Shown: piece by piece, positions 1-64,000 of the stretch | How positions within the stretch are numbered: position 1 is the stretch's first letter | How the letters are laid out: the number at the start of each line of letters is the position of its first letter | From: a virus | IMG/VR virus record: IMGVR_UViG_3300031576_000010 | Span: 35,909 to 99,908 of that record | Reading direction: 5' to 3' (one strand) | Length of the DNA stretch: 64,000 bases | Notes under the pieces: generated by a model | Told to the model about the DNA's origin: nothing | The model's input: the letters and a program-made list of their open reading frames with translations, nothing else | Databases searched by the model: none | Made by a program: the position numbers and the translations under genes

Positions 1-791
1 CCATACGGGATCGGGAAGTGGTTGTCGTCTCCGTCGTAGGGATTCGACCCGGCCCCGTTAGGCGCGATCGTACCGCCGCTACGACGGTACTCTAACGCGG
101 GCATGTCCACGAACAGCTCAGGTCCGCCGGGACCGACCGTATTCTTGTTGAACCAACCAACAGGTCCGCCGGTGGCGGCAAGGCTCGTACTCACGAGCGT
201 CGTGGCTGAGGCCGCTTCGACGTAGTAGACGGCCGGATCGGCGTCCACCGAGTTGAAACTGCCAGCAGCCAGCGGCTCAAAGACGATGGCGGTCGGGTTT
301 GCGCCGGTCCCGTTCGTTACGCAGAAGAACCAGAACGCGAACGGCGCCGCGTTGTCCGCTCCGATGTGGATCCTGTAGGACGCGGCTGCCGCGAACAGCG
401 TGGTGCCGACCGTGGTGGTGCCGAAGAGATTCTCGTCGTCGGTGGCGGTCGGCTTGTCGTCCGCGTCGCCGGCCGTCAGCGTGAACCCGTCCTCGGCCGA
501 CATCGTGATCCACCAGAACGCCTCGCCCGAGCTGCCGCGCTGGCAGCAGAACTCACGCCGCGGCACGGCTGAGGGCGGCTGCCGGATGCAGAACCAGGCG
601 CGCGAGTTGTTCATGCCGCCCGCCCCAGCGCCGGCAGTCGTGATCCCGTCGGACGCTGCGAAGAACGTGGTGCCGTCGCCTGACGATCGCACCACCCAGC
701 CGGCCGACTTCAGCAGTTCCTTGAGCAAGAAGACGGCCTCGGCGCCGCCGTTTGCACCACCCGCGTTGTTCACGTCAAATTGGTACGCCAT
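1..791 (-). CDS. Virion surface protein, partial (3' end outside window)
   Basis: Open reading frame with no stop before the left edge, starting at ATG 791 after a GAGGTG ribosome site. The 263 visible codons begin MAYQFDVNNAGG and are rich in Gly, Ala, Thr and aromatic residues, typical of beta-rich tail proteins. An early stretch (FLLKELLKSAGWVVRSSGDG) resembles the start of phage proteins that set up a per-sample measurement-like repeat, but no named family is certain. It is the last gene of the baseplate/adhesin run, four bases after the lectin-like gene. Probably an adhesin or baseplate-tip protein; function inferred from position only. Confidence 0.7.
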   Translation of the reverse strand, partial: MAYQFDVNNAGGANGGAEAVFLLKELLKSAGWVVRSSGDGTTFFAASDGITTAGAGAGGMNNSRAWFCIRQPPSAVPRREFCCQRGSSGEAFWWITMSAEDGFTLTAGDADDKPTATDDENLFGTTTVGTTLFAAAASYRIHIGADNAAPFAFWFFCVTNGTGANPTAIVFEPLAAGSFNSVDADPAVYYVEAASATTLVSTSLAATGGPVGWFNKNTVGPGGPELFVDMPALEYRRSGGTIAPNGAGSNPYDGDDNHFPIPY

Positions 792-795
792 TGTT

Positions 796-1719
796 TCACC
801 TCGTGAAGCCGGGCCGACCAGCCCGGAGGTTTCGGAGGACCGGGTCGTTCGTGATGGCGATTGAGACGGCACCACTCAATGGCGCCAGCACGGTGAAGCG
901 GGCGGCGTCATCGTAGGTGAACGCGTTGGTGAAGACGGGCAAGATGGCCGAGCATATCGCCATCTTGATCGCGACCGTCTCGACCCGAGCGCCTGGTGGC
1001 GTCGTGCCGAGAACCCGATCGCTCGTGATCGGATTGGCGTCTAGCATCGGCTCGGCGCCGAACACCACCATCGTGTGGACGAAGAAGTCGTCGAAGTCGG
1101 TGGCGATCGCGTAGGCGGCCGTGAGGTTTCCGACCGTGATGCGCGCGCTCGCGGCGGTCGTGGGAAACCCGCTGCGCCGCAACACCTCGGTCGTGCCGGC
1201 CAGCAGGTAGACGGTTGAACCGGCCCGGATGATTCGCAGGCTCCCGGACAGATCGGAAGTAGACAGGAAGGCCGACTCGATCGTCACGCCCGCCACCACT
1301 ACCGTGACCTCGTAGCGGTTGCCGAACGACCCACCCGTCTTGCGCGCGATCTGCGCGTAGTTGTTGGCGTCGATGAAGAGGCGGACGGCCGCCATCTCGA
1401 TCGGGCTGGCGGCCGGCAAGGCCGCCACATCGGTCTGGACGTCGAACTCGACCTCGATGTCGGTGTCGAGCAAGGTGGCGACCGAGTCGATGCGCGCGTA
1501 GCTGCCCGCTACCGCGCCTGTCGACAGATGGAGGCGACCGCCCGATTGTGTGGCGGCCGAGCCCGCCCCATTGGTCGAGGCGGTCCACTTGGCCGGGTTG
1601 ATCGAACCGGCCGCAAAGTCGTCGTCGCAAGCGATGTCGAGCAGGTTGTTGGGGCTCGCGATCTCGACAGACGTGCCGCCCGTCACTGGTCCGGCTGTCG
1701 GCGTGATGAAGTCGGTCAT
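796..1719 (-). CDS. Lectin-like (concanavalin fold) baseplate or adhesin protein
   Basis: 307 residues, ATG start. Residues about 32-46 (DDDFAAGSINPAKWT) match the usual opening of concanavalin A/LamG-like jelly-roll domains (DDF...W), and the next 170 residues are alternating beta-type sequence. The N-terminus (TPTAGPVTGGTSVEI) resembles an IPT/TIG opening. Phage lectin-like domains usually bind host surface sugars. It sits directly downstream of the baseplate J-like gene, so a receptor-binding or baseplate-associated role is likely. The fold assignment comes from motif reading, not from a profile search. Confidence 0.65.
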   Translation of the reverse strand: MTDFITPTAGPVTGGTSVEIASPNNLLDIACDDDFAAGSINPAKWTASTNGAGSAATQSGGRLHLSTGAVAGSYARIDSVATLLDTDIEVEFDVQTDVAALPAASPIEMAAVRLFIDANNYAQIARKTGGSFGNRYEVTVVVAGVTIESAFLSTSDLSGSLRIIRAGSTVYLLAGTTEVLRRSGFPTTAASARITVGNLTAAYAIATDFDDFFVHTMVVFGAEPMLDANPITSDRVLGTTPPGARVETVAIKMAICSAILPVFTNAFTYDDAARFTVLAPLSGAVSIAITNDPVLRNLRAGRPGFTR

Positions 1720-1720
1720 G

Positions 1721-2004
1721 CTACTTCTCGAACTCGATGCCGATTGTTCGGCGGTTCCCAGCGGTTTCGTGTGCGGTCCACGTGAACCGTGCCCCTTCCA
1801 CGATCAGACCCCGCTGGTCGGTTGGGACGTACTCGTACCACAGCACTGCCCGGTCGGTCGTTCCATCCTGTGTCGTGACGTCCGCGACGAAGACGCGCGC
1901 GAGGCATCGCACCACCACACCACGCAGTCGTCTGATGGGATCGGTAACTCCGTCCCCGCCGCATTGTCCTCACCCCTTCTTCTTTTTTGAAGATTTGCAT
2001 CCAC
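1721..2004 (-). pseudogene. Small baseplate-region gene with an apparent frameshift
   Basis: Two overlapping minus-strand frames each look coding over only half this stretch. The upstream half (about 2004 to 1918) encodes ...EDNAAGTELPIPSDDCVV. The downstream half, in another frame from about 1918 to the stop at 1721, encodes VRCLARVFVADVTTQDG... and ends GIEFEK. They join into one sensible protein if two bases are dropped (or one added) in the GTG-rich run near 1916-1926. The downstream frame alone has only a GTG start at 1918 and no clear ribosome site. It may be a broken gene, a recoding site or a sequencing error. The product is unrecognised; it lies between the lectin-like and baseplate J-like genes. 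Confidence 0.5.
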
Positions 2005-3426
2005 CTACACCACCGTGAGCGTCACGTTCGTGCTGGAGATCCTTCCGTACGATGCCTTGTCGATCGGGATGTCGGCGGGCGCGGCGCCCGACCCGATGAT
2101 CCGGAACACCGTGAACACCAGGTTGTCGACCCCCGCGATCTTCCGGACCTCCGCGTTCACGTCCGACTGCTCGTCGTCGTCACCAAGCCCCTGCCCGTTG
2201 ATGAACGCGACGATCGATGAGACGGCCGCCGCCACCCCGTTGACCGAGTTGGTGCCGGCCAGGAACGAGATGTTGCCGGCGATCTCGACGTCGATCTCGG
2301 TCCCCTCCTTGAACAGGAGGTCGCGACCGAACACGAACCGGTCCGGGTTGACGAACTCGTCCTGTAGGGTCTGGGGGAGCGTGTTGTAGTTGTAGGTCAC
2401 GTTGATGCTGGCGCCGATCGTGGGCGCCGCACCCCCCGCGATGAACACGACCGCGTCCTGCGCGCGGATCGAACCAGCGTTCGGACCCGTGTCCTTCAGC
2501 AAGACGTAGTCGACCCCCTGGATGAACGCGGGGCCGCCCGCGTCGACCGACGCGACCGACGAGACGGGTTGGCGGTCCAGCACAACCATCTGGCCGACCC
2601 CCAGGAAGGTGTGCGACTCGGTCGTCGACACGAGCGACTGGCCGATCAAGTACGCGTCCACCGCGCCCGCGTTGGTGGTGGCGCGCGTGAGGAGCGGGTC
2701 CTGCCCGAACACCATCCCGACCCCCTCGACCGATGTGAACAGGTCGTCGACGTCGCGGCTCAGGCCGAACGGGGTCGAAATGTCGGTGCCGGCGATCGCG
2801 ACGAACAGGCGCTCGGCGAACCGCTCGTTCGACTCGCGGTCCGCCCCGTTGATCGTCCGGACCCGGTTGGTCACCTGGTCGAAGCCGGGCAGGCTGGTCT
2901 GCATTTGGGTGATGCGACCTGGCCCCACGTTCCCCGCCTCCCCCACCGCAATCGCCTCGATCGCAACCTCCAGCTCGTAGAAGTTGGTCGCGGCATTGAA
3001 GTAGAGGGCGGCGGTGGCGGACGGGAGCGTTTGGGTCTCGGTCGTCCGAAACGTGATGGCGCGCCCGAGCGTCGCGTCCACGTTGGTGGCGAGCGGGAAG
3101 TTGATCGGGACGGTGAGGTCGGAGCCGGGCGCGATCCTCGCCTGGAAGATGACGGACCCGGCCGCCCGGGTGCCAGACGACCGGAGCAACTGCTCGTTGA
3201 ACGCGTACTCGTCCAGCTCCTGCTCGGTGAAATCGCCGACGTTCAGGAGCGACATGATCAGGCTGAGGCGCCGGATCCTGTCGTTCTGCGGCTCCATGGT
3301 GGTGGAGACGGGCGCGATCGTGTCGTGGATGGGGCCGACATCGACGTCCAGGCTGGGGTTCCGGTCGAGCACCGCCGTCTTGATCTGCTCCTCGAATTCA
3401 GCGGCCGTGATCTTTGCGATCGCCAT
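2005..3426 (-). CDS. Baseplate J-like protein (wedge)
   Basis: 473 residues. The layout fits the baseplate J/T4 gp6 family: an N-terminal helix (TAAEFEEQIKTAVLD), a central beta domain with SLPGFDQVTNRVRTINGADR followed by ESNERFAERLF (the family signature where a conserved turn leads into an E/S-rich helix), and a C-terminal segment with FINGQGLGDDDEQSDVNAEV. Proteins of this family form the inner baseplate wedges around the hub of contractile tails. The gene follows the gp25-like gene by three bases, the usual order in contractile systems. Confidence 0.8.
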   Translation of the reverse strand: MAIAKITAAEFEEQIKTAVLDRNPSLDVDVGPIHDTIAPVSTTMEPQNDRIRRLSLIMSLLNVGDFTEQELDEYAFNEQLLRSSGTRAAGSVIFQARIAPGSDLTVPINFPLATNVDATLGRAITFRTTETQTLPSATAALYFNAATNFYELEVAIEAIAVGEAGNVGPGRITQMQTSLPGFDQVTNRVRTINGADRESNERFAERLFVAIAGTDISTPFGLSRDVDDLFTSVEGVGMVFGQDPLLTRATTNAGAVDAYLIGQSLVSTTESHTFLGVGQMVVLDRQPVSSVASVDAGGPAFIQGVDYVLLKDTGPNAGSIRAQDAVVFIAGGAAPTIGASINVTYNYNTLPQTLQDEFVNPDRFVFGRDLLFKEGTEIDVEIAGNISFLAGTNSVNGVAAAVSSIVAFINGQGLGDDDEQSDVNAEVRKIAGVDNLVFTVFRIIGSGAAPADIPIDKASYGRISSTNVTLTVV

Positions 3427-3429
3427 TCC

Positions 3430-3855
3430 CTACTCTCCAGTGACCGGCGAGATGGAACCGCCGCGCGCGATCTCCTCGCCCGCCTTCGTCGTGATGGCGG
3501 CCCGGAAGATGACGGTGGTGGGGTCGGAGTCGTCGATGCGCGCCTGGTTGAACGCGAGCCTCGCGACCGTCTCGTTCTTCGCGAGGACGGCGCGAATGCG
3601 ACGCTGGATACCGATCCAGCGGTCTACCGCGGCCGAAATCCGCTCCATCACGGAGAACGCGACCATCTCGGGCGAGTCGGGCACCGATCCAACCAGGCTG
3701 ACGATCGACGCGCCGAACCCGTTCGCTTGCGTCTCGATCGACAGCAGCTCGCTGAAGTCCTGCCGGGTCTTCGCTAACCCGGAGATCGTCAGGGGGCGAC
3801 CGGTCGCATCATCGACCACCCAGTCGCCGTTCTTGATGAAGAGTGAAAGGGCCAT
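3430..3855 (-). CDS. gp25-like baseplate wedge protein
   Basis: 141 residues, close to the usual size of T4 gp25 / Mu gpW-type proteins. The N-terminus has the expected pattern: GDWVVDDATGRPLTISG, then a Q-containing helix and LLSIETQANGFGASIVSLVG, the equivalent of the L.T..GE...P..G core. gp25-like proteins sit at the inner baseplate and start sheath assembly. Position immediately upstream of the J-like gene supports the call. Confidence 0.7.
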   Translation of the reverse strand: MALSLFIKNGDWVVDDATGRPLTISGLAKTRQDFSELLSIETQANGFGASIVSLVGSVPDSPEMVAFSVMERISAAVDRWIGIQRRIRAVLAKNETVARLAFNQARIDDSDPTTVIFRAAITTKAGEEIARGGSISPVTGE

Positions 3856-3864
3856 TCGTTCGCC

Positions 3865-4338
3865 TCACGCGGCTGGGGTGACCAGCTCCACGATGATGAT
3901 CTCGATGAGGGCGCAGACGTCGTCCAGCAGGGTTGTCAGGCTGTTGAGCCGGTCGATCTCCGTGTTGATGTCGTCGATGATGCCGGTGTATTCGCGGGCC
4001 CGGTAGAGCAGGTTGTCGAGCGTGGCCTTGAGCGACTCGATGATCTCCTGGGGGGCCGACAGGAAATCGCCGAACTGCGCGCACGTGTTCACCAGCCTGG
4101 CGACACCGGTCGGGTAGAACGAGAGGCCCTCGGTGATTGGTGCGAGCGCGCTCTCGTAGAGCGTCTGGACCGTCTCCAGCTTGATGGTTTGGAGCTGGAC
4201 CTGGGTCCGGTTGACCAGCAATTTGGTCACGCGGAAGTCGGCAACCGCTTTCTGGGCGGTCGCGGCATCACAGACGGCCCGGAGGGTCGCGACCGACAGG
4301 GTCCGCAAGATGGTGGCGACGCAGGGTTCCAGGGCCAT
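3865..4338 (-). CDS. Baseplate-region protein, helical, unknown
   Basis: 157 residues, ATG at 4338. The sequence is almost wholly helical with heptad-like leucines (KLLVNRTQVQLQTIKLETVQ; IDDINTEIDRLNSLTTLLDD), so a coiled-coil or helical-bundle structural protein is likely. It is the first gene after the promoter motif at 4367-4380 and therefore probably opens the baseplate transcription unit. No family recognised. Confidence 0.7.
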   Translation of the reverse strand: MALEPCVATILRTLSVATLRAVCDAATAQKAVADFRVTKLLVNRTQVQLQTIKLETVQTLYESALAPITEGLSFYPTGVARLVNTCAQFGDFLSAPQEIIESLKATLDNLLYRAREYTGIIDDINTEIDRLNSLTTLLDDVCALIEIIIVELVTPAA

Positions 4339-4366
4339 CGGGCTCCTACGATACCGCCCAACCGAG

Positions 4367-4380
4367 CGGAACTTTAGAAG
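4367..4380 (-). promoter_or_regulatory. Putative late promoter motif (variant)
   Basis: Minus-strand CTTCTAAAGTTCCG, one base different from the three other copies at 20584, 26553 and 39193. It ends 29 bases before the ATG at 4338. All four copies lie 26-34 bases upstream of minus-strand virion genes, as expected for a phage-specific late promoter. Confidence 0.6.
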
Positions 4381-4386
4381 TCCAGG

Positions 4387-4854
4387 TCACAGGAGGGTCG
4401 CGACCGTTGGGCCCGGGAACGTGACCGTAACCGTGAGGGTCCAGGCGTGGATCGCGGCCGCCACGTTGGCCGCCACCTCCGCGGATGTCGCGGCCGCCAC
4501 GCCCGTCGCAAACACGGCGGCCAGCAGGCTGGAGAGGCCGGGGGGCGCGAGCGTCACGACCCCCGCGCCGAACAGGACCGGCGGCACCATCCAGAACGCC
4601 TGGAACGCCAGCTCCATGGCGGACAGGGTAGTGGTACCCAGAGACGCCACCCCTCCTGCGAATGCGGCGGCCAGCGCGCCAGCCAGCACCCCCTCCTCCA
4701 GGCCGGTGAACGCGGGAATGACCCCGTTGGCCGTCGCGACCGCCGCGTAATCGGCGTACCCGCTTGCCCACGAGGCTGCCGCGTCGGCCATGTCGCTGGA
4801 GCCCGCGAACACGCCCAGCAGCCCAGACGTCAACGTGGTGGGGTCGAGGGGCAC
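4387..4854 (-). CDS. Ala/Gly-rich tail protein, unknown
   Basis: 155 residues, very rich in Ala, Gly and Val with long hydrophobic helices (EGVLAGALAAAFAGGVASLG; AVFATGVAAATSAEVAANVA). It could be membrane-interacting or a tightly packed baseplate component. It lies between the promoter motif and the spike-like gene, two bases after the latter's stop. No family recognised. Confidence 0.65.
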   Translation of the reverse strand: MPLDPTTLTSGLLGVFAGSSDMADAAASWASGYADYAAVATANGVIPAFTGLEEGVLAGALAAAFAGGVASLGTTTLSAMELAFQAFWMVPPVLFGAGVVTLAPPGLSSLLAAVFATGVAAATSAEVAANVAAAIHAWTLTVTVTFPGPTVATLL

Positions 4855-4855
4855 G

Positions 4856-6007
4856 CTAGGGGGTCCCGGGCGACGCGAGCTTCTGGGTGAACGACACGTC
4901 CGACAGGATCGCGTTGGACGTCAGGTACGTGGCCTTGAGGGCCGACAGGGTCGCGAGGGTCGCGGGGTTGAACGAGGCCGGCCCCATGGCGGTCGCGATG
5001 ACCGCGCTGTTGAGCGCATCCATGAGGGCCTGTAGGAACTGGTTGAGCTGGACGCCCAACGGCACGTTCTCGATGGCGCCAGGACCCCCCAGCTTGATGG
5101 TGGTGGAAGGCTGGAGCACGAAATCGCGGAACTGCGCGAGGAACGGGCTCGACAGCCCCGTCAGCTTGACGCCCAGCACGGTCGCGAGGGCCGACAGGGT
5201 GGCCTCCACGTTGCCGAGCGCGTCCACCTCCAGCTCGAACGCGACGGTCGCGCCAGCCGCATCGTAGACGCGTACGTGGGCGCGGAGCGGCCCCCCTCCC
5301 GATCCAACCGTTGGGGCGAACGGGGTCATGTCGTCCACCACATCCCCGAACTTCGCGTCCACCACCGGGAGGGCGACGGGTCCGGCGTCGTGGGCCAGGT
5401 AGGTGCGGTGCTCTCGCAACGCCCCGCCCGACAGAGCCGACTCTTCCGTGTCGGTCGGGAGGAGTTGGCGGCGCACCTCCCCGAACCGCACCTCCGACCC
5501 GAACGCCGTGACCTTGTGGAGCGAGCCGTCCAGGATGCTTTCGAGCCGGTCACGCGACAGCGTGAGGGCGACAGGTCCGCCGGCAAGCCGTAGGGTGCCA
5601 TCCGCCCCGCCCCAGATGGTCGCGCGGCCGGCCGACCGCAGCTCGTACTCGCCCGGCTTCAGCTCCCGGATGAGGAACTGGTCGGCCGCGTCCTCGTCGG
5701 CGAGCTGGCCGTAGTTGATCGCCTCGAAGTTGACGATGTGCATCGCGCCATCCATCCCCTGGACGAGCGTGACGGTGTCGCCAACCTGCGGCATGAACCG
5801 GAACCAGCTCGACCGGCCCAGCGCGAACGAGAACTGGATCATCGGCAGCTTGACGTCGTCACGGACGCTGCCGCCCTGACGGATCCGAACCTTCAGGATA
5901 CCGTTCCGCGCGTCGACCGCCGTGATGACGCCGTCGACAGCATCGCCCGGGATCTCATCACGAGACCCGTGGAAGGGATCCTCGTCACCAGGGATCGGTT
6001 CCCTCAT
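4856..6007 (-). CDS. Baseplate assembly/spike-like protein
   Basis: 383 residues. Residues about 22-95 form an OB-like beta segment (AVDGVITAVDARNGILKVRI; PQVGDTVTLVQGMDGAMHIV) as in gpV/VgrG/gp5-type spike proteins, where this domain caps the hub and leads to the membrane-piercing tip. The rest is beta-rich, then a helical C-terminus (QLNQFLQALMDALNSAVIAT). It overlaps the start of the preceding large hub-like gene by four bases. Role inferred from the OB-like start and position. Confidence 0.6.
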   Translation of the reverse strand: MREPIPGDEDPFHGSRDEIPGDAVDGVITAVDARNGILKVRIRQGGSVRDDVKLPMIQFSFALGRSSWFRFMPQVGDTVTLVQGMDGAMHIVNFEAINYGQLADEDAADQFLIRELKPGEYELRSAGRATIWGGADGTLRLAGGPVALTLSRDRLESILDGSLHKVTAFGSEVRFGEVRRQLLPTDTEESALSGGALREHRTYLAHDAGPVALPVVDAKFGDVVDDMTPFAPTVGSGGGPLRAHVRVYDAAGATVAFELEVDALGNVEATLSALATVLGVKLTGLSSPFLAQFRDFVLQPSTTIKLGGPGAIENVPLGVQLNQFLQALMDALNSAVIATAMGPASFNPATLATLSALKATYLTSNAILSDVSFTQKLASPGTP

Positions 6008-8556
6008 ATCGTGACATCTCCTTCCTCGATCTCGCGCAAGTCTAGATCCTCGATCGGCACCATGACGGCGCCCTGCTGGATGGTCGCCTCCCTGGTGTGC
6101 CGCTCTTCTTCATTCAGATCCGGTGTTGTGGTGTCGGGCTGGGCGCCGAACAACACCCGGTAATTAAGTGGACGGCTCGAATGTCCGGAAAGCGGCGTGT
6201 ATATCATCTTCGACGTTTTCGAGTTGCTGTCGAACGACATCATGCCGGTCCAGCCGCGGAGATACCGGAGCCCGACGGACGTCCGCCACCCTCCATTCCA
6301 CGCGAGCGAATGGGATACGTCCGCGGACGTCCCAATGTGGTTCCGCAGCTTCCACAGATATGGACGGTTCAGCCCGCAGGCAAACCGAGGAACGATCGGC
6401 AGCCCAACCGAATGGGCATCCGCGTTGACCCGGTTGAGCATGATGTTGGCATAGATGCGAGCCGCCTCTTCGGTGCGGATCCGTCCCTTCGCGTTGCCCC
6501 GCTCCTGTCTGGTCCCGTAGACCGGGAAGAGGGCGGGCAGTTTGACAACGACGTCCGACAGGTTCGCCATGATCTCGTTGCTCGTCTGGGTGTGGCGCGA
6601 TGGGGCCACCGGAACTGCCGCGATCGTCCTGACGGCCGCGTCCGAGAAGGTCGACGACGTGGCAAACTGGTCGTCCAGTTCGACGATGTAGTTGCGCTCG
6701 AACACGCCGAAGTCGTCTGGATCGAAGTCGTACAACGGGAACTCGACGATCAGGTCCCCCTTCGGGGTCGCGTAGAATACGAACTCGATGCGGGCGAGTG
6801 CTTCGTAGAGGAGCTGTAGGAAGTTCTGCGATTCCGACTTCATGTTGTACGACTGGACCAGCTCCAACCCGACCACGTCGTTGCCGATCGACTCGGCGCC
6901 GGACGGCAGCAGCATGAACACGCGGCCTCCGTCGACCGGGAAGTTGACCGGGTCCTCGCCGATCAACGTGATGAGATCCTCGGTGGTCGCTTCCGAGACG
7001 CTCTTGCCCAACCGCTCGCCAGTCCTGAGCCGGTAGTCAGCCTCGTCGGTGTCCTTGTTGATCAATGTGTGGATGTCGCTAAGCTGCACGGGCCACGAAG
7101 TGATCCCCTCCCACTGTTGTAGCGAGACCGGCACGAGACCGTCGGGCAGCGTGTCGCCCCCGTTGATCGACAAGCCGAACACATGGGCACCGACGTACGG
7201 AGACTCCAGTGCGAGCCGGGCATCGCTGACCCGGTTCTGTGCAACCTGCATGACCGATCGATTCTGTTGTCCCGAAACAACCGTGTCTTGGCCGGTCGCC
7301 TCGGCGGGTGGGACTTGAATGGTCGCACGAAGCGTCTGGATCTCCTCCTCGACCCTCGCGCGCAACTCCACCCGGTCCGTATCCTTGGCCGGCTTGAACG
7401 ACCCGATCCCCGAGATACCGAACCGACGCTGGACCCGATCGCCAAACCGGTTGACGAAATCGATGGCGAACGCTTCCTTTTGCAGCTCGCCGAGACGGGT
7501 GCGATCCTCACCGCGTCGCTTGATGTAGCTGTCGAGGTCGCGGCGTTGCGCGTCCGTCAAGGTCTCGCGGATCTCCTCGATCGAGGAGGTCGGTGAATAC
7601 CTGGTCGTGTCGATCTGCCCGATGAAACCAGCCTCGATGGCACGCTTCTGCGCGTCCGCCTCGGTGATGTTGGGCGGGGCGATCAAGAGGGTCTCGAAGA
7701 TGGGTTCCCGCTGGGTCCCGAATACGATGAAGTCGATGATCTCCGTAAGCGTCTTGTTGGCAAGCGGGTTGGAGAACGCGCTGTACTGCGCCTGGTCCGC
7801 CAACGTCCTGGTGTTGGAGTCGATGAGACCGGGGTTCGAGTAGACGCGGGCGTACCGGAACAGCTTGGTTGGGTCCTCGGACGAGATGTTCAGGACCTTC
7901 TGGTTGTTGACCGAGCAGTCGTCGGTGATGTCGGTCAGGAGACCCGAAAATCCGTAGTACCAGATGGTCGGGTTGAACGGGTCCCGGAGGAAGATGCGGA
8001 GCGGGTCGTTCGGGTGGAAGATGGGCACGCCGTCTGCGTATGGGTAGCGCGACCGCCTGATTCGCCCGATCGTGTTGCCCTTCGCATCGATGTTGTCGAC
8101 CGTGATCTTCGTGTGGGCTTGCTTGAGGAAGAAGATTTTGCTCTTGACCGACGCGGAATTGGACAGCCGGTAATCCGCCGTGGTCGTGTCGCTCGCCGCG
8201 TACTGGTCGGACCGCTGACACGCCAGGTCTGCCACCTCCTCGCCGATTTGCGTGACGCCGATGTCCCGACTCCTGACCTGCACGCGCTTCGGGTCGATGC
8301 CGGTCAGGAAGAACATGTCCTCGGTGGTCAGGAGGTACTTGTCCCTCTCGTTGATCAGGGTGATCGAACAGGTGTTCGGCTGGTTGCCGACGTGGTTCTT
8401 GATGTTGACGGCGGTGACGTCGTTGGTGACGTCGAAGCCGTATAGAAAAACACGGTAGGCCGGGAACGCATGCCGCACCTTCGGGAGAGGCCCCGTCGGA
8501 GGCGAAGAACCGAACATGAACGTGAGGGCACGGTCGACCGCTCGATTGTCAGCCAT
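6004..8556 (-). CDS. Large baseplate hub-like protein
   Basis: 850 residues. The N-terminus (HAFPAYRVFLYGFDVTNDVT) followed by CSITLINERDKYLL is the beta pattern of tail hub proteins of the gpD/gp27 type (a field with DVT...V....G...P..C.I.L.N). It contains long helical and beta stretches and no enzymatic motif that I recognise. It lies between a short tail protein and the spike-like gene, as expected for a hub. The large size suggests added domains. Confidence 0.6.
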   Translation of the reverse strand: MADNRAVDRALTFMFGSSPPTGPLPKVRHAFPAYRVFLYGFDVTNDVTAVNIKNHVGNQPNTCSITLINERDKYLLTTEDMFFLTGIDPKRVQVRSRDIGVTQIGEEVADLACQRSDQYAASDTTTADYRLSNSASVKSKIFFLKQAHTKITVDNIDAKGNTIGRIRRSRYPYADGVPIFHPNDPLRIFLRDPFNPTIWYYGFSGLLTDITDDCSVNNQKVLNISSEDPTKLFRYARVYSNPGLIDSNTRTLADQAQYSAFSNPLANKTLTEIIDFIVFGTQREPIFETLLIAPPNITEADAQKRAIEAGFIGQIDTTRYSPTSSIEEIRETLTDAQRRDLDSYIKRRGEDRTRLGELQKEAFAIDFVNRFGDRVQRRFGISGIGSFKPAKDTDRVELRARVEEEIQTLRATIQVPPAEATGQDTVVSGQQNRSVMQVAQNRVSDARLALESPYVGAHVFGLSINGGDTLPDGLVPVSLQQWEGITSWPVQLSDIHTLINKDTDEADYRLRTGERLGKSVSEATTEDLITLIGEDPVNFPVDGGRVFMLLPSGAESIGNDVVGLELVQSYNMKSESQNFLQLLYEALARIEFVFYATPKGDLIVEFPLYDFDPDDFGVFERNYIVELDDQFATSSTFSDAAVRTIAAVPVAPSRHTQTSNEIMANLSDVVVKLPALFPVYGTRQERGNAKGRIRTEEAARIYANIMLNRVNADAHSVGLPIVPRFACGLNRPYLWKLRNHIGTSADVSHSLAWNGGWRTSVGLRYLRGWTGMMSFDSNSKTSKMIYTPLSGHSSRPLNYRVLFGAQPDTTTPDLNEEERHTREATIQQGAVMVPIEDLDLREIEEGDVTI

Positions 8557-8557
8557 A

Positions 8558-9274
8558 TCACTCGCCTCCCACGACCTCTGGGCTCGAAAAGACAGAGTCG
8601 GCCAGGTCGAGGGCGCCCTGAACTCGCTGGAGCGATGACTCGCTGAAGATGTAGTCGGACACGAAACGAACGAGGTCGTCGAGCGGCGGGTCAGTCGACT
8701 GCACGGTGAACTGGACGCTCCACTGCCGCTGGAACGGTTCCTGCGCCGACTCGCTGAACTGGAGCACGTTCATGAAGAACCCGCGAAACTTGACCTGCTT
8801 GGGAAACAGGGCGGACGCGTACGTCATCGTGACCATGTTGGGGACGCCCGCCTCCAGGTCGACGATCGGGTCGAGCGTGAGCTTGTAGAACCGGAGCCAC
8901 GCGAGAAGATGGTCCTTCGCGCCAGTCCGATCGAACGTCAGGTCGGCGCCCAGGATGCGACCGATCTGCCGCTGGAACGCGCGCGGGTCGATGTTGCCGG
9001 TCGTCCCAGATAGCGAGAGGGTCAGGATGTCGTTGTTCTGGCCCCTCGCGTTCGAGAAGTGGAAGTAGATCGTTCCCCCAACAACATCCTGCTTCTGGAT
9101 CCTCTTGGTCTGGGCGAACTGGACCTGCTGCGGGTTGATGAGCATGCAGAGGGGTGCGACGCCGTTGCGCGCGTTCATGTCGGACTGCCAGATGATCGGC
9201 ACCCGCGTGGTGTTGTCCGGCCCGGCCGTCAGCGTGCTTCGCAGAATCGACCCGATGTCTGCCAGGAGTGCCAT
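8558..9274 (-). CDS. Tail/baseplate protein between tape measure and hub
   Basis: 238 residues, ATG at 9274. An N-terminal region (LCMLINPQQVQFAQTKRIQK) matches the way gp53/LysM-bearing baseplate proteins begin (a P.. ..NP..... .. ), but a LysM domain is not visible. The position just downstream of the tape measure fits a tube-to-baseplate connector. It ends in GGE; see the rejected items. Confidence 0.6.
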   Translation of the reverse strand: MALLADIGSILRSTLTAGPDNTTRVPIIWQSDMNARNGVAPLCMLINPQQVQFAQTKRIQKQDVVGGTIYFHFSNARGQNNDILTLSLSGTTGNIDPRAFQRQIGRILGADLTFDRTGAKDHLLAWLRFYKLTLDPIVDLEAGVPNMVTMTYASALFPKQVKFRGFFMNVLQFSESAQEPFQRQWSVQFTVQSTDPPLDDLVRFVSDYIFSESSLQRVQGALDLADSVFSSPEVVGGE

Positions 9275-11350
9275 CTATTGTTGCTTCCTTCCGGATCGAA
9301 CCGCTTTGTGTCTGGTCGCGCTGATCGATAGCGCCTGCGTGCCGATCACACCCGTGACGCTTCCGCTCCGTTGAGCCGGTTGAGTAGCGGCACCCGCGGG
9401 GTCATAGCCGGGCTCGATGGTACCGCCTCGCCGAGGCCCGCCCCCCCGCAGACCAGCCGCCTTTCGAGCGCCCGCCACATCCCCGCGGATCAACTTGTTG
9501 ATCCCGGCGACATCCGTTGGGTCGCCCGCCCCCAGGCCAAAACCGGCCGGTTGGTCGAGCCTACGACCCGTCGCGATGTCCTCGATCTGGCCGGCCGCCG
9601 GGGGATCCTCTTCGCCGATCCCCTCCAGCGCCTTCTTGAGCGGCTGGAGCCCCTCCACGCTGCCCAGGAGATTCTCGCCAGCTCCACCGATGTCCTTCAA
9701 GCCCGCCCACGCCCTGCCGAGTGCGTCGGGAAATATCTTGGCCGTCTCCTTCATCGCCTCGCTGTAGGCCGCCGCCGTCTTGTCCTCGCCCTTGAGTACC
9801 GCGATGGTGTAGCGGACCCCGAGGACCAGCTCGGCCAACCCGGCCATCACGATGTCGAACAGAGCGGTCCCGACCTTGCGGACGCCTTCGAGCGATTGCC
9901 GCATGAACTTTTGGAACTCCTCGGTCTTCTGCGCTTCCGTCTTGAATGCGCCGGCCAGCGCCTTCTTCTCCTCCTTGGAGAGTTGTTCGACCGTCAAGCC
10001 ACCCGCCAGTTTGTCGCCGATGTCCATGATGGCCTTCGCGCCCTTGAACCCCATCCGCCCTTCTAGCCACGCGCGAGCGGACTGCGGGTCGCCCCGCGAC
10101 ATTTCCAGCGCCATGCTGCGCAACTCCGTGATGCTGCCGGCCAGCACTTGCGGGTCAGGTCCACCCTCACGGGTGAGCTGGTTGAGCAAGTGGGACCGCG
10201 CCTCCAGCCCTTTGCCCATCCCGAGCCGCTCGGCCAGCATGACCTGCTCGCCCATCCCGAAGGAACCAAGACCCCCAAGGATCTGCTGGGTCGCTTGCAA
10301 CGCCTCGGCACCAGCGAAGTGCTTCTTGACACCAATCGCCTCGTACTGAGCGGTAAGCTGTTGGGTGAGGCCGATCACCTCCTTGGTGTTGATGCCCATG
10401 TGGCGGACACCACCGGTCGCTTGCGCGATCGCGTTCGTGAACGTGGCGAGTCCAACGCCCGACTTCGCGCCAGCGAAATTCAGCTCGACGACCGCCTCGG
10501 CCGCTTCCTTGGTGGAATAGCCGTACTTCGTCATGAACTCGCCCGCTTGCCTGGCGGCCGTTCCGCCAGCCAGCTCGAAGTGACGTTCGAGCCCAAGCGT
10601 GAGCCCGTAGAGCGTCTGCATCTGGGTGCCGTACGCCTTCGTGACCCTAGAGCCCGCCTCGCCCGCCGAGATGCCGGCGTCGCCGTACGCCTTCGCGACC
10701 GCCTCCAGCTCTCCGCGCGTCGCGCCAAACTGGATCTCCAACTCCTTCGCGACACCCGCCAGCTTGCCGGCCGCCATGCGATCGGCCTTCTCGGCCTTCG
10801 CGCTGTACGTCCTGGTCGACTCCTCGAAAATCTGGACGAACCGGTTGGCCTCCGCCTCGTACTTCTGGGTCTCCGCAACCCCCCAGAGCATGAGGCCCAG
10901 GATGCCCCCCACCCCCATGGCACCTGGGGTCAGCATGGAGAACAGGTTGCCCGAGACCTTCCGGATGTCCTCCGCGATAGCGTCGGGCGTGATGCGGATC
11001 TTGCTGACCGCGCCCGACAGCATCCCCCGGATCTTCCGGAGCCACTTGGACCGTTGGCCCTTCTGGCCCTTGCCCTTGTCGACGTCGGTCGACTTCTGGT
11101 GGACCTCCTGCCAGTCCTTGACGATGTCGTCGATCTCACGACGGCACCGTTCGGTGTACTGGCGGATGTCCTGGATGGGGCCGAGCCCTACCTCGGCGAG
11201 CAGGCGGTCGACCTCGATCTTCTGATCGGCGCCGGTCCCCAGCGACTCGGCCGCCTGGACCATCCGCTGTTGCGCTTGCGCGTACTCGGTGACCGCCTCT
11301 TCGGTGCCCGAGATTTTGACCTTGGCTTCAAGCAGCTCGGACATCGTCAT
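9275..11350 (-). CDS. Second tape-measure-like protein (paralogue)
   Basis: 691 residues, overwhelmingly helical, starting with a coiled coil (EEAVTEYAQAQQRMVQAAES). About residue 140-165 is a Gly-rich hydrophobic segment (GAMGVGGILGLMLWGVAETQ), then long helices and a second hydrophobic segment (GTALFDIVMAGLAELVLGVR). The same order of blocks, with recognisably similar residues, occurs in the adjacent 967-residue gene, so the two are paralogues. Tape measures set tail length and help DNA entry. It overlaps the upstream gene by four bases. Confidence 0.7.
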   Translation of the reverse strand: MTMSELLEAKVKISGTEEAVTEYAQAQQRMVQAAESLGTGADQKIEVDRLLAEVGLGPIQDIRQYTERCRREIDDIVKDWQEVHQKSTDVDKGKGQKGQRSKWLRKIRGMLSGAVSKIRITPDAIAEDIRKVSGNLFSMLTPGAMGVGGILGLMLWGVAETQKYEAEANRFVQIFEESTRTYSAKAEKADRMAAGKLAGVAKELEIQFGATRGELEAVAKAYGDAGISAGEAGSRVTKAYGTQMQTLYGLTLGLERHFELAGGTAARQAGEFMTKYGYSTKEAAEAVVELNFAGAKSGVGLATFTNAIAQATGGVRHMGINTKEVIGLTQQLTAQYEAIGVKKHFAGAEALQATQQILGGLGSFGMGEQVMLAERLGMGKGLEARSHLLNQLTREGGPDPQVLAGSITELRSMALEMSRGDPQSARAWLEGRMGFKGAKAIMDIGDKLAGGLTVEQLSKEEKKALAGAFKTEAQKTEEFQKFMRQSLEGVRKVGTALFDIVMAGLAELVLGVRYTIAVLKGEDKTAAAYSEAMKETAKIFPDALGRAWAGLKDIGGAGENLLGSVEGLQPLKKALEGIGEEDPPAAGQIEDIATGRRLDQPAGFGLGAGDPTDVAGINKLIRGDVAGARKAAGLRGGGPRRGGTIEPGYDPAGAATQPAQRSGSVTGVIGTQALSISATRHKAVRSGRKQQ

Positions 11351-14250
11351 CCTCTCTTACGGAGAGCAGCGATATACGGGTAGGGATCGATCGCACCGAC
11401 CCTCCGCTCCCTCGGATCCGAGGACTTTTTGACGCCCGGATCGACGATCCTGTAGTGAAGATGCGGCGCCCCCTTGTGGAAGGGGGCGCCCGGGGTCGAT
11501 GGAGGGCTAAACGACTGCTCCATCAGCTCCCCAACCGGATCGCCCGCCTCTATCTTTTCTCCCCTCTTGATCAGCAACGGGTGTTTCAGGTGGGCGAGGT
11601 AGTGGTCCAGTCCGGTGACTGGGTCGTGGATGGTGGTGCTCGCCTGACCTTTGTGTGAAGGTCGCGCCACTTTCACGATCCCGGTAACGGGCGAGAACAC
11701 TGGAGTGCCGCCCGCCGCCCCGATGTCGGACGCGGCGTGGAACGCGCCGATGCTGCCGACCGCCTTCGCGAACGCGTGACCGAACGAACCCGGTAGGAGC
11801 GCGCCTTTGCCGCGCAGGGGGTCCGCTTGGACGACCTTGTCGCCGTGGGGTCCACTGTAGACACCAGAGACATCATCCTCCGCATGGCTGTGGTCGTGCC
11901 CTTCCTCGGCGGCTGAATCGGCGTGGGCGGCGTGTGCGGTAGGGGGCGCCACACTGGTGAGGGCACCGCGCGACTTCTCGGCGCCCGCCCTCACCGCCAC
12001 TCGACGCATCTTGTCGCTCTCGATCGTCACGAAATGGATGGTGACGGGGAGGTTCTCGCCGCGGACCGTCCCGAATTCGACGCCGGTGATCGCGATGTCG
12101 CCCGCGCCAAGATCGGTGCCAGCGAACGTGCTCTGCACCCCGGGCGCCGACTCCGCCGCCTCCGACAGGATGTCCTGGACCGCCTCGAAGTCCCCTCCCC
12201 GCTGCGCCGCGGAGAGAGCGAGCTGTTGCTCGACCCCGAGGGTAGCGGTAGCGCCCACCCCCGCCATTCCCCCTTGTTGTCGCGACACCCCACGGATCAT
12301 CTCACCGCTGGTCCTCATCGCTGCGGTGATCGCCTCCTTGGACCCGGCGCTGAACGTCAGCGCGGCCATCCGCTTGACTGCCTCGGGTGTCGTGACCGCC
12401 CCCATGAACGCATCCATCCCGGCGGACGACGGTAGCAAATCCTTCCCGTGTTTTCCCAGATCGGTGAACCCTTTACCGATGTCCTTGAGGATCTTCTCGT
12501 TGGCCGTCTCCGCCTCCCAGAACGTGTCTTCCAACCGGCCCATCTGCCTCTTCTCCGACTCGGTCAAGTTGGAGAAGCCGGGGATCGCCGAGAGCTTGTC
12601 CTTGAGGGCGAGGGGGATGTAGCGGAACCCGATGACCAGCTCGGCGAGCCCGACGGCGATCAAGTTGAACAGGCCGAGTCCGATGACCGCGATGTCGCGC
12701 GAGATGTCCTTGAAGGACGTCTCGAAGTCGGTGTGGGTGGCGCGCTCCTTCTTGAACGCCTCGTTGAACGCCTTCTCGGCGTCGACCCGCTCCTTCTTGG
12801 TCGCGTTGGTGTTGTGGAGCGTATCGACCGCCTGGATCATGATGAGGGCGGATTGTGGACCGAGCTGCGGCATCACCCGTTCGAGCGCGACGCCGATCTC
12901 CTCGCGGGACAACTTCCGGCCCCCACGGAACAGGTCGACAGTCGCGCGCGCCATCTTAAGCGCGACGCCCGGCCCCTTACTCGGGTCCATGTAGGCGTCG
13001 CGGAGCGCGTAGTAGGCGCCCAGGTCTGTCCCGAGCCCCATCTTATCGGCGACCGCCATCTGCATCCCCTTCGACATGCCCGCAAGCCCGGCGGCGATCT
13101 GGCCGGTCGCCATCACGGCGGTCGTGGCGGCGAAATGGGGCTCCAGCCCCTTCTCCTCCAGCATCTTCTGGAGCCCGTACACCATGTTGAGGCCGTCCTG
13201 CACGGTCGCGCCGTACTGGCGCATCTGGCCGGTCGCCGACATCACATCGCTCATGAAGTTCTGGATCCCGATGCCCGAGTCGCGGCCGGCCAGCGCGAAC
13301 GTCCCGACCAGCTCGGTCGCCTCCCTGGCGGTAATGTTGTACTGCTGCATCAATTGACCCGCCGTCCTGGCGGCCGTGCCCTCCGGTAGTCGGAGCGTTT
13401 GATCGATCGCGGCGGTCGCGATCGCAACGCTCGCGCGAGCGCCATCTACCCGGATGGACGTCTTGGCCGTCGCCTCCTCGATCGTGACACCAGCGTCCGT
13501 GAGCGAGCGGGTGACCGCCATCGCCTCCCCTTTGGACATCCTGAACGTGTCGACCAGGTTGGCGAACTGGCTGCCCAGCGTTGCCATGTGCTGCTTGGCA
13601 ACCGCGTAGCCTTTCGCATCACCTGTCGCGATCGTCTTCTCCCAGAGCTGGGAGTACCGCTCGCCCTCCGCCCGGAGCTTGTCTTCGTAGGAGAGGCCGT
13701 AGAGCAAGAGGCCGACAACGCCCCCCACCCCCATGGTCGTGATGGTGGAGCCGACCATTCGACCGGCGGCCCCGAGCGCCTGGATCGACTGTTTGCCGAC
13801 GTTGAAGAAGTCGCCCACCTTCTTGGCGATCGAACCCCGCTTCTTCGCGCCGGTCCTGGCGCCCTCCTCGTCCTCTTCGTCGTCTTCTCCGCCCCCATCA
13901 TCCTCTCCATCCTCTTCGAGGACGGCGGCCCGGAGCGTGTCGATCGCCGTGACCAACTGCTTGTACTCGGTGAAAACGCGGGCGAACGCCTGCGATTGCA
14001 CCTCCGACTCCTCGCCCGTCTTCTTCGCGATCCCAGCCGCCTCAGAAAACTCGGCGGCCGCCTCTCTCGCCTCCTCGCCCAACCGTTTGGCCGCCGCGAT
14101 CTCCGCGTCCGACACGACCGCCTTGTTCCGCTTGATCTCCTCGATCAGCTCCTTGTACTTGTCGACAACGTCGCCGAGACCGACGTGCTGAACGATGAGG
14201 TCGAGGTCGGCGCCGCCCCCTCCAACCGATCCTGTTTCGGGGGGCGGCAT
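11347..14250 (-). CDS. Tape measure protein with C-terminal M23 peptidase
   Basis: 967 residues. An N-terminal coiled coil (EELIEEIKRNKAVVSDAEIA) is followed by an acidic linker, a Gly-rich hydrophobic segment (TMGVGGVVGLLLYGLSYEDK) and a second one (LFNLIAVGLAELVIGFRYIP). The last 130 residues are an M23 (lysostaphin-type) metallopeptidase: HAASD at about 838-842 (zinc His and Asp), YLAH near 884-887 and HLHY at 930-933. Such domains on tape measures cut peptidoglycan cross-links as the tail crosses the wall. All expected zinc ligands are present. Confidence 0.8.
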   Translation of the reverse strand: MPPPETGSVGGGGADLDLIVQHVGLGDVVDKYKELIEEIKRNKAVVSDAEIAAAKRLGEEAREAAAEFSEAAGIAKKTGEESEVQSQAFARVFTEYKQLVTAIDTLRAAVLEEDGEDDGGGEDDEEDEEGARTGAKKRGSIAKKVGDFFNVGKQSIQALGAAGRMVGSTITTMGVGGVVGLLLYGLSYEDKLRAEGERYSQLWEKTIATGDAKGYAVAKQHMATLGSQFANLVDTFRMSKGEAMAVTRSLTDAGVTIEEATAKTSIRVDGARASVAIATAAIDQTLRLPEGTAARTAGQLMQQYNITAREATELVGTFALAGRDSGIGIQNFMSDVMSATGQMRQYGATVQDGLNMVYGLQKMLEEKGLEPHFAATTAVMATGQIAAGLAGMSKGMQMAVADKMGLGTDLGAYYALRDAYMDPSKGPGVALKMARATVDLFRGGRKLSREEIGVALERVMPQLGPQSALIMIQAVDTLHNTNATKKERVDAEKAFNEAFKKERATHTDFETSFKDISRDIAVIGLGLFNLIAVGLAELVIGFRYIPLALKDKLSAIPGFSNLTESEKRQMGRLEDTFWEAETANEKILKDIGKGFTDLGKHGKDLLPSSAGMDAFMGAVTTPEAVKRMAALTFSAGSKEAITAAMRTSGEMIRGVSRQQGGMAGVGATATLGVEQQLALSAAQRGGDFEAVQDILSEAAESAPGVQSTFAGTDLGAGDIAITGVEFGTVRGENLPVTIHFVTIESDKMRRVAVRAGAEKSRGALTSVAPPTAHAAHADSAAEEGHDHSHAEDDVSGVYSGPHGDKVVQADPLRGKGALLPGSFGHAFAKAVGSIGAFHAASDIGAAGGTPVFSPVTGIVKVARPSHKGQASTTIHDPVTGLDHYLAHLKHPLLIKRGEKIEAGDPVGELMEQSFSPPSTPGAPFHKGAPHLHYRIVDPGVKKSSDPRERRVGAIDPYPYIAALRKRG

Positions 14251-14256
14251 GACGGT

Positions 14257-14751
14257 TTAGTCGTCGAGCACGAAGCTGCTGCGACGCGCGCGGGCGCGCT
14301 GGCCTGGAACGTCCTGCTCGGGAGGAGCTGGGGGATGAACGCCGTCGACCACATGAACGCCCGCGACCGCCAGTACCTGGCGGCGCTCCACCTCGCTCAT
14401 CCGCGAAATATCGATCGGCCTGTCGAGGATCTCCATGCCCGTGTCAGTCGACAGCGGCCCAGGCGGAACATCGTCGACCTCCTCGATGACCGGGGCCTCG
14501 ACCTCATCTTTGCCAAGCGCGTCGATCGACTTGGCCAGGTAGTCGAGGAACGCGGGCCTCGCGATAGCGGGAAGGATCGGCTGAACCTCCGCGAACGTCT
14601 CGGGCATCCGGATCTTGCCGGTCACAGGGTCGTGGATGGGGATGAGGTGGGCGCCCAGCACACGACCAAACGACGCCTGTAGGAGGTCGGCGTGTTGCTT
14701 CTCGTGCCGCTGGATACCGGTGTACAAAAACGCCCACCTCGTCGGGTTCAT
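14257..14751 (-). CDS. Probable tail assembly protein (chaperone-like, second of pair)
   Basis: 164 residues, overlapping the preceding gene by four bases (ATGA). It lies between the tube gene and the tape measure, where tail-assembly chaperones are usually encoded as a pair. Contains a Pro-rich region (EVEAPVIEEVDDVPPGPL) and a basic C-terminus. I see no slippery heptamer at the junction, so expression by a ribosomal frameshift is not supported. Confidence 0.55.
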   Translation of the reverse strand: MNPTRWAFLYTGIQRHEKQHADLLQASFGRVLGAHLIPIHDPVTGKIRMPETFAEVQPILPAIARPAFLDYLAKSIDALGKDEVEAPVIEEVDDVPPGPLSTDTGMEILDRPIDISRMSEVERRQVLAVAGVHVVDGVHPPAPPEQDVPGQRARARRSSFVLDD

Positions 14752-15353
14752 GTCGCGAAGCTGCTGCCATGGATCGCCGGCATTTCCTCCAGCCCCGTTT
14801 CCTCCTCCCCCGCCGAAGAGAGACCATCCTCGACAGATGACGTACTGCTGGATGTCGAGGAGTCGGTCTCCCTCGATGATGCTTTTAGGCGGGTGATCAC
14901 CTCCGCGCGCCGCTCCTCCAGCTTGCCGTAGAACTGGAAAAACTCGGTGATGATGGCGTCGTCGAACTGTTGCAGGTACTCGTAGAACCGCTCGCGGAAG
15001 TAGCTCTTCATCTCGTCAGGATCATTCCGGATGAGGCCGAGAAGCTGCTCGTCCTGCGGGAGGGGGAACAGCGCGGAGATGGGGGTTTCGTTGACGTGGC
15101 TGGTGGCGGCCGCGACCGTCGCGCTCTTGCGCGACGACAGAAGCGCCATGTTGGACGCCATCGAGACGTACTGGTCGCGCCAGAGCGCCTCCCCATCCGA
15201 CAGGGTGTGGAGGCGGAACCGCCGATCCGCGAACTCGAACGTGTCCTCGATACGACCCTTGAGCAGGTCGGCCTTGAGGTCGAGCAAGATGGGCGACAAG
15301 GGTGGAGGTGCGGGGGGCGCGCTAGGCGCCTTCTTCTTCTTACTTTCGGCCAT
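14748..15353 (-). CDS. Probable tail assembly protein (chaperone-like, first of pair)
   Basis: 201 residues from ATG 15353, chosen because AGGAGGG lies eight bases before it; the frame extends further upstream without a ribosome site. N-terminus is Lys/Pro/Ala-rich (MAESKKKKAPSAPPAPPPLS), then a helical core with FEFADRRFRLHTLSDGEALW, a pattern seen in phage proteins that begin with a tail-tube-binding domain, and a Ser/Glu-rich tail. Position after the tube gene and before the tape measure suggests a tail-assembly chaperone. Confidence 0.6.
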   Translation of the reverse strand: MAESKKKKAPSAPPAPPPLSPILLDLKADLLKGRIEDTFEFADRRFRLHTLSDGEALWRDQYVSMASNMALLSSRKSATVAAATSHVNETPISALFPLPQDEQLLGLIRNDPDEMKSYFRERFYEYLQQFDDAIITEFFQFYGKLEERRAEVITRLKASSRETDSSTSSSTSSVEDGLSSAGEEETGLEEMPAIHGSSFAT

Positions 15354-15440
15354 TGGTGGCCCTCCTGTTCGCCCTCCGGGACAGCCGGAGGGGTATGGGG
15401 TGGATGGGGCGGCATGGTAGCGCCGACCCACCCGCCCGAG

Positions 15441-15893
15441 CTACTGCAACCGGACCTTCCGGACGTACACGAGGGTGCCCTGCGTCTGGACCAGGCGATC
15501 GCCACCGGCCGTGTAGGTCCGGCCCAGGCTGCTGAACCAGCAGCCGATGTAGCTGCGCCCCTCGGTCGAGTTGTTGGGGAACCGCCAGGTCTCCCGCACC
15601 TCGAACGGGTTGGCCTGGTCGCCCAGCATCTCGAAGTCGGGCGTGCCGAACGCCTGCTCCATCCTGCAGGTGAACAGGTCGTACCGACCGACCGAGATGG
15701 AAAGGCCGCCCACGTTGCCCGGCACCGTCTCGATCGGCTCGCCGGACGTCGCCTGGTTGATCTCGTACACGTGCGAGACCTGCCGGGTCATGTTGACGCC
15801 CCAGCTCTGGATCGAGCCGACCGTGAGGCCGGACGCCCGGATCGTCATCGCGTGGGACGTCCGATGGACTGTGTTGGGAGGGTTGACAGGCAT
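15441..15893 (-). CDS. Tail tube protein
   Basis: 150 residues, the usual size of gp19-like tail tube proteins. Beta-rich throughout (GLTVGSIQSWGVNMTRQVSH; GGLSISVGRYDLFTCRMEQA), with the QV-x-x-VYEIN pattern of contractile tube proteins. Lies directly downstream of the sheath gene, the standard sheath-tube order. Confidence 0.8.
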   Translation of the reverse strand: MPVNPPNTVHRTSHAMTIRASGLTVGSIQSWGVNMTRQVSHVYEINQATSGEPIETVPGNVGGLSISVGRYDLFTCRMEQAFGTPDFEMLGDQANPFEVRETWRFPNNSTEGRSYIGCWFSSLGRTYTAGGDRLVQTQGTLVYVRKVRLQ

Positions 15894-15904
15894 GTTTCGT
15901 CTCC

Positions 15905-18700
15905 TTACGCCGTCGCGGCGCTCTCACCCACGCTGAAGAACGGCGAGTCCACCGAGAACTCACCGAAGATCCTCTTGGCCGGGTACCGAAGGTTGAAGAA
16001 GAACTTGAAGTCGAACCTGGTCGGATCCGTGCTCGACTGGAACACCTGGATGTCGGACGCGAGGTTGATGTCCCTCGACCTGCCGTTCTCGTCGCGGAAC
16101 GGACCGATCGCCCCCGACGCGATCAGGGAAGAGAGTGTGACGGCCACGACCGTCTTGATGTCGAAGATGAAGTCGGTCAGGTCTTCCGGCACGATGCCGA
16201 TCAGGTTGGAGTCGACCGCCTGCGAGACGGTCCGGACCGCGTTGTCCTTCTGGGCGCCCGCCGAAATCTCGGCGAACGAGATGAGACCACCGCCTCCCGG
16301 TTCCGTGGTGATGGGGTCGAGCATGAGGAGGCGGCCGGCATCGTTCGTGACGACCAGGACGCCCGCGGGCGCGAGCAAGTGGCGCTCGGCATCCAGGTAC
16401 GTCTGGAACGTGTCGAGGTCGAACCCGGTGATCGTCTTGCGCAACAGTGAGGTCGCGACCGACACGAAGCTGGTGTGACGGGCCGCCACCGCGACCGCCA
16501 GGTAGGTGGAGTTCAGCTCGACGACCGGCTGTGATCCGTCCGGCAGCGTCAGGGTCTTGTCGATGTTGGGCGGGGCGCACAGGATGAACCGGCCGCGCCC
16601 GGGGCTGTCGGCCGCCACCTGGAAGGTCCGCTTGGCCGCGTAGATGAACGTGTGGGCCGTGTCGATGTCGCCGATGTCCGTGTCCCTGAGCATCCCGAAC
16701 CAGCCCCGCCGGAACTTCTTCTCGGTGATGGACGACTTGTTCGTCACGTGGTTCACGAGGGTCGACTGGATCGAGAGCAACTGGGTCGCCGAGAGGGTCT
16801 GGGGCAGGGGCGTCACGATCGCCACTTCCGTGATGGCGAAGTTGTCGAGCCCGTTGTTGATCGCGTTCTGGAAGTCGGCGACCGAGTAGACGTCGTCGTC
16901 GTTCGAGTCCTCGACCTGCACGACGAAGATGCTGGGCGCGTCGTTCTCGAACGCGATCTGCCCCGCAACCGCGAGCGCGTTGTCGGTCGCGGAATCGCCC
17001 ACCTGACCGAACACCTGGTCCTGGTTGAACACGCGGAGCGGCACGTTGTAGTCGGTGGAGGGGCGGACGTAATCGTACGAGACGAAGTAGACCGACCCGG
17101 TCTCCGGCCGGGTGCCCGTCCCCTCGATCGTGAAGGGGAGCTGGGCGGTCGTGAGGCCCAGCACGTTGAGATGCGCGCTGGCCGTCTGGGCCTGCTGGAT
17201 CCGGACCTTGGAGGTCTCGCCCTGGGTGGACGACAGGAGGCGGAGCCGGTCGGTCCCGTCGTTCTGCGCGACCGTCGAGAACGCGGATCCGTACTGGCTG
17301 TGGTCCGTAAGGCGCGCGTTGATGTCGACGATGATGGCGGCGATCGTGATGGCGGCGCCGACGTCCAGCCGACACTCGACCGACCCGTCGCCGAGCTGCC
17401 GGAGCGGCACCTGCGTGTCGTCCAGCTCGAAGATGGTGGTGTGGGCGTCGGACACGCCCTGGTCGAGGATCTGGACCGAGCTGCCCGCCCCGGTCGTCGG
17501 GCTGGTGAGCCGGACGCGCGTGACACCCACGACCGACGCGACCGTCCCGTAGGTTGCGCCGTAGCTGGCGGACGCCAGGAGCGCCGCATTGATCTCCCCG
17601 ACGATCGTGGCGGCCGTGACGGCCGCGCCGATCGTCAAGGTGATGTCGATGTTGCCGCGACCGTCGATGTTGAGCCGGAGGATGTTGTTGCCCGCCAGCG
17701 TGCTGTACGGACCGGCCAGCAGGGTGGTCCACTCGGCCGCGATGGCGCCGTCGACCAGGTCGTCGATCGCGATCTCCAGGACGGACGCGGTCAAGGTCGA
17801 GACGGTCGTGATGACCGGGGTGCCGACCAGCTCGGCGGCCTGATCGATCGACCAGTCGATCACGTCGCCCGCCACGATGAACGGGAACGCAGACAGACCG
17901 AAGATGGCGGCCGCCGAATTGGTCACGCCCGAGTTGATGCGGATCTGCGAGACGGGCCCCTGGGTCGGGCTGGTGAGCCGGACCTGGTCGTTGTTGTACA
18001 CCTCCGCGACCGACCCGTAGGCCGCCCCGTAGGTGCCGCTGGCGATCAGCGCCGTGTTGATGTCGGACACGACCTCCGCGGCGGTCGTGAGGGCCGGGCT
18101 CGCGCCCGCCGTCGTGATGATGATCTGGGCCCTGCCGTCGATCTGGAGGTAGAGCAGGTTGTTGACCGACAGATCGAACGTGTCGTTGATGTGCGAGTTG
18201 ACCCGCGCGCGATCGTCGAGCTGGTAGTCGATGTTCTCGTCGAACGTGGTGACGCCAGCGAACGAGCCGACCCGAACGGCCAACCTGACATCGTCGTTCG
18301 CGAGGTCGTCCCGGTCGGTCGCGATCGCCACGTAGTCGATCGTGTAGGTCGCGCCCGCCACGTACCCGTTGTCGCTGATGCGCACGACCGTCGCGCTGTC
18401 GAACGACCAGAGCGCGACGTTCAGCGGGACCCCGTTGACGAACAGGGTCGAGTCGTTCTGGAGCCCGGTGGATGTGTTGGCGAGCGTGGCGGTGTGGGCG
18501 CCGGGTGTCGCCGACACCGTCAGCGCCTCCCCGTTGATGCCTCCCCGCCTGACCGCCTCGTTGGTCGCGCGCTTGAGCTTGTCGCCAGGCCCGACGAGCG
18601 CGAGCGTCTGGGGGACCGACGCGATCGACAGGGCGTTGGGGACGACGACCTCTTGGATGAGGACGCCTGGATCCGTGTAGGTGGTGACTTGAACGGCCAT
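15905..18700 (-). CDS. Tail sheath protein with three inserted repeat domains
   Basis: 931 residues, about twice the usual length. The N-terminus (TTYTDPGVLIQEVVVPNALS) and the C-terminal 350 residues (TFIYAAKRTFQVAADSPGRG; ISAGAQKDNAVRTVSQAVDS; FFFNLRYPAKRIFGEF) follow the sheath family. Between them, at roughly 181-275, 339-435 and 438-530, are three related beta units with the pattern IDGR.NI.IT, a DINAAL..S..YGA.YGTVA helix and VRLTSPT.G. Such insertions usually decorate the outside of the sheath. The gene lies before the tube gene. Confidence 0.8.
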   Translation of the reverse strand: MAVQVTTYTDPGVLIQEVVVPNALSIASVPQTLALVGPGDKLKRATNEAVRRGGINGEALTVSATPGAHTATLANTSTGLQNDSTLFVNGVPLNVALWSFDSATVVRISDNGYVAGATYTIDYVAIATDRDDLANDDVRLAVRVGSFAGVTTFDENIDYQLDDRARVNSHINDTFDLSVNNLLYLQIDGRAQIIITTAGASPALTTAAEVVSDINTALIASGTYGAAYGSVAEVYNNDQVRLTSPTQGPVSQIRINSGVTNSAAAIFGLSAFPFIVAGDVIDWSIDQAAELVGTPVITTVSTLTASVLEIAIDDLVDGAIAAEWTTLLAGPYSTLAGNNILRLNIDGRGNIDITLTIGAAVTAATIVGEINAALLASASYGATYGTVASVVGVTRVRLTSPTTGAGSSVQILDQGVSDAHTTIFELDDTQVPLRQLGDGSVECRLDVGAAITIAAIIVDINARLTDHSQYGSAFSTVAQNDGTDRLRLLSSTQGETSKVRIQQAQTASAHLNVLGLTTAQLPFTIEGTGTRPETGSVYFVSYDYVRPSTDYNVPLRVFNQDQVFGQVGDSATDNALAVAGQIAFENDAPSIFVVQVEDSNDDDVYSVADFQNAINNGLDNFAITEVAIVTPLPQTLSATQLLSIQSTLVNHVTNKSSITEKKFRRGWFGMLRDTDIGDIDTAHTFIYAAKRTFQVAADSPGRGRFILCAPPNIDKTLTLPDGSQPVVELNSTYLAVAVAARHTSFVSVATSLLRKTITGFDLDTFQTYLDAERHLLAPAGVLVVTNDAGRLLMLDPITTEPGGGGLISFAEISAGAQKDNAVRTVSQAVDSNLIGIVPEDLTDFIFDIKTVVAVTLSSLIASGAIGPFRDENGRSRDINLASDIQVFQSSTDPTRFDFKFFFNLRYPAKRIFGEFSVDSPFFSVGESAATA

Positions 18701-18703
18701 CTT

Positions 18704-18790
18704 TCAATCCTCGGAGATGCAGCGGTTGAAGCCCGCGCCAGGCGGACTCATCGTGGGCTCATCCTGGACACCCAGTAGTCGACAACCCAT
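18704..18790 (-). CDS. Possible 28-residue leader or linker peptide
   Basis: A short frame whose ATG (18790-18788) overlaps the stop of the preceding gene as TGATG and whose stop lies three bases before the sheath start. The product would be MGCRLLGVQDEPTMSPPG plus a short tail. It may only serve to couple translation into the sheath gene. No homology can be claimed. Confidence 0.35.
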   Translation of the reverse strand: MGCRLLGVQDEPTMSPPGAGFNRCISED

Positions 18791-20550
18791 CAGCTCGGCT
18801 CCGGAATCTCTTCGCGGTTGAGCGTGATGGAATCGGTGTAGGTCGTCGTGATTGTGATCGAGTCGGATTCGGGCGTGGTGGTCGGTAGGTCGAGCGGGTC
18901 GACCACGACCGTGATGGTGGAGCCGGCCCCACCAGTCAACACGAACGTGCCGCCCGCCGCCACGTTCACGATCGCGCCCGCCACATCGCCGAACGGCGCC
19001 CACGTCATGTTGCGAGCGAGCCCGACGATCGCGTACGCGAGCGTCCCGACGCCCGCCGGAGCGGTCGCGCCGACCGAATCGATCCGCACGCCCGTGATGT
19101 TGACCGGCTGGCTCGCCCGGTTGACCGGCAGGCCGGCCGCCTGGACCGACACCGCGATGGAGGACCCATCCCCGCCCGGCAGCGTGAACACGCCCCCCGC
19201 CCCCACCGCTACCGCGGCGCCGGGTACAAGAGCACCGGGCGCCTGCCACTGGAGTGTCAGGGCCGCACCCGCCACGTACGTGAGGGTCCCGACTCCCGAC
19301 AGGGTCGCGCCATCCAGCGCAACGATCTTGACGCCCAGGATGTTGAGCGGCTGGGTGTTGGCCTTGTAGGTGTGGTCGCGGAGCTGGTAGTTGGGCGGGA
19401 TCAGGTTGGCCGGGATGGTCCGGTCGACGTAGTCGTAGATGGTGATCGGGACGTTGAACCGGTTGACGTAGACCTTCCCTTCCTTCTCGCCGTCGGGCAG
19501 CGGGATGTCGGCCTCGCCGGCCAACGACCAGTCCGACAGGATGACCTGGAAGTACCGCTCGGTCGCGCCGCCCGCCACCGGCTCGGCGTAGACGTGCTCG
19601 CCGTAGAACGTGAAGTCCCGGTCGGACATGTAGAGCGACAGGAAGTAGATGAGGAGATCGGTCAGCTCGGTGCGCTCGTTGTCCGAGTCGGCCCCCACGT
19701 CGATGCCGATCGTGAAGCTGGCGCCAGTCCCATACCGGTTGGCGGGCCGGCGGGCCGGGTTGTCCGAGTCGTCCGCCTGCCCGACCGTGAACCCCAAGGC
19801 TGTCAAGAGAGTGGCGGTCCCGCCCGTCACCTCGATCCGGTTGGGTGTCTCGTGGTCGGACGACCGGTAGTTCCGCGGGTTGGTGGCGGCGGGCAGAGCG
19901 ATCGGCTTGGTCGCGCGGACCGGCCCACCCGCCACCAGCTCCAAGAACGTGGAGCCGCCGGTCGTGACCGCGCGCGCCCGCGCATACAGCGCCTGCACGT
20001 TGATGATGTCGGCGAGCTGCTGGGCCGTTACGGCCGCGGGTGTGGGGAACGGGAACGACGGCAGCACCATCGTGCTGGTCCGGTAGTTCACACCGTCCGG
20101 CTTGGTCCTGAACGCCAGAGTCGGGGGCGTCGTGATGTTCAGGATGGCGGATAGGTTGTAGGGCTGCGGGTTGGTCGCGCGGACTCGCGGTGGGTACTGC
20201 ACGTGATCGACGAACGCGCCCGTCAGCCCGATGGGCTTGCGCGCCCCACCCGCCTTTGTGACCGAGATGAGGGGCAACTTCTTGAGGATGTCGGGGTACT
20301 CGCGGATGAGGGTGACGAGGTTCTCGAACGGGTCGGTCGACTGCTGGGAGATCCCGTACTTCCCGATCGTCAGGATCTCGGCGAACCGGGCCGCCGCAAC
20401 GGTCGGCTGCGCGAAGAACTGGCGCAGCTCCTCGACGAACGAGTCCTTCGCGGTTTCGACCAGTTGACTGAACCGGAAGTTGTCGCGCGTGTCGACCGCA
20501 AGGGTCGGGACGTTGCGCTTGATCGCGAGGTCGTCGGACGTGAAAGCCAC
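18790..20550 (-). CDS. Neck/tail completion protein with two Ig-like modules
   Basis: 586 residues, ATG 20550. The N-terminal 380 residues are mixed helix and strand with no motif I recognise. The last 200 residues contain two copies of a beta module: GVGTLTYVAGAALTLQW with GGVFTLPGGDGSSIAVSV, then GVGTLAYAIVGLARNMTW with GGTFVLTGGAGSTITVVV. The same module is found once in the genes at 31107 and 22354. It is the first gene after the promoter motif at 20584 and precedes the sheath, so a neck or tail-terminator role is likely. Confidence 0.6.
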   Translation of the reverse strand: MAFTSDDLAIKRNVPTLAVDTRDNFRFSQLVETAKDSFVEELRQFFAQPTVAAARFAEILTIGKYGISQQSTDPFENLVTLIREYPDILKKLPLISVTKAGGARKPIGLTGAFVDHVQYPPRVRATNPQPYNLSAILNITTPPTLAFRTKPDGVNYRTSTMVLPSFPFPTPAAVTAQQLADIINVQALYARARAVTTGGSTFLELVAGGPVRATKPIALPAATNPRNYRSSDHETPNRIEVTGGTATLLTALGFTVGQADDSDNPARRPANRYGTGASFTIGIDVGADSDNERTELTDLLIYFLSLYMSDRDFTFYGEHVYAEPVAGGATERYFQVILSDWSLAGEADIPLPDGEKEGKVYVNRFNVPITIYDYVDRTIPANLIPPNYQLRDHTYKANTQPLNILGVKIVALDGATLSGVGTLTYVAGAALTLQWQAPGALVPGAAVAVGAGGVFTLPGGDGSSIAVSVQAAGLPVNRASQPVNITGVRIDSVGATAPAGVGTLAYAIVGLARNMTWAPFGDVAGAIVNVAAGGTFVLTGGAGSTITVVVDPLDLPTTTPESDSITITTTYTDSITLNREEIPEPS

Positions 20551-20583
20551 GGGCCTGTGCGGACAGGCTACCGCGAGATCGCA

Positions 20584-20597
20584 CGGAATTTTAGAAG
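20584..20597 (-). promoter_or_regulatory. Putative late promoter motif
   Basis: Minus-strand CTTCTAAAATTCCG, identical to the copies at 26553 and 39193. It lies 34 bases before the start at 20550 of the neck/tail gene that heads the sheath-tube-tape-measure run. Confidence 0.65.
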
Positions 20598-20609
20598 GGC
20601 GGACCCAGC

Positions 20610-20638
20610 TTGCACATGCGTCAAGATTCAGCTAAACT
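20610..20638 (+). promoter_or_regulatory. Sigma70-like promoter of the plus-strand homing endonuclease
   Basis: Plus-strand TTGCAC at 20610-20615, a 17-base spacer and TAAACT at 20633-20638. Transcription would begin about 20645, three bases before the GTG at 20648, so the mRNA would be almost leaderless. Confidence 0.55.
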
Positions 20639-20647
20639 GACGTAACA

Positions 20648-21568
20648 GTGAGATTAGACCAGGCCGAAGCACGCAAGCTGCATGAGCAAGGGTTGAATGG
20701 TGCCGAGATCGCCAAACGACTCGGGGTGTGGCGCCAGACCGTCACCCACTATTTTCGCTCGATCGGGATCCGGGGCCACCAGTACGGTTTCGTCAAGACG
20801 CTCACGGATCGTCAACGCGCCATGCTGTATGGGACGGTGCTTGGGGACGGGCACCTCAGCCGCCGACAAGAGTCGTACCTTGCCATGAAGCACGGATGGG
20901 TGCAACGCGCATACCTCACCTGGAAGGTCGAGGAACTTGCGCCGCTGTTCAAGACCACTAAGTTGCATGAAGGGACAACGACGATCCGACACAAGACCTA
21001 TCGGTTCGCCCAGATACATTCACGAGTACATCCACTACTGGGAGATGCACGCCGGCTGTTCTACACGGATGGCGGCAAGAAGACGGTAACGCACGACGTG
21101 CTCGACGCCCTCGACAAGCTCGGGCCGTTGCTTTCGCTCGCACTGGCCGTCTGGTACATGGACGACGGGTCGCTGTACGACGATGGTCGCTACGCGCAGA
21201 TCACGCTTGGTGGAATGAGCCAGCCAGCATATCGACGGACTGCCGAGTGGTTTTGTCAACGAGGGTTCGCGGGCGCGATTGGCAAGCACACAACCAAGAA
21301 CAGCGTGGTGTTCCGAATGCACGCTCAAGGATCGCGCAGGTTTGCCAAGACCATCATCCCGCACATCTACCCGAGCATGAGGTACAAGATCCCATCCTCG
21401 TTGGAAGACCCACCAATACGATCTGTCTCGACTACTTGTTCCGCATGTGGATCGTTGATTACGCGTCCGAAGTCGCACGCGAGATCCTACAGCCTGTTCT
21501 GCTCACGTGAGTGTTACCACGAAGCGCGACGCGCTCGGCTCAAGTCGTTAGCCCGAGAACACGGATGA
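20648..21568 (+). CDS. LAGLIDADG homing endonuclease with HTH and zinc finger
   Basis: 306 residues, GTG start with no ribosome site. Domains: an N-terminal helix-turn-helix (LHEQGLNGAEIAKRLGVWRQ), then a LAGLIDADG-type core with MLYGTVLGDGHLS at about 58-70 and VWYMDDGSLYDDG at about 166-178 supplying the two acidic catalytic residues, a PHIYPSMRYKIP block, and a C-terminal zinc finger (CSACG...CSREC). It is one of few genes on the plus strand and its end overlaps the convergent gene by 29 bases. It closely resembles the enzyme at 41256 in layout. It presumably spreads itself by cutting intron- or gene-less alleles. Confidence 0.85.
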   Translation: MRLDQAEARKLHEQGLNGAEIAKRLGVWRQTVTHYFRSIGIRGHQYGFVKTLTDRQRAMLYGTVLGDGHLSRRQESYLAMKHGWVQRAYLTWKVEELAPLFKTTKLHEGTTTIRHKTYRFAQIHSRVHPLLGDARRLFYTDGGKKTVTHDVLDALDKLGPLLSLALAVWYMDDGSLYDDGRYAQITLGGMSQPAYRRTAEWFCQRGFAGAIGKHTTKNSVVFRMHAQGSRRFAKTIIPHIYPSMRYKIPSSLEDPPIRSVSTTCSACGSLITRPKSHARSYSLFCSRECYHEARRARLKSLAREHG

Positions 21569-22088
21569 GAAGGCCCTCGTAGTCCGTGCGGAGTTTAGTC
21601 TGCACGTACTCCTCCATCCCCTTCTCAAGGAAGTGGGTGGGCTCAGATCCTGGATGCCACCACGGTGGACCACCAGGGTTACGAAGCATGTGCTTCGCGG
21701 TGGCAACTCGGAACGTCTTCTCGCCATCGATTATCAGCGGGATCGTCACCGCCTTGGTGCCGTCCCGCAGATACCAGGCGTTGTGTGCGTTGAGAAGGTA
21801 CTGCATCTTGTGAGGACGCACGCCTACGGACCTCCAGTAGGCGTAGGGCTTGGTGTTTCCGATGTAGCCCATCGCCTTGGCGACGTCGTACCGGCTGAAC
21901 CACGACTGGTCGAGTCCGCCACCCGACGGGTTCTTCCACAGGCGCGACGCGTACGCCCGGATGGTCGCGAGCGCCCCCTCAGTGATCTCGCGGATGGCGT
22001 ACATCTTGTAGACCTCCCAGAAGCGCGGGTCCGCCATACGGGCGAGGAAGTTGTGGTCGGCGACCACCTGGAACGTGATGGCGGGCAC
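21540..22088 (-). CDS. Tail completion/neck protein, HK97 gp10-like
   Basis: 182 residues from GTG 22088, chosen because GGAGG lies about seven bases before it; the frame is open upstream to 22160. The pattern PYAYWRSVGVRPHKMQYL, then HPGSEPTHFLEKGMEEYV near the C-terminus, is what HK97 gp10-type neck proteins show (a PYA...G..PH block and a final HPG...FL helix). These proteins complete the tail end. It converges with the homing endonuclease. Confidence 0.5.
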   Translation of the reverse strand: MPAITFQVVADHNFLARMADPRFWEVYKMYAIREITEGALATIRAYASRLWKNPSGGGLDQSWFSRYDVAKAMGYIGNTKPYAYWRSVGVRPHKMQYLLNAHNAWYLRDGTKAVTIPLIIDGEKTFRVATAKHMLRNPGGPPWWHPGSEPTHFLEKGMEEYVQTKLRTDYEGLLIRVLGLTT

Positions 22089-22090
22089 CC

Positions 22091-22354
22091 CTAGCACCTC
22101 CGCCGCGCGTACTCGTGGCGGGGCGACAGCGCGACCGATCGGAGCGCTTCTGGTGTGCAAAGACGGAGGGGGATCGAGAAGGACGGGAGCAGTCCCTTCG
22201 TGACCTTGATGTTCTTCAGCTCGAACGCTTGGCCCAACGAGGCGACGTGGTTGTAGCCGTAGTACAGCGGCTGACGACCAGCTCCGCAGCAGTTGCAGGT
22301 CTGGTGGTTCCAGCAGAGCGTCGTGGTGCTGCTGTAGCTGGTGTCGGGCGCCAT
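22091..22354 (-). CDS. Small cysteine-bearing virion-region protein
   Basis: 87 residues; its ATG overlaps the stop of the intein-bearing gene (TGATG). The N-terminal half has CWNHQTCNCCG, a possible metal site, followed by YYGYNHVASLGQAFELKNI. No family recognised. Translational coupling suggests it works with the upstream virion protein. Confidence 0.6.
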   Translation of the reverse strand: MAPDTSYSSTTTLCWNHQTCNCCGAGRQPLYYGYNHVASLGQAFELKNIKVTKGLLPSFSIPLRLCTPEALRSVALSPRHEYARRRC

Positions 22355-24906
22355 CAGAATACCTGGCCGATCATCTCGTCACGCTGGGGTCGCCGGCAAC
22401 TGAACCCCTGCGAGATGAAGATGCCCTTCGGGTCATGATAGTCGAACGCGGTCAGGTCGTACCGGACCCCCACATGCGTGCCCTCGCGGAACTCGATGAA
22501 CGCCTTCTGCTGGATCAGGTTGACCTCGGGGGGCACGACGACGTCTGGATCCTGAGCGACCAGGTCGTCGAAGTGGCGGAGTGGCACGGTCCACCAACGA
22601 TGGTTCCCGTCCGAATCCACCACCCCCATGCCGCCCCGCTCCCTCGTCTTGGTCGGCAACCCCTTGAGCACCCGGATGAACGGCTCGTCGAGCCGTGGGT
22701 ACCGGATCCGCGCGATCTCGAAGAACGGGCTCTTGTCGGTCACGAGCGCACGCGTGAGGGTCACGCGCAACTGGATCGTCCCTCCCGCCGCCACCGACAG
22801 GCTCGGGAGGGTCGCGATCGACACGTACGGGCCCGCGTTGATCGACACCTCGACCAGCACGGACGTGCCGGCTGGTTGTCGGATGTAGCTGTCGACCCGG
22901 AACTGGAACGGGTTGACCGACGCGACGACGCCGGGCGCCCCGATCGTGAAGACGGGTGATGTGATGGTTGCGGTCAGCAGGCCGGTCGCGATCTGGAGGC
23001 GGTACGGCTGGAACTCGGTGAACAGCGAGGTGCCCACGAGCGTGACGGCCGGGTCGATCGACGCGACGTGCAACTCGTGGTACCCGAACTTCGTGTAGCC
23101 CGGCACGATGCCGGTCCCGTAGCAGTTGTGAACCGTGACACCGTTCGCGACGAACTGATGGTCCTCCTCCACGGTCAAGTCGTACACAGGTTCGAGGACA
23201 TCGTTTCGCTCGACGGACCGGACAAACGGAACCTTCCGCTGCACGACGGGCTCGGGTCCACGTCTTGCCGCCCTGGTGCTCTCCGCTTGGTCAATGCACG
23301 CCGCTAGCTTGGCACTCTTGCGCGCGTTGAAGAACCCGACTCGCGTTTGGAACGCTTGCACGTGGGCAAGGGCCGAAATATCCAGTGCGTACAGTCTCCG
23401 ATAGCCGCGCTCCGAACGCCACGTTGCCTTGTACTCGTGGATTGTTGACCGGATTCCGAGCCCCATCAGGAGTAGCTGCACGTCCTGCAAAAGCGGATAG
23501 GAGACGGATGCCAGCGAGAGACTCACCCGGCCGCCGGCCCCACCAACGCTGCCGTCCGTGGAGAACAACCCGGAAAGGAAGCCGCGCACACACTCCACGG
23601 ACGCTCCAAAGATATGCGCAGGCGCGCGACGGGCAGCGGGGTCCGCGCGCTTGTCCAGCCCCAATGCTCCCAGGAAGTCGGCCAGCCCCTTAATCCGCCA
23701 GGAGACCGTCGCCATTGGCGCCGGCTCCGAGAGGACGAGGTTACTCTGCCGGTCCCACTTACGCTCGATCACCTCCGTCTGCGTCCCACACCAGCCGTGT
23801 ACAACCTCTTGTAGGTGGTCGAGGTCCGCGCGGTCCACGATGGAGGAGCAGACCGTCACGATCGGGTACTTGCCCTTTCCCACCGAACCGTCCCCGAGAA
23901 CGTAGCCCAGGAGAAGTCCAACATCGAATCCATCGCTATCTGGGAACTTGTAGTCCAGACTCTTGTCCGGACGAGCGGTCAGATCAGAAACGGCCGCGAT
24001 AGGGACGGGCAGCGGCGAGACTGATTCCCCCTCTGGGGGGGCGAAGTCGAGTCTGTCGCCCTCCTCCAGGTCGCCCACCTCCAGCCAGCCGCGTTCCGCC
24101 ATACGAATGAAGTGATCTGGAGTCGCACGAATGGAGAGCCCCCAGTTCGTCGTGACCGTCATGGTCTCGCGGATACCGGTCTGAAACGCCGTTGCCCTCC
24201 GCCATGCCTTACCGGACCAGACCTCGAACGGTTCACCCACCAAGTCCTCGACAGCGACCAATCCTCGGCCGCGCACGAACACGCGGGTGTCTCCAGAAAC
24301 GCACGATCGACACTTGCCGTCCGGCTGTTTGCTTGTTTGCTTGTAGCAGGAGCACAGCGGGTAGACCGCGTTCGTGACGGTCGTCTGATCGACCTGCGGG
24401 TTGAAGTTGGGGGTGTGGAGCAGCGACCTGGAGAACGTGATCGAGTTGCTGTAGGGACCGCCTGACGACGGCAGGAACGCGCTGTCGATCGAGACGGTCA
24501 GGTAGCTGCCGCTCGACTCCAGCTTGAAGATGCCGCCCGCCCGCACGTCGACCGTCGGGGCGGCGGTCCCGCCGGGCGGCGTCCACACGATCGTCCTGGC
24601 GGCTCCCGCGACCGTCAGGACCAGGGTGCCGGCGCCCGTGGGTGTCCGGTGGGAGAACGCGGCGATCGCGACGCCGGGGATCGGGGTGGCCTCCAGGATG
24701 GCGGACTGGGGGATCTCGTGCCACAGATCGGCCGCCAACCCGACGCCCAACACCTTGTCGATGTGGGCCTTCAGCATCTTGAAGATCGACTGGTCACCTC
24801 GAATGCGCGCGTCTACTCCCGTACCGGAGTATCGACCAAGATAACCAACGGCCAGATGCTTACCTTGCACCCGAACAAACCCACCCCGCCCAACACCAGT
24901 GGTCAT
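22354..24906 (-). CDS. Virion (neck/connector region) protein interrupted by an intein
   Basis: 850 residues as encoded, about 457 after splicing. N-extein residues 1-201 include an Ig-like module (GAGTLVLTVAGAARTIVW; GGIFKLESSGSYLTVSI) shared with the genes at 18790 and 31107 and end CSCYKQTSKQPDGKCRS. The C-extein from residue 595 begins CYGTG and is beta-rich. Spliced, the junction gives CSC...GKCRSCYGTG, a four-cysteine metal-binding arrangement. The upstream HNH gene overlaps by four bases. No exact family for the extein; a connector or tail-tip role is inferred from position. Confidence 0.75.
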   Translation of the reverse strand: MTTGVGRGGFVRVQGKHLAVGYLGRYSGTGVDARIRGDQSIFKMLKAHIDKVLGVGLAADLWHEIPQSAILEATPIPGVAIAAFSHRTPTGAGTLVLTVAGAARTIVWTPPGGTAAPTVDVRAGGIFKLESSGSYLTVSIDSAFLPSSGGPYSNSITFSRSLLHTPNFNPQVDQTTVTNAVYPLCSCYKQTSKQPDGKCRSCVSGDTRVFVRGRGLVAVEDLVGEPFEVWSGKAWRRATAFQTGIRETMTVTTNWGLSIRATPDHFIRMAERGWLEVGDLEEGDRLDFAPPEGESVSPLPVPIAAVSDLTARPDKSLDYKFPDSDGFDVGLLLGYVLGDGSVGKGKYPIVTVCSSIVDRADLDHLQEVVHGWCGTQTEVIERKWDRQSNLVLSEPAPMATVSWRIKGLADFLGALGLDKRADPAARRAPAHIFGASVECVRGFLSGLFSTDGSVGGAGGRVSLSLASVSYPLLQDVQLLLMGLGIRSTIHEYKATWRSERGYRRLYALDISALAHVQAFQTRVGFFNARKSAKLAACIDQAESTRAARRGPEPVVQRKVPFVRSVERNDVLEPVYDLTVEEDHQFVANGVTVHNCYGTGIVPGYTKFGYHELHVASIDPAVTLVGTSLFTEFQPYRLQIATGLLTATITSPVFTIGAPGVVASVNPFQFRVDSYIRQPAGTSVLVEVSINAGPYVSIATLPSLSVAAGGTIQLRVTLTRALVTDKSPFFEIARIRYPRLDEPFIRVLKGLPTKTRERGGMGVVDSDGNHRWWTVPLRHFDDLVAQDPDVVVPPEVNLIQQKAFIEFREGTHVGVRYDLTAFDYHDPKGIFISQGFSCRRPQRDEMIGQVF
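23125..24303 (-). mobile_element. Intein with LAGLIDADG endonuclease (393 residues)
   Basis: Residues 202-594 of the host protein. Block A is CVSGDTRVF and block B includes TPDHF. The dodecapeptide motifs are LLGYVLGDGSVG and FLSGLFSTDGSVG, each with the catalytic aspartate. The C-terminal splice site is GVTVHN followed by Cys. First Cys, terminal Asn and a downstream Cys are all present, so it should splice and the endonuclease should be active. Confidence 0.9.
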
Positions 24907-25652
24907 GCTGTTCGCTCTTGGTTGATCGGAAGACCGCGGTCGCGCCGGTACGCGATGTACTCGTCGTCCGTTCGCTTACCCTTGCTCTGATTGCATCGAG
25001 CACACGCAACAACGATGTTGCTTGGGTAGTTCGTTGGGCCCAGGTCCTTCCTGGCTAGTGGAATCTTGTGATCGATGTGCGGTCTGGTTACCTCTGCGCC
25101 GCAGTAGTAGCAGAGGTGTTGCTGCGCCAACAGTTTCGCAACGACGTCCTTGCTGGTCCATCTGCCCGGTATCGCTCGCTTGGCCGACCGATACCTGTGC
25201 GTGATGCCCCTCCGCTTCATCGGGTTCTTCAGGTCGTATCGCCGCTTAATCTGCCTGATGAGATCGGGGTGCTCGTCGGCATACTGTCGGTTCCTCGCCG
25301 CAGCTCTGGCGCGGTTGTGCTGATACCATGCCTTCGAGATAGCCTTGACTTTGACGGGGTGCTCCGCGGCCCATCGCTTTGCTGCGGCGCAAGCACAAGA
25401 TCGACACCGCGTCACGAGCCCCGAACAATCACGCTTGTTCCGATGGAAAAACTTGATCGTCGCCGGACGAACGGCACCACACGCTGAGCATGTTCGCTTC
25501 CCCGCGTTCACCGGCTGGAATACCTTCTGCTTGGCAGCATCGTTTCTGCACTGCTTGCAAACCGAAGTGAGACCGAGCGTGCCCATCAAGTTTCGATGAA
25601 AAAATCTGAGCGACGCGGGCTTGCGTTCGCCACATTTCGAGCACGTTCTCAC
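24903..25652 (-). CDS. HNH homing endonuclease with zinc-finger N-terminus
   Basis: 249 residues, GTG start overlapping the upstream stop as GTGA. Two N-terminal zinc-finger units (CSKCGERKP...CKQC and CSACGAVRP...CRSC) bind DNA; a basic central helix region follows; the C-terminus is an HNH domain with CYYCGAEV, HIDHKIPLARKD and NIVVACARCNQSKGK. It fits between two virion genes with four-base overlaps on both sides, as expected for an inserted free-standing endonuclease. Catalytic HxxD-H and N residues are present. Confidence 0.85.
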   Translation of the reverse strand: MRTCSKCGERKPASLRFFHRNLMGTLGLTSVCKQCRNDAAKQKVFQPVNAGKRTCSACGAVRPATIKFFHRNKRDCSGLVTRCRSCACAAAKRWAAEHPVKVKAISKAWYQHNRARAAARNRQYADEHPDLIRQIKRRYDLKNPMKRRGITHRYRSAKRAIPGRWTSKDVVAKLLAQQHLCYYCGAEVTRPHIDHKIPLARKDLGPTNYPSNIVVACARCNQSKGKRTDDEYIAYRRDRGLPINQERTA

Positions 25653-26527
25653 GTGCTCAAGAACCCGCGAAAGAGGATCCCAGAGGGTGCGGCCGAAAGC
25701 AGTTGAAGCAGCCGGAACGACACACCAGCTTGGATGTGAATCGATCCCATCGTCGCGAAGTTGAGCTTGAACAACGGCACCAACCGATCGAGCCGCTGTT
25801 GCAGGAACGATAGAAATGACTGGAGTGGTTGTTGATGGTTGATGCTAAAACTATACCCCTGGTCAGAGTAATTGACAAGATCCGTGTCGATCGAGAACAA
25901 CGTCTGGCTCTGGAGCGCCACCAACGTGGCGGTGTCGATGAGGAGCTGGCCGTGCGTCTTGAACGGGTAGTTCTCCAACAGGATGTTGGTGTTCGGCTGG
26001 TACAGGTTGATGACGTTGAGGCCGCCCTCCAGGTACATGAGGAGCTGGGCGTCCGAGTAGCCACCGAACAGGTTGGTCGCCTCCTCGACGATCTTGACCG
26101 CCTTGTCGATCTGGAGCCGGAAGCTCGGCAGGTAGGCCAGGACCCTCGGGTCCAGCACCTTAACGACTTGGAGGACGACGGCCGGCTCGGTCCCGACCCC
26201 ACCGATCGCCCGCCAGATGAAGAAGAGGTCGCGCACCAGGTTGGTCTCGGTTTGGGTCGGCACATTGACGGGTGCGAGCGGGTCGCCCCAGCCGATGTAG
26301 TAGTCGCCGGTCGTGCCGGCCGGCTTGATGATGCGGGTCGGGGGCGACGGCGGCGCGAAGAAGTCGTCCTCGTACAACACCGTCTTGCTCACGTCCATGA
26401 CGCGAAGGTGCAGGTAGGTGGCGTCGACCTTGTCGCCGTTCGCGTCGAACAACGTGATGTTGATGCGCTGGTCGAAGTTCTGGAGGATCAGCTCGACCGC
26501 GTTGGCGTTGAGGAAGGGGGCGGGCAC
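25649..26527 (-). CDS. Neck/connector region virion protein
   Basis: 292 residues, GTG start at 26527, first gene after the promoter motif at 26553. Begins with a beta domain (NFDQRINITLFDANGDKVDA) and continues through mostly helical sequence with an aromatic-rich C-terminus. No named family recognised. Likely a head-to-tail or neck component because it opens the transcription unit that carries the neck proteins. Confidence 0.6.
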   Translation of the reverse strand: MPAPFLNANAVELILQNFDQRINITLFDANGDKVDATYLHLRVMDVSKTVLYEDDFFAPPSPPTRIIKPAGTTGDYYIGWGDPLAPVNVPTQTETNLVRDLFFIWRAIGGVGTEPAVVLQVVKVLDPRVLAYLPSFRLQIDKAVKIVEEATNLFGGYSDAQLLMYLEGGLNVINLYQPNTNILLENYPFKTHGQLLIDTATLVALQSQTLFSIDTDLVNYSDQGYSFSINHQQPLQSFLSFLQQRLDRLVPLFKLNFATMGSIHIQAGVSFRLLQLLSAAPSGILFRGFLST

Positions 26528-26552
26528 GAACCCAGCCTAGCGCCACAACGTA

Positions 26553-26566
26553 CGGAATTTTAGAAG
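26553..26566 (-). promoter_or_regulatory. Putative late promoter motif
   Basis: Minus-strand CTTCTAAAATTCCG, identical to the copies at 20584 and 39193, ending 26 bases before the GTG at 26527. Confidence 0.65.
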
Positions 26567-26567
26567 T

Positions 26568-26765
26568 CTAGTCGCCAGTGTCGCCCGGCTTGATCCGGGA
26601 GGGTGTCGTACCTGGTCGAAGGGCGGGCCCGCGCGTCCCCACGTTCGCCGGCTTGATGAGCGGGGCGGTTGTGCCGGGCCGCATGGCTGGCCCACGCGTC
26701 CCCACGTTCGCCGGCTTGATGAACAGGTCTGTGGTCGATCCAGGACGAATACGGCTACGCGTCAT
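26568..26765 (-). CDS. Small repeat protein (IKPANVGTRGP repeats)
   Basis: 65 residues from ATG 26765, with GAGGGA eight bases before it; it overlaps the upstream gene by 11 bases. Made almost wholly of two near-identical 22-residue units, IKPANVGTRGPAMRPGTTAP and IKPANVGTRGPALRPGTTPS, plus a partial third. The DNA repeat is equally clear. Repeats with alternating Pro, Gly and Arg suggest an extended virion or linker peptide. No family recognised. Confidence 0.55.
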   Translation of the reverse strand: MTRSRIRPGSTTDLFIKPANVGTRGPAMRPGTTAPLIKPANVGTRGPALRPGTTPSRIKPGDTGD

Positions 26766-27240
26766 CAGATCGTCCCTCGATCCCGTTCGATGACGACACA
26801 ATCACCATAGCCTGCTCGACCTCACCCTCCCGGATGTCTCCCGCGCGAGCGGACTTGAGACGCCTGACGGCACGACGGATCCGGTACGTCACCTCACCCG
26901 AGAGCTTCTCCTTGTCGGCCGCCTGCTGCACTACCGACAGGATGGTCCTGACCTCCTCGACCGTGAACTTCAGCTTCACGAGAGCTGGATCCGCGATCCT
27001 CTCATTCACCTCCTTTGCCCACTCACCCACCTCTTCCTTGCCGTAATTAGCAGGCGTGACAAAGGATTCGCACGTGCCATCACCCTCGATCGCCTCGATG
27101 GCATCGCTGTTGCGGTCTGTCGCATCGTCCTTCGGATTGTGAGCCGCGAGGAGGGTTCGCAGGTGAAACCGTTCCTCGAATGTCATCGCGATGAACCATA
27201 CCTGACTCGCCCGCTCCCGCTTCATTTTCGATTCTCCCAT
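26755..27240 (-). CDS. Unknown helical protein
   Basis: 161 residues. Helical, charged, with EEVGEWAKEVNERIADPALV and LSVVQQAADKEKLSGEVTYR. No signal peptide or membrane segment. Position between the fibre/lysis group and the connector genes. No family recognised. Confidence 0.65.
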   Translation of the reverse strand: MGESKMKRERASQVWFIAMTFEERFHLRTLLAAHNPKDDATDRNSDAIEAIEGDGTCESFVTPANYGKEEVGEWAKEVNERIADPALVKLKFTVEEVRTILSVVQQAADKEKLSGEVTYRIRRAVRRLKSARAGDIREGEVEQAMVIVSSSNGIEGRSDDA

Positions 27241-27262
27241 CGTTGGCCTCTTGGGGATCGCC

Positions 27263-27541
27263 CTACCGTGTCTTCGTCGTAGGCGTCAACTCTTGTGCGA
27301 TAGCGGCCAGCTCCTCCTTGGTCAGCTCTTCGCTGGGGGTGAGGGTCTGAAGTGCCCAATCAAGCTTGTGCTGGAGCGCCTCTGCCTTGACCTTGCTGTC
27401 GCGTAGCTTCTCGTTGGCATCAGCGTACATACTGGTGACGGCGGTCGGCTCATCATCGTCGGGTACCGTCTTCTTCCGTTTAACGCGCGCGTGGATCGCG
27501 TAGGAGCCACCTTTCTCCTTCCCATCCTTCCCATCCTTCAT
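27263..27541 (-). CDS. Small lysine-rich coiled-coil protein
   Basis: 92 residues with a basic N-terminus (MKDGKDGKEKGG) and a C-terminal coiled coil (ANEKLRDSKVKAEALQHKL). Its start overlaps the stop of the next membrane protein by four bases, so the two are probably expressed together. No family recognised. Confidence 0.6.
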   Translation of the reverse strand: MKDGKDGKEKGGSYAIHARVKRKKTVPDDDEPTAVTSMYADANEKLRDSKVKAEALQHKLDWALQTLTPSEELTKEELAAIAQELTPTTKTR

Positions 27542-27798
27542 CGCCGCCCTCTCGATTCTAGGACCGCATCAACGACAGCCGATAGCTTCGCGACCATCGT
27601 GTCGAAGTCGTGCTTGACCTCAAGAACCCGATCGGTCACCGCTTTCGCCTCCTCTACCCGTTTGTCCTGTAGCACGTCCTTCTCACGCTGCAGAGAACGA
27701 TTCTGCTTCCACTGGAGCCAGTTGAACGCAGCGAGCGCGATGGCGGCGATCGATTGTAGTCCGCCGACCCTGAGGACTTCTGTCAGGAACTCCCACAC
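27538..27798 (-). CDS. Small membrane protein with coiled coil (lysis group?)
   Basis: 86 residues: an N-terminal hydrophobic helix (GLQSIAAIALAAFNWLQWK) and a long charged coiled coil (QREKDVLQDKRVEEAKAVTD). This N-in single-span layout is found in holin- or spanin-like phage lysis proteins, and three other membrane proteins lie within 4 kb, but no lysis family can be named. Confidence 0.6.
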   Translation of the reverse strand: MWEFLTEVLRVGGLQSIAAIALAAFNWLQWKQNRSLQREKDVLQDKRVEEAKAVTDRVLEVKHDFDTMVAKLSAVVDAVLESRGRR

Positions 27799-27808
27799 AA
27801 AACCACCG

Positions 27809-28069
27809 TCAGAAGCCCTCGACCTGCTTCACAAGCGCGACCAGGGCCGCAGCCGCGCCGTCGAGAATAGCCTGGTCATCGGGATCGAGAGACCCAGGCG
27901 GTAGGTCGACCGAGCGGGTCGCGTAGACACTCCCATCGGACACCCGCTTCAGGATGTAGGAGAGCGTCAAGATGACGCCAGTACCGTCCTCGGTCGGTCG
28001 CACGTACACGGCGGTGAAGTCTGCGATCGTCGGCTCGACGATCTCCTCGGTGATCATCTTCGTGGCCAT
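27809..28069 (-). CDS. Small unknown protein
   Basis: 86 residues with a beta-type first half (DFTAVYVRPTEDGTGVILTL) and a helical C-terminus (AILDGAAAALVALVKQVEGF). It sits between the fibre gene and the membrane protein. No family recognised. Confidence 0.65.
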   Translation of the reverse strand: MATKMITEEIVEPTIADFTAVYVRPTEDGTGVILTLSYILKRVSDGSVYATRSVDLPPGSLDPDDQAILDGAAAALVALVKQVEGF

Positions 28070-28078
28070 GATACCTCC

Positions 28079-29764
28079 CTACGATGAGAACGCCGCGAGG
28101 CGCCAGCGTGTCGAGGTCGAGTCGTAGTAGAGCCAGACCGAGCTGCCGGGCCCGACCGTCCGCGCGACTCCGCCGGGCAGCGTGAAGCGGTTGGCCGCTG
28201 CCGAACCGGCGTCCTCGTTGTTCAGCGTGAACGTGTTGGCAGTCGAAATGTTCAGGAGCAGGATCAGGCGTCCGTCCGTCGGGGCGGGCGGGACCATGCC
28301 GGTGACGACAGCAGCAGCTCCGGTATCCTGACGAACGACCGCTGCCGTCGTGAGCCCGGCCGGGTTGTAGTCGTTGTTGGTGGACGCCGCCACGAGGGCG
28401 GCCGGGGTGATGTCGTTCGCGAAGTTGATCCCGTCGTTCGCGAAGAGCGTCCCGTCGAATTGCGCGCGGCCTGCCTGTACCCAGAGCGCCAGCGCCGTCG
28501 TGATGGTCGCGTTCGTCCCGGCGACCGGAGCACCCAAGATCGCGAACGTCGCCGCAGTGGTGATCGTGCTAGCCGCAACGAACCCGTAGGTCGGCTGCCC
28601 GACCCTGTACGCCCTCTGCGTCGCGAGCGCGCCGGTCGCGAACTGGACGGTGCGCGTGAGGTTCCAGAAGACGTCGCTCGCCTCGACGCCGGCCGCGAGC
28701 GTCGTGTGCGCTGCGGCGTTCGCGGTCCACATCACCGGGCTGCCGGCCACCGCGACCGTCTGGCTCAGCGTGTGAGCCGAGACGCCCAGCGAGAGCTTGG
28801 TCACGCCACCCGTCACGAGCCCGAGCGTGTCGGCCGCGGGGCCGAACATGCCGGTGTTCGTATCAGTGTTGAAGGCGTAGCCGGGTGTACCAACCGCACC
28901 GACTGCAGCGAAGACTTGCGTCGACCCGCTGAGGTTGCACGAGGCAGCAGAGATGATGCACCGGTTCGCGCCGCCGGTTGTGATGTTGAGGGTGTTGACC
29001 CCGCCGGACAGGATCCCCGTGTCGGGGTCACCGGAGAACGAGTAGGTCGGGGCTCCGACCGCTCCTGCCGGTCCAAGAACGACGAGAGTCGAGGTGAGCG
29101 ACGCGGTAGACAGCGACAGGCGCGAGACGCCGCCTGTCGCCCAGCCGATCGTGTTCGCGGCCGACTCGAACATCCCCGTGTCGACGTCGCCGCCGAACGT
29201 GTAGCTCGGGAGCGCGGCCGTCCCCAGTGGAGCCACGAATGGCAAGATCGAGAAAATGCCCGCCGCCACCGAGATCGACATGGTGAAGACGCCGCCGATG
29301 GAAAATCCGAGGAAGTTCGCACCGACGTTGAACATCCCGGTGTCTGGATCGCCCGAGAACGAGTAGGACGGCAGCAGGGCCGTCCCTGCCGGACCCAGCA
29401 GTGGCACCGACCACGTGTGCGCGCCCGTCCAGGTCGGCGAGAAAGTCTGGTCCACCGCCATCGAATCGACCGCGACCGTGATACCCGTCCCGGCTCCGAC
29501 GTCGAACGTCCTGTCGGCCGACAGGTCCCCGCCGCCCGTCAAGCCAGCGCCAGCCGTCAGCGTCCGGGTCGGAGGAACGCCGCCCCCGCCCCCCGCGATC
29601 GTGATGATCGTACGGCTCGGATCGGCCGGGTCGGCCGTTGCGGCTACGCCCGCACCAACAAAGTTCAGGGCCGACTGGGTCGTACGGACAAGCACGCCCT
29701 CGTCGTAGACATCGAGCGCGGACGATCCTGCTGATCTCGCACCAGTAAGTCGTAGACCCGGCAC
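28079..29764 (-). CDS. Tail fibre protein with internal repeats
   Basis: 561 residues. Four copies of a roughly 43-residue unit carry the pattern YSFSGDPDTGMF followed by ANxLGxxTGG (about residues 135-340), as in many phage fibres and knob-forming proteins. The N-terminus is Gly/Thr-rich; the C-terminal part (FTLNNEDAGSAAANRFTLPG; SSVWLYYDSTSTRWRL) is a common fibre tip pattern. It presumably forms a trimeric receptor-binding fibre. Followed immediately by a companion gene. Confidence 0.75.
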   Translation of the reverse strand: MPGLRLTGARSAGSSALDVYDEGVLVRTTQSALNFVGAGVAATADPADPSRTIITIAGGGGGVPPTRTLTAGAGLTGGGDLSADRTFDVGAGTGITVAVDSMAVDQTFSPTWTGAHTWSVPLLGPAGTALLPSYSFSGDPDTGMFNVGANFLGFSIGGVFTMSISVAAGIFSILPFVAPLGTAALPSYTFGGDVDTGMFESAANTIGWATGGVSRLSLSTASLTSTLVVLGPAGAVGAPTYSFSGDPDTGILSGGVNTLNITTGGANRCIISAASCNLSGSTQVFAAVGAVGTPGYAFNTDTNTGMFGPAADTLGLVTGGVTKLSLGVSAHTLSQTVAVAGSPVMWTANAAAHTTLAAGVEASDVFWNLTRTVQFATGALATQRAYRVGQPTYGFVAASTITTAATFAILGAPVAGTNATITTALALWVQAGRAQFDGTLFANDGINFANDITPAALVAASTNNDYNPAGLTTAAVVRQDTGAAAVVTGMVPPAPTDGRLILLLNISTANTFTLNNEDAGSAAANRFTLPGGVARTVGPGSSVWLYYDSTSTRWRLAAFSS

Positions 29765-30142
29765 CTACGCCTCCTCACCCCAAATCTGGATCGGGCCACC
29801 ACCCGTGATGTTGCGGAGCCGGAAGAAAATGATGGCGTCGTCGATGTCGTCTTGGATGAACAGGCGCGCGTGCGGAACGATCGGCAGCGTGCCGGCCAAC
29901 GCCCACGTGTTGTCGACCGTGTTGAGCACCCAGACCTCGATGTCGGCCGTGTTGGCCGCGGGCGTCGTAAACACGAGCTTAGCGTGATACCCGCGCGTCC
30001 AGATCGGACGGTTGATGTTCTCACGATAGCTCGCGAGCCTGAGCAGTTCGGTAGCGGGCGGAGCCGACACGTTGGGATCGGCGTCGTCGACTACTCCCAC
30101 CTTCGTCCTGACGAGTCGAAGCTGGAAGCCTTCACCAGCCAT
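29765..30142 (-). CDS. Fibre-associated beta protein
   Basis: 125 residues, beta-rich, ending directly before the fibre gene. NRPIWTRGYHAKLVFTTP and SFFRLRNITGG-like stretches suggest a small jelly-roll or fibre-attachment protein. Unknown family. Confidence 0.6.
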   Translation of the reverse strand: MAGEGFQLRLVRTKVGVVDDADPNVSAPPATELLRLASYRENINRPIWTRGYHAKLVFTTPAANTADIEVWVLNTVDNTWALAGTLPIVPHARLFIQDDIDDAIIFFRLRNITGGGPIQIWGEEA

Positions 30143-30145
30143 CCG

Positions 30146-30577
30146 TCACCTCGTTTCCAACACGTTGACCGCCCCGTAGACCAGCACGCCCGTCGCAACA
30201 GCTCCGAGCAAGAACCCGATTACGAAGTCGTTCCGTTCCCAGAAGCCCGGTTTGGCCGTTTCCTGCGCGCTCGTCCGCGCCTTCGCGAGCTGGTCGGCCG
30301 TTTCGTGTAGGAGCCGATCGCGCACTCCCAACCGACCGGCCAGCTCATCGTTGGCGAGCTGGAGGTGCGCGTACGCCAGAAACCGCTGCTCCGCCACGAG
30401 AAGGCCGTCGTATGGGGCGGGCTGACCAGCCTCCAGCGGGACGACATTGGGTTCGGGCTGGGCCGCATCCGCGGTAACGGGCAGTTGGGCGGTGGGGACG
30501 GGATCGTCCCCGTACGCATCCCCATATGGCCACGCCAACAAGATGGCGATGGCCGCAATGCTTGCCAGCCGGATCAA
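30146..30577 (-). CDS. Envelope protein with signal peptide, coiled coil and C-terminal membrane helix
   Basis: 143 residues from TTG 30577, chosen because GAGG lies six bases before it and the TTGA overlaps the upstream stop; the frame extends to 30610 without a ribosome site. A signal-like N-terminus (IRLASIAAIAILLAWP) is followed by a Pro-rich linker, a coiled coil (LLHETADQLAKARTSAQETA) and a final membrane helix (DFVIGFLLGAVATGVLVYGA). Layout suggests a lysis or envelope-associated function, perhaps spanin-like; not certain. Confidence 0.55.
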   Translation of the reverse strand: MIRLASIAAIAILLAWPYGDAYGDDPVPTAQLPVTADAAQPEPNVVPLEAGQPAPYDGLLVAEQRFLAYAHLQLANDELAGRLGVRDRLLHETADQLAKARTSAQETAKPGFWERNDFVIGFLLGAVATGVLVYGAVNVLETR

Positions 30578-31095
30578 CGCGACCTCGCGGGTGGGTGAGC
30601 CTTCGCCCAAGCGGCCAGCGCGGCCAACCTAGCCTTCCTGTCCGGCATGGCGGCCGCCTTGTCCAACTCGGCCTTGAGCGATTCGACGTGCTCCTTGACC
30701 TTGTCGTCACCAGCCGATAGCGCATGCTCGACCGCCGCCGATGCGGCCCGGCGCTCCCGCCCCGCCGCCGTCGCGGTTGAGACGACTTCGTGGGCTCCAA
30801 TGCCCGCGAACGCGGCCCCCACTCCTCCCAACCCCGCCATCAGGATGGTGGCCCATGGCTTGTGCATCGCGAGAGCGCCGAGCGCGCCCGCCAGAAACCC
30901 AAGCGCCGAAGCGACGAGGGGCCGGAGCCACTTGTGGTGGGCCGACAACTTCTCCAGTAGCTTCTGGCCCACCAGCGTCTTCGAGAAGTCCATCAACAGC
31001 TTGATGACGGCCGCGAGGGTAGCGATCGCACCCCACGCCTTCGCGTTGGTTGCGATGCCGATACCACTGTTGATGATGTCGAGCATGCTTTCCAT
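30574..31095 (-). CDS. Holin-like membrane protein
   Basis: 173 residues from ATG 31095, with AAGGAG nearby; the open frame upstream is Arg-rich and unlikely. Two hydrophobic segments (VASALGFLAGALGALAMHK; ILMAGLGGVGAAFAGIGA) follow a helical start, then a charged helical tail (DDKVKEHVESLKAELDKAAA). Size and two-span layout suit a holin, and it lies next to another envelope protein, but no holin family is proved. Confidence 0.5.
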   Translation of the reverse strand: MESMLDIINSGIGIATNAKAWGAIATLAAVIKLLMDFSKTLVGQKLLEKLSAHHKWLRPLVASALGFLAGALGALAMHKPWATILMAGLGGVGAAFAGIGAHEVVSTATAAGRERRAASAAVEHALSAGDDKVKEHVESLKAELDKAAAMPDRKARLAALAAWAKAHPPARSR

Positions 31096-31106
31096 CAGAT
31101 AGCTCC

Positions 31107-31826
31107 TTAGCCCTGGTCGATCGTCATGCTGACGAACTCGATCGTGATACCGAGCTGGTTGACAGCATCCAAGTTGGTGACGCGGACGACGATCGGGAAG
31201 CCTTTGACGCCCCACCGGTTCTCGAACTTCCGCTGCGGATTGGAGGAAGGTTCGTTGGGAGGCCAGATCCGGACGGTGTCGCCAGGATCGAACAAGAGAA
31301 ACTCCTCGTCGGTCAGGTGGGCGGCGGCCGCCCCCTGTGACGTCGGACCAAAGAACACCTCGCTCGTGAAATTACGAGCCTGCGGCACCGCGACCACCAA
31401 CGTGAACGTGACGGCATCGGTCTGGTTGGTCGCGGGGATGAGCGCGAGGTTGACGTTCACCTGAAGGGACGATCCATCTCCACCCGGGAGCATGAGGAAG
31501 AAGGAGCCGCTCGTCCCCCCTGAAAGGGGAACGTCCGGCCCCGGCTCCAACGCGCCAGGCGCCTGCCACCGGAGTCGCCGCGGATTCGCGAAGAACGCGA
31601 GCGTCCCGGGCGCCGCACCCGTCACCGTATCCTGTGACGAGCTGACGATCGTCACACCCGTCACGTTGACGAGCGCGGACGGGGTCCGATCACCATTCGT
31701 CCGGGCGGTGAACGGACGGCCGTAGACCGTCAGCTCGCGGAACGCCCGGTCTTCCATCGGCATGACGATGTCCTTGGCCGAGGAGGGCGGCACAAGCGCT
31801 GGAATCGCATACCAATTGAATCGCAT
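31107..31826 (-). CDS. Decoration-type virion protein with Ig-like module
   Basis: 239 residues. Residues about 50-135 hold the beta module also seen at 18790 and 22354: APGTLAFFANPRRLRWQAPG, then GSFFLMLPGGDGSSLQVNVN. The C-terminal part (EFLLFDPGDTVRIWPPNEPS) may fold separately. No enzyme motif. It follows the capsid and neck genes, suggesting a head- or tail-surface role. Confidence 0.6.
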   Translation of the reverse strand: MRFNWYAIPALVPPSSAKDIVMPMEDRAFRELTVYGRPFTARTNGDRTPSALVNVTGVTIVSSSQDTVTGAAPGTLAFFANPRRLRWQAPGALEPGPDVPLSGGTSGSFFLMLPGGDGSSLQVNVNLALIPATNQTDAVTFTLVVAVPQARNFTSEVFFGPTSQGAAAAHLTDEEFLLFDPGDTVRIWPPNEPSSNPQRKFENRWGVKGFPIVVRVTNLDAVNQLGITIEFVSMTIDQG

Positions 31827-31844
31827 CGTACCCGCCTCCTTCGA

Positions 31845-33086
31845 CTACTCGACCATCGCCTGGCGACGGATGAAGTCGTCACCGTCATCCTGAGCGACCG
31901 GCGCTTCCTCGGGGCCCGGGACCTCCTGCAACTTCTGGATCTCGGTGGTGGCCCACCGCTTGACGCTCGGCCAGTACGACTTGGCCCGCACGTGCTCCAG
32001 CTCGTCCTCGCTCAGACGACCGAGCGACTGGAGGTCCATGAGGATCTGGCTGGCGGGCCTGATGTTGTTGCTGTCGAACGCGACCCCATCGCCGGACGAC
32101 CGCTTCTGCTCGTCTTGGATGTCCTGCTGGACGTTGTACATGAGGATGCGGACGCGGTCACGGATGACGTCCTCCTCGTTGACGAAGAGGTTTGCCTCGA
32201 CTCGCTGGCGCTCGCCGTACCGAGTGGCACCAGCAGGGCCGGAGCCCGACTCGACGACCCGGTGGATCGGTTGAGGGGCGGGACCCGACTCCACCGTCTC
32301 ACGAAACGCCCGACGCGCCTCCTCGGACCGGCGCAGCGCCTCGTCGGCCGTGATGTGCATCGCCTTGGCGCGCTGGTCGAAGTAGGCGCGGTACTCGTCC
32401 TCCTCCATGATGCGGAGGTACCGCTGACCCGTCTGCTTGTCGCGCGCGTTGAATGCCTTGCGGACATCCACGCTCGACTTGAGATCCTGGAACGACACCA
32501 TCGCGGTCAGGTTGATGGGGTCGGGGGACGCGGGGATCGAGACGGACGTGGAGGCGCCGCCCGGCAACACGAACTGGATGACGAAGTTGCTGGGGTGCAT
32601 GTTCTGCACGTAGATGTCGCGCTCTTCCCGCCAGAACTCCGTCCAGTTGAGGATGTCGCCGTTCTTGTCGAGGTACTGCTTGCCGTTCATCACTTGAGGT
32701 CTCCTTTCGACCTGTTCGCGACCGATCCGGACCAACCGGACGGTCGGTGGCTCATACGTGACAAGGCGGACACGTCCCTCACGGAGGAACGAGGTCGCCT
32801 TTGCTGCAACGAAGACGGTCGTGAACACACCATCCTTGTCGAGGACGCGGACGGGTTCATCGACTCGTCGGAAGTAGTAGCGGTCGTGTGGCGGCGCCCC
32901 CGCGCTCCCCGGCTTGAGCCGGATGGTGCAGAGGGGCGAGTGGGCGAACACACGAGCCTCATGATCGCGCAGGAGGATTCGGGCGCGCCCGTTCGACACG
33001 TAGTAGAGGAAGAGGCGGTCGGGTCCGATGACGGCAACGAGGGGGCGCCCGTTGCCGTTGCTTCCTCGTTCGCCGTTCGACCCCAC
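31845..33086 (-). CDS. Head/neck-region protein, possibly two fused genes
   Basis: 413 residues from GTG 33086 (GGGGAG upstream). The first 130 residues are beta-rich (YYFRRVDEPVRVLDKDGVFT). A second start at ATG 32690 has a strong AAAGGAG site and begins MNGKQYLDKNGDILNWTEFW, so a shorter 282-residue product is possible. The second part has a helical region (ITADEALRRSEEARRAFRET) and an acidic C-terminus. Follows the capsid block after the inserted endonuclease; unrecognised. Confidence 0.6.
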   Translation of the reverse strand: MGSNGERGSNGNGRPLVAVIGPDRLFLYYVSNGRARILLRDHEARVFAHSPLCTIRLKPGSAGAPPHDRYYFRRVDEPVRVLDKDGVFTTVFVAAKATSFLREGRVRLVTYEPPTVRLVRIGREQVERRPQVMNGKQYLDKNGDILNWTEFWREERDIYVQNMHPSNFVIQFVLPGGASTSVSIPASPDPINLTAMVSFQDLKSSVDVRKAFNARDKQTGQRYLRIMEEDEYRAYFDQRAKAMHITADEALRRSEEARRAFRETVESGPAPQPIHRVVESGSGPAGATRYGERQRVEANLFVNEEDVIRDRVRILMYNVQQDIQDEQKRSSGDGVAFDSNNIRPASQILMDLQSLGRLSEDELEHVRAKSYWPSVKRWATTEIQKLQEVPGPEEAPVAQDDGDDFIRRQAMVE

Positions 33087-33088
33087 AC

Positions 33089-34600
33089 CTACGCGCTCCC
33101 CAGCTTGTAGACCATGCAGGCCGGAACGAATGGACGGATCAAAGAGAAGAAGCGATCATGCGACCGGCTCGACAGCCGGAGCGTGAAACCAACGCCCTGT
33201 CGATTTTTTGTCAGCTTGAGCCCGAACCGTTCGGCCAGGAAGCCGGCGAGTACATCGATCGACTCGATGTCGAACGAGTTGGTCGCGAACGAAATGCTTC
33301 CGTTCGACACGTTGCGCCAGCCATCATCCAGGTACAAGAGCGCCAACCCGAGTGCGTCGAGTGGCTCTAGCGTTTCAGTAGTGAGAACGCGCTTCTGGCC
33401 GTCACGGTAGACCGCGTCGTGCAGCATGGAGAAGTGCGGGTGTGAGATCGTCCAGGTCCTGTAGAATGGCTTGGCCGGCTTCTTGGCGTGGCGGTACGGA
33501 CCGTTGATCTCTGCCTGAACCAGCGGGCCCAGAAGCGCCATCTTGATCTTTAGATACTCGACCTGTGACTCGCAGTGGCCGAGCGTCAAGTGGGCGTGCC
33601 GTTCCAAACTCCAACGGCCCGCAAGCCCCGAGTCGCCCAACACCATCCCGAGGATCGCACCATGTAGCCGTTCCGGGACCTCTGTGGTCCTCCACGTCGG
33701 AATGCCAGCGGCCTCCTGACTTTCGAGCACGGCGGTCGGGGCATGCGCATCGAGCTTCATCCGATGCTCCGCGATAGCCGGATTATCCGATCGCCAGTGC
33801 GCCTGCATGTGGTCGCGGCGCTTCTGGCGGAAATCCGCGTCGTAACCGTGCGCTTCAGTGGCCTGCCGTTTCGAGAGACCACTCTGGAGCGGGGCCCCTG
33901 GGAACCGAGCCGCATACACTTCGAGGGTCATGTCGTGCTGGACGAGGTGCGTGCTGGAGATGTGAAAGAAATGGCGGCCACAGACCTGACAGGCCACCGT
34001 TGCGGTCTCGGGCAGCTCGACCAGCTTGGCTTCGCGGAGTAGCGCGCCCGCCGCATAGGCGGTCTTCGACGAGATCCGAACCGCCATCTTCATGCACTCG
34101 CGGCACTGCCGATGGAGCTTGCCGTTGCCACGCCTGTAGAAATGTTCGTCGGTTGCCGAAAACGTCTGCCGGCATGTCGAACAGGTGATCTCGGTCGACT
34201 CAGCCTTGTGGGCTCGCGGGGCTGCGATGCGGATGGCGGCTGCACGCGACTGCGGCGTTGCAGCAAGCGGCTCGCCCGCATGCCTGGCCCTAGCGCGCTC
34301 GCTCCAGCACACGCGACAGCGAGGCTGTAGCCGCCCTTCCTTGCGACGGTAGAAGTGGGTTTCGTCGGCCGGCTTGGTCCCACCGCAGATTTTGCAGGTC
34401 TTGACCCCACCGAGCAGCTCGAATTCACGGGCCGCAACTACGGCGGGGTCGACGACGACCCGTACTGCACGGTCGGCCGCCTCCGCCACCTGCTTGCACA
34501 GCTTGCACGTCGACAGGAGGCCCGCGGGGCTCGCGGCGTGCTTCGTGAAGAACTCGGTGGTCAGGGGTTTAGGCTGACCACACCTGCGACAGATACGCAT
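33089..34600 (-). CDS. LAGLIDADG homing endonuclease with several zinc-finger units
   Basis: 503 residues, ATG 34600 with no ribosome site; the promoter's -10 box ends seven bases upstream, so the message is probably leaderless. Domain order: repeated CxxC units (CRRCGQPKP; CKICGGTKP; CSTCRQTFS), then a MucR/Ros-like zinc finger (CQVCGRHFFHISSTHLVQHD), then a LAGLIDADG core with LHGAILGMVLGDSGLAGRWS and LALLYLDDGWRNVSN, ending MVYKLGSA. Sits between the capsid gene and a head-region gene. The aspartates of both dodecapeptides are present. Confidence 0.85.
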   Translation of the reverse strand: MRICRRCGQPKPLTTEFFTKHAASPAGLLSTCKLCKQVAEAADRAVRVVVDPAVVAAREFELLGGVKTCKICGGTKPADETHFYRRKEGRLQPRCRVCWSERARARHAGEPLAATPQSRAAAIRIAAPRAHKAESTEITCSTCRQTFSATDEHFYRRGNGKLHRQCRECMKMAVRISSKTAYAAGALLREAKLVELPETATVACQVCGRHFFHISSTHLVQHDMTLEVYAARFPGAPLQSGLSKRQATEAHGYDADFRQKRRDHMQAHWRSDNPAIAEHRMKLDAHAPTAVLESQEAAGIPTWRTTEVPERLHGAILGMVLGDSGLAGRWSLERHAHLTLGHCESQVEYLKIKMALLGPLVQAEINGPYRHAKKPAKPFYRTWTISHPHFSMLHDAVYRDGQKRVLTTETLEPLDALGLALLYLDDGWRNVSNGSISFATNSFDIESIDVLAGFLAERFGLKLTKNRQGVGFTLRLSSRSHDRFFSLIRPFVPACMVYKLGSA

Positions 34601-34606
34601 ACCGCA

Positions 34607-34635
34607 AGAATAAGTGATCGAGACTGAGCTGTCAA
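34607..34635 (-). promoter_or_regulatory. Sigma70-like promoter, leaderless
   Basis: Minus-strand TTGACA (34635-34630), exactly 17 bases, then TATTCT (34612-34607). Predicted start is about base 34600, the A of the endonuclease ATG. The -35 matches the consensus perfectly. Confidence 0.65.
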
Positions 34636-34648
34636 GCAGTAGAGCACT

Positions 34649-34695
34649 CGGCACACGCCAGCCGTCACCTGGAGCGTGAGAGCTAACGTGTGCCG
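34649..34695 (-). terminator. Inverted repeat downstream of the capsid gene
   Basis: Perfect nine-base arms CGGCACACG (34649-34657) and CGTGTGCCG (34687-34695) with a 29-base loop, lying between the capsid gene's stop and the endonuclease promoter. No clear T-run. It could end or attenuate the capsid transcript or mark an insertion boundary. Confidence 0.35.
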
Positions 34696-34718
34696 AAATG
34701 CCAATCATCATCAGTGCG

Positions 34719-35924
34719 CTACGGCTTCGCGCCCTTCGCGACCGCACGAGCGTTCGGGATCCCAAAGCCGATAATCTCACAGAACGCCCATCCCTTGACG
34801 GTTTCCTGTGTGACAAATCGGTTGTACGGTTCCGAGAACAGCTCGACCCGCACACCCATCTCTCCGAGGTACTCGGAGCCCGTGACCGCGTAGAAGGTTC
34901 CCGCGGGCACGACTTCCTCGACGCCGGTACCAGCCGTCGTGATGATCTGGGCGTTCAGGTAGTTGCCGATGTACCCGGCCAGGATCAGCTCCCTCTCGGT
35001 CACCGGATCCACGGTCGTCGACATCGTCTTGATGACGTCGGAGAGTTCCGCACGGTTGATGAGGAACTTCTCGACGATCAGACGATGGCGCTCGACCTGG
35101 AACCGGACGTCCTCGAAGGCGCCGGTGCCCAACGTCGTGTACGTCGTGGCCGTGTTGACGGCCGTGGAGGCGCGGTCCAGGAGCAGACGCCCTCGCTTGT
35201 CCTCGTTCAGCTCGATCTCCTGACGCGCGGTGTCCTGCGCGCGATCGAGAACGTCGTAGTTCATCTGGTAGATGTCGAAGATGTCGACCGAGGTGAACGC
35301 GACGATCTTGGTCTCGTCCGGCTGGATGTACCGACCATGGAGGCGTGCCTCGATGCCCTGTCCATCCTGACCGACGACGAAAGCGACCGAACGAACGTCC
35401 TTCGCGATCCTGAACAGCTCGCCCTGCGCGAGCGGACGCACACGGTACACCTTGCGCGCCCATCCCTCGTAGTCGACGATGTCCTTGATCGGAAGGAGCA
35501 GTTCCTGGCCGACGAGCGCGAAGCCCTCGCCGGTCGGGTCCTGCATCGCCTGGGCCACGATGTTCATCTTGGCCTGGCGTTCCTGGAGAGACTCGCGCGC
35601 CGCCGCCGTCCTGATGAGCGACTGCGACGCGCCCGGGCCCACGTTCTGGAGCAGGTGGGCGATCTGCCGAAGGACATCTCCGTTGTCGTAGGCAGACATC
35701 TGCCCCGACTTGTCGAACATGCGGTCCTTCGATTCCGCACGGCCCGACCCCGGACCGACCTTGCGGCCGGCCTGGCGGAGGGGGTTGAGCTGTCCGGACT
35801 CGTCCCACACACGTTCCTCCGCCCTTGACTGCGGTGTGTGTCGGACGCTCCCGAGCGGCAAGCCCCTCGAAGCGGTCTTGGGTGTTCCGGACTGGGAGGT
35901 CCGGAACGGATTTACTCGTTCCAT
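34719..35924 (-). CDS. Major capsid protein (HK97-fold-like)
   Basis: 401 residues, ATG 35924 with GGAGGAAC close before it. The long helix AREIES-like region (SLQERQAKMNIVAQAMQDPT), the extended central part (YEGWARKVYRVRPLAQGELF) and the C-terminal domain (SEPYNRFVTQETVKGWAFCE) have the order of HK97-fold capsid subunits of large phages. It follows the protease/scaffold and a probable decoration gene in the standard head gene order. Assignment rests on order and layout, not on a profile hit. Confidence 0.7.
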   Translation of the reverse strand: MERVNPFRTSQSGTPKTASRGLPLGSVRHTPQSRAEERVWDESGQLNPLRQAGRKVGPGSGRAESKDRMFDKSGQMSAYDNGDVLRQIAHLLQNVGPGASQSLIRTAAARESLQERQAKMNIVAQAMQDPTGEGFALVGQELLLPIKDIVDYEGWARKVYRVRPLAQGELFRIAKDVRSVAFVVGQDGQGIEARLHGRYIQPDETKIVAFTSVDIFDIYQMNYDVLDRAQDTARQEIELNEDKRGRLLLDRASTAVNTATTYTTLGTGAFEDVRFQVERHRLIVEKFLINRAELSDVIKTMSTTVDPVTERELILAGYIGNYLNAQIITTAGTGVEEVVPAGTFYAVTGSEYLGEMGVRVELFSEPYNRFVTQETVKGWAFCEIIGFGIPNARAVAKGAKP

Positions 35925-35943
35925 CTTGTTCCTCCGTTGTCCG

Positions 35944-36723
35944 TCACGTCACCAGGTTGCCTGTTGCGATCCAGCCCAGGAAGGGGTCGGACGCGCGTGG
36001 CGCCTGGATCACTCGACCCAGGATGTCGCCACCGCCCGCGTTCGTCACCTGCCCGGCCGTCACTCCCGTCCCCACGCTGGCCCTGATGACGTCGCCAGGT
36101 GTGTACGTGAGTGTCGCGTCGAACTCGCTCGTGAACAGGGTCGACTGTCCCTGGATGATCGCGATGCGACCGCCCTGGACCGTCACGTCGTCGTTCTGGT
36201 TCCAGAAGTTGCGCCCCTGGAAGTCCAGGTCGGCGTTCGTGACCGCCGACTGGTACGTGATGAAGACGGTCTGACCCTGGACCACCGTGCCCGGAAGCGG
36301 GTTGTTCCACGTGATGGTCCCGTTCGCATTGACCACGTAGTTGGCGCCACCTTCTGCGATGTTGGTGCCGCCGCCGTTCGCAGCCGTGCGAATGTGGGTC
36401 GTGCCGATGACGGCCGCGCGCCTGAGCGCGACGGTACCGCCAGCCGCGGGAACGACGGTGGCTTCGTCCACGATGATGGTGTTGCCAGCACCCGTGTCCT
36501 TCGTCCACTTCGCGATCCCGAAGACCACGACACCCGGACCGTTCGCGCCGACGGTTGCGTCACCGCGGACGATCTGGCTCGCCGTGTTCATCTTGACGAC
36601 CTGTCCCTGCCGGAAGGTCGCGTTCGGATCCGCCTCGAACGGGCCGGGTTCCGATGCGATCTTGCAGCGTGTCAGATGTAGCCCTGCCGGGAAAATCTGA
36701 CTGATGAAAGCCTCGATTGCCAT
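35944..36723 (-). CDS. Probable capsid decoration protein
   Basis: 259 residues, beta-rich with Ala/Gly/Thr/Val throughout (AAGGTVALRRAAVIGTTHIR; VVQGQTVFITYQSAVTNADL). It lies between the protease/scaffold and the capsid gene, where head decoration or stabilising proteins are common. The N-terminus begins MAIEAFISQIFPAG. No family recognised. Confidence 0.55.
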   Translation of the reverse strand: MAIEAFISQIFPAGLHLTRCKIASEPGPFEADPNATFRQGQVVKMNTASQIVRGDATVGANGPGVVVFGIAKWTKDTGAGNTIIVDEATVVPAAGGTVALRRAAVIGTTHIRTAANGGGTNIAEGGANYVVNANGTITWNNPLPGTVVQGQTVFITYQSAVTNADLDFQGRNFWNQNDDVTVQGGRIAIIQGQSTLFTSEFDATLTYTPGDVIRASVGTGVTAGQVTNAGGGDILGRVIQAPRASDPFLGWIATGNLVT

Positions 36724-36753
36724 TTCTACCTCACCTCCTCTCCTGGCTCAGAT

Positions 36754-39162
36754 TTAGGAGTTGGACGACCGCTTCCCGAGATGCCCCAGATCCCGGGCTG
36801 CCTCGCGCACACGCACGAAGCCTGGTCGTCCGACACTTGCGCGGATCGCCATCCGCTTGTCTTCCCTGTCCTCGACGGTCCGTTCGGACGTCCGGAGGAC
36901 CGGGTTGCCCTCGATCGCGCGGCTCTCGATCTCCACCGATCTGGCGGACCGGCCCCGCTCGCTCGGCCCCGTCGAAACGACCTGGGTGGCGAGTGCGTGG
37001 CGGAGGTCCTGCTCGGAATCGGTGATGACACGATCGTCGAGCGTGTAGAGCGTCTTGGCGCGCGCGATGAGGCTGGCGACGTGGGCGGGCATGCCTTCCT
37101 GCATGCCCCGCTCGACCAGCATGGCGGTCAGGTCGGTCTCGCAGCCCGGCCATGACTCGTTCGCGTTGATGTCGAACGGCTTGAGCAGTGCGTCGGCCAT
37201 CGCGGCCTTGAGCGCGCTCTCCTCACGGTTGAGCCGCTGACGCTCGCTCGCGAGCCGCAGGCACCGCTCGAAACGGCCCATCATGTCCTTGGCCTTCTTC
37301 TCGGCCAGCCGCTCGACCCGCCCTTCGAGCGCCGCCATCTTCTGCTCGAACGCCTTCTGCTGAGCGGCGATCTTCCGCTGGAAGAACGTCTGGATCTTGG
37401 CGACCCGCTCCTCGTGGTCGTGGGCTTCGTCGTCGAGGATGGCGTCGCCGATGCCACGCTCCTCGTGCTCTTCCTTCATGTTGGATTCGGGGTCGGACGT
37501 GGACGACAGCGAATCGGCCGAGACGTCTTCGACGTCCTCCGCGTTGGTGACGCGATCGTCGATCGCGGAGCCAGGTCCACCACCCAGATCCACTTCCTTG
37601 TCGGAGTCGGCGTCGGCGGCCGTGTCGGTCGCGGGCTTGGCGCGCGCGTCCTCCAAGGTGTCGTCGGGGTTGTCGAGTGCGGGCGCCTGCCCGTCGATCT
37701 CGTCGGCCAGGTTGTCGTCGTGGTGTTCCAGCACCTGCGATCGCTTGGGGAACGGGATCCCACTGAACCGCCGCATCGTCTGGTCGAGCCCGTAGTGCGC
37801 GATGTTGCCCAGCAACACGTCGCAGAACTGGACCGCCTGCTTGCGGTTCGCCAGCCGTCCGGGCGGCCGGACCGCGAAGATGCCGGCGCCGGACCGCTCG
37901 TCGAACACCCGGAAGTTGCCCGCGCGCGTCGCCTCGACACGGACGTGCATGTACTTGCGGGCGTACCGACGCGACAGCCGGCGGGCCGCCACGCTCATGA
38001 TGCCGATCTCCGCGTCCGACATGGGCGCGGCGTCTTCCAGCTCCTTCTTGTCCTTGTACCGTTCCAGCGGATCTCCTCCGGCCGCCAGCAACTCGTCGTC
38101 CTCGGCGATCGGCATGTCCCCCTCGCCCGCGAACGGCATCATGCTGTCGTCGTCCTGCTGGGCGACGACGGGCGGGGCCGCGGCGGGTGGAGCGGGCGGA
38201 ATCCCCTGCGCCATGATGAGGTCATCGTCCGGGTCCTTGGGAGGCTGGCTCGGCTGAGCCGCCTTGGGAGGCGGGACGGTGACCGGAGCGGGGGGCTGCT
38301 GGGCCGTACGGGTCGTCATGGTCGTTTCCTTCATGTGGGCGAGTTCTTGCTCCAGCTTGACCAGCCGGCTCTTGAGCACGAGCAACTCGGACTCGGCACC
38401 AAGCCGCTCGGTCTCGGCGATCTTGGCTTGCAGGGCGAGGACCTCTTGGGTGAGGGCTTTGGGGTCAGCAGGCTGGTCGACCGCCGACAACTCCTCGTAG
38501 CAGACGCCCCCGCACCGCTCGTACGCGAGCTTGCCGTCGAACTCCTTCATCTTGTGGTTGGCGATGTGGCGGCAGAACTGGTACCGGTTGGTCGCGCGGT
38601 TGTCACAGACCGAGCAGATCGTGTACTCGGCCACGCACCCCATCGAGAACGCGTCAATCGCGCCCGTCCGGATCCCGTCCGCGTAGACCGGGTCCTTCGA
38701 CGCGTCGACCGCGATGAGGCACTCGACGTACTGGTCGTCCGGGTTGGTCCGGTTGAACGTCGAATCGACCACGAACCCGCGGGCCGTCCGGGGGTTGTCG
38801 GCCCTGTGGTTGATGTGGTTGGGCTTGTAGTCGAACGTCTTGTAGACGTGGCGGGCAAGCCGGTGGTCGAACCGGAGCAGCTCTTCGATGGGGAACGCGT
38901 CACCGTTCTCGTTGGGGGAGGGGCGGTCGGGTGACAGCTCGGCCGTCACGGCCCGCGCGACCACGAAGCAGTAGTCGGCCGGATTTTTCGAGATGTCGTA
39001 CACATCGGCCACGAGCATGAGGGCCGACTGGAAGTCGATGGCGGACGGAAAACCGCCGCTGTACGCACTTGGCGCACTCGACTCACCCGATTGGGCACGA
39101 TGGCGAAGCTGGCCGTCGTCCAGGGAACCGACGATCACCGCACGAGCGGACTTGCGGAACAT
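36754..39162 (-). CDS. Prohead protease fused to a scaffold-like region
   Basis: 802 residues from ATG 39162; the frame is open further upstream, but the promoter motif at 39193 and the sequence point to this start. Residues about 84-180 carry a prohead-protease pattern: NENGDAFPIEELL, YKPNHINHRAD with the candidate catalytic His (116-119) and DAFSMGC with the candidate Ser (about 173). CSVC at 183-186 and C197 form a possible zinc site. The rest is a scaffold-like region: coiled coil (VLALQAKIAETERLGAESEL), a long acidic stretch and further helices. Phage head proteases cut scaffold and capsid during maturation. Confidence 0.65.
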   Translation of the reverse strand: MFRKSARAVIVGSLDDGQLRHRAQSGESSAPSAYSGGFPSAIDFQSALMLVADVYDISKNPADYCFVVARAVTAELSPDRPSPNENGDAFPIEELLRFDHRLARHVYKTFDYKPNHINHRADNPRTARGFVVDSTFNRTNPDDQYVECLIAVDASKDPVYADGIRTGAIDAFSMGCVAEYTICSVCDNRATNRYQFCRHIANHKMKEFDGKLAYERCGGVCYEELSAVDQPADPKALTQEVLALQAKIAETERLGAESELLVLKSRLVKLEQELAHMKETTMTTRTAQQPPAPVTVPPPKAAQPSQPPKDPDDDLIMAQGIPPAPPAAAPPVVAQQDDDSMMPFAGEGDMPIAEDDELLAAGGDPLERYKDKKELEDAAPMSDAEIGIMSVAARRLSRRYARKYMHVRVEATRAGNFRVFDERSGAGIFAVRPPGRLANRKQAVQFCDVLLGNIAHYGLDQTMRRFSGIPFPKRSQVLEHHDDNLADEIDGQAPALDNPDDTLEDARAKPATDTAADADSDKEVDLGGGPGSAIDDRVTNAEDVEDVSADSLSSTSDPESNMKEEHEERGIGDAILDDEAHDHEERVAKIQTFFQRKIAAQQKAFEQKMAALEGRVERLAEKKAKDMMGRFERCLRLASERQRLNREESALKAAMADALLKPFDINANESWPGCETDLTAMLVERGMQEGMPAHVASLIARAKTLYTLDDRVITDSEQDLRHALATQVVSTGPSERGRSARSVEIESRAIEGNPVLRTSERTVEDREDKRMAIRASVGRPGFVRVREAARDLGHLGKRSSNS

Positions 39163-39192
39163 GTCGACACGGGAGGTTACCCCGTGAAGACG

Positions 39193-39206
39193 CGGAATTT
39201 TAGAAG
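39193..39206 (-). promoter_or_regulatory. Putative late promoter motif
   Basis: Minus-strand CTTCTAAAATTCCG, identical to the copies at 20584 and 26553, ending 31 bases before the ATG at 39162. It heads the capsid transcription unit. Confidence 0.65.
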
Positions 39207-39214
39207 TCGGTTTG

Positions 39215-39379
39215 CTACTTGCCGGACGGGCGATCGGCGGGCGGGGGAACCGGTGGTGCGGCCGCCCCTCTCGGCGGCGAAGCGGACGTGTGGGCGCAAC
39301 CGCCCACCACCCCACACACCGAGCACTTCTTGTCGAGCACCCCGATGATCGGGGCCTTCCCACTCTTCTTGAACGACAT
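39215..39379 (-). CDS. Small cysteine-bearing protein
   Basis: 54 residues, ATG 39379 with AGGAGG close before it. Basic N-terminus (MSFKKSGKAPIIGVLDKK), a Cys cluster (CSVCGVVGGCAH) that could bind zinc, then a Pro/Ala-rich tail. It ends nine bases before the promoter motif at 39193. Unknown function, but ribosome site and composition support a real gene. Confidence 0.6.
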   Translation of the reverse strand: MSFKKSGKAPIIGVLDKKCSVCGVVGGCAHTSASPPRGAAAPPVPPPADRPSGK

Positions 39380-39390
39380 GGTCGGACCTC

Positions 39391-39759
39391 CTAGTTGGCG
39401 GTGGCCGAGAACATCTCGGCGGCCTTCTGGTCGGCGAGGTCATCGATCCTGATGGTCGATCCCGACTCCGACACGGCACGGACATCGTACGGCCTCTTGA
39501 TGCACCGGTCGAGCAGGTGGTCCAGGTAGACACGATCGAACCGGACAACCTTGCGCCGGACCGTCACGGTCACGCCCCGGACGTCGCGTGGCTCGTGGAC
39601 GATGAGGGGTCGATCGACCCACGTGTCAAACGCGCGTTGGAGGGGCCAATCGGCCGCCCGGCACTTGATGACAACCCGGCCCGTTTCAGTGTCGTGGACG
39701 ACGACCGCGACGTCCACGTCGGACTCGCGGTTCCGGATGATGGCGAACCGACGGGCCAT
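39391..39759 (-). CDS. Unknown beta-rich protein
   Basis: 122 residues from ATG 39759, where the start overlaps the upstream stop as TGATG; the frame is open further upstream. Sequence is beta-type with basic residues (VVVHDTETGRVVIKCRAADW; RPLIVHEPRDVRGVTVTVRR). No family recognised. Confidence 0.6.
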   Translation of the reverse strand: MARRFAIIRNRESDVDVAVVVHDTETGRVVIKCRAADWPLQRAFDTWVDRPLIVHEPRDVRGVTVTVRRKVVRFDRVYLDHLLDRCIKRPYDVRAVSESGSTIRIDDLADQKAAEMFSATAN

Positions 39760-39995
39760 CACAGCGACTCTGAAGACGACGATGGTGGATCCTGCATCAT
39801 GAGTGCGGTGCGCCCTGATGGTCGGCACGGCTCGCACTCACGCACGTCTGGCGCCCAGACACGGCAGCACCGCGGACAGACCCAACCGCCAGGCAGGACG
39901 ATGCTCGGGACCGGCGCATCAGCGGGCGTGATCGTGACGCTATGGCGCCAGCACTTCCCGCTCGTGATGGTCGCGCAGTCGCGGCAGAACTCCAT
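39759..39995 (-). CDS. Small zinc-ribbon-like protein
   Basis: 78 residues from ATG 39995, which overlaps the upstream stop as TGATG. CRDC near the N-terminus and CPRCCRVWAPDVRECEPC further on are probable metal-binding pairs. Ends in a Ser/Pro-rich tail. Unknown role. Confidence 0.55.
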   Translation of the reverse strand: MEFCRDCATITSGKCWRHSVTITPADAPVPSIVLPGGWVCPRCCRVWAPDVRECEPCRPSGRTALMMQDPPSSSSESL

Positions 39996-40210
39996 CACAG
40001 CGACGATCCACCGTGGGCCGCCCGTCTCCACTGCACCGCCATCGAGCCGGGCAGCGAGATGGTCTGGCGCTTGGCTCGCTCGCCGCACCCGTCGGTCGGG
40101 CACGCCACCTCGAACTCGGGCCCGTTGGCCGTCAACTCCCGGTGTTCCGATGACGATAGAAGGATCTCGTTCCGGTGTTGCGCGGGGCACTCGACGTCGA
40201 ACAGGGGCAT
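39995..40210 (-). CDS. Small cysteine-bearing protein
   Basis: 71 residues from ATG 40210 (MPLFDVECPAQHRNEILL). Contains ECPAQH and ACPTDGCG pairs and a basic C-terminus. The reading frame is open further upstream, over the start of the divergent plus-strand gene, but that part is unlikely to be coding. Unknown role. Confidence 0.5.
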   Translation of the reverse strand: MPLFDVECPAQHRNEILLSSSEHRELTANGPEFEVACPTDGCGERAKRQTISLPGSMAVQWRRAAHGGSSL

Positions 40211-40258
40211 CGGCCCGATGCTAGCGATCCGCGCGACCGCGTGCAAGATCCACCCAAC

Positions 40259-40456
40259 ATGGCAGATCGCAAGCGGTCTCAGCAACGCGTCTACGATGTC
40301 GACGACCTCGTCACCCTGATGATCGGGGACATCGAGGTTGAACTGCGCCCCTACCACATCTCGGAGGAGCTGCGCGCGAAGCTGACCTACTGGATGGGGC
40401 GCGCGTGGGACTCGGGTTGGGCGGCGGTAGTGCTGAACGGTGACAAGAAGGTCTAG
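40259..40456 (+). CDS. Small plus-strand protein, unknown
   Basis: 65 residues from ATG 40259. Acidic start and basic end; sequence MADRKRSQQRVYDVDDLVTL leads into a helix with an ELRAKLTYWMGRAW segment. It has no clear ribosome site. It runs against its neighbours and meets the biotinyl-domain gene tail to tail, sharing a CTAG. One of few plus-strand genes in the window. Confidence 0.45.
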   Translation: MADRKRSQQRVYDVDDLVTLMIGDIEVELRPYHISEELRAKLTYWMGRAWDSGWAAVVLNGDKKV

Positions 40457-40674
40457 TCCGACTCGATCGTCGCGAGCACGTCCCCTTCCTCAGCTTGATC
40501 GCCCATCGCGCGCAACCACGTAACCGTGCCGGAGCACGGGGCCGACACCACCGTCTCCATCTTCATCGCCTCGATCGAGATGATGTCGGACCCCTCGGTC
40601 ATGTGCTGGCCGACCGAGCAGCAGTGCTGGAACACGACGCACCCGTACGGAGCGGTGACGTTGACGATCGCCAT
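40453..40674 (-). CDS. Stand-alone biotinyl (biotin carboxyl carrier-like) domain
   Basis: 73 residues, just one domain. Contains the biotin-attachment motif SIEAMKMETVV with Lys at the centre of EAMKM, followed by SAPCSGTV and GDQAEEGDVLATIES, the usual turn-and-strand end of a biotinyl/lipoyl domain. The N-terminus (VNVTAPYGCVVFQHCCSVGQ) carries extra cysteines. Biotinyl domains move carboxyl groups between enzyme active sites; a free one in a phage could be biotinylated by the host ligase. Lies between the plus-strand gene and the interrupted virion-type gene. Confidence 0.8.
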   Translation of the reverse strand: MAIVNVTAPYGCVVFQHCCSVGQHMTEGSDIISIEAMKMETVVSAPCSGTVTWLRAMGDQAEEGDVLATIESD

Positions 40675-40676
40675 CC

Positions 40677-41252
40677 CTAGAACACGGACCCACGCACGAA
40701 CACGCGGAGCTGCTCGATCGCCTTGTCGCCGATGTTGCGGACCGCCACCTGCAACGCGCTCCCGTAGATCGTGACGAGCTGCTTGTCTCCGATCGGCGCC
40801 TTGGTGACGACCAGTTCGTTGACCTGGCCCGGCTGGTACTTGGTCGACTGGGCGATGCCGTCGTAGTTGAGGCCGGCGAGATCCTCGTCGGTCGCGTCGC
40901 GCAGACCCTTGACGACCGGGAAGACGCCCCGGATCTCCTCGGGCAACCGATCGTCGGCTGTGACTGACGCCTTGCTCATCGGATTGATCATATCGATCCG
41001 GTTGCCAGCCGGTACGAGCACGACCTCTTCGTTGGAGAACGCGAACACGATCTCGATCGGCTGGTCCGAATAGGTGGTGCCGAAGTAGCGGGTGAAGTTG
41101 ACGGCCGACCCGAAGATCGAGACCGACTTGCCTGGTGCCAGCGGAGCGACGATCGTGTTGCGTGGATCGTCATCGCCGTACCGCAGCACCGAACCGAATA
41201 GGCCGGAGCCCTCGGGGAGCTTGGGGCAACGTCAGTAGTGCGTGAAGGACAT
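40677..41252 (-). CDS. Protein with an in-frame TGA at codon 7
   Basis: Intact coding from GTG 41189 (170 residues, VLRYGDDDPRNTIVAPLAPG...). The same frame continues upstream to ATG 41252, read MSFTHY, TGA (41234-41232), then RCPKLPEGSGLFGSVLRYG. A GGAGGG lies before ATG 41252, but the GTG has no near ribosome site. So the gene either uses the GTG, reads through TGA, or is mutated. The body is beta-rich (SIFGSAVNFTRYFG; EIVFAFSNEEVVLVPAGNRI). Unknown function. Confidence 0.5.
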
Positions 41253-41282
41253 GGGCTAACGACACCCTCCTTCACGCACTAC
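41235..41282 (-). repeat. Perfect 15-base inverted repeat around the endonuclease stop
   Basis: Arms 41235-41249 and 41268-41282 are exact reverse complements (GTAGTGCGTGAAGGA and TCCTTCACGCACTAC) with an 18-base loop that holds the endonuclease stop codon and, in the opposite reading, the ATG of the next gene. The hairpin may end transcription, hide the start of the next gene, or be an insertion scar. Confidence 0.6.
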
Positions 41283-41999
41283 CTGGTTTCTCCCTTCCGG
41301 CAGCTTGTACCGAAGGTTGGGGTGGATGTAGGGGCGGACCATGTCGAAGAGCACCTCCGATGGACCGACTCCGAACCGAAGCACAGCACAGTTGGTGCCG
41401 TGCAGTTTTTTCAATCTGCCTGGCATGCTGCGCGCCGCGAACCAGTCGCGAACGGCAGCGTACTGCGCCTCGTCCAATCCACCAAGCGCGAGGTTGGCAG
41501 AGCGGCGTGATTCGGGTGATCGTCGGTCGTGCGCGCTGATTGAGCCATCATCCATGTACCAGACAGCCAGGAGCAATCCGAGCTGTCTGGCTTGATCTAG
41601 CCGTGCGAGAACGTCGGAGCTGATCGCCTTTTTTCCGGTTCCGTAGAACAGCGTGTGGTACTCGGTGAGGATCGGATGTGACCTTGAGGCCGCACAGATC
41701 GAGCGAAAGCCATCACGCCGGAGGTAGTCGGCTTGTGCAGCGCAATGCGCTAGCGTGATCTGGGCGTTGCTCCGTTTGTTGAACCGCTTCAGGCAGCCAT
41801 CACCGAGAAGCGTCCCGAGAAGGATGGCTTGCTGTCTAGCAGTCAGGCTCTTGAGCCATTCGTAGCTCTTGCCGTGGATGCCGGCCAATCGCAGGTACCG
41901 ACAAATGGCCACGCGCGTCACGCCGATGCGCTCGGCGATCTGCTGGCCATTGAGCCCCTCGTCGTGAAGAGCAAGCACATGCGTCTGGCGATCGTTCAC
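41256..41999 (-). CDS. LAGLIDADG homing endonuclease with HTH
   Basis: 247 residues; start overlaps the upstream stop by four bases. N-terminal helix-turn-helix (LHDEGLNGQQIAERIGVTRV), then a LAGLIDADG core with LLGTLLGDGCLKRFN and LLLAVWYMDDGSISA, and the end block YIHPNLRYKLPEG. It is a clear relative of the plus-strand enzyme at 20648. It was probably inserted between the small gene at 41996 and the gene at 40677. Confidence 0.85.
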   Translation of the reverse strand: MNDRQTHVLALHDEGLNGQQIAERIGVTRVAICRYLRLAGIHGKSYEWLKSLTARQQAILLGTLLGDGCLKRFNKRSNAQITLAHCAAQADYLRRDGFRSICAASRSHPILTEYHTLFYGTGKKAISSDVLARLDQARQLGLLLAVWYMDDGSISAHDRRSPESRRSANLALGGLDEAQYAAVRDWFAARSMPGRLKKLHGTNCAVLRFGVGPSEVLFDMVRPYIHPNLRYKLPEGRNQVVREGGCR

Positions 42000-42253
42000 G
42001 ACGTCACCAGCCCCGCCACTTTCGTGACGCCGAACTTGGTCCGGACCCAGAATCCTGTGAATTCCATGCGGGCGTCAAACGATGTGCCGGACGCGCAGTG
42101 GAACTCGGTCGTGCCGTTGAACGAGATCCAGAGCGTGTTCATCCCGACGTTCTGGATGTTCAACTCCTTGCCTTTCGGGCAAGGGATCCAGACGGGCGCG
42201 CGCGTCACCATCTTGGTGAAGCACTGTGGCGAGCCCGCAACCGTGACGGCCAT
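41996..42253 (-). CDS. Small beta-rich virion-type protein
   Basis: 85 residues. Contains KGKELNIQNVGMNTLWISFN and HCASGTSFDARMEFTGFWVR, resembling short head or tail proteins. The promoter's predicted start is about three bases before its ATG. No family recognised. Confidence 0.6.
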   Translation of the reverse strand: MAVTVAGSPQCFTKMVTRAPVWIPCPKGKELNIQNVGMNTLWISFNGTTEFHCASGTSFDARMEFTGFWVRTKFGVTKVAGLVTS

Positions 42254-42262
42254 TCGTGTCTT

Positions 42263-42291
42263 CCTCTATCGGGCTTGGTTGCCGATGTCAA
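42263..42291 (-). promoter_or_regulatory. Sigma70-like promoter (weak -10)
   Basis: Minus-strand TTGACA (42291-42286), 17 bases, then TAGAGG (42268-42263). Transcription would begin near 42256, three bases before the ATG at 42253. Confidence 0.4.
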
Positions 42292-42294
42292 CAG

Positions 42295-43083
42295 TTAGAT
42301 GTCGATCGTGCCGGCGATTCGTGGGTGCCCGTACTCCGCCGCCCCCACGGAGACGAGCAGGTTGGGCAGGATGGAGACGTCGACCTGGTCGTGCGTGTGG
42401 CCACACAGCACCCGAACCGCCACTCCTTCCCGCTCGATCGCGAAGTCGGTGAGGATGCGGCCGAGCGACGCGTTGCAGTAGAACGGGAGGGTTGCGGCGC
42501 TCGACCGCTCGCCACGGTACCGGCTGGCCTCCGGGAACGGGGGCACATGGGTCGCGACCAAGATGGTGGAGGCGGTCGAGCTGGCCAGCAAGCCGGCTAG
42601 ATGGTCGGCCCCGTCCTCCGCGAGCCCGCGGATGAGCCGGAGGCGACCCTCTCGGTGGAGGCCGGCCAGGTCGTCGATCTCCTCGAAGTCGCGGAGCTGG
42701 ACGGTACTGTTCACATCCCCGTGGCCCGCATCGTACCAACCATCATGCCCGATCAGGATCGCGCGACCGCCGAGGTCGATGGCGCCCGGGACGGCCGGCA
42801 ACCACTTGACCGTCCTGGACCGGGCGGTCAGGGCGCGCATCCGTCGCCGGACCGACCCGATCGACCCGCCGTAGTAGTCGTGGTTGCCCAGCACGAAGAA
42901 GACGGGACAGCTCACCTCCGACTCGATCCACTCGACCGTCGCATCTACGTCGCCGGCCGTCGAGATGTCGCCGGTCAGCAGGATGGCGTCGGGGCGGGCG
43001 TCCTGGAGGGCACGGAAGAACCGTTGGATGGCGGGAGGATCGGCCATGTCGAAGTGGGTGTCGGTCGCCCAGACGATCCGCAT
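42295..43083 (-). CDS. Calcineurin-like metallophosphoesterase
   Basis: 262 residues from ATG 43083. Motifs in order: DTHFD near residue 8 (the D.H motif), LLTGDIST, VLGNHDYYGGS, then THVPP near 195 and CGHTHDQ near 225. This is the full metal-binding set of the calcineurin-like family. Such phage enzymes may act on nucleic acids, nucleotides or proteins; substrate cannot be read from sequence. Stands alone between small genes. Confidence 0.85.
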   Translation of the reverse strand: MRIVWATDTHFDMADPPAIQRFFRALQDARPDAILLTGDISTAGDVDATVEWIESEVSCPVFFVLGNHDYYGGSIGSVRRRMRALTARSRTVKWLPAVPGAIDLGGRAILIGHDGWYDAGHGDVNSTVQLRDFEEIDDLAGLHREGRLRLIRGLAEDGADHLAGLLASSTASTILVATHVPPFPEASRYRGERSSAATLPFYCNASLGRILTDFAIEREGVAVRVLCGHTHDQVDVSILPNLLVSVGAAEYGHPRIAGTIDI

Positions 43084-43114
43084 GCCTGGTGGTAGCACGA
43101 GCTGAACGGACTGG

Positions 43115-43354
43115 TCAGTAACCGGCGCCTTCGTCGCGGTCGGCGCACCGGTTGCACTGATATCCGAGCGCCACGTCCGCTGGCGTCAAGACGTTCTCGG
43201 CCCCGCACGACGGGCACGGCAGGTCGCGCGGGTTGTCGTCGGTAGCGGCCCGGAGGGCCGAGCGGCCCCCCGGTACAGCGAAGTCGATGTCGAAGTCGTC
43301 GTCCCGCTCGGACAGGTCGTCGTCCTCATCGTCGTCCTCGTAGTAGCCCATCAC
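43115..43354 (-). CDS. Small acidic zinc-ribbon protein
   Basis: 79 residues. Very acidic N-terminus (EDDDEDDDLSERDDDFDID) and a C-terminal zinc ribbon, CPSCGAEN...YQCNRCAD. Overlaps the next gene's end by four bases. Unknown role; zinc ribbons of this type often bind proteins or nucleic acid. Confidence 0.65.
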   Translation of the reverse strand: MMGYYEDDDEDDDLSERDDDFDIDFAVPGGRSALRAATDDNPRDLPCPSCGAENVLTPADVALGYQCNRCADRDEGAGY

Positions 43355-44064
43355 GCCGCCTCCTCATCCGCGCCCACCATCACCTCGACGTTGCTGGCGG
43401 CGGTCCAGTGGACCTGGCCGGCCGCGTCCTTGACGCCGACCCTCATGGGCGGCTCGGACTTCCAGCCGCCGCGGAACCGGGGCTTGGGTCCGAAATCCTT
43501 GCCCTCCCCGTACCAGACCACCGTCCCGACCGTCCCGACCGGGACCTTGCGGCCCTTCACGACCTTGACGGTCCGGCCCTTGCGCGGGACCTTCGCTTCC
43601 GCGGCCGCCTGCTCGGCGGCGTGGCGGGCGCGGGCGGCCGCACAGTACGACTCGTAGGCCGCCACGACCTCGGGGGTCGCATCGACGGAGGCGCCGTTCG
43701 GGTAGGTCCAGCCACGCGTGCTCGCGTACCCGACCCGCTCGGTCGCGCCCTTCTCGGGGCTCCACACGACCGCGTAGAAGTCGGAGTCGTCGCGCCCGTT
43801 GTACTCGCCGAGCGAGAGGACGAGGCCCTTGTGCGTCGTCTCCATGTAGAGCGGGCCGAACACCGAGCAGGTGCCGTGGCCGTCTTCCCAGCGCTCGAAG
43901 CACTCGGGCGACCGGGCACCCGAGACGTCGTACTTGCCGGCGTGCGGGCACTTCGAGTCGTGCTGAACGAGCCCTTCCTCGTGGCCGCGGTAGTCGCGCA
44001 CGACCTCCACGGTCTCGGGCGACTCTTCCCACCGCTCCTTCGACACCATCATGCGAACCGCCAT
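43351..44064 (-). CDS. Unknown cysteine-bearing protein
   Basis: 237 residues from ATG 44064, with GGGAGG before it; first gene of the transcription unit below the promoter at 44094. N-terminal half has CPHAGKYD, ECFERWED and CSVFGPL and could bind metal; C-terminal half is basic with KGRTVKVVKGRKVPVGTVG, which resembles a small SH3-like barrel. No family recognised. Confidence 0.65.
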   Translation of the reverse strand: MAVRMMVSKERWEESPETVEVVRDYRGHEEGLVQHDSKCPHAGKYDVSGARSPECFERWEDGHGTCSVFGPLYMETTHKGLVLSLGEYNGRDDSDFYAVVWSPEKGATERVGYASTRGWTYPNGASVDATPEVVAAYESYCAAARARHAAEQAAAEAKVPRKGRTVKVVKGRKVPVGTVGTVVWYGEGKDFGPKPRFRGGWKSEPPMRVGVKDAAGQVHWTAASNVEVMVGADEEAA

Positions 44065-44070
44065 CTCCGA

Positions 44071-44104
44071 CCTCCCTTCCAGCTTACAGATACAGCCTAG
44101 CACG
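44071..44104 (-). promoter_or_regulatory. 34-base leader/promoter block, identical to 47314-47347
   Basis: This 34-base stretch, spanning the -10 box and the ribosome site, is identical to 47314-47347 and partly repeated at 51061-51105. It shows duplication of a promoter-leader cassette before several genes. Confidence 0.7.
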
Positions 44105-44122
44105 GCGGCTTGCGTGTGTCAA
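44094..44122 (-). promoter_or_regulatory. Sigma70-like promoter
   Basis: Minus-strand TTGACA (44122-44117), 17 bases, TAGGCT (44099-44094). A GGGAGG ribosome site follows in the leader. Confidence 0.65.
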
Positions 44123-44141
44123 TAGAAAAAAGCATCGCGCA

Positions 44142-44297
44142 TCACTTACCAGGACACGGGTTCGCCGCTTCCCAGGTGGGCCACCCGCCCGCCACGTACC
44201 TGCTGCACCCGCACTGGGTACAGACGGGGGCCTGGTGGCCGGCCAGCACCGCCCACTTGTGCGTCGGGTCAGCCGGTCGAGGTTGAGCCGCTACCAC
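44142..44297 (-). CDS. Small zinc-binding protein
   Basis: 51 residues from GTG 44297 (AGGA upstream). Contains CTQCGCSRY and a final NPCPGK, a probable four-cysteine metal site. Overlaps the next gene by 29 bases in another frame. Ends just before the promoter at 44117. Confidence 0.45.
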   Translation of the reverse strand: MVAAQPRPADPTHKWAVLAGHQAPVCTQCGCSRYVAGGWPTWEAANPCPGK

Positions 44298-44463
44298 GTT
44301 GGTTCCTGTATACCACCCGGATGGCAGCCTTGAGCCCGTCCCGCATGCCCGTCCAGTAGACCTTCCGCTGGGCGGACGTCGCCTTGCGCCCCATCGACTC
44401 CACGACGGCGATACGAGCTTTGAGCCGTTCGATCAGCCGTTCGACGCTCTCGTCCAGCTTCAG
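44269..44463 (-). CDS. Small helical protein
   Basis: About 64 residues. The body (DESVERLIERLKARIAVVES) is a strong helix followed by a basic tail. The start is uncertain: a CTG at 44463 lies six bases after GGAGGG, and the first ATG is about 25 codons later. No family recognised. Confidence 0.45.
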   Translation of the reverse strand: MKLDESVERLIERLKARIAVVESMGRKATSAQRKVYWTGMRDGLKAAIRVVYRNQRGSGSTSTG

Positions 44464-44711
44464 CTCACACCCTCCTGTCCATCAGGATCGGGCGCGACCA
44501 CTTCATCGAGTGCGACCCGCTCGGCTGCCGCGCGTGCGAGCGCCTCGTCCGACAGGAACACGCACGTCGACGCCAGCGTGACCTGGTAGCCGGGCTCTTG
44601 CGCTTCCTCGGCCCAGTAGCCGTACCCGTCCGTCAGGGTCACCTGGTCGCCCTGAAGGACACGCACGACCCCCTTGATCTGTGGGGCCGTCTTGGTGCTG
44701 CGTTCCGTCAT
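44460..44711 (-). CDS. Small unknown protein
   Basis: 83 residues from ATG 44711, with GAGGTGG before it. Beta-type N-terminal half (IKGVVRVLQGDQVTLTDGYG) and an acidic helical end (ERVALDEVVAPDPDG). May be a small SH3-like protein. Overlaps its neighbours by four bases. Confidence 0.6.
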   Translation of the reverse strand: MTERSTKTAPQIKGVVRVLQGDQVTLTDGYGYWAEEAQEPGYQVTLASTCVFLSDEALARAAAERVALDEVVAPDPDGQEGVS

Positions 44712-44899
44712 GGTCCCACCTCGGCTTCGACCAGCTCGATCCAGATCAGCTCGGTCAGGTGGGCGGCGCGGTCCTGCGCGTACTTCGCCACCTTCTCGAC
44801 CGGGAGACCACCGAGCCCGACCTTCTCCCACGCGTACGGATACGCCAACATGTTCTGGATCATCTTGGCGAGATCCTGCTTGCCCATCAGCTTTGGCAC
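44708..44899 (-). CDS. Small helical protein
   Basis: 63 residues from GTG 44899, chosen for the AGGAAGGGG before it. Helical sequence (DLAKMIQNMLAYPYAWEKVG) ending acidic. Overlaps the next gene by four bases. No family recognised. Confidence 0.55.
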   Translation of the reverse strand: MPKLMGKQDLAKMIQNMLAYPYAWEKVGLGGLPVEKVAKYAQDRAAHLTELIWIELVEAEVGP

Positions 44900-44926
44900 G
44901 ACACCCCTTCCTTTCAGTAGGCCGGG

Positions 44927-44957
44927 CCGGAGGGCGGCTGGTGGGGCCGCCCTCCGG
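44927..44957 (-). terminator. Strong GC hairpin between genes
   Basis: Perfect 12-base arms (44927-44938 and 44946-44957, CCGGAGGGCGGC and its complement) with a seven-base loop, located between the DUF932-type gene's end and the next start. No T-run in the minus orientation, so terminator or processing hairpin cannot be decided. Confidence 0.5.
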
Positions 44958-45000
44958 TTTCCTTGCACCCGCCACCGGCCCGGCGCCGGACTGCAAAGCC

Positions 45001-46329
45001 CTAGAAGTCCTCCCCCTTCGCCATGAACTGGAGGGGCCGCTTGCTGCCCAGCAGCCAGCCACCGGCCTGCTGGACCTGCTGGGTCGCCCACGCGCCCTTC
45101 AGGTCGGCCTCGTGGGCCGCCCGGGTGATCGCGTTGACAAGCCCCACCTTCGTGAACTCCGGCTCCTTGGTGAACGCGGCCATCAGGATGTCGATCGCGC
45201 CTTCCCGACGGAAGCCAGGCAGCGCCAACTTGCCGGCCGTCATGAGCCCGCGGAACACGCCCCGCACGACCTCCTCGCGGGCCGTGTCGGCGGGCACATC
45301 TCGCACGACGCCCGCGGCATCCAGCCGGGTGGCCCGCGCGCCCGCCCACGTCTCCGCGAAGTAGCGGACGCGGTCGACCGCCTCGGTCAGGGCGCCGAAC
45401 AGGAACTCGGCCACGTTGTTGCCGACGTGCCGCTTCTTGCCCAGCTTGACCTCCGCGTGATCCAGGATGATGAGGTTGAGGCACAGGTTGCGATCGAGAC
45501 CCGCGAACGGGTCGATCGACTGAGTGCCGTCATCCGCGCTTCGCAGCCCCGCGGCCGCCCGGAAGATTTCGCCCGCCGCACACGTCTCCGGCTGGATGTC
45601 GGAGTGCCAGCGCAGCACCATCTCGACTCGGTCGCCATCGTACTGCACCTCGCCGCGCGCGTCGCCGGGCGCGACCGACTGTTCCAGCATGATGCGAGCG
45701 AGCTGGTCGGTGTCGAGCGCGGTGTACCGTTCCGACACGATCGCGTACGCCTGACGGCCGTTGCCCTGCAACACCATGTTGTTGCGGTGCCGCACGACCG
45801 CGACCTTCTCGGCGTCGGTCTCGTTGATCCACGCGTTCACCTCGGCGGCCCGGCGGGCCGGCGGCACGGTCGCCAGGTAGATGGCGGCGGCGCCCGGTTC
45901 CGGACACGCGGTCCGCGCGAGGAGCTGGCGGAACGACGTCTCGGTCAGGGCGAGGCGAGCGCCCCCGCGTCCGATCGTTCCATCCGGGTCCATCGTGAGA
46001 TCCCGGATGCGCGCGTCGGTATCCTGGCGGCGTTCCAGCAGGACGCGATCGATCAGGCGGGCGAGCACGACCTTGGCGAGCGGCAACTTCTCGAACGCTT
46101 CACGGGACCGCCGGAAGTTTTCGGCGCCGATGTCGACCACCCGGGTACCGAGCGCGTAGACGGGCGGCTTGGGCGCGAAGCCGGCCGCCCTGGCGGCCGC
46201 CTCCTGGGCTTGGAGCCGCTCGACCGCCTCGGGGTCGATCTGGCCGCCGACGATCGCGACCGCGCGCTTCTGGATAGGATGGTTGGGGTCTTGAATCGCG
46301 AGGGACTGCTGCTGACTCTGATCCGACAT
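45001..46329 (-). CDS. DUF932-type protein
   Basis: 442 residues. The core (RQAYAIVSERYTALDTDQLA; VQYDGDRVEMVLRWHSDIQP; LNLIILDHAEVKLGKKRH) follows the DUF932/phage-plasmid protein pattern, including the YTALD and EVxLxx blocks. Function of the family is unknown. The promoter at 46395 lies just upstream, and the gene lies between zinc-bearing proteins and about 3 kb downstream of the TROVE gene. C-terminus ends KRPLQFMAKGEDF. Confidence 0.6.
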   Translation of the reverse strand: MSDQSQQQSLAIQDPNHPIQKRAVAIVGGQIDPEAVERLQAQEAAARAAGFAPKPPVYALGTRVVDIGAENFRRSREAFEKLPLAKVVLARLIDRVLLERRQDTDARIRDLTMDPDGTIGRGGARLALTETSFRQLLARTACPEPGAAAIYLATVPPARRAAEVNAWINETDAEKVAVVRHRNNMVLQGNGRQAYAIVSERYTALDTDQLARIMLEQSVAPGDARGEVQYDGDRVEMVLRWHSDIQPETCAAGEIFRAAAGLRSADDGTQSIDPFAGLDRNLCLNLIILDHAEVKLGKKRHVGNNVAEFLFGALTEAVDRVRYFAETWAGARATRLDAAGVVRDVPADTAREEVVRGVFRGLMTAGKLALPGFRREGAIDILMAAFTKEPEFTKVGLVNAITRAAHEADLKGAWATQQVQQAGGWLLGSKRPLQFMAKGEDF

Positions 46330-46394
46330 GACTTTCTCCTTTGGTCAACCGGCCCGGCCTCATCGGCCGCTCCAGGATTTCCGAGTTCACTTCA

Positions 46395-46423
46395 CACCTA
46401 ACGCACCAGATTGCACATGTCAA
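46395..46423 (-). promoter_or_regulatory. Sigma70-like promoter
   Basis: Minus-strand TTGACA (46423-46418), 17 bases, TAGGTG (46400-46395). Drives the DUF932-type gene. Confidence 0.6.
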
Positions 46424-46429
46424 GGAAAA

Positions 46430-46936
46430 CTACTCCAACTCGATCTTGCCTAGCAGCGAGTTGATGTTGCACTTCTTGCAGGCGTGGTACCCGGCCGACG
46501 GTTCCTTCCGATACACGACCGACCCGCCGCACCCCTTGTGGATGCCGACCACGCGGCCGACCTCGCGTTCGGCCATAGCCCGAAGCTCCTGCTCGATCGT
46601 TTCCTGCTCGTCTTCCACGAGCTTTGACCAGATACGGTCAAGTCGCCCCGCGAAGTCGATCTCCTCGGTGCGCGTGAGCCCCTTTGTGGCGCGATGCAGC
46701 TCCATCTCGTTCAGCAGCTCCAAGTACCGCCTGGCGGGCTCGCTCAGCATGATCACACCACCCACCTTGAATGCAACGATCGCGAGCCATCCTGCGGGAG
46801 AGCAGGAGTCGCAACGCGCATGCGCATGGTCAGATCGCGGGCAGTGCTCCGAGCAGTCCGCATTCGGCGCGGGCACGGCGTTCATCGCCGTTTCGCAAAT
46901 CATGCATTCCAGGTTGATCACTTGCAGACTACCCAT
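46430..46936 (-). CDS. Zinc-finger protein
   Basis: 168 residues from ATG 46936. N-terminal cysteine-rich part (CMICETAMNAVPAPNADC; CPRSDHAHARCDSC) and a C-terminal pair (HKGCGGSV; ACKKCNIN). The middle is a charged helix (VEDEQETIEQELRAMAEREV). A shorter product from ATG 46748 is possible. Start uncertain because no strong ribosome site is seen. Confidence 0.55.
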   Translation of the reverse strand: MGSLQVINLECMICETAMNAVPAPNADCSEHCPRSDHAHARCDSCSPAGWLAIVAFKVGGVIMLSEPARRYLELLNEMELHRATKGLTRTEEIDFAGRLDRIWSKLVEDEQETIEQELRAMAEREVGRVVGIHKGCGGSVVYRKEPSAGYHACKKCNINSLLGKIELE

Positions 46937-47306
46937 GACCCGCCATCCCGAGGCACTTGGCCGCGTCGAGCGCACGGCACCCGCACAGGCACGCCCGCTT
47001 GGCCACGTCCTTCAGGAACTTGGGCGCCCGCGCGACCGTCCCATCCCCCTCGATCCGGAACGTCCCGGCCCGCACCGACCAGCCCGCCAGGTACGGCTCC
47101 TTGGCCAACTCGTCGACGGTCGGCTTCCGAACCGTCTTGAGGATCGAGCCGGTGATGGCGCCGTCGGCGTGCTCGGTGCGCGAGACCTCCCAGAAGAACT
47201 CGGCGCCTTTCATGGTGTACGTGTTCTGTGAACCGGTCTGCGCGACGCACGCGGCTGTCCAGACATCCATCACGCGACCAGCGTCCTGACGGCAACTCCA
47301 ACCCAT
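46929..47306 (-). CDS. Small protein, first gene after conserved leader
   Basis: 125 residues, ATG 47306 with GGGAGGCGGG before it. Contains AEFFWEVSRTEHADGAITGS and a C-terminal Cys cluster (KRACLCGCRALDAAKC) that could bind metal. No family recognised. Confidence 0.65.
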   Translation of the reverse strand: MGWSCRQDAGRVMDVWTAACVAQTGSQNTYTMKGAEFFWEVSRTEHADGAITGSILKTVRKPTVDELAKEPYLAGWSVRAGTFRIEGDGTVARAPKFLKDVAKRACLCGCRALDAAKCLGMAGHG

Positions 47307-47313
47307 CTTCCCG

Positions 47314-47347
47314 CCTCCCTTCCAGCTTACAGATACAGCCTAGCACG
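47314..47347 (-). promoter_or_regulatory. 34-base leader/promoter block, identical to 44071-44104
   Basis: Second exact copy of the 34-base block that spans the -10 box and ribosome site. Confidence 0.7.
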
Positions 47348-47365
47348 ACGCCGGGCAGGTGTCAA
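47337..47365 (-). promoter_or_regulatory. Sigma70-like promoter
   Basis: Minus-strand TTGACA (47365-47360), 17 bases, TAGGCT (47342-47337). Confidence 0.65.
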
Positions 47366-47421
47366 GCGTTTTTTATAGGCGGCGGGTTTGTCGTGTTTCT
47401 GTCGGGTTCCGGAGCCTGGTC

Positions 47422-47940
47422 TCAGAAGCGCGGCAACGCCCCCTGCACTGGAGGACGGTGCTTGATGGACCGCTGGACGGAGTCGCGAAGGTCGTCGCGC
47501 GCCCGCTTGACCTGGAGGGCGGGGGGCAGCTCTTCGATGGCGGGTAGGTTGGGGGGCGCGAGCGAGGGGGCGAGCGCGTAGTCGGGCGGGTGGCCCCCGC
47601 CGCCAGCCGCCACCTGGGACCGCCGTCGGTCCCGGACCTCGTCGAGGATGATGAGGCGGGTGACGGTGTCGCGCAGCCCCATGACGATCAGGTCGCTCGA
47701 ACCGAGCCGCCGCTCTACGACGTCGTGGGCCCGGTCGAACCGGTCGTCCACCTGGTCGAACCGGCGGCCCGTCTCACGGCGCATCTCCTTGACCGACCGC
47801 TCGACCTTGTCGACATCCCGGCCGACGCCATCCAGCCGGGACGAGAGCTTGCCGTACGACACACCCAACCCCGCGACAAGCGCGAGAAAGCCCCAGATTT
47901 CCTTCCCCTGCTTCGCAAGGTCGGCAAGGCGCTTCAGCAC
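47422..47940 (-). CDS. Membrane-anchored coiled-coil protein
   Basis: 172 residues. An N-terminal hydrophobic helix (IWGFLALVAGLGVSYG) and a long basic/acidic coiled coil (VDKVERSVKEMRRETGRRFD), then a Pro-rich C-terminus. Starts with GTG and lies just downstream of the small coiled-coil gene. Unknown role. Confidence 0.6.
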   Translation of the reverse strand: MLKRLADLAKQGKEIWGFLALVAGLGVSYGKLSSRLDGVGRDVDKVERSVKEMRRETGRRFDQVDDRFDRAHDVVERRLGSSDLIVMGLRDTVTRLIILDEVRDRRRSQVAAGGGGHPPDYALAPSLAPPNLPAIEELPPALQVKRARDDLRDSVQRSIKHRPPVQGALPRF

Positions 47941-47975
47941 CCCGCCAGTATACCGGAGCGGCAGTCAGGCTGGAA

Positions 47976-48155
47976 CTATGCCGCCTTCGCGAAAGGCCCC
48001 GGCTGCCCCTCACCGCCGACGGTGAGGTGGCGGATGAGCGAATCCTGGGCGCGAAACAGGTCACCCTTGGTGATGGCCAGCTCGTCCTGCGTGCGCTTCA
48101 GCTCCGCACGCAGCCGAGCCAACTCCCGCTCGACGGCCTCGGTGTATCCTTCCAT
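47976..48155 (-). CDS. Small coiled-coil protein, probably leaderless
   Basis: About 59 residues from ATG 48155; the upstream ATG at 48164 is inside the promoter's -10 box. Sequence AVERELARLRAELKRTQDEL is a strong coiled coil. Predicted transcription start is about 48156. No family recognised. Confidence 0.55.
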   Translation of the reverse strand: MEGYTEAVERELARLRAELKRTQDELAITKGDLFRAQDSLIRHLTVGGEGQPGPFAKAA

Positions 48156-48162
48156 GCCATCC

Positions 48163-48190
48163 ATCGTAACACCCTGCTTGCGATCGTCAA
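48163..48190 (-). promoter_or_regulatory. Sigma70-like promoter (16-base spacer)
   Basis: Minus-strand TTGACG (48190-48185), 16 bases, TACGAT (48168-48163). The start would fall at the ATG of the small coiled-coil gene, a leaderless arrangement. Confidence 0.5.
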
Positions 48191-48208
48191 GTCAATGGCT
48201 TGCGGGCG

Positions 48209-49789
48209 TCAAGCCTTCCCGGCCAGATCGATCCGCTCGATCACCGCGGCCCAGTGGCCGTCGCCCTGCATGAACGCGGCGATCACATCCCACACGGTGT
48301 CGCTCCAGCCCCCGACGTTGAGGATGTCGGGCCGGTCCTTCACCTGGGTGGAGGCGGACGGCTGAAGGTCCAGGCAGACCAGGCGGGCGCGCGGGTTCCG
48401 CACGCGGAACTCAGCCCACGCCTTCATCGTGTTGGTCCCGCCGGCCCCGTAGTAGCCGGAGGGCGTGTCGAGCCACGACTGGTTGTCCGACACGATGACG
48501 ATGAGGTCGGCCAACGCCTTCTCGTCGTTGAGCAGCCGGAGGGGCGCCGAACAGTCGGTCGCGCCGGGCTGCTCGGCGGCGATCCGGGCCGCGTTCGTCA
48601 TGACGGTGTCGCGCGGGTTGATGTCGGTCCGGCGGATCCCCTCGGCGAACGGGATGACGCGAGCGTCCCGGTTGTTCCGCAGGACTGCGGCCGACACAAG
48701 CGCCGCGACGTCGACGCACTGGACCACTGAGGTGGCACCCTTCCGCTCGCCAGTGACGGGCGAACGCATCGAGCCCGAGACGTCCGGGCAGACCACCACC
48801 TTGCCGTCGAACACCGGCACGTTCGCGACCGCCACCTCCATGGCGTCCTGGAGGGCCTCCCGGATCTCGTGTGGCAGACCGGTCGACATCTTGAACGCGA
48901 CCATGAGCTGGTAGGGGAACGCGCGAGCCCGCCGGATCGCGTCGGCGTCACGGAGCCGTGCAGCCACCTGGCTGACCACCGCCTTGTCCTTGAAGCAGCC
49001 GTGCCGCTCGAACGTCTGGAGGTTCATCCGGACGGTCTGCCACGACGCCGACAGCGCGATCGCGGTCCACTGGGCGGTCGACAGCTCCGCGGCGGTCAGC
49101 ATGAGGAACGGGACGTCCGGGACGTCGCCGGCCGGATCCTTCTTCCACCGCTCGAACTGCTGGATGAGCGCGGGCAGGTGGCCGGCCTCGTGGGGCTTGC
49201 CGATCAGGTAGCCGTAGAACGCCTTGTGCGCGTCGCTCGCGGGCCGCGGGTGGACCAGCTTGACGACGTCGGCGAGCGACGGATCGTTCCCGACGGACGC
49301 ACGGAACAGGTCGGTCGCCTGGCGGCCGTTGAGCCAGGTGGTCACCAGCGTCTTGGGCAGGGTCCCCAGGCTCTTGCGGCCCAACTGTCCGGACCGCAGC
49401 ATCTGGACGAAGTTGCGGACCATCCGGCCGTTGTCGATCACCCGGGGGAACACCCGCTTGAGGACGTCGCGGGCCTCCTGGGTGCCGCGCGCCGCGAGCA
49501 TGGCGCACAGGAGGGCGGGCATGTCCTTCATGAACCCGCGCTCGCGCGCGTAGACCGCCGCCTTCCCGACGAACACGGGGTCGACCTCGCGGGCCAACCG
49601 GATCGCGAGCGCGAGCTGGTCGTCGGCCTGCACGTAGAACGTGCTCGACAGGCAACCGGTCACCGCGAGCTGCGCGAGCGCGTCGCGCGCGGACCGCAGG
49701 TACGCGACGCCTCCCGCCTGGTTGATGGTGTCGGTTGCGGGTGGGGTCTGGCCCGGCGGGGCCGACCGGAACAACTGCTTGCTCGCCAT
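48209..49789 (-). CDS. Ro60-like protein (TROVE and von Willebrand A domains)
   Basis: 526 residues from ATG 49789, with GGGGAGGTG ahead. The N-terminal two-thirds are helical repeats of the TROVE type: YLRSARDALAQLAVTGCLSS, AAVYARERGFMKDMPALLCA, ALSASWQTVRMNLQTFERHG. The C-terminal third is a von Willebrand A domain with the metal-dependent site: CPDVSGSMRS near 384-393, the Thr in GATDCSAP and a later Asp in IVIVSDNQSW. Ro60 proteins bind noncoding Y RNAs and misfolded RNAs and work with exonucleases in RNA quality control. Upstream lies a tRNA-like element. Confidence 0.85.
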   Translation of the reverse strand: MASKQLFRSAPPGQTPPATDTINQAGGVAYLRSARDALAQLAVTGCLSSTFYVQADDQLALAIRLAREVDPVFVGKAAVYARERGFMKDMPALLCAMLAARGTQEARDVLKRVFPRVIDNGRMVRNFVQMLRSGQLGRKSLGTLPKTLVTTWLNGRQATDLFRASVGNDPSLADVVKLVHPRPASDAHKAFYGYLIGKPHEAGHLPALIQQFERWKKDPAGDVPDVPFLMLTAAELSTAQWTAIALSASWQTVRMNLQTFERHGCFKDKAVVSQVAARLRDADAIRRARAFPYQLMVAFKMSTGLPHEIREALQDAMEVAVANVPVFDGKVVVCPDVSGSMRSPVTGERKGATSVVQCVDVAALVSAAVLRNNRDARVIPFAEGIRRTDINPRDTVMTNAARIAAEQPGATDCSAPLRLLNDEKALADLIVIVSDNQSWLDTPSGYYGAGGTNTMKAWAEFRVRNPRARLVCLDLQPSASTQVKDRPDILNVGGWSDTVWDVIAAFMQGDGHWAAVIERIDLAGKA

Positions 49790-49889
49790 GCTGCACCTCC
49801 CCGTGGGAGTCACGTTAGTTAGTGCGTCGACCAGGATCGGTGAGACTTCATCATTGCTGTAGTCCCACCAGCATTCGACGCGAAGTACA

Positions 49890-49918
49890 CCCGTACACCC
49901 GCGCGTTGCACGTGTCAA
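49890..49918 (-). promoter_or_regulatory. Sigma70-like promoter of the Ro60-like gene
   Basis: Minus-strand TTGACA (49918-49913), 17 bases, TACGGG (49895-49890). The leader would be about 94 bases long, unlike the leaderless genes nearby. Confidence 0.55.
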
Positions 49919-49936
49919 CCGAAATCGAGGTGATGG

Positions 49937-50287
49937 CTACGCAAACCCGAGTGCTCGCTCGACCGACCAGCCACGACGTAATCGTGCTCGAATCGTTGTT
50001 GGTTGAACGCCAGCAATACCAGCCCACTCGACGAGAGGGAAGGTCTTGCCGTGGTGCGTGAGCCTGACCGTGTTCCTACGGTTCCGAGCTTGGTCGCGAC
50101 GAGTTGCCCACCTGACATTCCCAGGCACGTAGCCGCGGGAGTTGTCGATACGCTCGATCGTGAGACCAACCGAAGGTCTCGGGCCAACATGCGCGTAAAA
50201 ACGAGCAAACCCGTTCGGTCCGCGCCACTCCGCTGCAACAGTCACCCCACGACCACCGTAGTCTTTGTAGCTACGGTCACGCGGCAC
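49937..50287 (-). CDS. HNH/AP2-type homing endonuclease (N-terminally short)
   Basis: 116 residues from GTG 50287. It has the typical run YKDYGGRGVTVAAEW, then FYAHVGPRPSVGLTIERIDN, YVPGNVRWATRRDQARNRRN and a C-terminal DNA-binding helix. Members usually start earlier; here the coding sequence opens inside the tRNA-like stretch and lacks the usual N-terminal RC...Y block start codon. It probably moved into the noncoding element and may be truncated. Confidence 0.75.
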   Translation of the reverse strand: MPRDRSYKDYGGRGVTVAAEWRGPNGFARFYAHVGPRPSVGLTIERIDNSRGYVPGNVRWATRRDQARNRRNTVRLTHHGKTFPLVEWAGIAGVQPTTIRARLRRGWSVERALGFA

Positions 50288-50402
50288 ACCGCAACGCCGC
50301 TGAGCTATCCCGGAATGGTGGAGCCGGGGGTATCGAAACCCCGTCCGTGCATCCCTCGCGAGAAGCGTCTACGTGCGTGTCCGGGATCCGCCCGGCCGGT
50401 TA
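50288..50402 (-). ncRNA. tRNA-like element upstream of the Ro60-like gene (candidate Y RNA or tRNA remnant)
   Basis: Minus-strand sequence includes GGGGTTTCGATACCCC, which looks like a T-arm, followed by CGGCTCCACCA, an acceptor 3' half with CCA. Two bases later comes CCGGGATAGCTCAGCGGC, which looks like a tRNA 5' acceptor plus D-arm. The two halves stand in reversed order and the T-loop is not canonical (six or eight bases), and I find no 5' half matching the acceptor. So it may be a permuted tRNA-like RNA (as in YrlA-type Y RNAs found with Ro proteins) or two tRNA remnants. Confidence 0.35.
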
Positions 50403-50588
50403 CTACCAGGCGCACACGTCCGGCTCGACATCCAGCAAGTGGCGGAACCGATGGCACGCGTACACCGCGCCCAGCTCGCTCGCTTCCTTGTCGAGCAGGT
50501 CGCGGAACTCGTCTGGTGACCAAAACCGCAACGGCGCGTCCCGACGGTACGGGCACGATCGGCACGGCTCCTTGGTCCCGAGCTTCAC
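50403..50588 (-). CDS. DUF6283-like small zinc protein
   Basis: 61 residues. N-terminal EPCRSCPYRRDAPLRFW and later VYACHRFRHL match the DUF6283 layout: CxxCPYRxD with a later CH pair. Found in actinobacterial and actinophage genomes. Overlaps the upstream gene by four bases. Function unknown. Confidence 0.65.
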   Translation of the reverse strand: MKLGTKEPCRSCPYRRDAPLRFWSPDEFRDLLDKEASELGAVYACHRFRHLLDVEPDVCAW

Positions 50589-50812
50589 GTCGCCACTTCC
50601 GGCTCGGAGAGGAGCCCGCGGTGCTTCTCGTGCATGTGACGCACGATGCGGCCGCGCGCCCTGTTGTACTTCGGGAGCCCTGAACGGTCACCGAGCCGGC
50701 GGAGCGCCTGGACGTCCACATCGAACGAGCAATGGCAACAGAGGATCCTGGTGATGTCGCCATCGCGTCGACCGTTGAGCCGCCGGACGGTGTAGTGACC
50801 GGTGGTGTCCAT
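50585..50812 (-). CDS. Small zinc-binding protein
   Basis: 75 residues from ATG 50812, with AAGAGGG upstream. Contains ILCCHCSFDVDV and IVRHMHEKHRG, a CC-x-C and H-x-x-x-H pair that fits a small C2H2-like metal site. No family recognised. Confidence 0.6.
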   Translation of the reverse strand: MDTTGHYTVRRLNGRRDGDITRILCCHCSFDVDVQALRRLGDRSGLPKYNRARGRIVRHMHEKHRGLLSEPEVAT

Positions 50813-50813
50813 C

Positions 50814-51002
50814 TCAGACCCTCTTCCGATCGAGGTACTCGGCCACCGCCTTGTCGCGCTCGCGCGTGTCGCCTGGCGCGGGCGAGCCCCACGTGCCGCT
50901 CTTGCAGCACTCGCGGCAGAGACCAAGCGCCGACATCTTCCGAAGCTCGGCGTCGGTGCCGTGCCGTTCGATCGGCTTGGCGCATGCGTCGCAGACGGTC
51001 AT
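50814..51002 (-). CDS. Small four-cysteine zinc protein
   Basis: 62 residues from ATG 51002. CDACAKPIE and LCRECCKSG form a probable zinc ribbon like those of DksA/TraR-type or phage zinc proteins. An upstream ATG at 51053 gives an Arg-rich extension; a 12-codon frame (MYEDKGPRGVEM) lies between. I prefer the shorter start. Confidence 0.55.
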   Translation of the reverse strand: MTVCDACAKPIERHGTDAELRKMSALGLCRECCKSGTWGSPAPGDTRERDKAVAEYLDRKRV

Positions 51003-51091
51003 CGCCCTACATCTCCACGCCGCGCGGTCCCTTGTCCTCGTACATGTCGTCATCGATCCGCCTCCCTTCCAGCCTTCCAGCTTACAAGACG

Positions 51092-51120
51092 ACCGTAGCA
51101 CACCGGACTGCACGTGTCAA
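51092..51120 (-). promoter_or_regulatory. Sigma70-like promoter
   Basis: Minus-strand TTGACA (51120-51115), 17 bases, TACGGT (51097-51092). A related copy of the leader cassette follows. Confidence 0.6.
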
Positions 51121-51127
51121 TCGTTTT

Positions 51128-51340
51128 CTAGTCCCATCCGCGAGGATCACCCCAGTCGAGCACGACGGCCATCCGGCTCATGTGCTCCCACTGGCACTTG
51201 GCCCGCAACCGTTCCTCCGGCCCACCACCCGCCCGCGCGACCTCCTGCTGAACCAGGTGAGCCCAGCGGCGCGCCTCGGGGGTTGCGCGACCGTCAGGCT
51301 CGAACAGGACAGACGGCCGCTCAGTTGCCAGCTTCTCCAT
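51128..51340 (-). CDS. Small unknown protein
   Basis: 70 residues, helical (ARRWAHLVQQEVARAGGGPE) with a C-terminal WEHMSRMAVVLDWGDPRGWD. No family recognised. Confidence 0.6.
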   Translation of the reverse strand: MEKLATERPSVLFEPDGRATPEARRWAHLVQQEVARAGGGPEERLRAKCQWEHMSRMAVVLDWGDPRGWD

Positions 51341-51349
51341 CGTCGCCCC

Positions 51350-51868
51350 CTACTGCACCGTCGGGCCCGGCTCGGCCGACTCGGCCATCAGGTCGTCGTA
51401 CCGGAATTTCTTCCCGAGCGACTGGTCGATCGAGACGACGGCCCTCGGGTCGGGGTCGTAGCCACGGTAGACCCCCTGGTACAGGTAGATGTAGCGGAAC
51501 ACCTTGACGCGCCGCTCGACGAACGCGATGCCAAGATCGGTGATGCGCCAGAACCCAGACGAGTTGCCATCATCCTGCTGGTCGCCCCGCGGCTCCACCA
51601 GCCCCCAGTACCGGAGCTTCGCGTAGTCGCCGCCACGCGCGTCCGTCCTCGACTGGATGTGGATCCACCCGCCCCCGTTGGTCGCGTGGTACGTGCGGAT
51701 CAGCAGCACCGCCATCGTCGAGCCGATCGACCGCTTGTATCGCTGGGCCAGCCCGTCGCAACACGGGCACACCACCTGTTTGCCGGCGTTGACCTGCCAG
51801 AAGAACCGGTCGCGCACACCGCCGAAGGGATCGGTCACCTCCACCTTGATCCGAACCGGTCCATTCAT
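51350..51868 (-). CDS. Unknown protein with CxxC pair and helix-turn-helix-like middle
   Basis: 172 residues from ATG 51868, with AAGGAAGG upstream. CPCCDGLAQRYKRS is a metal pair or redox motif; the middle (KLRYWGLVEPRGDQQDDGNS) followed by FWRITDLGIAFVERRVKV has a wing-like pattern of small DNA-binding proteins. No family recognised. Confidence 0.6.
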   Translation of the reverse strand: MNGPVRIKVEVTDPFGGVRDRFFWQVNAGKQVVCPCCDGLAQRYKRSIGSTMAVLLIRTYHATNGGGWIHIQSRTDARGGDYAKLRYWGLVEPRGDQQDDGNSSGFWRITDLGIAFVERRVKVFRYIYLYQGVYRGYDPDPRAVVSIDQSLGKKFRYDDLMAESAEPGPTVQ

Positions 51869-52086
51869 TCGGGCGATACCTTCCTTTCCGGCTTGATCTT
51901 GACCCACACGGTCGCGCTGTACTCCACGTCATCGATCTCCAGGGCGGCGCCGCACTTCCGGCAATCGAAATCGTCGAACCCGGGCTTCAGACATCCGTCC
52001 GTCGTGATGTCCTGGATCGAGACGTCCGCGCCACACGCGGGGCACGGCACAGTGGTCTCGTCGCCGCACGTTCGCTCGTCAGCCAT
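51865..52086 (-). CDS. Zinc-ribbon protein
   Basis: 73 residues. CPACGADVS and CRKCGAALE form a zinc ribbon; an extra CGDET precedes. Overlaps its neighbours by four bases. No function known. Confidence 0.65.
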   Translation of the reverse strand: MADERTCGDETTVPCPACGADVSIQDITTDGCLKPGFDDFDCRKCGAALEIDDVEYSATVWVKIKPERKVSPE

Positions 52087-52357
52087 CACGCTTCATCTTG
52101 AGCGCCGCCTCGATCCTGGCGACGAACTGTATGGACGCCCCAACCAACTCTTTGGCCACCTCGATGCCGCGATGGTGATGGATCCAGCCGGTCGGATCGA
52201 TCAGCGGGCCGATGCCGTGCGCATGTTCGAGGAACTGGGCTAGCCGCTTGAGCGGCAGGATGGCGAGCACGCGCGCCTGGTTGACGATCATGTCGGTCAC
52301 GTCCCTGGACGTGTCCCACGTGATCGCTGGCTCATCCTTCTCTTCCTGCTGTTCCAT
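52079..52357 (-). CDS. Small unknown helical protein
   Basis: 92 residues from ATG 52357 (GAGAGGAG upstream). Helices with NQARVLAILPLKRLAQFLEH and VAKELVGASIQFVARIEAAL. No metal motif. Unknown. Confidence 0.6.
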   Translation of the reverse strand: MEQQEEKDEPAITWDTSRDVTDMIVNQARVLAILPLKRLAQFLEHAHGIGPLIDPTGWIHHHRGIEVAKELVGASIQFVARIEAALKMKRDG

Positions 52358-52515
52358 CAAACGCTCCTCTCGACCGCCCGACGAAGCGCGCCCGCCTGAT
52401 CGCGCAGCTCCGACATCTTGTCCGGGTCCACCCCCACCTTGACCGCGATGGCGAACAGGACATCGAGCACCAAAAAACGGAAGACCCATCGAGCTTCGTC
52501 CGTCCTGGCGCCCAT
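52357..52515 (-). CDS. Small helical protein
   Basis: 52 residues from ATG 52515, ending in TGATG overlap with the next start. Contains a hydrophobic helix (WVFRFLVLDVLFAIAVKV) and a basic end. May be a membrane-associated micro-protein. No family recognised. Confidence 0.5.
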   Translation of the reverse strand: MGARTDEARWVFRFLVLDVLFAIAVKVGVDPDKMSELRDQAGALRRAVERSV

Positions 52516-52517
52516 TA

Positions 52518-52860
52518 TCAGCTCAGAATTTCACGTAGCAGGCCAGCCACCATCTGCCGTTGCTTTCTGGGGGTCATCATGAGGTAGAAGCAGAGCCTCG
52601 CTAGAACGACGGCTGTTGTCGCAGGCAGGCTCGCCAACTTGGCGATGTCAGTGATGTTGACGCGCAACAACCCCAACCGATTGGACACGGATGCGCAGCT
52701 ATCTGCCCGCGTAGCATGATAGGTGCTGTCCCCATGAGTCCAACGGATCCTACCACCTGAGCAGGGTTTGCCGGGTTCCGCCTTGCACGTCTGGCACTGA
52801 AGCATTGATGGGCTGAGAGAGTCACCTAGCGACTTGATTACGTCGTCGATTTCGATCAAC
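52518..52860 (-). CDS. Zinc-finger protein behind the AAA ATPase
   Basis: 114 residues from TTG 52860, chosen for TAGGAGG six bases before. CQTCKAEPGKPC, followed later by THGDSTYHATR, fits a small phage zinc finger. C-terminal half is helical (VLARLCFYLMMTPRKQRQMV). Nine bases after the ATPase, so possibly a partner. Confidence 0.55.
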
Positions 52861-52869
52861 TTTGGCCTC

Positions 52870-55308
52870 CTACACCGCTGTGCTCGCCCGCTTGACCCCC
52901 GTGACCTCGTCGGCGAATTCGCGGACGAACTCGGCGATCTCCTCCTGGTAGCCGAGATCGCGGCTCTGGGCGAACGCGTTGTCCACCGCCTTGACGATGT
53001 CGGCGCGCGCGATCCCCTTGGACGTCTTGTCTGTGATGTCGCGGAGGAGCGCGATGGATGTGGCGCGATCGACGATGCCGGCGACCATCGCGCCATTCAC
53101 CACCTCGCCGAGCGTGAAGTTCGAGAACTTCCGGCCGCGCCGCTCGATCGCGTACAGCACGCGACCCGGAGCGAACAGCTCGCTGACGCCCGTACGAACC
53201 AACACGTCCATCTCGGATGCGATCGGCTTGTCGCGCAAGACCAACCGGAAGATGTCGGCGGCCGCCTCGCGGGTCGGGCGCGTCACCTTGACCTTTCGAT
53301 CGATTCGTCCATCCCGCACGACCGCCGGGTCGAGGATGTCGGGCCGGTTGGTCGCGAGCAGCACGACGGCACCCGAGTCTTCCAACCCATCCATCTCGGC
53401 CAAGAACATCGGGACGATCGTCCGCTCGATGTGCGTGGTGATGTCGTTGCCCCGCTTGCACAGGATCGATTCGGCCTCGTCGATGAAGATGACAGCCGGG
53501 AAGCCCGCGTTCTTGTAGTGCTCGCGGGACCGCTCGAACATCTGGCGGATCGTCTCTTCCGAGTTGCCGACGAACCGGTTGAGGATTTCGGGGCCCTTCA
53601 CGTAGATGAACCCGCCGGTCGCCTTGTCGCCGTGGATCCGGGCCAGCGCGGTGGCGGTCGCCTTCCCTAGGAGGGTTTTCCCGCAATTGTGAGCTACAAT
53701 ACCATTCGCGACGAAGTTGCTAGCCTCGTCGACCGTAATGTCGAAGACCTCGGCCTCGCCATCCGGCTCTACCGACACAACACTAACCTCCTTAGCCAGG
53801 AAGATTGGAAGCTGCCGGTGTCGTTGATGACGACGAGCGTGTTCCGATTTGGTCAAGATGACGAGGTTGTCAGGTGTGTTGTTGGTCGGGTCCTCATCCT
53901 CATGATGAACATCCATGACTGGATCGAGAAAAACGTGGTCCACGGAGAAGACGCCACAGCGAATTACTTCGAGCCATGCGTCCAACGACAGGCCGTTCAG
54001 CCGCCCCTCCACGACGAGCCGGTGTTCAGCCAACTGGTATCCGCCGTCGTTTTTTCGAGCATGCGGATGCTTTGCAAGACCAACACCGCTCAACGTCCAA
54101 TACCCACCAGACAGATACCTCCCACCTGCCATTGGTGCCGCCTCACCGTTGACCAGCACGTGCGATCCTGCAACCAGCTCGTCCGCTCTTGTCCAAACGT
54201 CATTTGGTTGCGCGATCTTGTGGTCGGGCGTCACGCGCAGAACCTTACCGTCCGCGAGCGTGACGCGGACGACCGGTCTGGTCCCTCGTTCATACACGGC
54301 GACGACCTGCCGGAGCCTGAATTCCCCGTTGATGTAGCAGCGGATCATCGTCGGGATGGCGGGATCCCACCGCACCGCACGACCGCCAGGCCCTCCTGCT
54401 CGACGCCGCGTCTTCGCACATGGGTATCGCTGGCCGCAATCTACACAGCGGCCAGCGCCATCGTCCGCATGGCGCCAGGACACACGACGCTGCGAAGTCG
54501 AGAACACACCGCCCTGGGCGTTGAACCGGCGGACCAGTTCACGGAGCGGTAGCCGAAACCCCTTGCCCGCTCGATTGATCGTCACCTCCGCATCGCCATC
54601 AACGCACCCAGGAGGCCCGTACAGCAGCACCCCCTTGATCCGCTTCTTCCCATAGCGCGCGTACAAGTCGGCGTGGAGGTGGGGCAGCTCGATCGCCTCG
54701 ATCATCTGGGTCTTGGCGTCCTCCAGGCCACCGATGTCGTCCCACTTGACCCCAGTCGTCCCCTCGAACGTGTAGCGCGACTCCGGCTTGCCCAAGCTCT
54801 TGACCACCACCGACCTGGACGGGTCGAGCAAGACGCGGTGCCCCTCCTCCAGGCCGCTGACAGCCGGCGCGACCAACACGACCACCGGGATGCCGCCCGC
54901 CGCGTCGACCTCGACGCTCCCGTCCGGCCTGACCGTCCTGACGACGTGTACTTCGCCGGTCGGCACGTTCGGCACGACCGCGACAATCTGGTTGGAGTCG
55001 GGCTTGATCGCCACGATGGTGCCGACCCGGTAGTCGTCCTGGTTGTCCGGTAGGGCGAGGTCGAGGGTACGGCCGTCCGCCGCGACCGTGACGGTCGTGC
55101 GGTCGCGGTCGACCCGCAGGACAGTGGCGTGCTGATGGGGCGGGGCCTGGAGACGCTTGAGCGCCATGTCCATCTCGATGATGCGGGCGCGCGCCTGCTC
55201 CAGCCCCGCCTTCATCTCGGCTTCACGGGCCTCTAGCTCGCGGATCCGCTTCTCCGAGAAGACGATGCGGTCGTCTTCATGCTCCCGACCGTAGCGCCCG
55301 AAACTCAC
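52870..55308 (-). CDS. ARC/Mpa-like proteasomal AAA ATPase with an intein
   Basis: 812 residues as encoded, about 505 after splicing. N-terminal coiled coil (about 15-55), two OB-like parts (about 60-165), then the AAA domain starting VKWDDIGGLEDAKTQMIEAI, with the Walker A GPPGCGKT re-formed by splicing, Walker B VIFIDEAESI, and LLATNRPDILDP. This matches mycobacterial Mpa/ARC, which unfolds Pup-tagged proteins for the 20S proteasome. The C-terminus is KRASTAV, without the proteasome-docking GQYL or HbYX tail. No proteasome, Pup or ligase gene is seen here. Follows the MazG-like gene with a four-base overlap. Confidence 0.85.
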   Translation of the reverse strand: MSFGRYGREHEDDRIVFSEKRIRELEAREAEMKAGLEQARARIIEMDMALKRLQAPPHQHATVLRVDRDRTTVTVAADGRTLDLALPDNQDDYRVGTIVAIKPDSNQIVAVVPNVPTGEVHVVRTVRPDGSVEVDAAGGIPVVVLVAPAVSGLEEGHRVLLDPSRSVVVKSLGKPESRYTFEGTTGVKWDDIGGLEDAKTQMIEAIELPHLHADLYARYGKKRIKGVLLYGPPGCVDGDAEVTINRAGKGFRLPLRELVRRFNAQGGVFSTSQRRVSWRHADDGAGRCVDCGQRYPCAKTRRRAGGPGGRAVRWDPAIPTMIRCYINGEFRLRQVVAVYERGTRPVVRVTLADGKVLRVTPDHKIAQPNDVWTRADELVAGSHVLVNGEAAPMAGGRYLSGGYWTLSGVGLAKHPHARKNDGGYQLAEHRLVVEGRLNGLSLDAWLEVIRCGVFSVDHVFLDPVMDVHHEDEDPTNNTPDNLVILTKSEHARRHQRHRQLPIFLAKEVSVVSVEPDGEAEVFDITVDEASNFVANGIVAHNCGKTLLGKATATALARIHGDKATGGFIYVKGPEILNRFVGNSEETIRQMFERSREHYKNAGFPAVIFIDEAESILCKRGNDITTHIERTIVPMFLAEMDGLEDSGAVVLLATNRPDILDPAVVRDGRIDRKVKVTRPTREAAADIFRLVLRDKPIASEMDVLVRTGVSELFAPGRVLYAIERRGRKFSNFTLGEVVNGAMVAGIVDRATSIALLRDITDKTSKGIARADIVKAVDNAFAQSRDLGYQEEIAEFVREFADEVTGVKRASTAV
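53686..54606 (-). mobile_element. Intein with HNH endonuclease (307 residues) in Walker A
   Basis: Residues 235-541 of the ATPase, splitting GPPG from CGKT. N-block CVDGDAEVT, block B TPDHKI, an HNH-type part (DVHHEDEDPTNNTPDNLVIL), and the C-block VANGIVAHN followed by Cys. First Cys, terminal Asn and downstream Cys are present. An additional CVDC and CAK pair near the start may bind zinc. Confidence 0.9.
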
Positions 55309-55937
55309 CCGTCCGCCCGCTTGTTCCCGTGGCGTGGCGGGCGCGCCGCGTTCTTCTCACGCTTCCGCTCCATCTCGGCGAGCAGGTTGACCCCGCACGC
55401 GATCGAGGTCGAGGTCGTCTCCTTGATGACCAATTCGAGCGCGATCCTGACATCGTCCTTCCGGTCCTTCCGCCACGCCTCGACCGCGGCGGTCAGGTAG
55501 TCACGGATGGGACGTAGGACCCGTTCGATCGGCTCGAACGGGAAATTGGGAGCCGGCTGCCTGCCCTCCCGGAGCGTCCAATCGGCCCCCCAAAGTCCCC
55601 ACAGCATTCCGGTCACCCGGATCGCGATATCGGCCAGCTCCTCGCCGAGCGGGTCCTGTCCGGTCCCGATGACGGCCGCCTCCGCCTCCGTCACCTCCGT
55701 GTAGGTGAGGATCAGCTTCTTGGTGAAGTTGTCCCAGGTGGGCGGCTCGAACCCGTTCGCGTTGATGATCTCCAGGTTGAGCCGGCCCGACTCCTTGATG
55801 TCCATGCGATCCCTTTCCACAGCCGTGCCTACAGTCGTGATCACCTGCGGCATCAGGATCGACCCGAGGTGTCCCGACGCAACCATCTGGTCGAGTAGCT
55901 CGGGGTCGGTCGGCAACAGGTTGAACGTCGTCACCAC
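55305..55937 (-). CDS. MazG-like nucleotide pyrophosphohydrolase
   Basis: 210 residues. Residues about 75-115 carry the MazG pattern: LTYTEVTEAEAAVIG then EELADIAIRVTGMLW, giving the ExxE...EExxD metal set. Such enzymes remove abnormal or host nucleotides. C-terminal region is basic (RKREKNAARPPRHG). It overlaps the ATPase gene start by four bases, so they form a unit. Confidence 0.7.
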   Translation of the reverse strand: MVTTFNLLPTDPELLDQMVASGHLGSILMPQVITTVGTAVERDRMDIKESGRLNLEIINANGFEPPTWDNFTKKLILTYTEVTEAEAAVIGTGQDPLGEELADIAIRVTGMLWGLWGADWTLREGRQPAPNFPFEPIERVLRPIRDYLTAAVEAWRKDRKDDVRIALELVIKETTSTSIACGVNLLAEMERKREKNAARPPRHGNKRADG

Positions 55938-56185
55938 AGATCCTCGGTGAACAGCATGTCCTTGGGCTCGGCGATCTGACCGGCCTCGAACGCCAGTCGG
56001 GCGGCCTGCTCGCGGGTCATGAAGCCGTCGTCCGTCAGGAACCCCTGGACCGCGCCGGCCGGAAGCCGCGCGCCCGTCTCCGCGAAGTACAGGGCGATCA
56101 CGTCGTGATGACGACGTGGCGGCGCGACCGTCCAGATGAACCCGTCGACCAGGATGGCGGCCCGCTTGACCACGGTCAGCTCCAT
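55931..56185 (-). CDS. Small unknown protein
   Basis: 84 residues from ATG 56185. Contains VVKRAAILVDGFIWTVAPPR and a helix EQAARLAFEAGQIAEPKDML. Overlaps the deaminase stop by 10 bases. No family recognised. Confidence 0.6.
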   Translation of the reverse strand: MELTVVKRAAILVDGFIWTVAPPRRHHDVIALYFAETGARLPAGAVQGFLTDDGFMTREQAARLAFEAGQIAEPKDMLFTEDLW

Positions 56186-56628
56186 ACCATGTGGAACCAC
56201 TCGACCCCAGACGCCTGCGCCAGCTCCTCCTGCGGGCCGCTGATCCGATATCTCCGGTCGAACACGACCCGCACGACCCCTTTGACGATCGCGTGTTGCA
56301 AGCACTTGATGCACGGTGAGAGCGTCGAGTAGAGCGTCTTGGGCCCGTCGAAGTCGCGGGCGAACAAGAGCGCGTTCATCTCGGCGTGGACGGTCCGGTG
56401 GCAGCCCGAGTCCTCCCCGATCTTCAAGCAGCCAACACCATCGTCGGTGCAATGCGGTTGACCGGGCAGCGACCCGCAGTAGCCAGCCCCCAAGATCCTG
56501 TGGGTCGCGTGCTCGACCAACACGGCTCCCACACCACCCAGCTCCAGCGCGCGCGTGCAGGTGGTCCGGCGGGCCACCTGACGGGCGATCTCGATGTTGA
56601 CCTCGTCCCAGCTCGGTCGTGCGGTCAT
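56176..56628 (-). CDS. Deoxycytidylate deaminase-like enzyme
   Basis: 150 residues. Zinc-dependent cytidine/deoxycytidylate deaminase motifs: HAE at 81-83 and PCIKC at 105-109, plus the extra metal-pattern residues CYCG, HC and C between, typical of dCMP deaminases. Makes dUMP for dTMP synthesis. Overlaps the next gene by four bases. Confidence 0.85.
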   Translation of the reverse strand: MTARPSWDEVNIEIARQVARRTTCTRALELGGVGAVLVEHATHRILGAGYCGSLPGQPHCTDDGVGCLKIGEDSGCHRTVHAEMNALLFARDFDGPKTLYSTLSPCIKCLQHAIVKGVVRVVFDRRYRISGPQEELAQASGVEWFHMVWS

Positions 56629-57047
56629 TCCGACACCCCCGACGCCAGGCGAAACCGCTCAACCGCCCGATCGAACAGGGCGGCCAGATCGGCCCGCCCA
56701 TCCAGCATGACGTACTCGTTCGACTGTTCGACGAACTCCTCCCACCGGACCAGCAAGCAGGCGAGCATGGCGGCTTGCTTGCGCATGTCCTTCAGGTCCC
56801 AGAGCCACGGGGTCGCCAGCTCGCCGGCCATCCCGTGCTCGCCGTCACCATCGTCAACCTGGACGTCGAGGACGAGCCTGTAGAGCACGTCGCCTTGTTC
56901 GACTGGCGGCACGTTCGCGGGCGCGTCACCACGCGAGATAGGCTCGATCCACCTGGTCCGCATCTCGACGTGCGCGTCCAGCACCCACATGCCGACCCGG
57001 AGGTATTCGCCTGGTTCCAGGACGGCTTCTTCGATCCCTTGTGTCAC
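56625..57047 (-). CDS. Unknown protein
   Basis: 140 residues from GTG 57047, whose GTGA overlaps the stop of the ATPase gene; a longer upstream frame is Arg-rich and unlikely. Contains EYLRVGMWVLDAHVEMRTRW and a helical C-terminus (ADLAALFDRAVERFRLASGV). Could be an OB- or Cas-like small protein; no family recognised. Confidence 0.55.
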   Translation of the reverse strand: MTQGIEEAVLEPGEYLRVGMWVLDAHVEMRTRWIEPISRGDAPANVPPVEQGDVLYRLVLDVQVDDGDGEHGMAGELATPWLWDLKDMRKQAAMLACLLVRWEEFVEQSNEYVMLDGRADLAALFDRAVERFRLASGVSE

Positions 57048-58849
57048 GACACACCCAAGAAGAACGTTTCGCTCGCCCGGATGCCGTCTCGCCCGACCTC
57101 GACGAGACCGTTGGTTCGCAGGAGCGACAGGTAGTTGCCGAACGTGCCGCCCGACGGTTCGATCCCGACCCGCTTGCCGAGCTGGTCGCGGGTGCATGGG
57201 CTCGGGTAACTACCAAGCAGCGTGTCGAGCATGTCGCGCGCGCCCTTCGGCAACCGCGACTTCCACAGGGCCGGCAGGTCAATCTCCGGCAAGGTGGCGG
57301 GCGCGACCGCCTGGCCCTGCGGTGTGAGAACAACGCCCTCGTCCGTCCCGTCGATGTAGCCGCCGACCCGCAAGAGCGACAGGTAGTTGCCGAACGTGCC
57401 GCCCGCATGCGAGAGGCCCGCGAGCGTCCCGAGCTGCACGCGGGTGAGGGGGCGGGGGTGCAGGGTGGCGAGCGCGACCAGCATGGAGCGCGCCCCCTTC
57501 GGCAGCTTCGTGTCCCCGTTCGACCCCGCCTCCCGCTCGCTCATCCGGCGCTTCTCCGCCAGCTTGGCGGCGACATCTTCGGTGGGGGACCACTTGGTCG
57601 GGTCGCCCACCTGCTTGCCGTTGCCGTACTGCCGATCGAACGACCGGGTCATGTCGAGGTTGCGGGCGGGCGACTGCGGCTGGTCCTTGCGGAGCCGCTC
57701 GACCAAAAGCTCGATCTTCTTGGTCGTCGACTGGACGGCGGTCGACACTTCGCACGTACGCGCGAGGCTTGCCTGAAGTTGGTCGACCTGGTGGTCGAGC
57801 CGGCGGATCTCCACGAGCAACTCGGGCGGGACGTATGGGATACGTTCTGGGACCAGCGGCCTGGTGGGCGCCGTCTTCTTGGCCAGATCGCGCTCCAGCT
57901 CGGCGATCCGCTTGCGCAGGGCGGCGGGGTCGCGGGCGGCGGCCCGCTCGACCACCTGTTTCATCGCCATCCGGATCTCGTCCAGCTCGACGGGCGCAAG
58001 TGTCCTGGCGGACGCGGCCTTCTGGCCGACCGTTGGGGTGGCGGACGCGTCGAACGTCCGCTTCTTGGCGATCTGGAACTTGCCCAAGATCCTGAGCCAC
58101 TGGGGCGACCACACGCACGCGGTCCCAACCGGCAGCTTGGACAGCTCGGCGGTCGGGACCTGCACGCGACCTTGCGTGTCGACCCCCTTCTCATCGATCC
58201 ATCCCTCGATCGTCTTGCGTTCCTGCGGGCCGGACGTCTGCAACACGACCAGCACTTCCGCCTGGTTGAGCGCGTCCTTGTTGACCGCCTGGGGCCGCTG
58301 CGAGATCAGCGAGAAGCCGATCCCGTAGTTGCGGCCCAACTTACAAATGTCCTCCCAGGCGCCCAGCATCCGCTCCTCCCCCTTGAACGTCCGTTGCGGT
58401 ACGAACGTCTGGGCTTCTTCGAGGAACAGATGGATGGGGGAACGCGACCCCTTCTTCCGGTGGAACAATTGCTCGGCCAGCGCGGTCACGAATTCCTTGC
58501 GCTGACCCTTGCGGAACGACGAGACGTCCAGCACGACCGACGTGCCCTTGTCGACGATCAAGTCGGCGACCAATTGACCATCTTCCGGCTCCAGCGGGAC
58601 GTCCCCGTGCTCTCCACCGAACACCGGGATCGAAATGCCCGGGCCTTTGCCGTCCGCTGCAACGCGCAACCCCCACCAAACACCGACCGGATCGAGCACG
58701 ACCACCTGGGCGCCCACGTCCAGCATCGACTCGGCCAACCGGCCCGCCGCGAACGTCTTGCCGGAACCGGAGCGTCCGAGGAACGCGAACTTCTGGGTGA
58801 CGGCGTCGACCGGGAGGTCGAGCCCGGGCGCGAGCTTCAGGGTGGACAC
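57044..58849 (-). CDS. HerA/FtsK-like ATPase with two winged-helix repeats
   Basis: 601 residues, GTG 58849. N-terminal ATPase: Walker A GRSGSGKT near 26-33, VVLDPVG, Walker B IHLFLEEAQTF, and GIGFSLISQRPQAVNKDALN, the HerA-family sensor-type region. A long coiled coil (ELERDLAKKTAPTRPLV region and beyond) follows. The C-terminus has two repeats: LPKGARSMLVALA...GGTFGNYLSLLRVGGYID and LPKGARDMLDTLL...GGTFGNYLSLLRTNGLVE. HerA-type ATPases move or process DNA, sometimes with a nuclease partner. The promoter at 58859 gives a nearly leaderless message. Confidence 0.8.
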   Translation of the reverse strand: MSTLKLAPGLDLPVDAVTQKFAFLGRSGSGKTFAAGRLAESMLDVGAQVVVLDPVGVWWGLRVAADGKGPGISIPVFGGEHGDVPLEPEDGQLVADLIVDKGTSVVLDVSSFRKGQRKEFVTALAEQLFHRKKGSRSPIHLFLEEAQTFVPQRTFKGEERMLGAWEDICKLGRNYGIGFSLISQRPQAVNKDALNQAEVLVVLQTSGPQERKTIEGWIDEKGVDTQGRVQVPTAELSKLPVGTACVWSPQWLRILGKFQIAKKRTFDASATPTVGQKAASARTLAPVELDEIRMAMKQVVERAAARDPAALRKRIAELERDLAKKTAPTRPLVPERIPYVPPELLVEIRRLDHQVDQLQASLARTCEVSTAVQSTTKKIELLVERLRKDQPQSPARNLDMTRSFDRQYGNGKQVGDPTKWSPTEDVAAKLAEKRRMSEREAGSNGDTKLPKGARSMLVALATLHPRPLTRVQLGTLAGLSHAGGTFGNYLSLLRVGGYIDGTDEGVVLTPQGQAVAPATLPEIDLPALWKSRLPKGARDMLDTLLGSYPSPCTRDQLGKRVGIEPSGGTFGNYLSLLRTNGLVEVGRDGIRASETFFLGVS

Positions 58850-58858
58850 GGTCGGCTA

Positions 58859-58887
58859 CATGTAGCGGTAGGACATGCAGGTGTCAA
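58859..58887 (-). promoter_or_regulatory. Sigma70-like promoter of the HerA-like gene
   Basis: Minus-strand TTGACA (58887-58882), 17 bases, TACATG (58864-58859). Predicted start is about 58852, three bases before the GTG. Confidence 0.6.
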
Positions 58888-59303
58888 GAGAAAAGCTGAC
58901 GCGACCCTTTTGGGTATTCCACTTTGCTGCCGGTCGATTGAATCGCCCACACCTCGACGCCCGCGGCAATCGATCGCTCGACCATGTCGCGGGTGCCACG
59001 CGAGGTGTGCAGGTGGTCGTGGAACGCGACGATCAAGTCGGGCTTGCCCTCCGCAAGCATCTGATGGTTGCGTCGCGGACCCGCCGCCTTGCCCAGCTCG
59101 CCCCAGCGGGCCGGGTACTCCACGACCGTGATGGCCAACCGGTTGGCGACCTCACCGGCGATCCGGTCGGCCCCACGACAAGCCCCGTGGATCAGGCGGG
59201 TGATGCGCCGCTGGAAGTGGAGGGCCGACACGGTCGATTCGATCACGCCCCACGCGTCCCAATCGCGCGACCCACATGCCAGCACGACGATCCCGTCGGC
59301 CAT
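58884..59303 (-). CDS. SLOG-family (YspA-like) protein
   Basis: 139 residues. N-terminus VVLACGSRDWDAWGV, then LIHGACRGADRIAGEVANRL, with a later PDLIVAFHDH block, matches the SLOG/YspA (DUF2493) fold, which binds nucleotide-derived ligands. Such proteins occur in phages and in anti-phage or signalling contexts; the ligand cannot be read. Stop overlaps the promoter of the HerA-like gene. Confidence 0.75.
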   Translation of the reverse strand: MADGIVVLACGSRDWDAWGVIESTVSALHFQRRITRLIHGACRGADRIAGEVANRLAITVVEYPARWGELGKAAGPRRNHQMLAEGKPDLIVAFHDHLHTSRGTRDMVERSIAAGVEVWAIQSTGSKVEYPKGSRQLFS

Positions 59304-59312
59304 CCAACCACT

Positions 59313-60167
59313 CTACCGTATGATCTGCGGGTACCGCTCGAACCAATCGGCCCACCGGCGGAACACCCGCCACTCGTCCGGGCTGATCTGCGGCCAGCTC
59401 CACACGATGAAGCCGGAGATCGCCTCCGACCCATCCACGAAGCTGGAGAGGAAGTCGTGCAGCTTGGCACCCGACTTCGTGCCGAACGCCGGCACGCTCG
59501 GGACGAGATGGGTCCAGCCAAGCGCCCGCCAGCTCGCGATGCCTTGATCGATCTGATCGGGAGAAACGTCGTAGAGTTGGGGCGACCCCCATCCGGCCGC
59601 CTCGAAGTTCTCGGACGCGACGAACTCGGCCCACGGGAAGTTCTTGTGGTAGTCGGCCATCCCGTAGCTTGTGACGCCGAGCCCGTGCTTGTCGGCCAAG
59701 GCTCCGAGCGACTTGTCCATCAAGGTTGCGACGGCAGCCTGCATGGCCGCCTTCGAGCCGGTCGGTGGTGGGGCGTCCGGGTCCGCTTCCTTTTGGCCGG
59801 CGCGTGTGCCCGACCCCTTCCACTTATAGCCCAGCTCCGGGTCGAGGATCCACCCGACCACATTGCCGGTCGTGGCCGCCTTCATCTTGTCGACGAACTC
59901 GTCTTCCCGGCCGGCCCACGGGTACCCCCATAGCCACGGGTTGATGCCGGCAGTGGCGAACGCGTCACCGTACCGCTTCACGTCTTCGACCGACGTGATC
60001 ATGGTGGTGCGGGGCTTGCCTTTCGAGACGTCCTGCTGGACCACGTAGAACGCGACGAACGAGACGCCCGCGTCTTTCGCCGTCTTGGCCGCCTGCTTGG
60101 GGGGTGGCATCGGACCGGTCGCCCGCAAGTAGATGCCGACTCCGGTTGGGTTCTGGTTGGCCATCAC
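59313..60167 (-). CDS. TIM-barrel-like protein, possibly glycoside hydrolase-related
   Basis: 284 residues. Alternating helix and strand with GVSFVAFYVVQQDVSKGK, INPWLWGYPWAGREDEFVDK, VVGWILDPELGYKWKG, GVTSYGMADYHKNFPWAEF and SGFIVWSWPQISPDEW. The pattern of strands ending in W/E/D resembles TIM-barrel hydrolases of the lysozyme-like or DUF4832 type. It could be a lysin or a surface protein. No signal peptide seen. Active-site identity not certain. Confidence 0.5.
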   Translation of the reverse strand: MMANQNPTGVGIYLRATGPMPPPKQAAKTAKDAGVSFVAFYVVQQDVSKGKPRTTMITSVEDVKRYGDAFATAGINPWLWGYPWAGREDEFVDKMKAATTGNVVGWILDPELGYKWKGSGTRAGQKEADPDAPPPTGSKAAMQAAVATLMDKSLGALADKHGLGVTSYGMADYHKNFPWAEFVASENFEAAGWGSPQLYDVSPDQIDQGIASWRALGWTHLVPSVPAFGTKSGAKLHDFLSSFVDGSEAISGFIVWSWPQISPDEWRVFRRWADWFERYPQIIR

Positions 60168-60176
60168 GGATCCTTT

Positions 60177-60374
60177 TCAGGTAGGCGCCTTGATCGTCGT
60201 GTCGCCCAAGAACGTGTTGTTCCTGATGACAAGGTTATCGCCAACCACGATCGCGTTGGTGAATGTGACGTTCATGATGACCCCGATGCCAGAACGCTCG
60301 ATCGTTTCGATCGCGTCGGCGACATCCTGTGGGAGGGTCATTGGCCCGTGGGCCAGAGAATCGGCAACAATCAT
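60177..60374 (-). CDS. Small beta-helix-like protein
   Basis: 65 residues from ATG 60374, with GGAGAGGG upstream. Helical start (PQDVADAIETIERSG) and a beta end (NAIVVGDNLVIRNNTFLGDT) like a short coil of a beta-helix or a small fibre. Overlaps the next gene by four bases. Unknown. Confidence 0.55.
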   Translation of the reverse strand: MIVADSLAHGPMTLPQDVADAIETIERSGIGVIMNVTFTNAIVVGDNLVIRNNTFLGDTTIKAPT

Positions 60375-60664
60375 GGCATCCCTCTCCGCACCGGCGCGGG
60401 TGAACCGACCGGCGGCTTGGCCTCGCGGGCGAGGCGGTCGTGCGGCGGGCAAAAATCCACGTCACGACCCGCCTGTTTGACCGCGCACCCACTACAGAGT
60501 GGCGCATCGCACGTGCCCGACGTCGTGTTGGTCAAGGGGTAGTCGCACAGCTTGGAGGACTGGCGGCCGCACCCTGGTGTCGCGCACGTCTTCGACCGCC
60601 GACCACGCGAGCACGCGATCGCGACCGTGTTGCCGTCCTTGTCCTTGATGAAGTTACAACCCAC
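60371..60664 (-). CDS. Zinc-finger protein
   Basis: 97 residues with several Cys: CATPGCGRQSSKLCDYPLTN, CDAPLCSGC and FCPPH. Reads like a small zinc-binding protein with two sites, basic N-terminus and Pro-rich tail. Unknown role. Confidence 0.6.
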   Translation of the reverse strand: MGCNFIKDKDGNTVAIACSRGRRSKTCATPGCGRQSSKLCDYPLTNTTSGTCDAPLCSGCAVKQAGRDVDFCPPHDRLAREAKPPVGSPAPVRRGMP

Positions 60665-60668
60665 CGAC

Positions 60669-61043
60669 TCATCCTTTCATCGGGACGGCGAGGCCGACGG
60701 CGAGCAGTTCGGCGTTCAGGGTCGAGTCCGACTCATGCATCACGCAGAAAACGTATGCGAGATACCGGCCGTACTTGTCGTCGGGGTACGGCTTCTCCGA
60801 CTTGACCGCGACGACCCCGGGGCTGGCGGCCGCGTTCTGGTGCCGGGCGACCCACTGTTCGACGAACTGCTTGGCCTCGACCGCTTTGGCCCGGATGGCG
60901 GGATCGGGGTCGCGCATCTCGGGCGTGTTGATACCGGCGAGCCGGCATCGTTGCCGAACCGTGATGCGAAACCCGAGATCGATGTCGACGTCGATGGTAT
61001 CGCCATCCACCACGTTGATGATCCTCGCCTTGTACTCGTACAC
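60669..61043 (-). CDS. SNase-like (thermonuclease family) nuclease
   Basis: 124 residues. Motifs of the family: VVDGDTIDVDIDL near 11-23, RLAGINTPEMRD near 34-45, KPYPDDKYGRYLAYVF near 82-97 and LNAELLAVGLAV near the end. R and E of the catalytic set (Arg in CRLAGIN, Glu in TPEM, Arg in YGRY) are present. Calcium-dependent nucleic acid cleavage is likely. No signal peptide, so it acts inside the cell. Confidence 0.8.
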   Translation of the reverse strand: MYEYKARIINVVDGDTIDVDIDLGFRITVRQRCRLAGINTPEMRDPDPAIRAKAVEAKQFVEQWVARHQNAAASPGVVAVKSEKPYPDDKYGRYLAYVFCVMHESDSTLNAELLAVGLAVPMKG

Positions 61044-61052
61044 GCCGGTCTC

Positions 61053-61202
61053 CTAGCTGTTCAGGTCGGTGTGCTGGTGGCACGTGTGCTCTTCGTGGCC
61101 GCACGATGGTCGCCCGAACGCCCGGTGGTAGCGAGACCGAACCCACATCCAGAACGTCCGGAGGAACGGGACGACCATCAGGATGGGCGAACAGCTCCTC
61201 AT
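61053..61202 (-). CDS. Possible small Cys/His protein
   Basis: 49 residues from ATG 61202, ending CGHEEHTCHQHTDLNS, a plausible metal-binding tail after a hydrophobic start. No good ribosome site. An alternative frame from ATG 61221 (MGCHFCHEEL) has a CxxC motif and a better ribosome site but no nearby stop; a frameshift could join them. Confidence 0.35.
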   Translation of the reverse strand: MRSCSPILMVVPFLRTFWMWVRSRYHRAFGRPSCGHEEHTCHQHTDLNS

Positions 61203-61220
61203 GGCAGAAGTGGCAGCCCA

Positions 61221-61463
61221 TCAGTTCTTCACCTTCTCGACGGTCTGGTCGGGAACGCGCAAGTCGACCGCCCGGCACCTCGGGCACATCTGCTTGACCG
61301 TCACGGTCGAATCGATCGGGCCAGGTCCCTCGAACCGGACTACCCGCTCGCGCTTCCGGAGCGCCACCACCTTCAGCATGTCGATCGCGGCCCACGCGAT
61401 CCGTAGGGCGGCGAGCACCAGGAAGAAGGTGAGCCACGGGTTCTGTACGGCCCACTCGGCCAT
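61221..61463 (-). CDS. Small membrane protein with zinc motif
   Basis: 80 residues: N-terminal hydrophobic helix (WLTFFLVLAALRIAWAAIDM), then basic residues and a C-terminal pair, QMCPRCRAVDL. A single-span membrane protein with a possible cytosolic zinc site. No family recognised. Confidence 0.6.
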   Translation of the reverse strand: MAEWAVQNPWLTFFLVLAALRIAWAAIDMLKVVALRKRERVVRFEGPGPIDSTVTVKQMCPRCRAVDLRVPDQTVEKVKN

Positions 61464-61655
61464 TCAGTTTCTCCCCGGGTTGATCGCGGGCGGACGACCG
61501 TGTGGCTCTTCCGCTTTCTCGGTGGGCTCGCTGCCCGAGCATCGCGCGCACAGGAGCATGGCTGGATCGTTCGCGTCGATCGGGTCGACCCAGAACGACC
61601 AACCGCACCGCTCACACTCGACCTCGACGGTCCCGCGTGGACGGAGGTCATCCAA
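61464..61655 (-). CDS. Small zinc-ribbon protein
   Basis: 63 residues. CERCGWSFWVDPIDAND with a later LCARCSGSE form a zinc ribbon. Ends acidic and Pro-rich. It directly follows the next gene upstream by overlap. Unknown role. Confidence 0.6.
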   Translation of the reverse strand: MDDLRPRGTVEVECERCGWSFWVDPIDANDPAMLLCARCSGSEPTEKAEEPHGRPPAINPGRN

Positions 61656-61842
61656 GATAGCAGCCTCGGGCGTCGCCCTCTTCCTTGAGGGTTCGGCGGT
61701 ACAGCCGCGCCATGAACGCCTCCGCCTCGTCCCGGGCCATGCCGTGGCCAGTACCGTGGTCCACGAGAACCGCGGCGTACTTGACCGCAGCCGCGACCGC
61801 CGCCCATCGGGCCGCTTCCCGCTCCGTCTCCTCGCTCACCAC
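61648..61842 (-). CDS. Small helical protein
   Basis: 64 residues, helical and Ala-rich (ARWAAVAAAVKYAAVLVDHG). No motif. Unknown. Confidence 0.55.
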   Translation of the reverse strand: MVSEETEREAARWAAVAAAVKYAAVLVDHGTGHGMARDEAEAFMARLYRRTLKEEGDARGCYLG

Positions 61843-62318
61843 GGCCCCACCTCTTCCTTGGGGTCGGGCGCGACCCCCTGGTCGTACGCGACATCATCGC
61901 GAAGGTCCGGCACCTCGCCCTGCTCGGGCTCGAAGATGTCGGAGCGGGCGATGCTCCAAGCACAGTCGGGACAACGGAAGAGCGCGTCCTTCGCCTTGCG
62001 CGTCACCATCACCATGACGATGTGGCACGCGGGGCACTCGAACCGGCCCGACTCCAGCTCCCGCTTGGTCGGGCGGTACTGGCGGCCTGGGGCCGTGTGG
62101 TAGAGGGCGACCCGATCGACCGCGACCTCGACATCGATATCGGCGCCGCCAAGCCACCGGACCAGCGCGGTCTTGCCGTCCTGGTCGAGCGCGGCGGTGA
62201 TGCGCCGGTAGTCCGGCTGCGTGATCGCAGGGGTGCCGGCCGCCCCTTTGTGGCACGCGGCCAACACGTTGAACTGGACGTCCCGGTACCGATCGACCTC
62301 TTGGTTGAGGTGGCGCAT
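61836..62318 (-). CDS. Zinc-binding protein
   Basis: 160 residues. The C-terminal half has FECPACHIVMVMVTRKAKDA and ALFRCPDCAWSIARSD, a clear pair of CxxC knuckles. The N-terminal half is helical with a conserved-looking CHKGAAGTP. No family recognised; may bind nucleic acid. Confidence 0.6.
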   Translation of the reverse strand: MRHLNQEVDRYRDVQFNVLAACHKGAAGTPAITQPDYRRITAALDQDGKTALVRWLGGADIDVEVAVDRVALYHTAPGRQYRPTKRELESGRFECPACHIVMVMVTRKAKDALFRCPDCAWSIARSDIFEPEQGEVPDLRDDVAYDQGVAPDPKEEVGPW

Positions 62319-62327
62319 GGGCGAAGC

Positions 62328-62633
62328 CTACCGCACCTTCGCCGATTTGGCCTTGCGTTTTGCCGACCGTTTTGCCCGTTCGGCCTTCTGGCGGGCGGCG
62401 TGCTGGGCGGCCAGCACCGCCCAGCAGACCGGGAGGAACGGGACGCGATCGGCAGGCGCGGCCGTCTCGCCATCGACCACTCGGAGCACGTAGCCGTGCC
62501 GTTCCCATCCGACCAACCGCATGACGTGTACGTTGCCCTCGGCCATCTCGCGGGTCGGCCACATGGTCCGCTGGTAGACGTGGTCGCGACCATCCTGGCC
62601 CTTGTGCAGGGTCTCGACGAGCCACCGGTCCAT
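62328..62633 (-). CDS. Small basic protein
   Basis: 101 residues from ATG 62633, overlapping the upstream stop by one base. C-terminus is highly basic and Ala/Lys-rich (ARQKAERAKRSAKRKAKSAK), like a nucleic-acid-binding tail. Unknown. Confidence 0.6.
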   Translation of the reverse strand: MDRWLVETLHKGQDGRDHVYQRTMWPTREMAEGNVHVMRLVGWERHGYVLRVVDGETAAPADRVPFLPVCWAVLAAQHAARQKAERAKRSAKRKAKSAKVR

Positions 62634-63619
62634 CAGAACACCAACTTGTCCGACTCGAACCCGGCCGCGTTCCTGTGGCCCCCACCACCGAACTGCTCGG
62701 CGATCTTGGCGACGTCCGGGCCTTCGCCGCGCGACCGGAGCGAGTAACGGTAGCGCCCATCCCCCGCCTGATACCATCCGACCGCCCAGTGGGGAGGCTC
62801 GCGGCAGAGCCGGTCGAGCGCCTCCGACATGTTCTCGGTGACGTTGATGACCGAAGACGTGTAGGAAACGAATGCCTCGGTCGGTTCGATCGGGTTGCCG
62901 TCGAAGTCCACAATGGCGATGCCGATCGAATGACGACCCCACGTCACGGTACGAGCCCGCCGGACCGCCCGCTCGATCTCCCGCTCCTGGGATTGGAGGA
63001 TCGCTTCACCGAGGCGGTAGTGCGCACCCCACGTCGCCTCGTCGCTCACAGGAACCCCTACGTACTTCAAGGTATCCCACACGGCGAAGTCGTGCGGTAG
63101 CGACCGTAGGTACGCGTTGACCTCTCGGCTCTTCGGCAGCTTCCATTGCCATAAGTCCCGGTCGGCCACGTAGTCGATGATCCATGGACGGGGGCCAGCA
63201 GGCACAGGAACGCCCCATCCAGGTCGGCCGTGGAAGTGATCCCAGGCAAGCTGAGCACCAGAAATGCCCTCCGCAATCTTGACGATCGCCTTGGGCCAGG
63301 CCCAGTGAGCTAGCCCTGACATTACACGTCTGCGTTCCCAGACCCCAGCACCCCAGGCGGCGGAGAACTGCTCGGCGGCACTCTTGTGATGATCCAGTAG
63401 TACGAGCTGGTTAGCCTCGTCGGCCATCTTGTCTATGAATTCTGGCAGGTAGCTGAAGTCCAGGATGTAGACGTCGCGGCCTTGCAGGTCGTCGGGAGGC
63501 GGATCGCCGTACGAGACCGCCCGGTACTCGGCCTCGTCGCCGAACTTGCGCCACGCCGACCACGCGGCCGCGAACCCATCCGGGCATCCGGCGTGATAGA
63601 GGACGAGCGGTTTCATCAT
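62633..63619 (-). CDS. DHH-family phosphoesterase
   Basis: 328 residues. DHH near 76-78 (LVLLDHHKS), N-terminal CPDGFAAAW with the first Asp, and the DHHA1-type end GGGGHRNAAGF near 311-321. Family members break down short RNA, cyclic dinucleotides or act as exonucleases. A phage copy could recycle oligonucleotides or counter cyclic-nucleotide defence; not decidable from sequence. Overlaps the next upstream gene by four bases. Confidence 0.8.
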   Translation of the reverse strand: MMKPLVLYHAGCPDGFAAAWSAWRKFGDEAEYRAVSYGDPPPDDLQGRDVYILDFSYLPEFIDKMADEANQLVLLDHHKSAAEQFSAAWGAGVWERRRVMSGLAHWAWPKAIVKIAEGISGAQLAWDHFHGRPGWGVPVPAGPRPWIIDYVADRDLWQWKLPKSREVNAYLRSLPHDFAVWDTLKYVGVPVSDEATWGAHYRLGEAILQSQEREIERAVRRARTVTWGRHSIGIAIVDFDGNPIEPTEAFVSYTSSVINVTENMSEALDRLCREPPHWAVGWYQAGDGRYRYSLRSRGEGPDVAKIAEQFGGGGHRNAAGFESDKLVF

Positions 63620-63987
63620 GAACCAAGCCGCGCGGAAGTTGGAAGTCCGAGAAGGACGCGAAGCCTGTGTTGCGCCTTGTCAGCGCCCCACCCACAGCAG
63701 TTCCCAGAGCAACCTTCATGCTCCAAGCACGCATCTGACAGCTCGCGGGCGGCGACTTCAATCCGCTCCATCACGGCCGAGGTCTTCTGGACCAGCTCTA
63801 CTTGCCTGGTCTCTCCCCTCACGTCACCATCCGGCAACCGATCCCACATGTCGCCCGCCAAATTGGCGAAGAACGCGACCGCCTCTTCCTTCGACTCGAA
63901 CATGCGAGTTGCCGCATCCGGACGGATCCAGCGGTCTTGCCCAACCCCTATGATCATCGGCTGGACAACCGCGTGTCCCATCGCCAC
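63616..63987 (-). CDS. Unknown protein, start uncertain near the right edge
   Basis: 123 residues from GTG 63987 or ATG 63981. Contains ESKEEAVAFFANLAGDMWDR and a C-terminal Cys pair (CLEHEGCSGNCCGWG). Coding may extend beyond the right edge. Unknown role. Confidence 0.5.
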   Translation of the reverse strand: MAMGHAVVQPMIIGVGQDRWIRPDAATRMFESKEEAVAFFANLAGDMWDRLPDGDVRGETRQVELVQKTSAVMERIEVAARELSDACLEHEGCSGNCCGWGADKAQHRLRVLLGLPTSARLGS

Positions 63988-64000
63988 CGGCGTGGAAACC

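Follow-up and report, generated by a model that had tools for sequence, protein, structure and literature searches.

The Mpa/ARC-type ATPase described here, together with the small Pup-like protein and the membrane protein that follow such ATPases in related phages, and with neither a proteasome nor a Pup ligase alongside, suggests a phage system for unfolding proteins that needs no proteasome and has not been described before. Our best reading, to which we assign a probability of about one half, is an unfoldase that acts independently of a proteasome, is recruited by a Pup-like adaptor needing no ligase and is probably tethered to the membrane. The ATPase gene sits in a 99,908-base (99.9-kb) IMG/VR virus record, IMGVR_UViG_3300031576_000010; the window is the 64,000-nucleotide stretch of that record (positions 35,909 to 99,908) that was analysed, and coordinates refer to it unless noted. 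Mpa/ARC, the ring ATPase that delivers proteins to bacterial proteasomes, forms with Pup a cellular system known from a restricted range of bacteria, and in the open-licence literature we found no description of a phage ATPase branch with this cassette. What is new here is the phage branch together with its cassette; the window itself holds an intein-bearing ATPase and perhaps an altered adaptor.

An Mpa/ARC-type ATPase and its Walker A intein

The features of the locus are as follows.

52870-55308, minus strand: Mpa/ARC-type AAA ATPase gene, 812 aa with the intein and 505 aa spliced (ORF, TIGR03689, fold matches)
54607-55308, minus strand: N-extein with coiled coil, two OB barrels and the start of the AAA domain to GPPG, residues 1-234 (AlphaFold2 model, pLDDT mostly 85-97)
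55147-55278, minus strand: N-terminal coiled-coil helix, residues 11-54 (AlphaFold2 model)
54973-55134, minus strand: OB domain 1, residues 59-112 (AlphaFold2 model)
54790-54951, minus strand: OB domain 2, residues 120-173 (AlphaFold2 model)
53686-54606, minus strand: intein in Walker A, residues 235-541, 307 aa (PF14890, TIGR01443, TIGR01445)
53833-53916, minus strand: HNH motif of the intein homing endonuclease, residues 465-492 (PF13392, above cutoff)
52870-53685, minus strand: C-extein with the remaining AAA domain (CGKT, Walker B FIDEA, pore loop FVG) and the C-terminal part, residues 542-812 (sequence, PF00004)
52888-53160, minus strand: C-terminal beta-grasp-like region, residues 717-807 (AlphaFold2 model, Mpa fold matches)
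52518-52859, minus strand: next gene, 113 aa, opening with TTG after a strong ribosome-binding site (GGAGG); N-terminal IDDVIKSLGDSLS, then a PF24623 zinc finger
55305-55937, minus strand: upstream 210-aa gene (ORF), overlapping the ATPase start by 4 bases

The ATPase frame opens with GTG, holds no internal stop and has exactly the coordinates of the first-pass annotation, which had assigned the gene to the ARC/Mpa family on the basis of its coiled coil, OB parts and AAA domain. Profile searches bear this kinship out. The spliced 505-aa protein scored 328 bits against TIGR03689 (pup_AAA) over profile positions 7-496 of 512, below the equivalog cutoff of 504.75 bits; runner-up profiles were far lower (CDC48, 197 bits; PAN, 196 bits), and no better non-ARC AAA family was found in Pfam, NCBIfam, PHROGs or PADLOC, so that the ARC profile stays best in the very check that had been proposed. 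The same search with the intein left in gave 303 bits in two pieces. With phmmer, double-AAA CDC48 chains outscored Mpa in total, and alignment of the whole protein (18-478) was obtained only with Mpa chains.

The predicted structure points the same way. An AlphaFold2 model built with 48 sequences placed most of the exteins at pLDDT 85-98 and retained the coiled coil and both OB barrels, whose loss would have spoken against the family call, along with the AAA core and a beta-grasp-like C-terminal part; the intein portion is of low confidence, as inteins are not represented in the alignment. In a Foldseek search of the PDB, the 30 best matches were all Mpa chains (E from 4e-28), and the ranking continued with eukaryotic proteasomal ATPases and p97. 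Viral predicted structures gave AAA-core matches, and none among the matches listed had the Mpa architecture. The window protein thus shares with actinobacterial Mpa/ARC (TIGR03689; PDB 7pxd, 5kwa, 5kzf, 7ljf) a coiled coil, two OB barrels, a single AAA domain, an aromatic-hydrophobic-Gly pore loop and the beta-grasp-like C-terminal part. It differs from Mpa/ARC in its sub-equivalog score, its lack of the GQYL end, its position outside the proteasomal clade, the HNH intein in Walker A and the absence of accompanying Pup, Dop, PafA or 20S genes.

An HNH intein between GPPG and CGKT had also been recognised from the sequence, and both its splicing blocks and its HNH motif now have profile matches: PF14890 (E 1.7e-13), TIGR01445 and TIGR01443 for the N- and C-terminal splicing regions, HNH_3 (E 3e-7) and PF13392 at 30.4 bits against a cutoff of 24.8. 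The splice signals comprise Cys1, a C-terminal HN and Cys+1 (CVDGDAE...IVAHN, followed by C), and the insertion point lies exactly between GPPG and CGKT. At this site GPPGCGKT is uninterrupted in 126 of 140 relatives (near-copies counted), and excision would therefore restore the consensus, leaving a protein with intact GPPGCGKT (Walker A), FIDEA (Walker B) and FVG (pore loop) in its sequence. Third-position GC is 0.65 in the intein and 0.90-0.91 in the exteins, a deviation in codon usage that is expected of a foreign insertion. A second intein-like insertion was seen by eye (CVSGDTRVF...VTVHN, followed by C) in an 807-aa structural-region protein at 22354-24777, minus strand.

ATPase lineage and the cassette in related phages

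Scans of viral sequences returned many relatives of the ATPase, roughly 33-50% identical, on contigs of up to 533 kb. A genome scan returned ARC genes adjoining Dop and UBact genes, plus phage-like ATPases from candidate-phylum MAGs, Bacteroidales and alphaproteobacterial genomes. The closest relative overall (L095, 52%) lies on a 9-kb contig in a Taylorbacteria MAG, and further kin occur in phages or prophages of the Alphaproteobacteria Brevundimonas, Labrys and Ancylobacter. In a quick, midpoint-rooted tree with many weak inner branches, GQYL-bearing and UBact-linked ARCs formed one clade (SH-aLRT 97), and the window ATPase fell outside it, near L005, L095 and L017. Judged by this sequence comparison, the ATPase is a member of deep lineages outside the proteasomal ARC clade.

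Several relatives merit separate mention. The ATPases of L095, L008 and L184, for instance, are free of an intein, and the cultivated Brevundimonas phage Polewnik has a related ATPase gene but neither coiled coil nor DUF1360. Phage-type ATPases in candidate-phylum and Bacteroidales MAGs (L096, L097, L100) appear to be chromosomal; ABC-transporter-like genes lie near the ATPase in L096 and L100, and in L097 and in L100 a small partner gene encodes a cysteine-free protein with a strong Pup-like helix. We rejected the assignment of L062 and L063 as lacking a coiled coil, which lies just upstream in another frame: the coiled-coil/OB and AAA parts (L062, 5702-6801; L063, 5700-6801) are in different frames and change at the same spot, through a programmed frameshift, a split gene or a shared sequencing error.

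The order of genes in related phages is ATPase, small protein, then a membrane protein resembling DUF1360, an arrangement that is visible only in relatives and hence lay beyond a reading of the window. This order is constant in 31 deeply divergent phage-type loci, made up of 20 in a first set and 11 added later as a held-out set; several other relatives have the ATPase without the cassette. An HMM built from 13 DUF1360-like members matched 20 independent loci, always downstream of these ATPases, and found no relative in the window phage's own genome. The protein of L005 exceeds the Pfam cutoff for PF07098 (24.3 against 21 bits) and that of L013 falls below it. The phage members share the CPxC motif with DUF1360 but are divergent from the family at large and are tied to the ATPase; we know of no function for DUF1360. 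Nothing but the two CPxC cysteines is invariant across 30 DUF1360-like proteins. These cysteines sit in a loop with many Arg and Lys residues, which by the positive-inside rule would be expected to face the cytoplasm. A model of the membrane protein is entirely helical (pLDDT 95), and a PDB fold search with it gave zero matches.

Cysteines also mark the small protein. Its gene encodes CxC or CC in 20/20 first-set loci with DUF1360 and in 8/32 loci without it, a count that ignores phylogeny and may include spurious frames among the 8. Across 17 aligned small proteins the only invariant residues are two cysteines near the C-terminus. In a further clade, where ATPase alignment starts only at about residue 150-190 and no coiled coil or OB region can be aligned, most ATPases carry GCGDPxCxxC at the N-terminus; this fusion of a cysteine module to the ATPase provides separate support for the two working together. 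In L207 (from 6482) and L212 (from 6288), the ATPase is followed by two copies of a small cysteine-bearing protein.

The aligned small proteins have in common a core segment, DDVLxxhDxAL (h, hydrophobic), that resembles the helix by which Pup binds the coiled coil of Mpa. In Pup this helix lies within residues 21-51 and binds antiparallel, its N-terminus pointing to the pore (PMC8755798). The phage family offers its best example in L095, TDNVLDAIDRALE, compared with TDDLLDEIDDVLE of Pup. Scored for the Pup core helix, intervening ORFs picked by position alone exceeded control genes of like size both in the first set (18 ORFs, mean 18.2; 256 controls, 8.4; p=3e-7) and in the held-out set (11 ORFs, 17.2; 102 controls, 9.1; p=3e-5), with p-values that are optimistic in view of the shortness of the helix and the kinship among loci. 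The held-out set matters because the motif had come to light through visual inspection of some first-set members. Profile-profile comparison with Pup gave a probability of 73.6% and 47% identity over 17 columns, and 0/200 column shuffles did as well. A second subfamily (L013, L048, L055, L057, L062, L063, L067) has an internal GCGCG and, for the most part, a weaker helix match. At the level of sequence, then, the family's small proteins carry a segment resembling the coiled-coil-binding core helix of Pup. Like Pup (PF05639) and UBact, they are small, in most cases have a flexible N-terminal part, and are encoded in the neighbourhood of the ATPase. In contrast to Pup and UBact, they have no match to the Pfam Pup profile and no ligase, they bear a cysteine motif in place of the C-terminal GGE/GGQ (the GE/GQ end), and their gene stands directly behind the ATPase, before the DUF1360-like gene.

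In the window phage, the gene after the ATPase is of another kind. Its zinc finger matches PF24623 (Phage_zn_bind_8, E 3e-7), and its N-terminal segment has a weak Pup-helix score, which 5% of the control genes reach as well; in the shuffle test p was 0.022. Codon usage in the gene is atypical, and a viral scan with it as query found no relative. In view of that control rate and the codon use, assignment of this gene to the adaptor family is no more than a suggestion, and an altered adaptor is possible on this sequence evidence; that a borderline hydrophobic segment of the same protein stands in for the missing membrane protein is speculation on our part.

Proteasomal, stand-alone and counter-defence readings

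The first-pass annotation had further proposed that a phage copy of ARC/Mpa could redirect host protein turnover. In this form the ATPase would dock on a host 20S particle and redirect or accelerate degradation of Pup- or UBact-tagged proteins, which its Mpa-like build over the full length would allow. Its tail ends in RASTAV, and the missing docking motif that had been reported is indeed absent: no phage-type ATPase has the GQYL end, and tails in the phage family are not conserved. By itself this is not decisive, since ARC genes adjoining Dop and UBact genes are also without GQYL, so that its absence alone does not exclude 20S binding. The earlier remark that no proteasome subunit or Pup gene lies nearby holds for the entire record, and searches for Pup ligase, 20S and the Pup domain gave nothing above cutoff there or in 28 related phage records; weak Pfam Pup matches in three records were below cutoff. 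Across 31 records these searches exceeded the cutoff only in MT835496 (L014), which is filed as phage and has ARC, two Pup-ligase-family genes, Dop among them, and Pup in bacterial order. MT835496 is probably a bacterial fragment and served as a positive control in which ligase and Pup were detected. The kin of the ATPase include phages and prophages of Alphaproteobacteria, hosts that are not known to have Pup-proteasomes. The case against docking is the sum of the tail, the missing partners, the placement outside the proteasomal clade and this spread of hosts. Hijacking of a host 20S is not supported, a proteasome reading of the window ATPase is unlikely, and we regard docking on the host particle as quite improbable. 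The earlier interpretation therefore stands in its observations and its family call, and its proposal of redirected proteasomal turnover is not supported.

Two readings without a proteasome compete with the adaptor-recruited unfoldase. The ATPase might act on its own as an unfoldase or chaperone of proteins that the phage itself encodes, in virion assembly or replication, with the downstream genes as unrelated passengers here. The window phage has no full cassette, and neither do several relatives, as this reading would have it; recurrence of the cassette in constant order across the 31 deeply divergent loci, and the fusion of cysteine modules to the ATPase in another clade, argue against it. 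Of the alternatives it is the one that we take most seriously, unlikely as it seems. Counter-defence genes are common in phages, and PADLOC gave AAA-level matches to TRIP13 and IetA, which might indicate an ATPase that disassembles a host defence complex or a Pup-like protein that competes with host Pup. Those matches cover the AAA core alone and score far below the match to ARC, and in a host that has no Pup there would be nothing to gain from competing with it; we hold this reading to be more improbable still than 20S docking.

A proposed mechanism and the setting in the window phage

The function that we infer for the cassette, taking as observed the computed ATPase family, predicted fold, intein, gene order, helix similarity and cysteine pattern, begins with a hexameric Mpa/ARC-type unfoldase that would become active only once the Walker A intein has been spliced out in vivo, and that would work without a 20S proteasome. 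In the phage family its N-terminal coiled coil is probably bound by the small protein through the Pup-like core helix, and the basic or Gly-rich flexible N-terminal tail that most small proteins have could thread into the pore, as that of Pup does. The cysteine motif occupies the place of the GGE/Q end that ligases use in Pup, and probably pairs with the CPxC cysteines of the DUF1360-like protein through a shared metal ion. Such pairing would hold the unfoldase to the host membrane, where it would unfold or extract a membrane-associated protein. The window phage would represent an altered cassette, with no DUF1360 and with a zinc-finger protein of weaker helix match as the next gene.

Parts of this mechanism have counterparts in cellular systems. 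Corynebacterium glutamicum has no 20S core, and its ARC works proteasome-free to take apart pupylated ferritin (PMC12288473), an action akin to that proposed here; in contrast to the phages, which have none of these factors, it keeps Pup, PafA and Dop. In the CD4/CD8-Lck zinc clasp, a two-cysteine motif on each protein contributes to binding one shared zinc ion next to the membrane (PMC12198760). A clasp in this manner is a proposal drawn from the cysteine pattern by itself: two-cysteine motifs on two proteins provide an analogy, not homology, and metal binding in the phage proteins is hypothetical.

A bolder idea, which we offer tentatively and consider somewhat more apt to be wrong than right, is that large phages possess a so far undescribed, ligase-free counterpart of the Pup system. 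In it, an ARC-type unfoldase would be recruited by a small protein that has the docking helix of Pup and a tail fit for threading, and this small protein would be joined to its cargo or to a membrane anchor by a cysteine-metal clasp with the DUF1360-like protein, where Pup uses an isopeptide bond. The phage ATPases diverge more deeply than the proteasomal ARC clade does, and on that ground such systems might even be older than pupylation. If true, this would reveal a second way to recruit Mpa/ARC-type unfoldases, via a membrane protein and a Pup-like partner that needs no ligase. It would also open the origin of pupylation to direct testing and add a new host-takeover machine of large phages.

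The upstream 210-aa gene has no Pfam match, and its 4-base overlap with the ATPase makes translational coupling likely. Farther upstream, a dCMP deaminase gene (56176-56628) lies between the ATPase gene and a HerA-like ATPase gene (57044-58849, minus strand; DUF87 and PADLOC HerA matches). A few genes downstream, a Ro60-like protein with vWA_Ro60 and TROVE domains is encoded at 48209-49789, minus strand; Rfam and tRNA scans of the window returned nothing, including no Y-RNA-like match. The same phage has a second, different AAA ATPase outside the window (G000:C1:24303-25481, plus strand; PF00004, 64 bits). Among structural-region proteins, one shows distant kinship to mycobacteriophages and others, and another, by reading a tail sheath (15905-18700, minus strand), is 45% identical to a protein of Virus Rctr197k, its sole match among phage records, which comes from a methane-oxidising/anammox enrichment.
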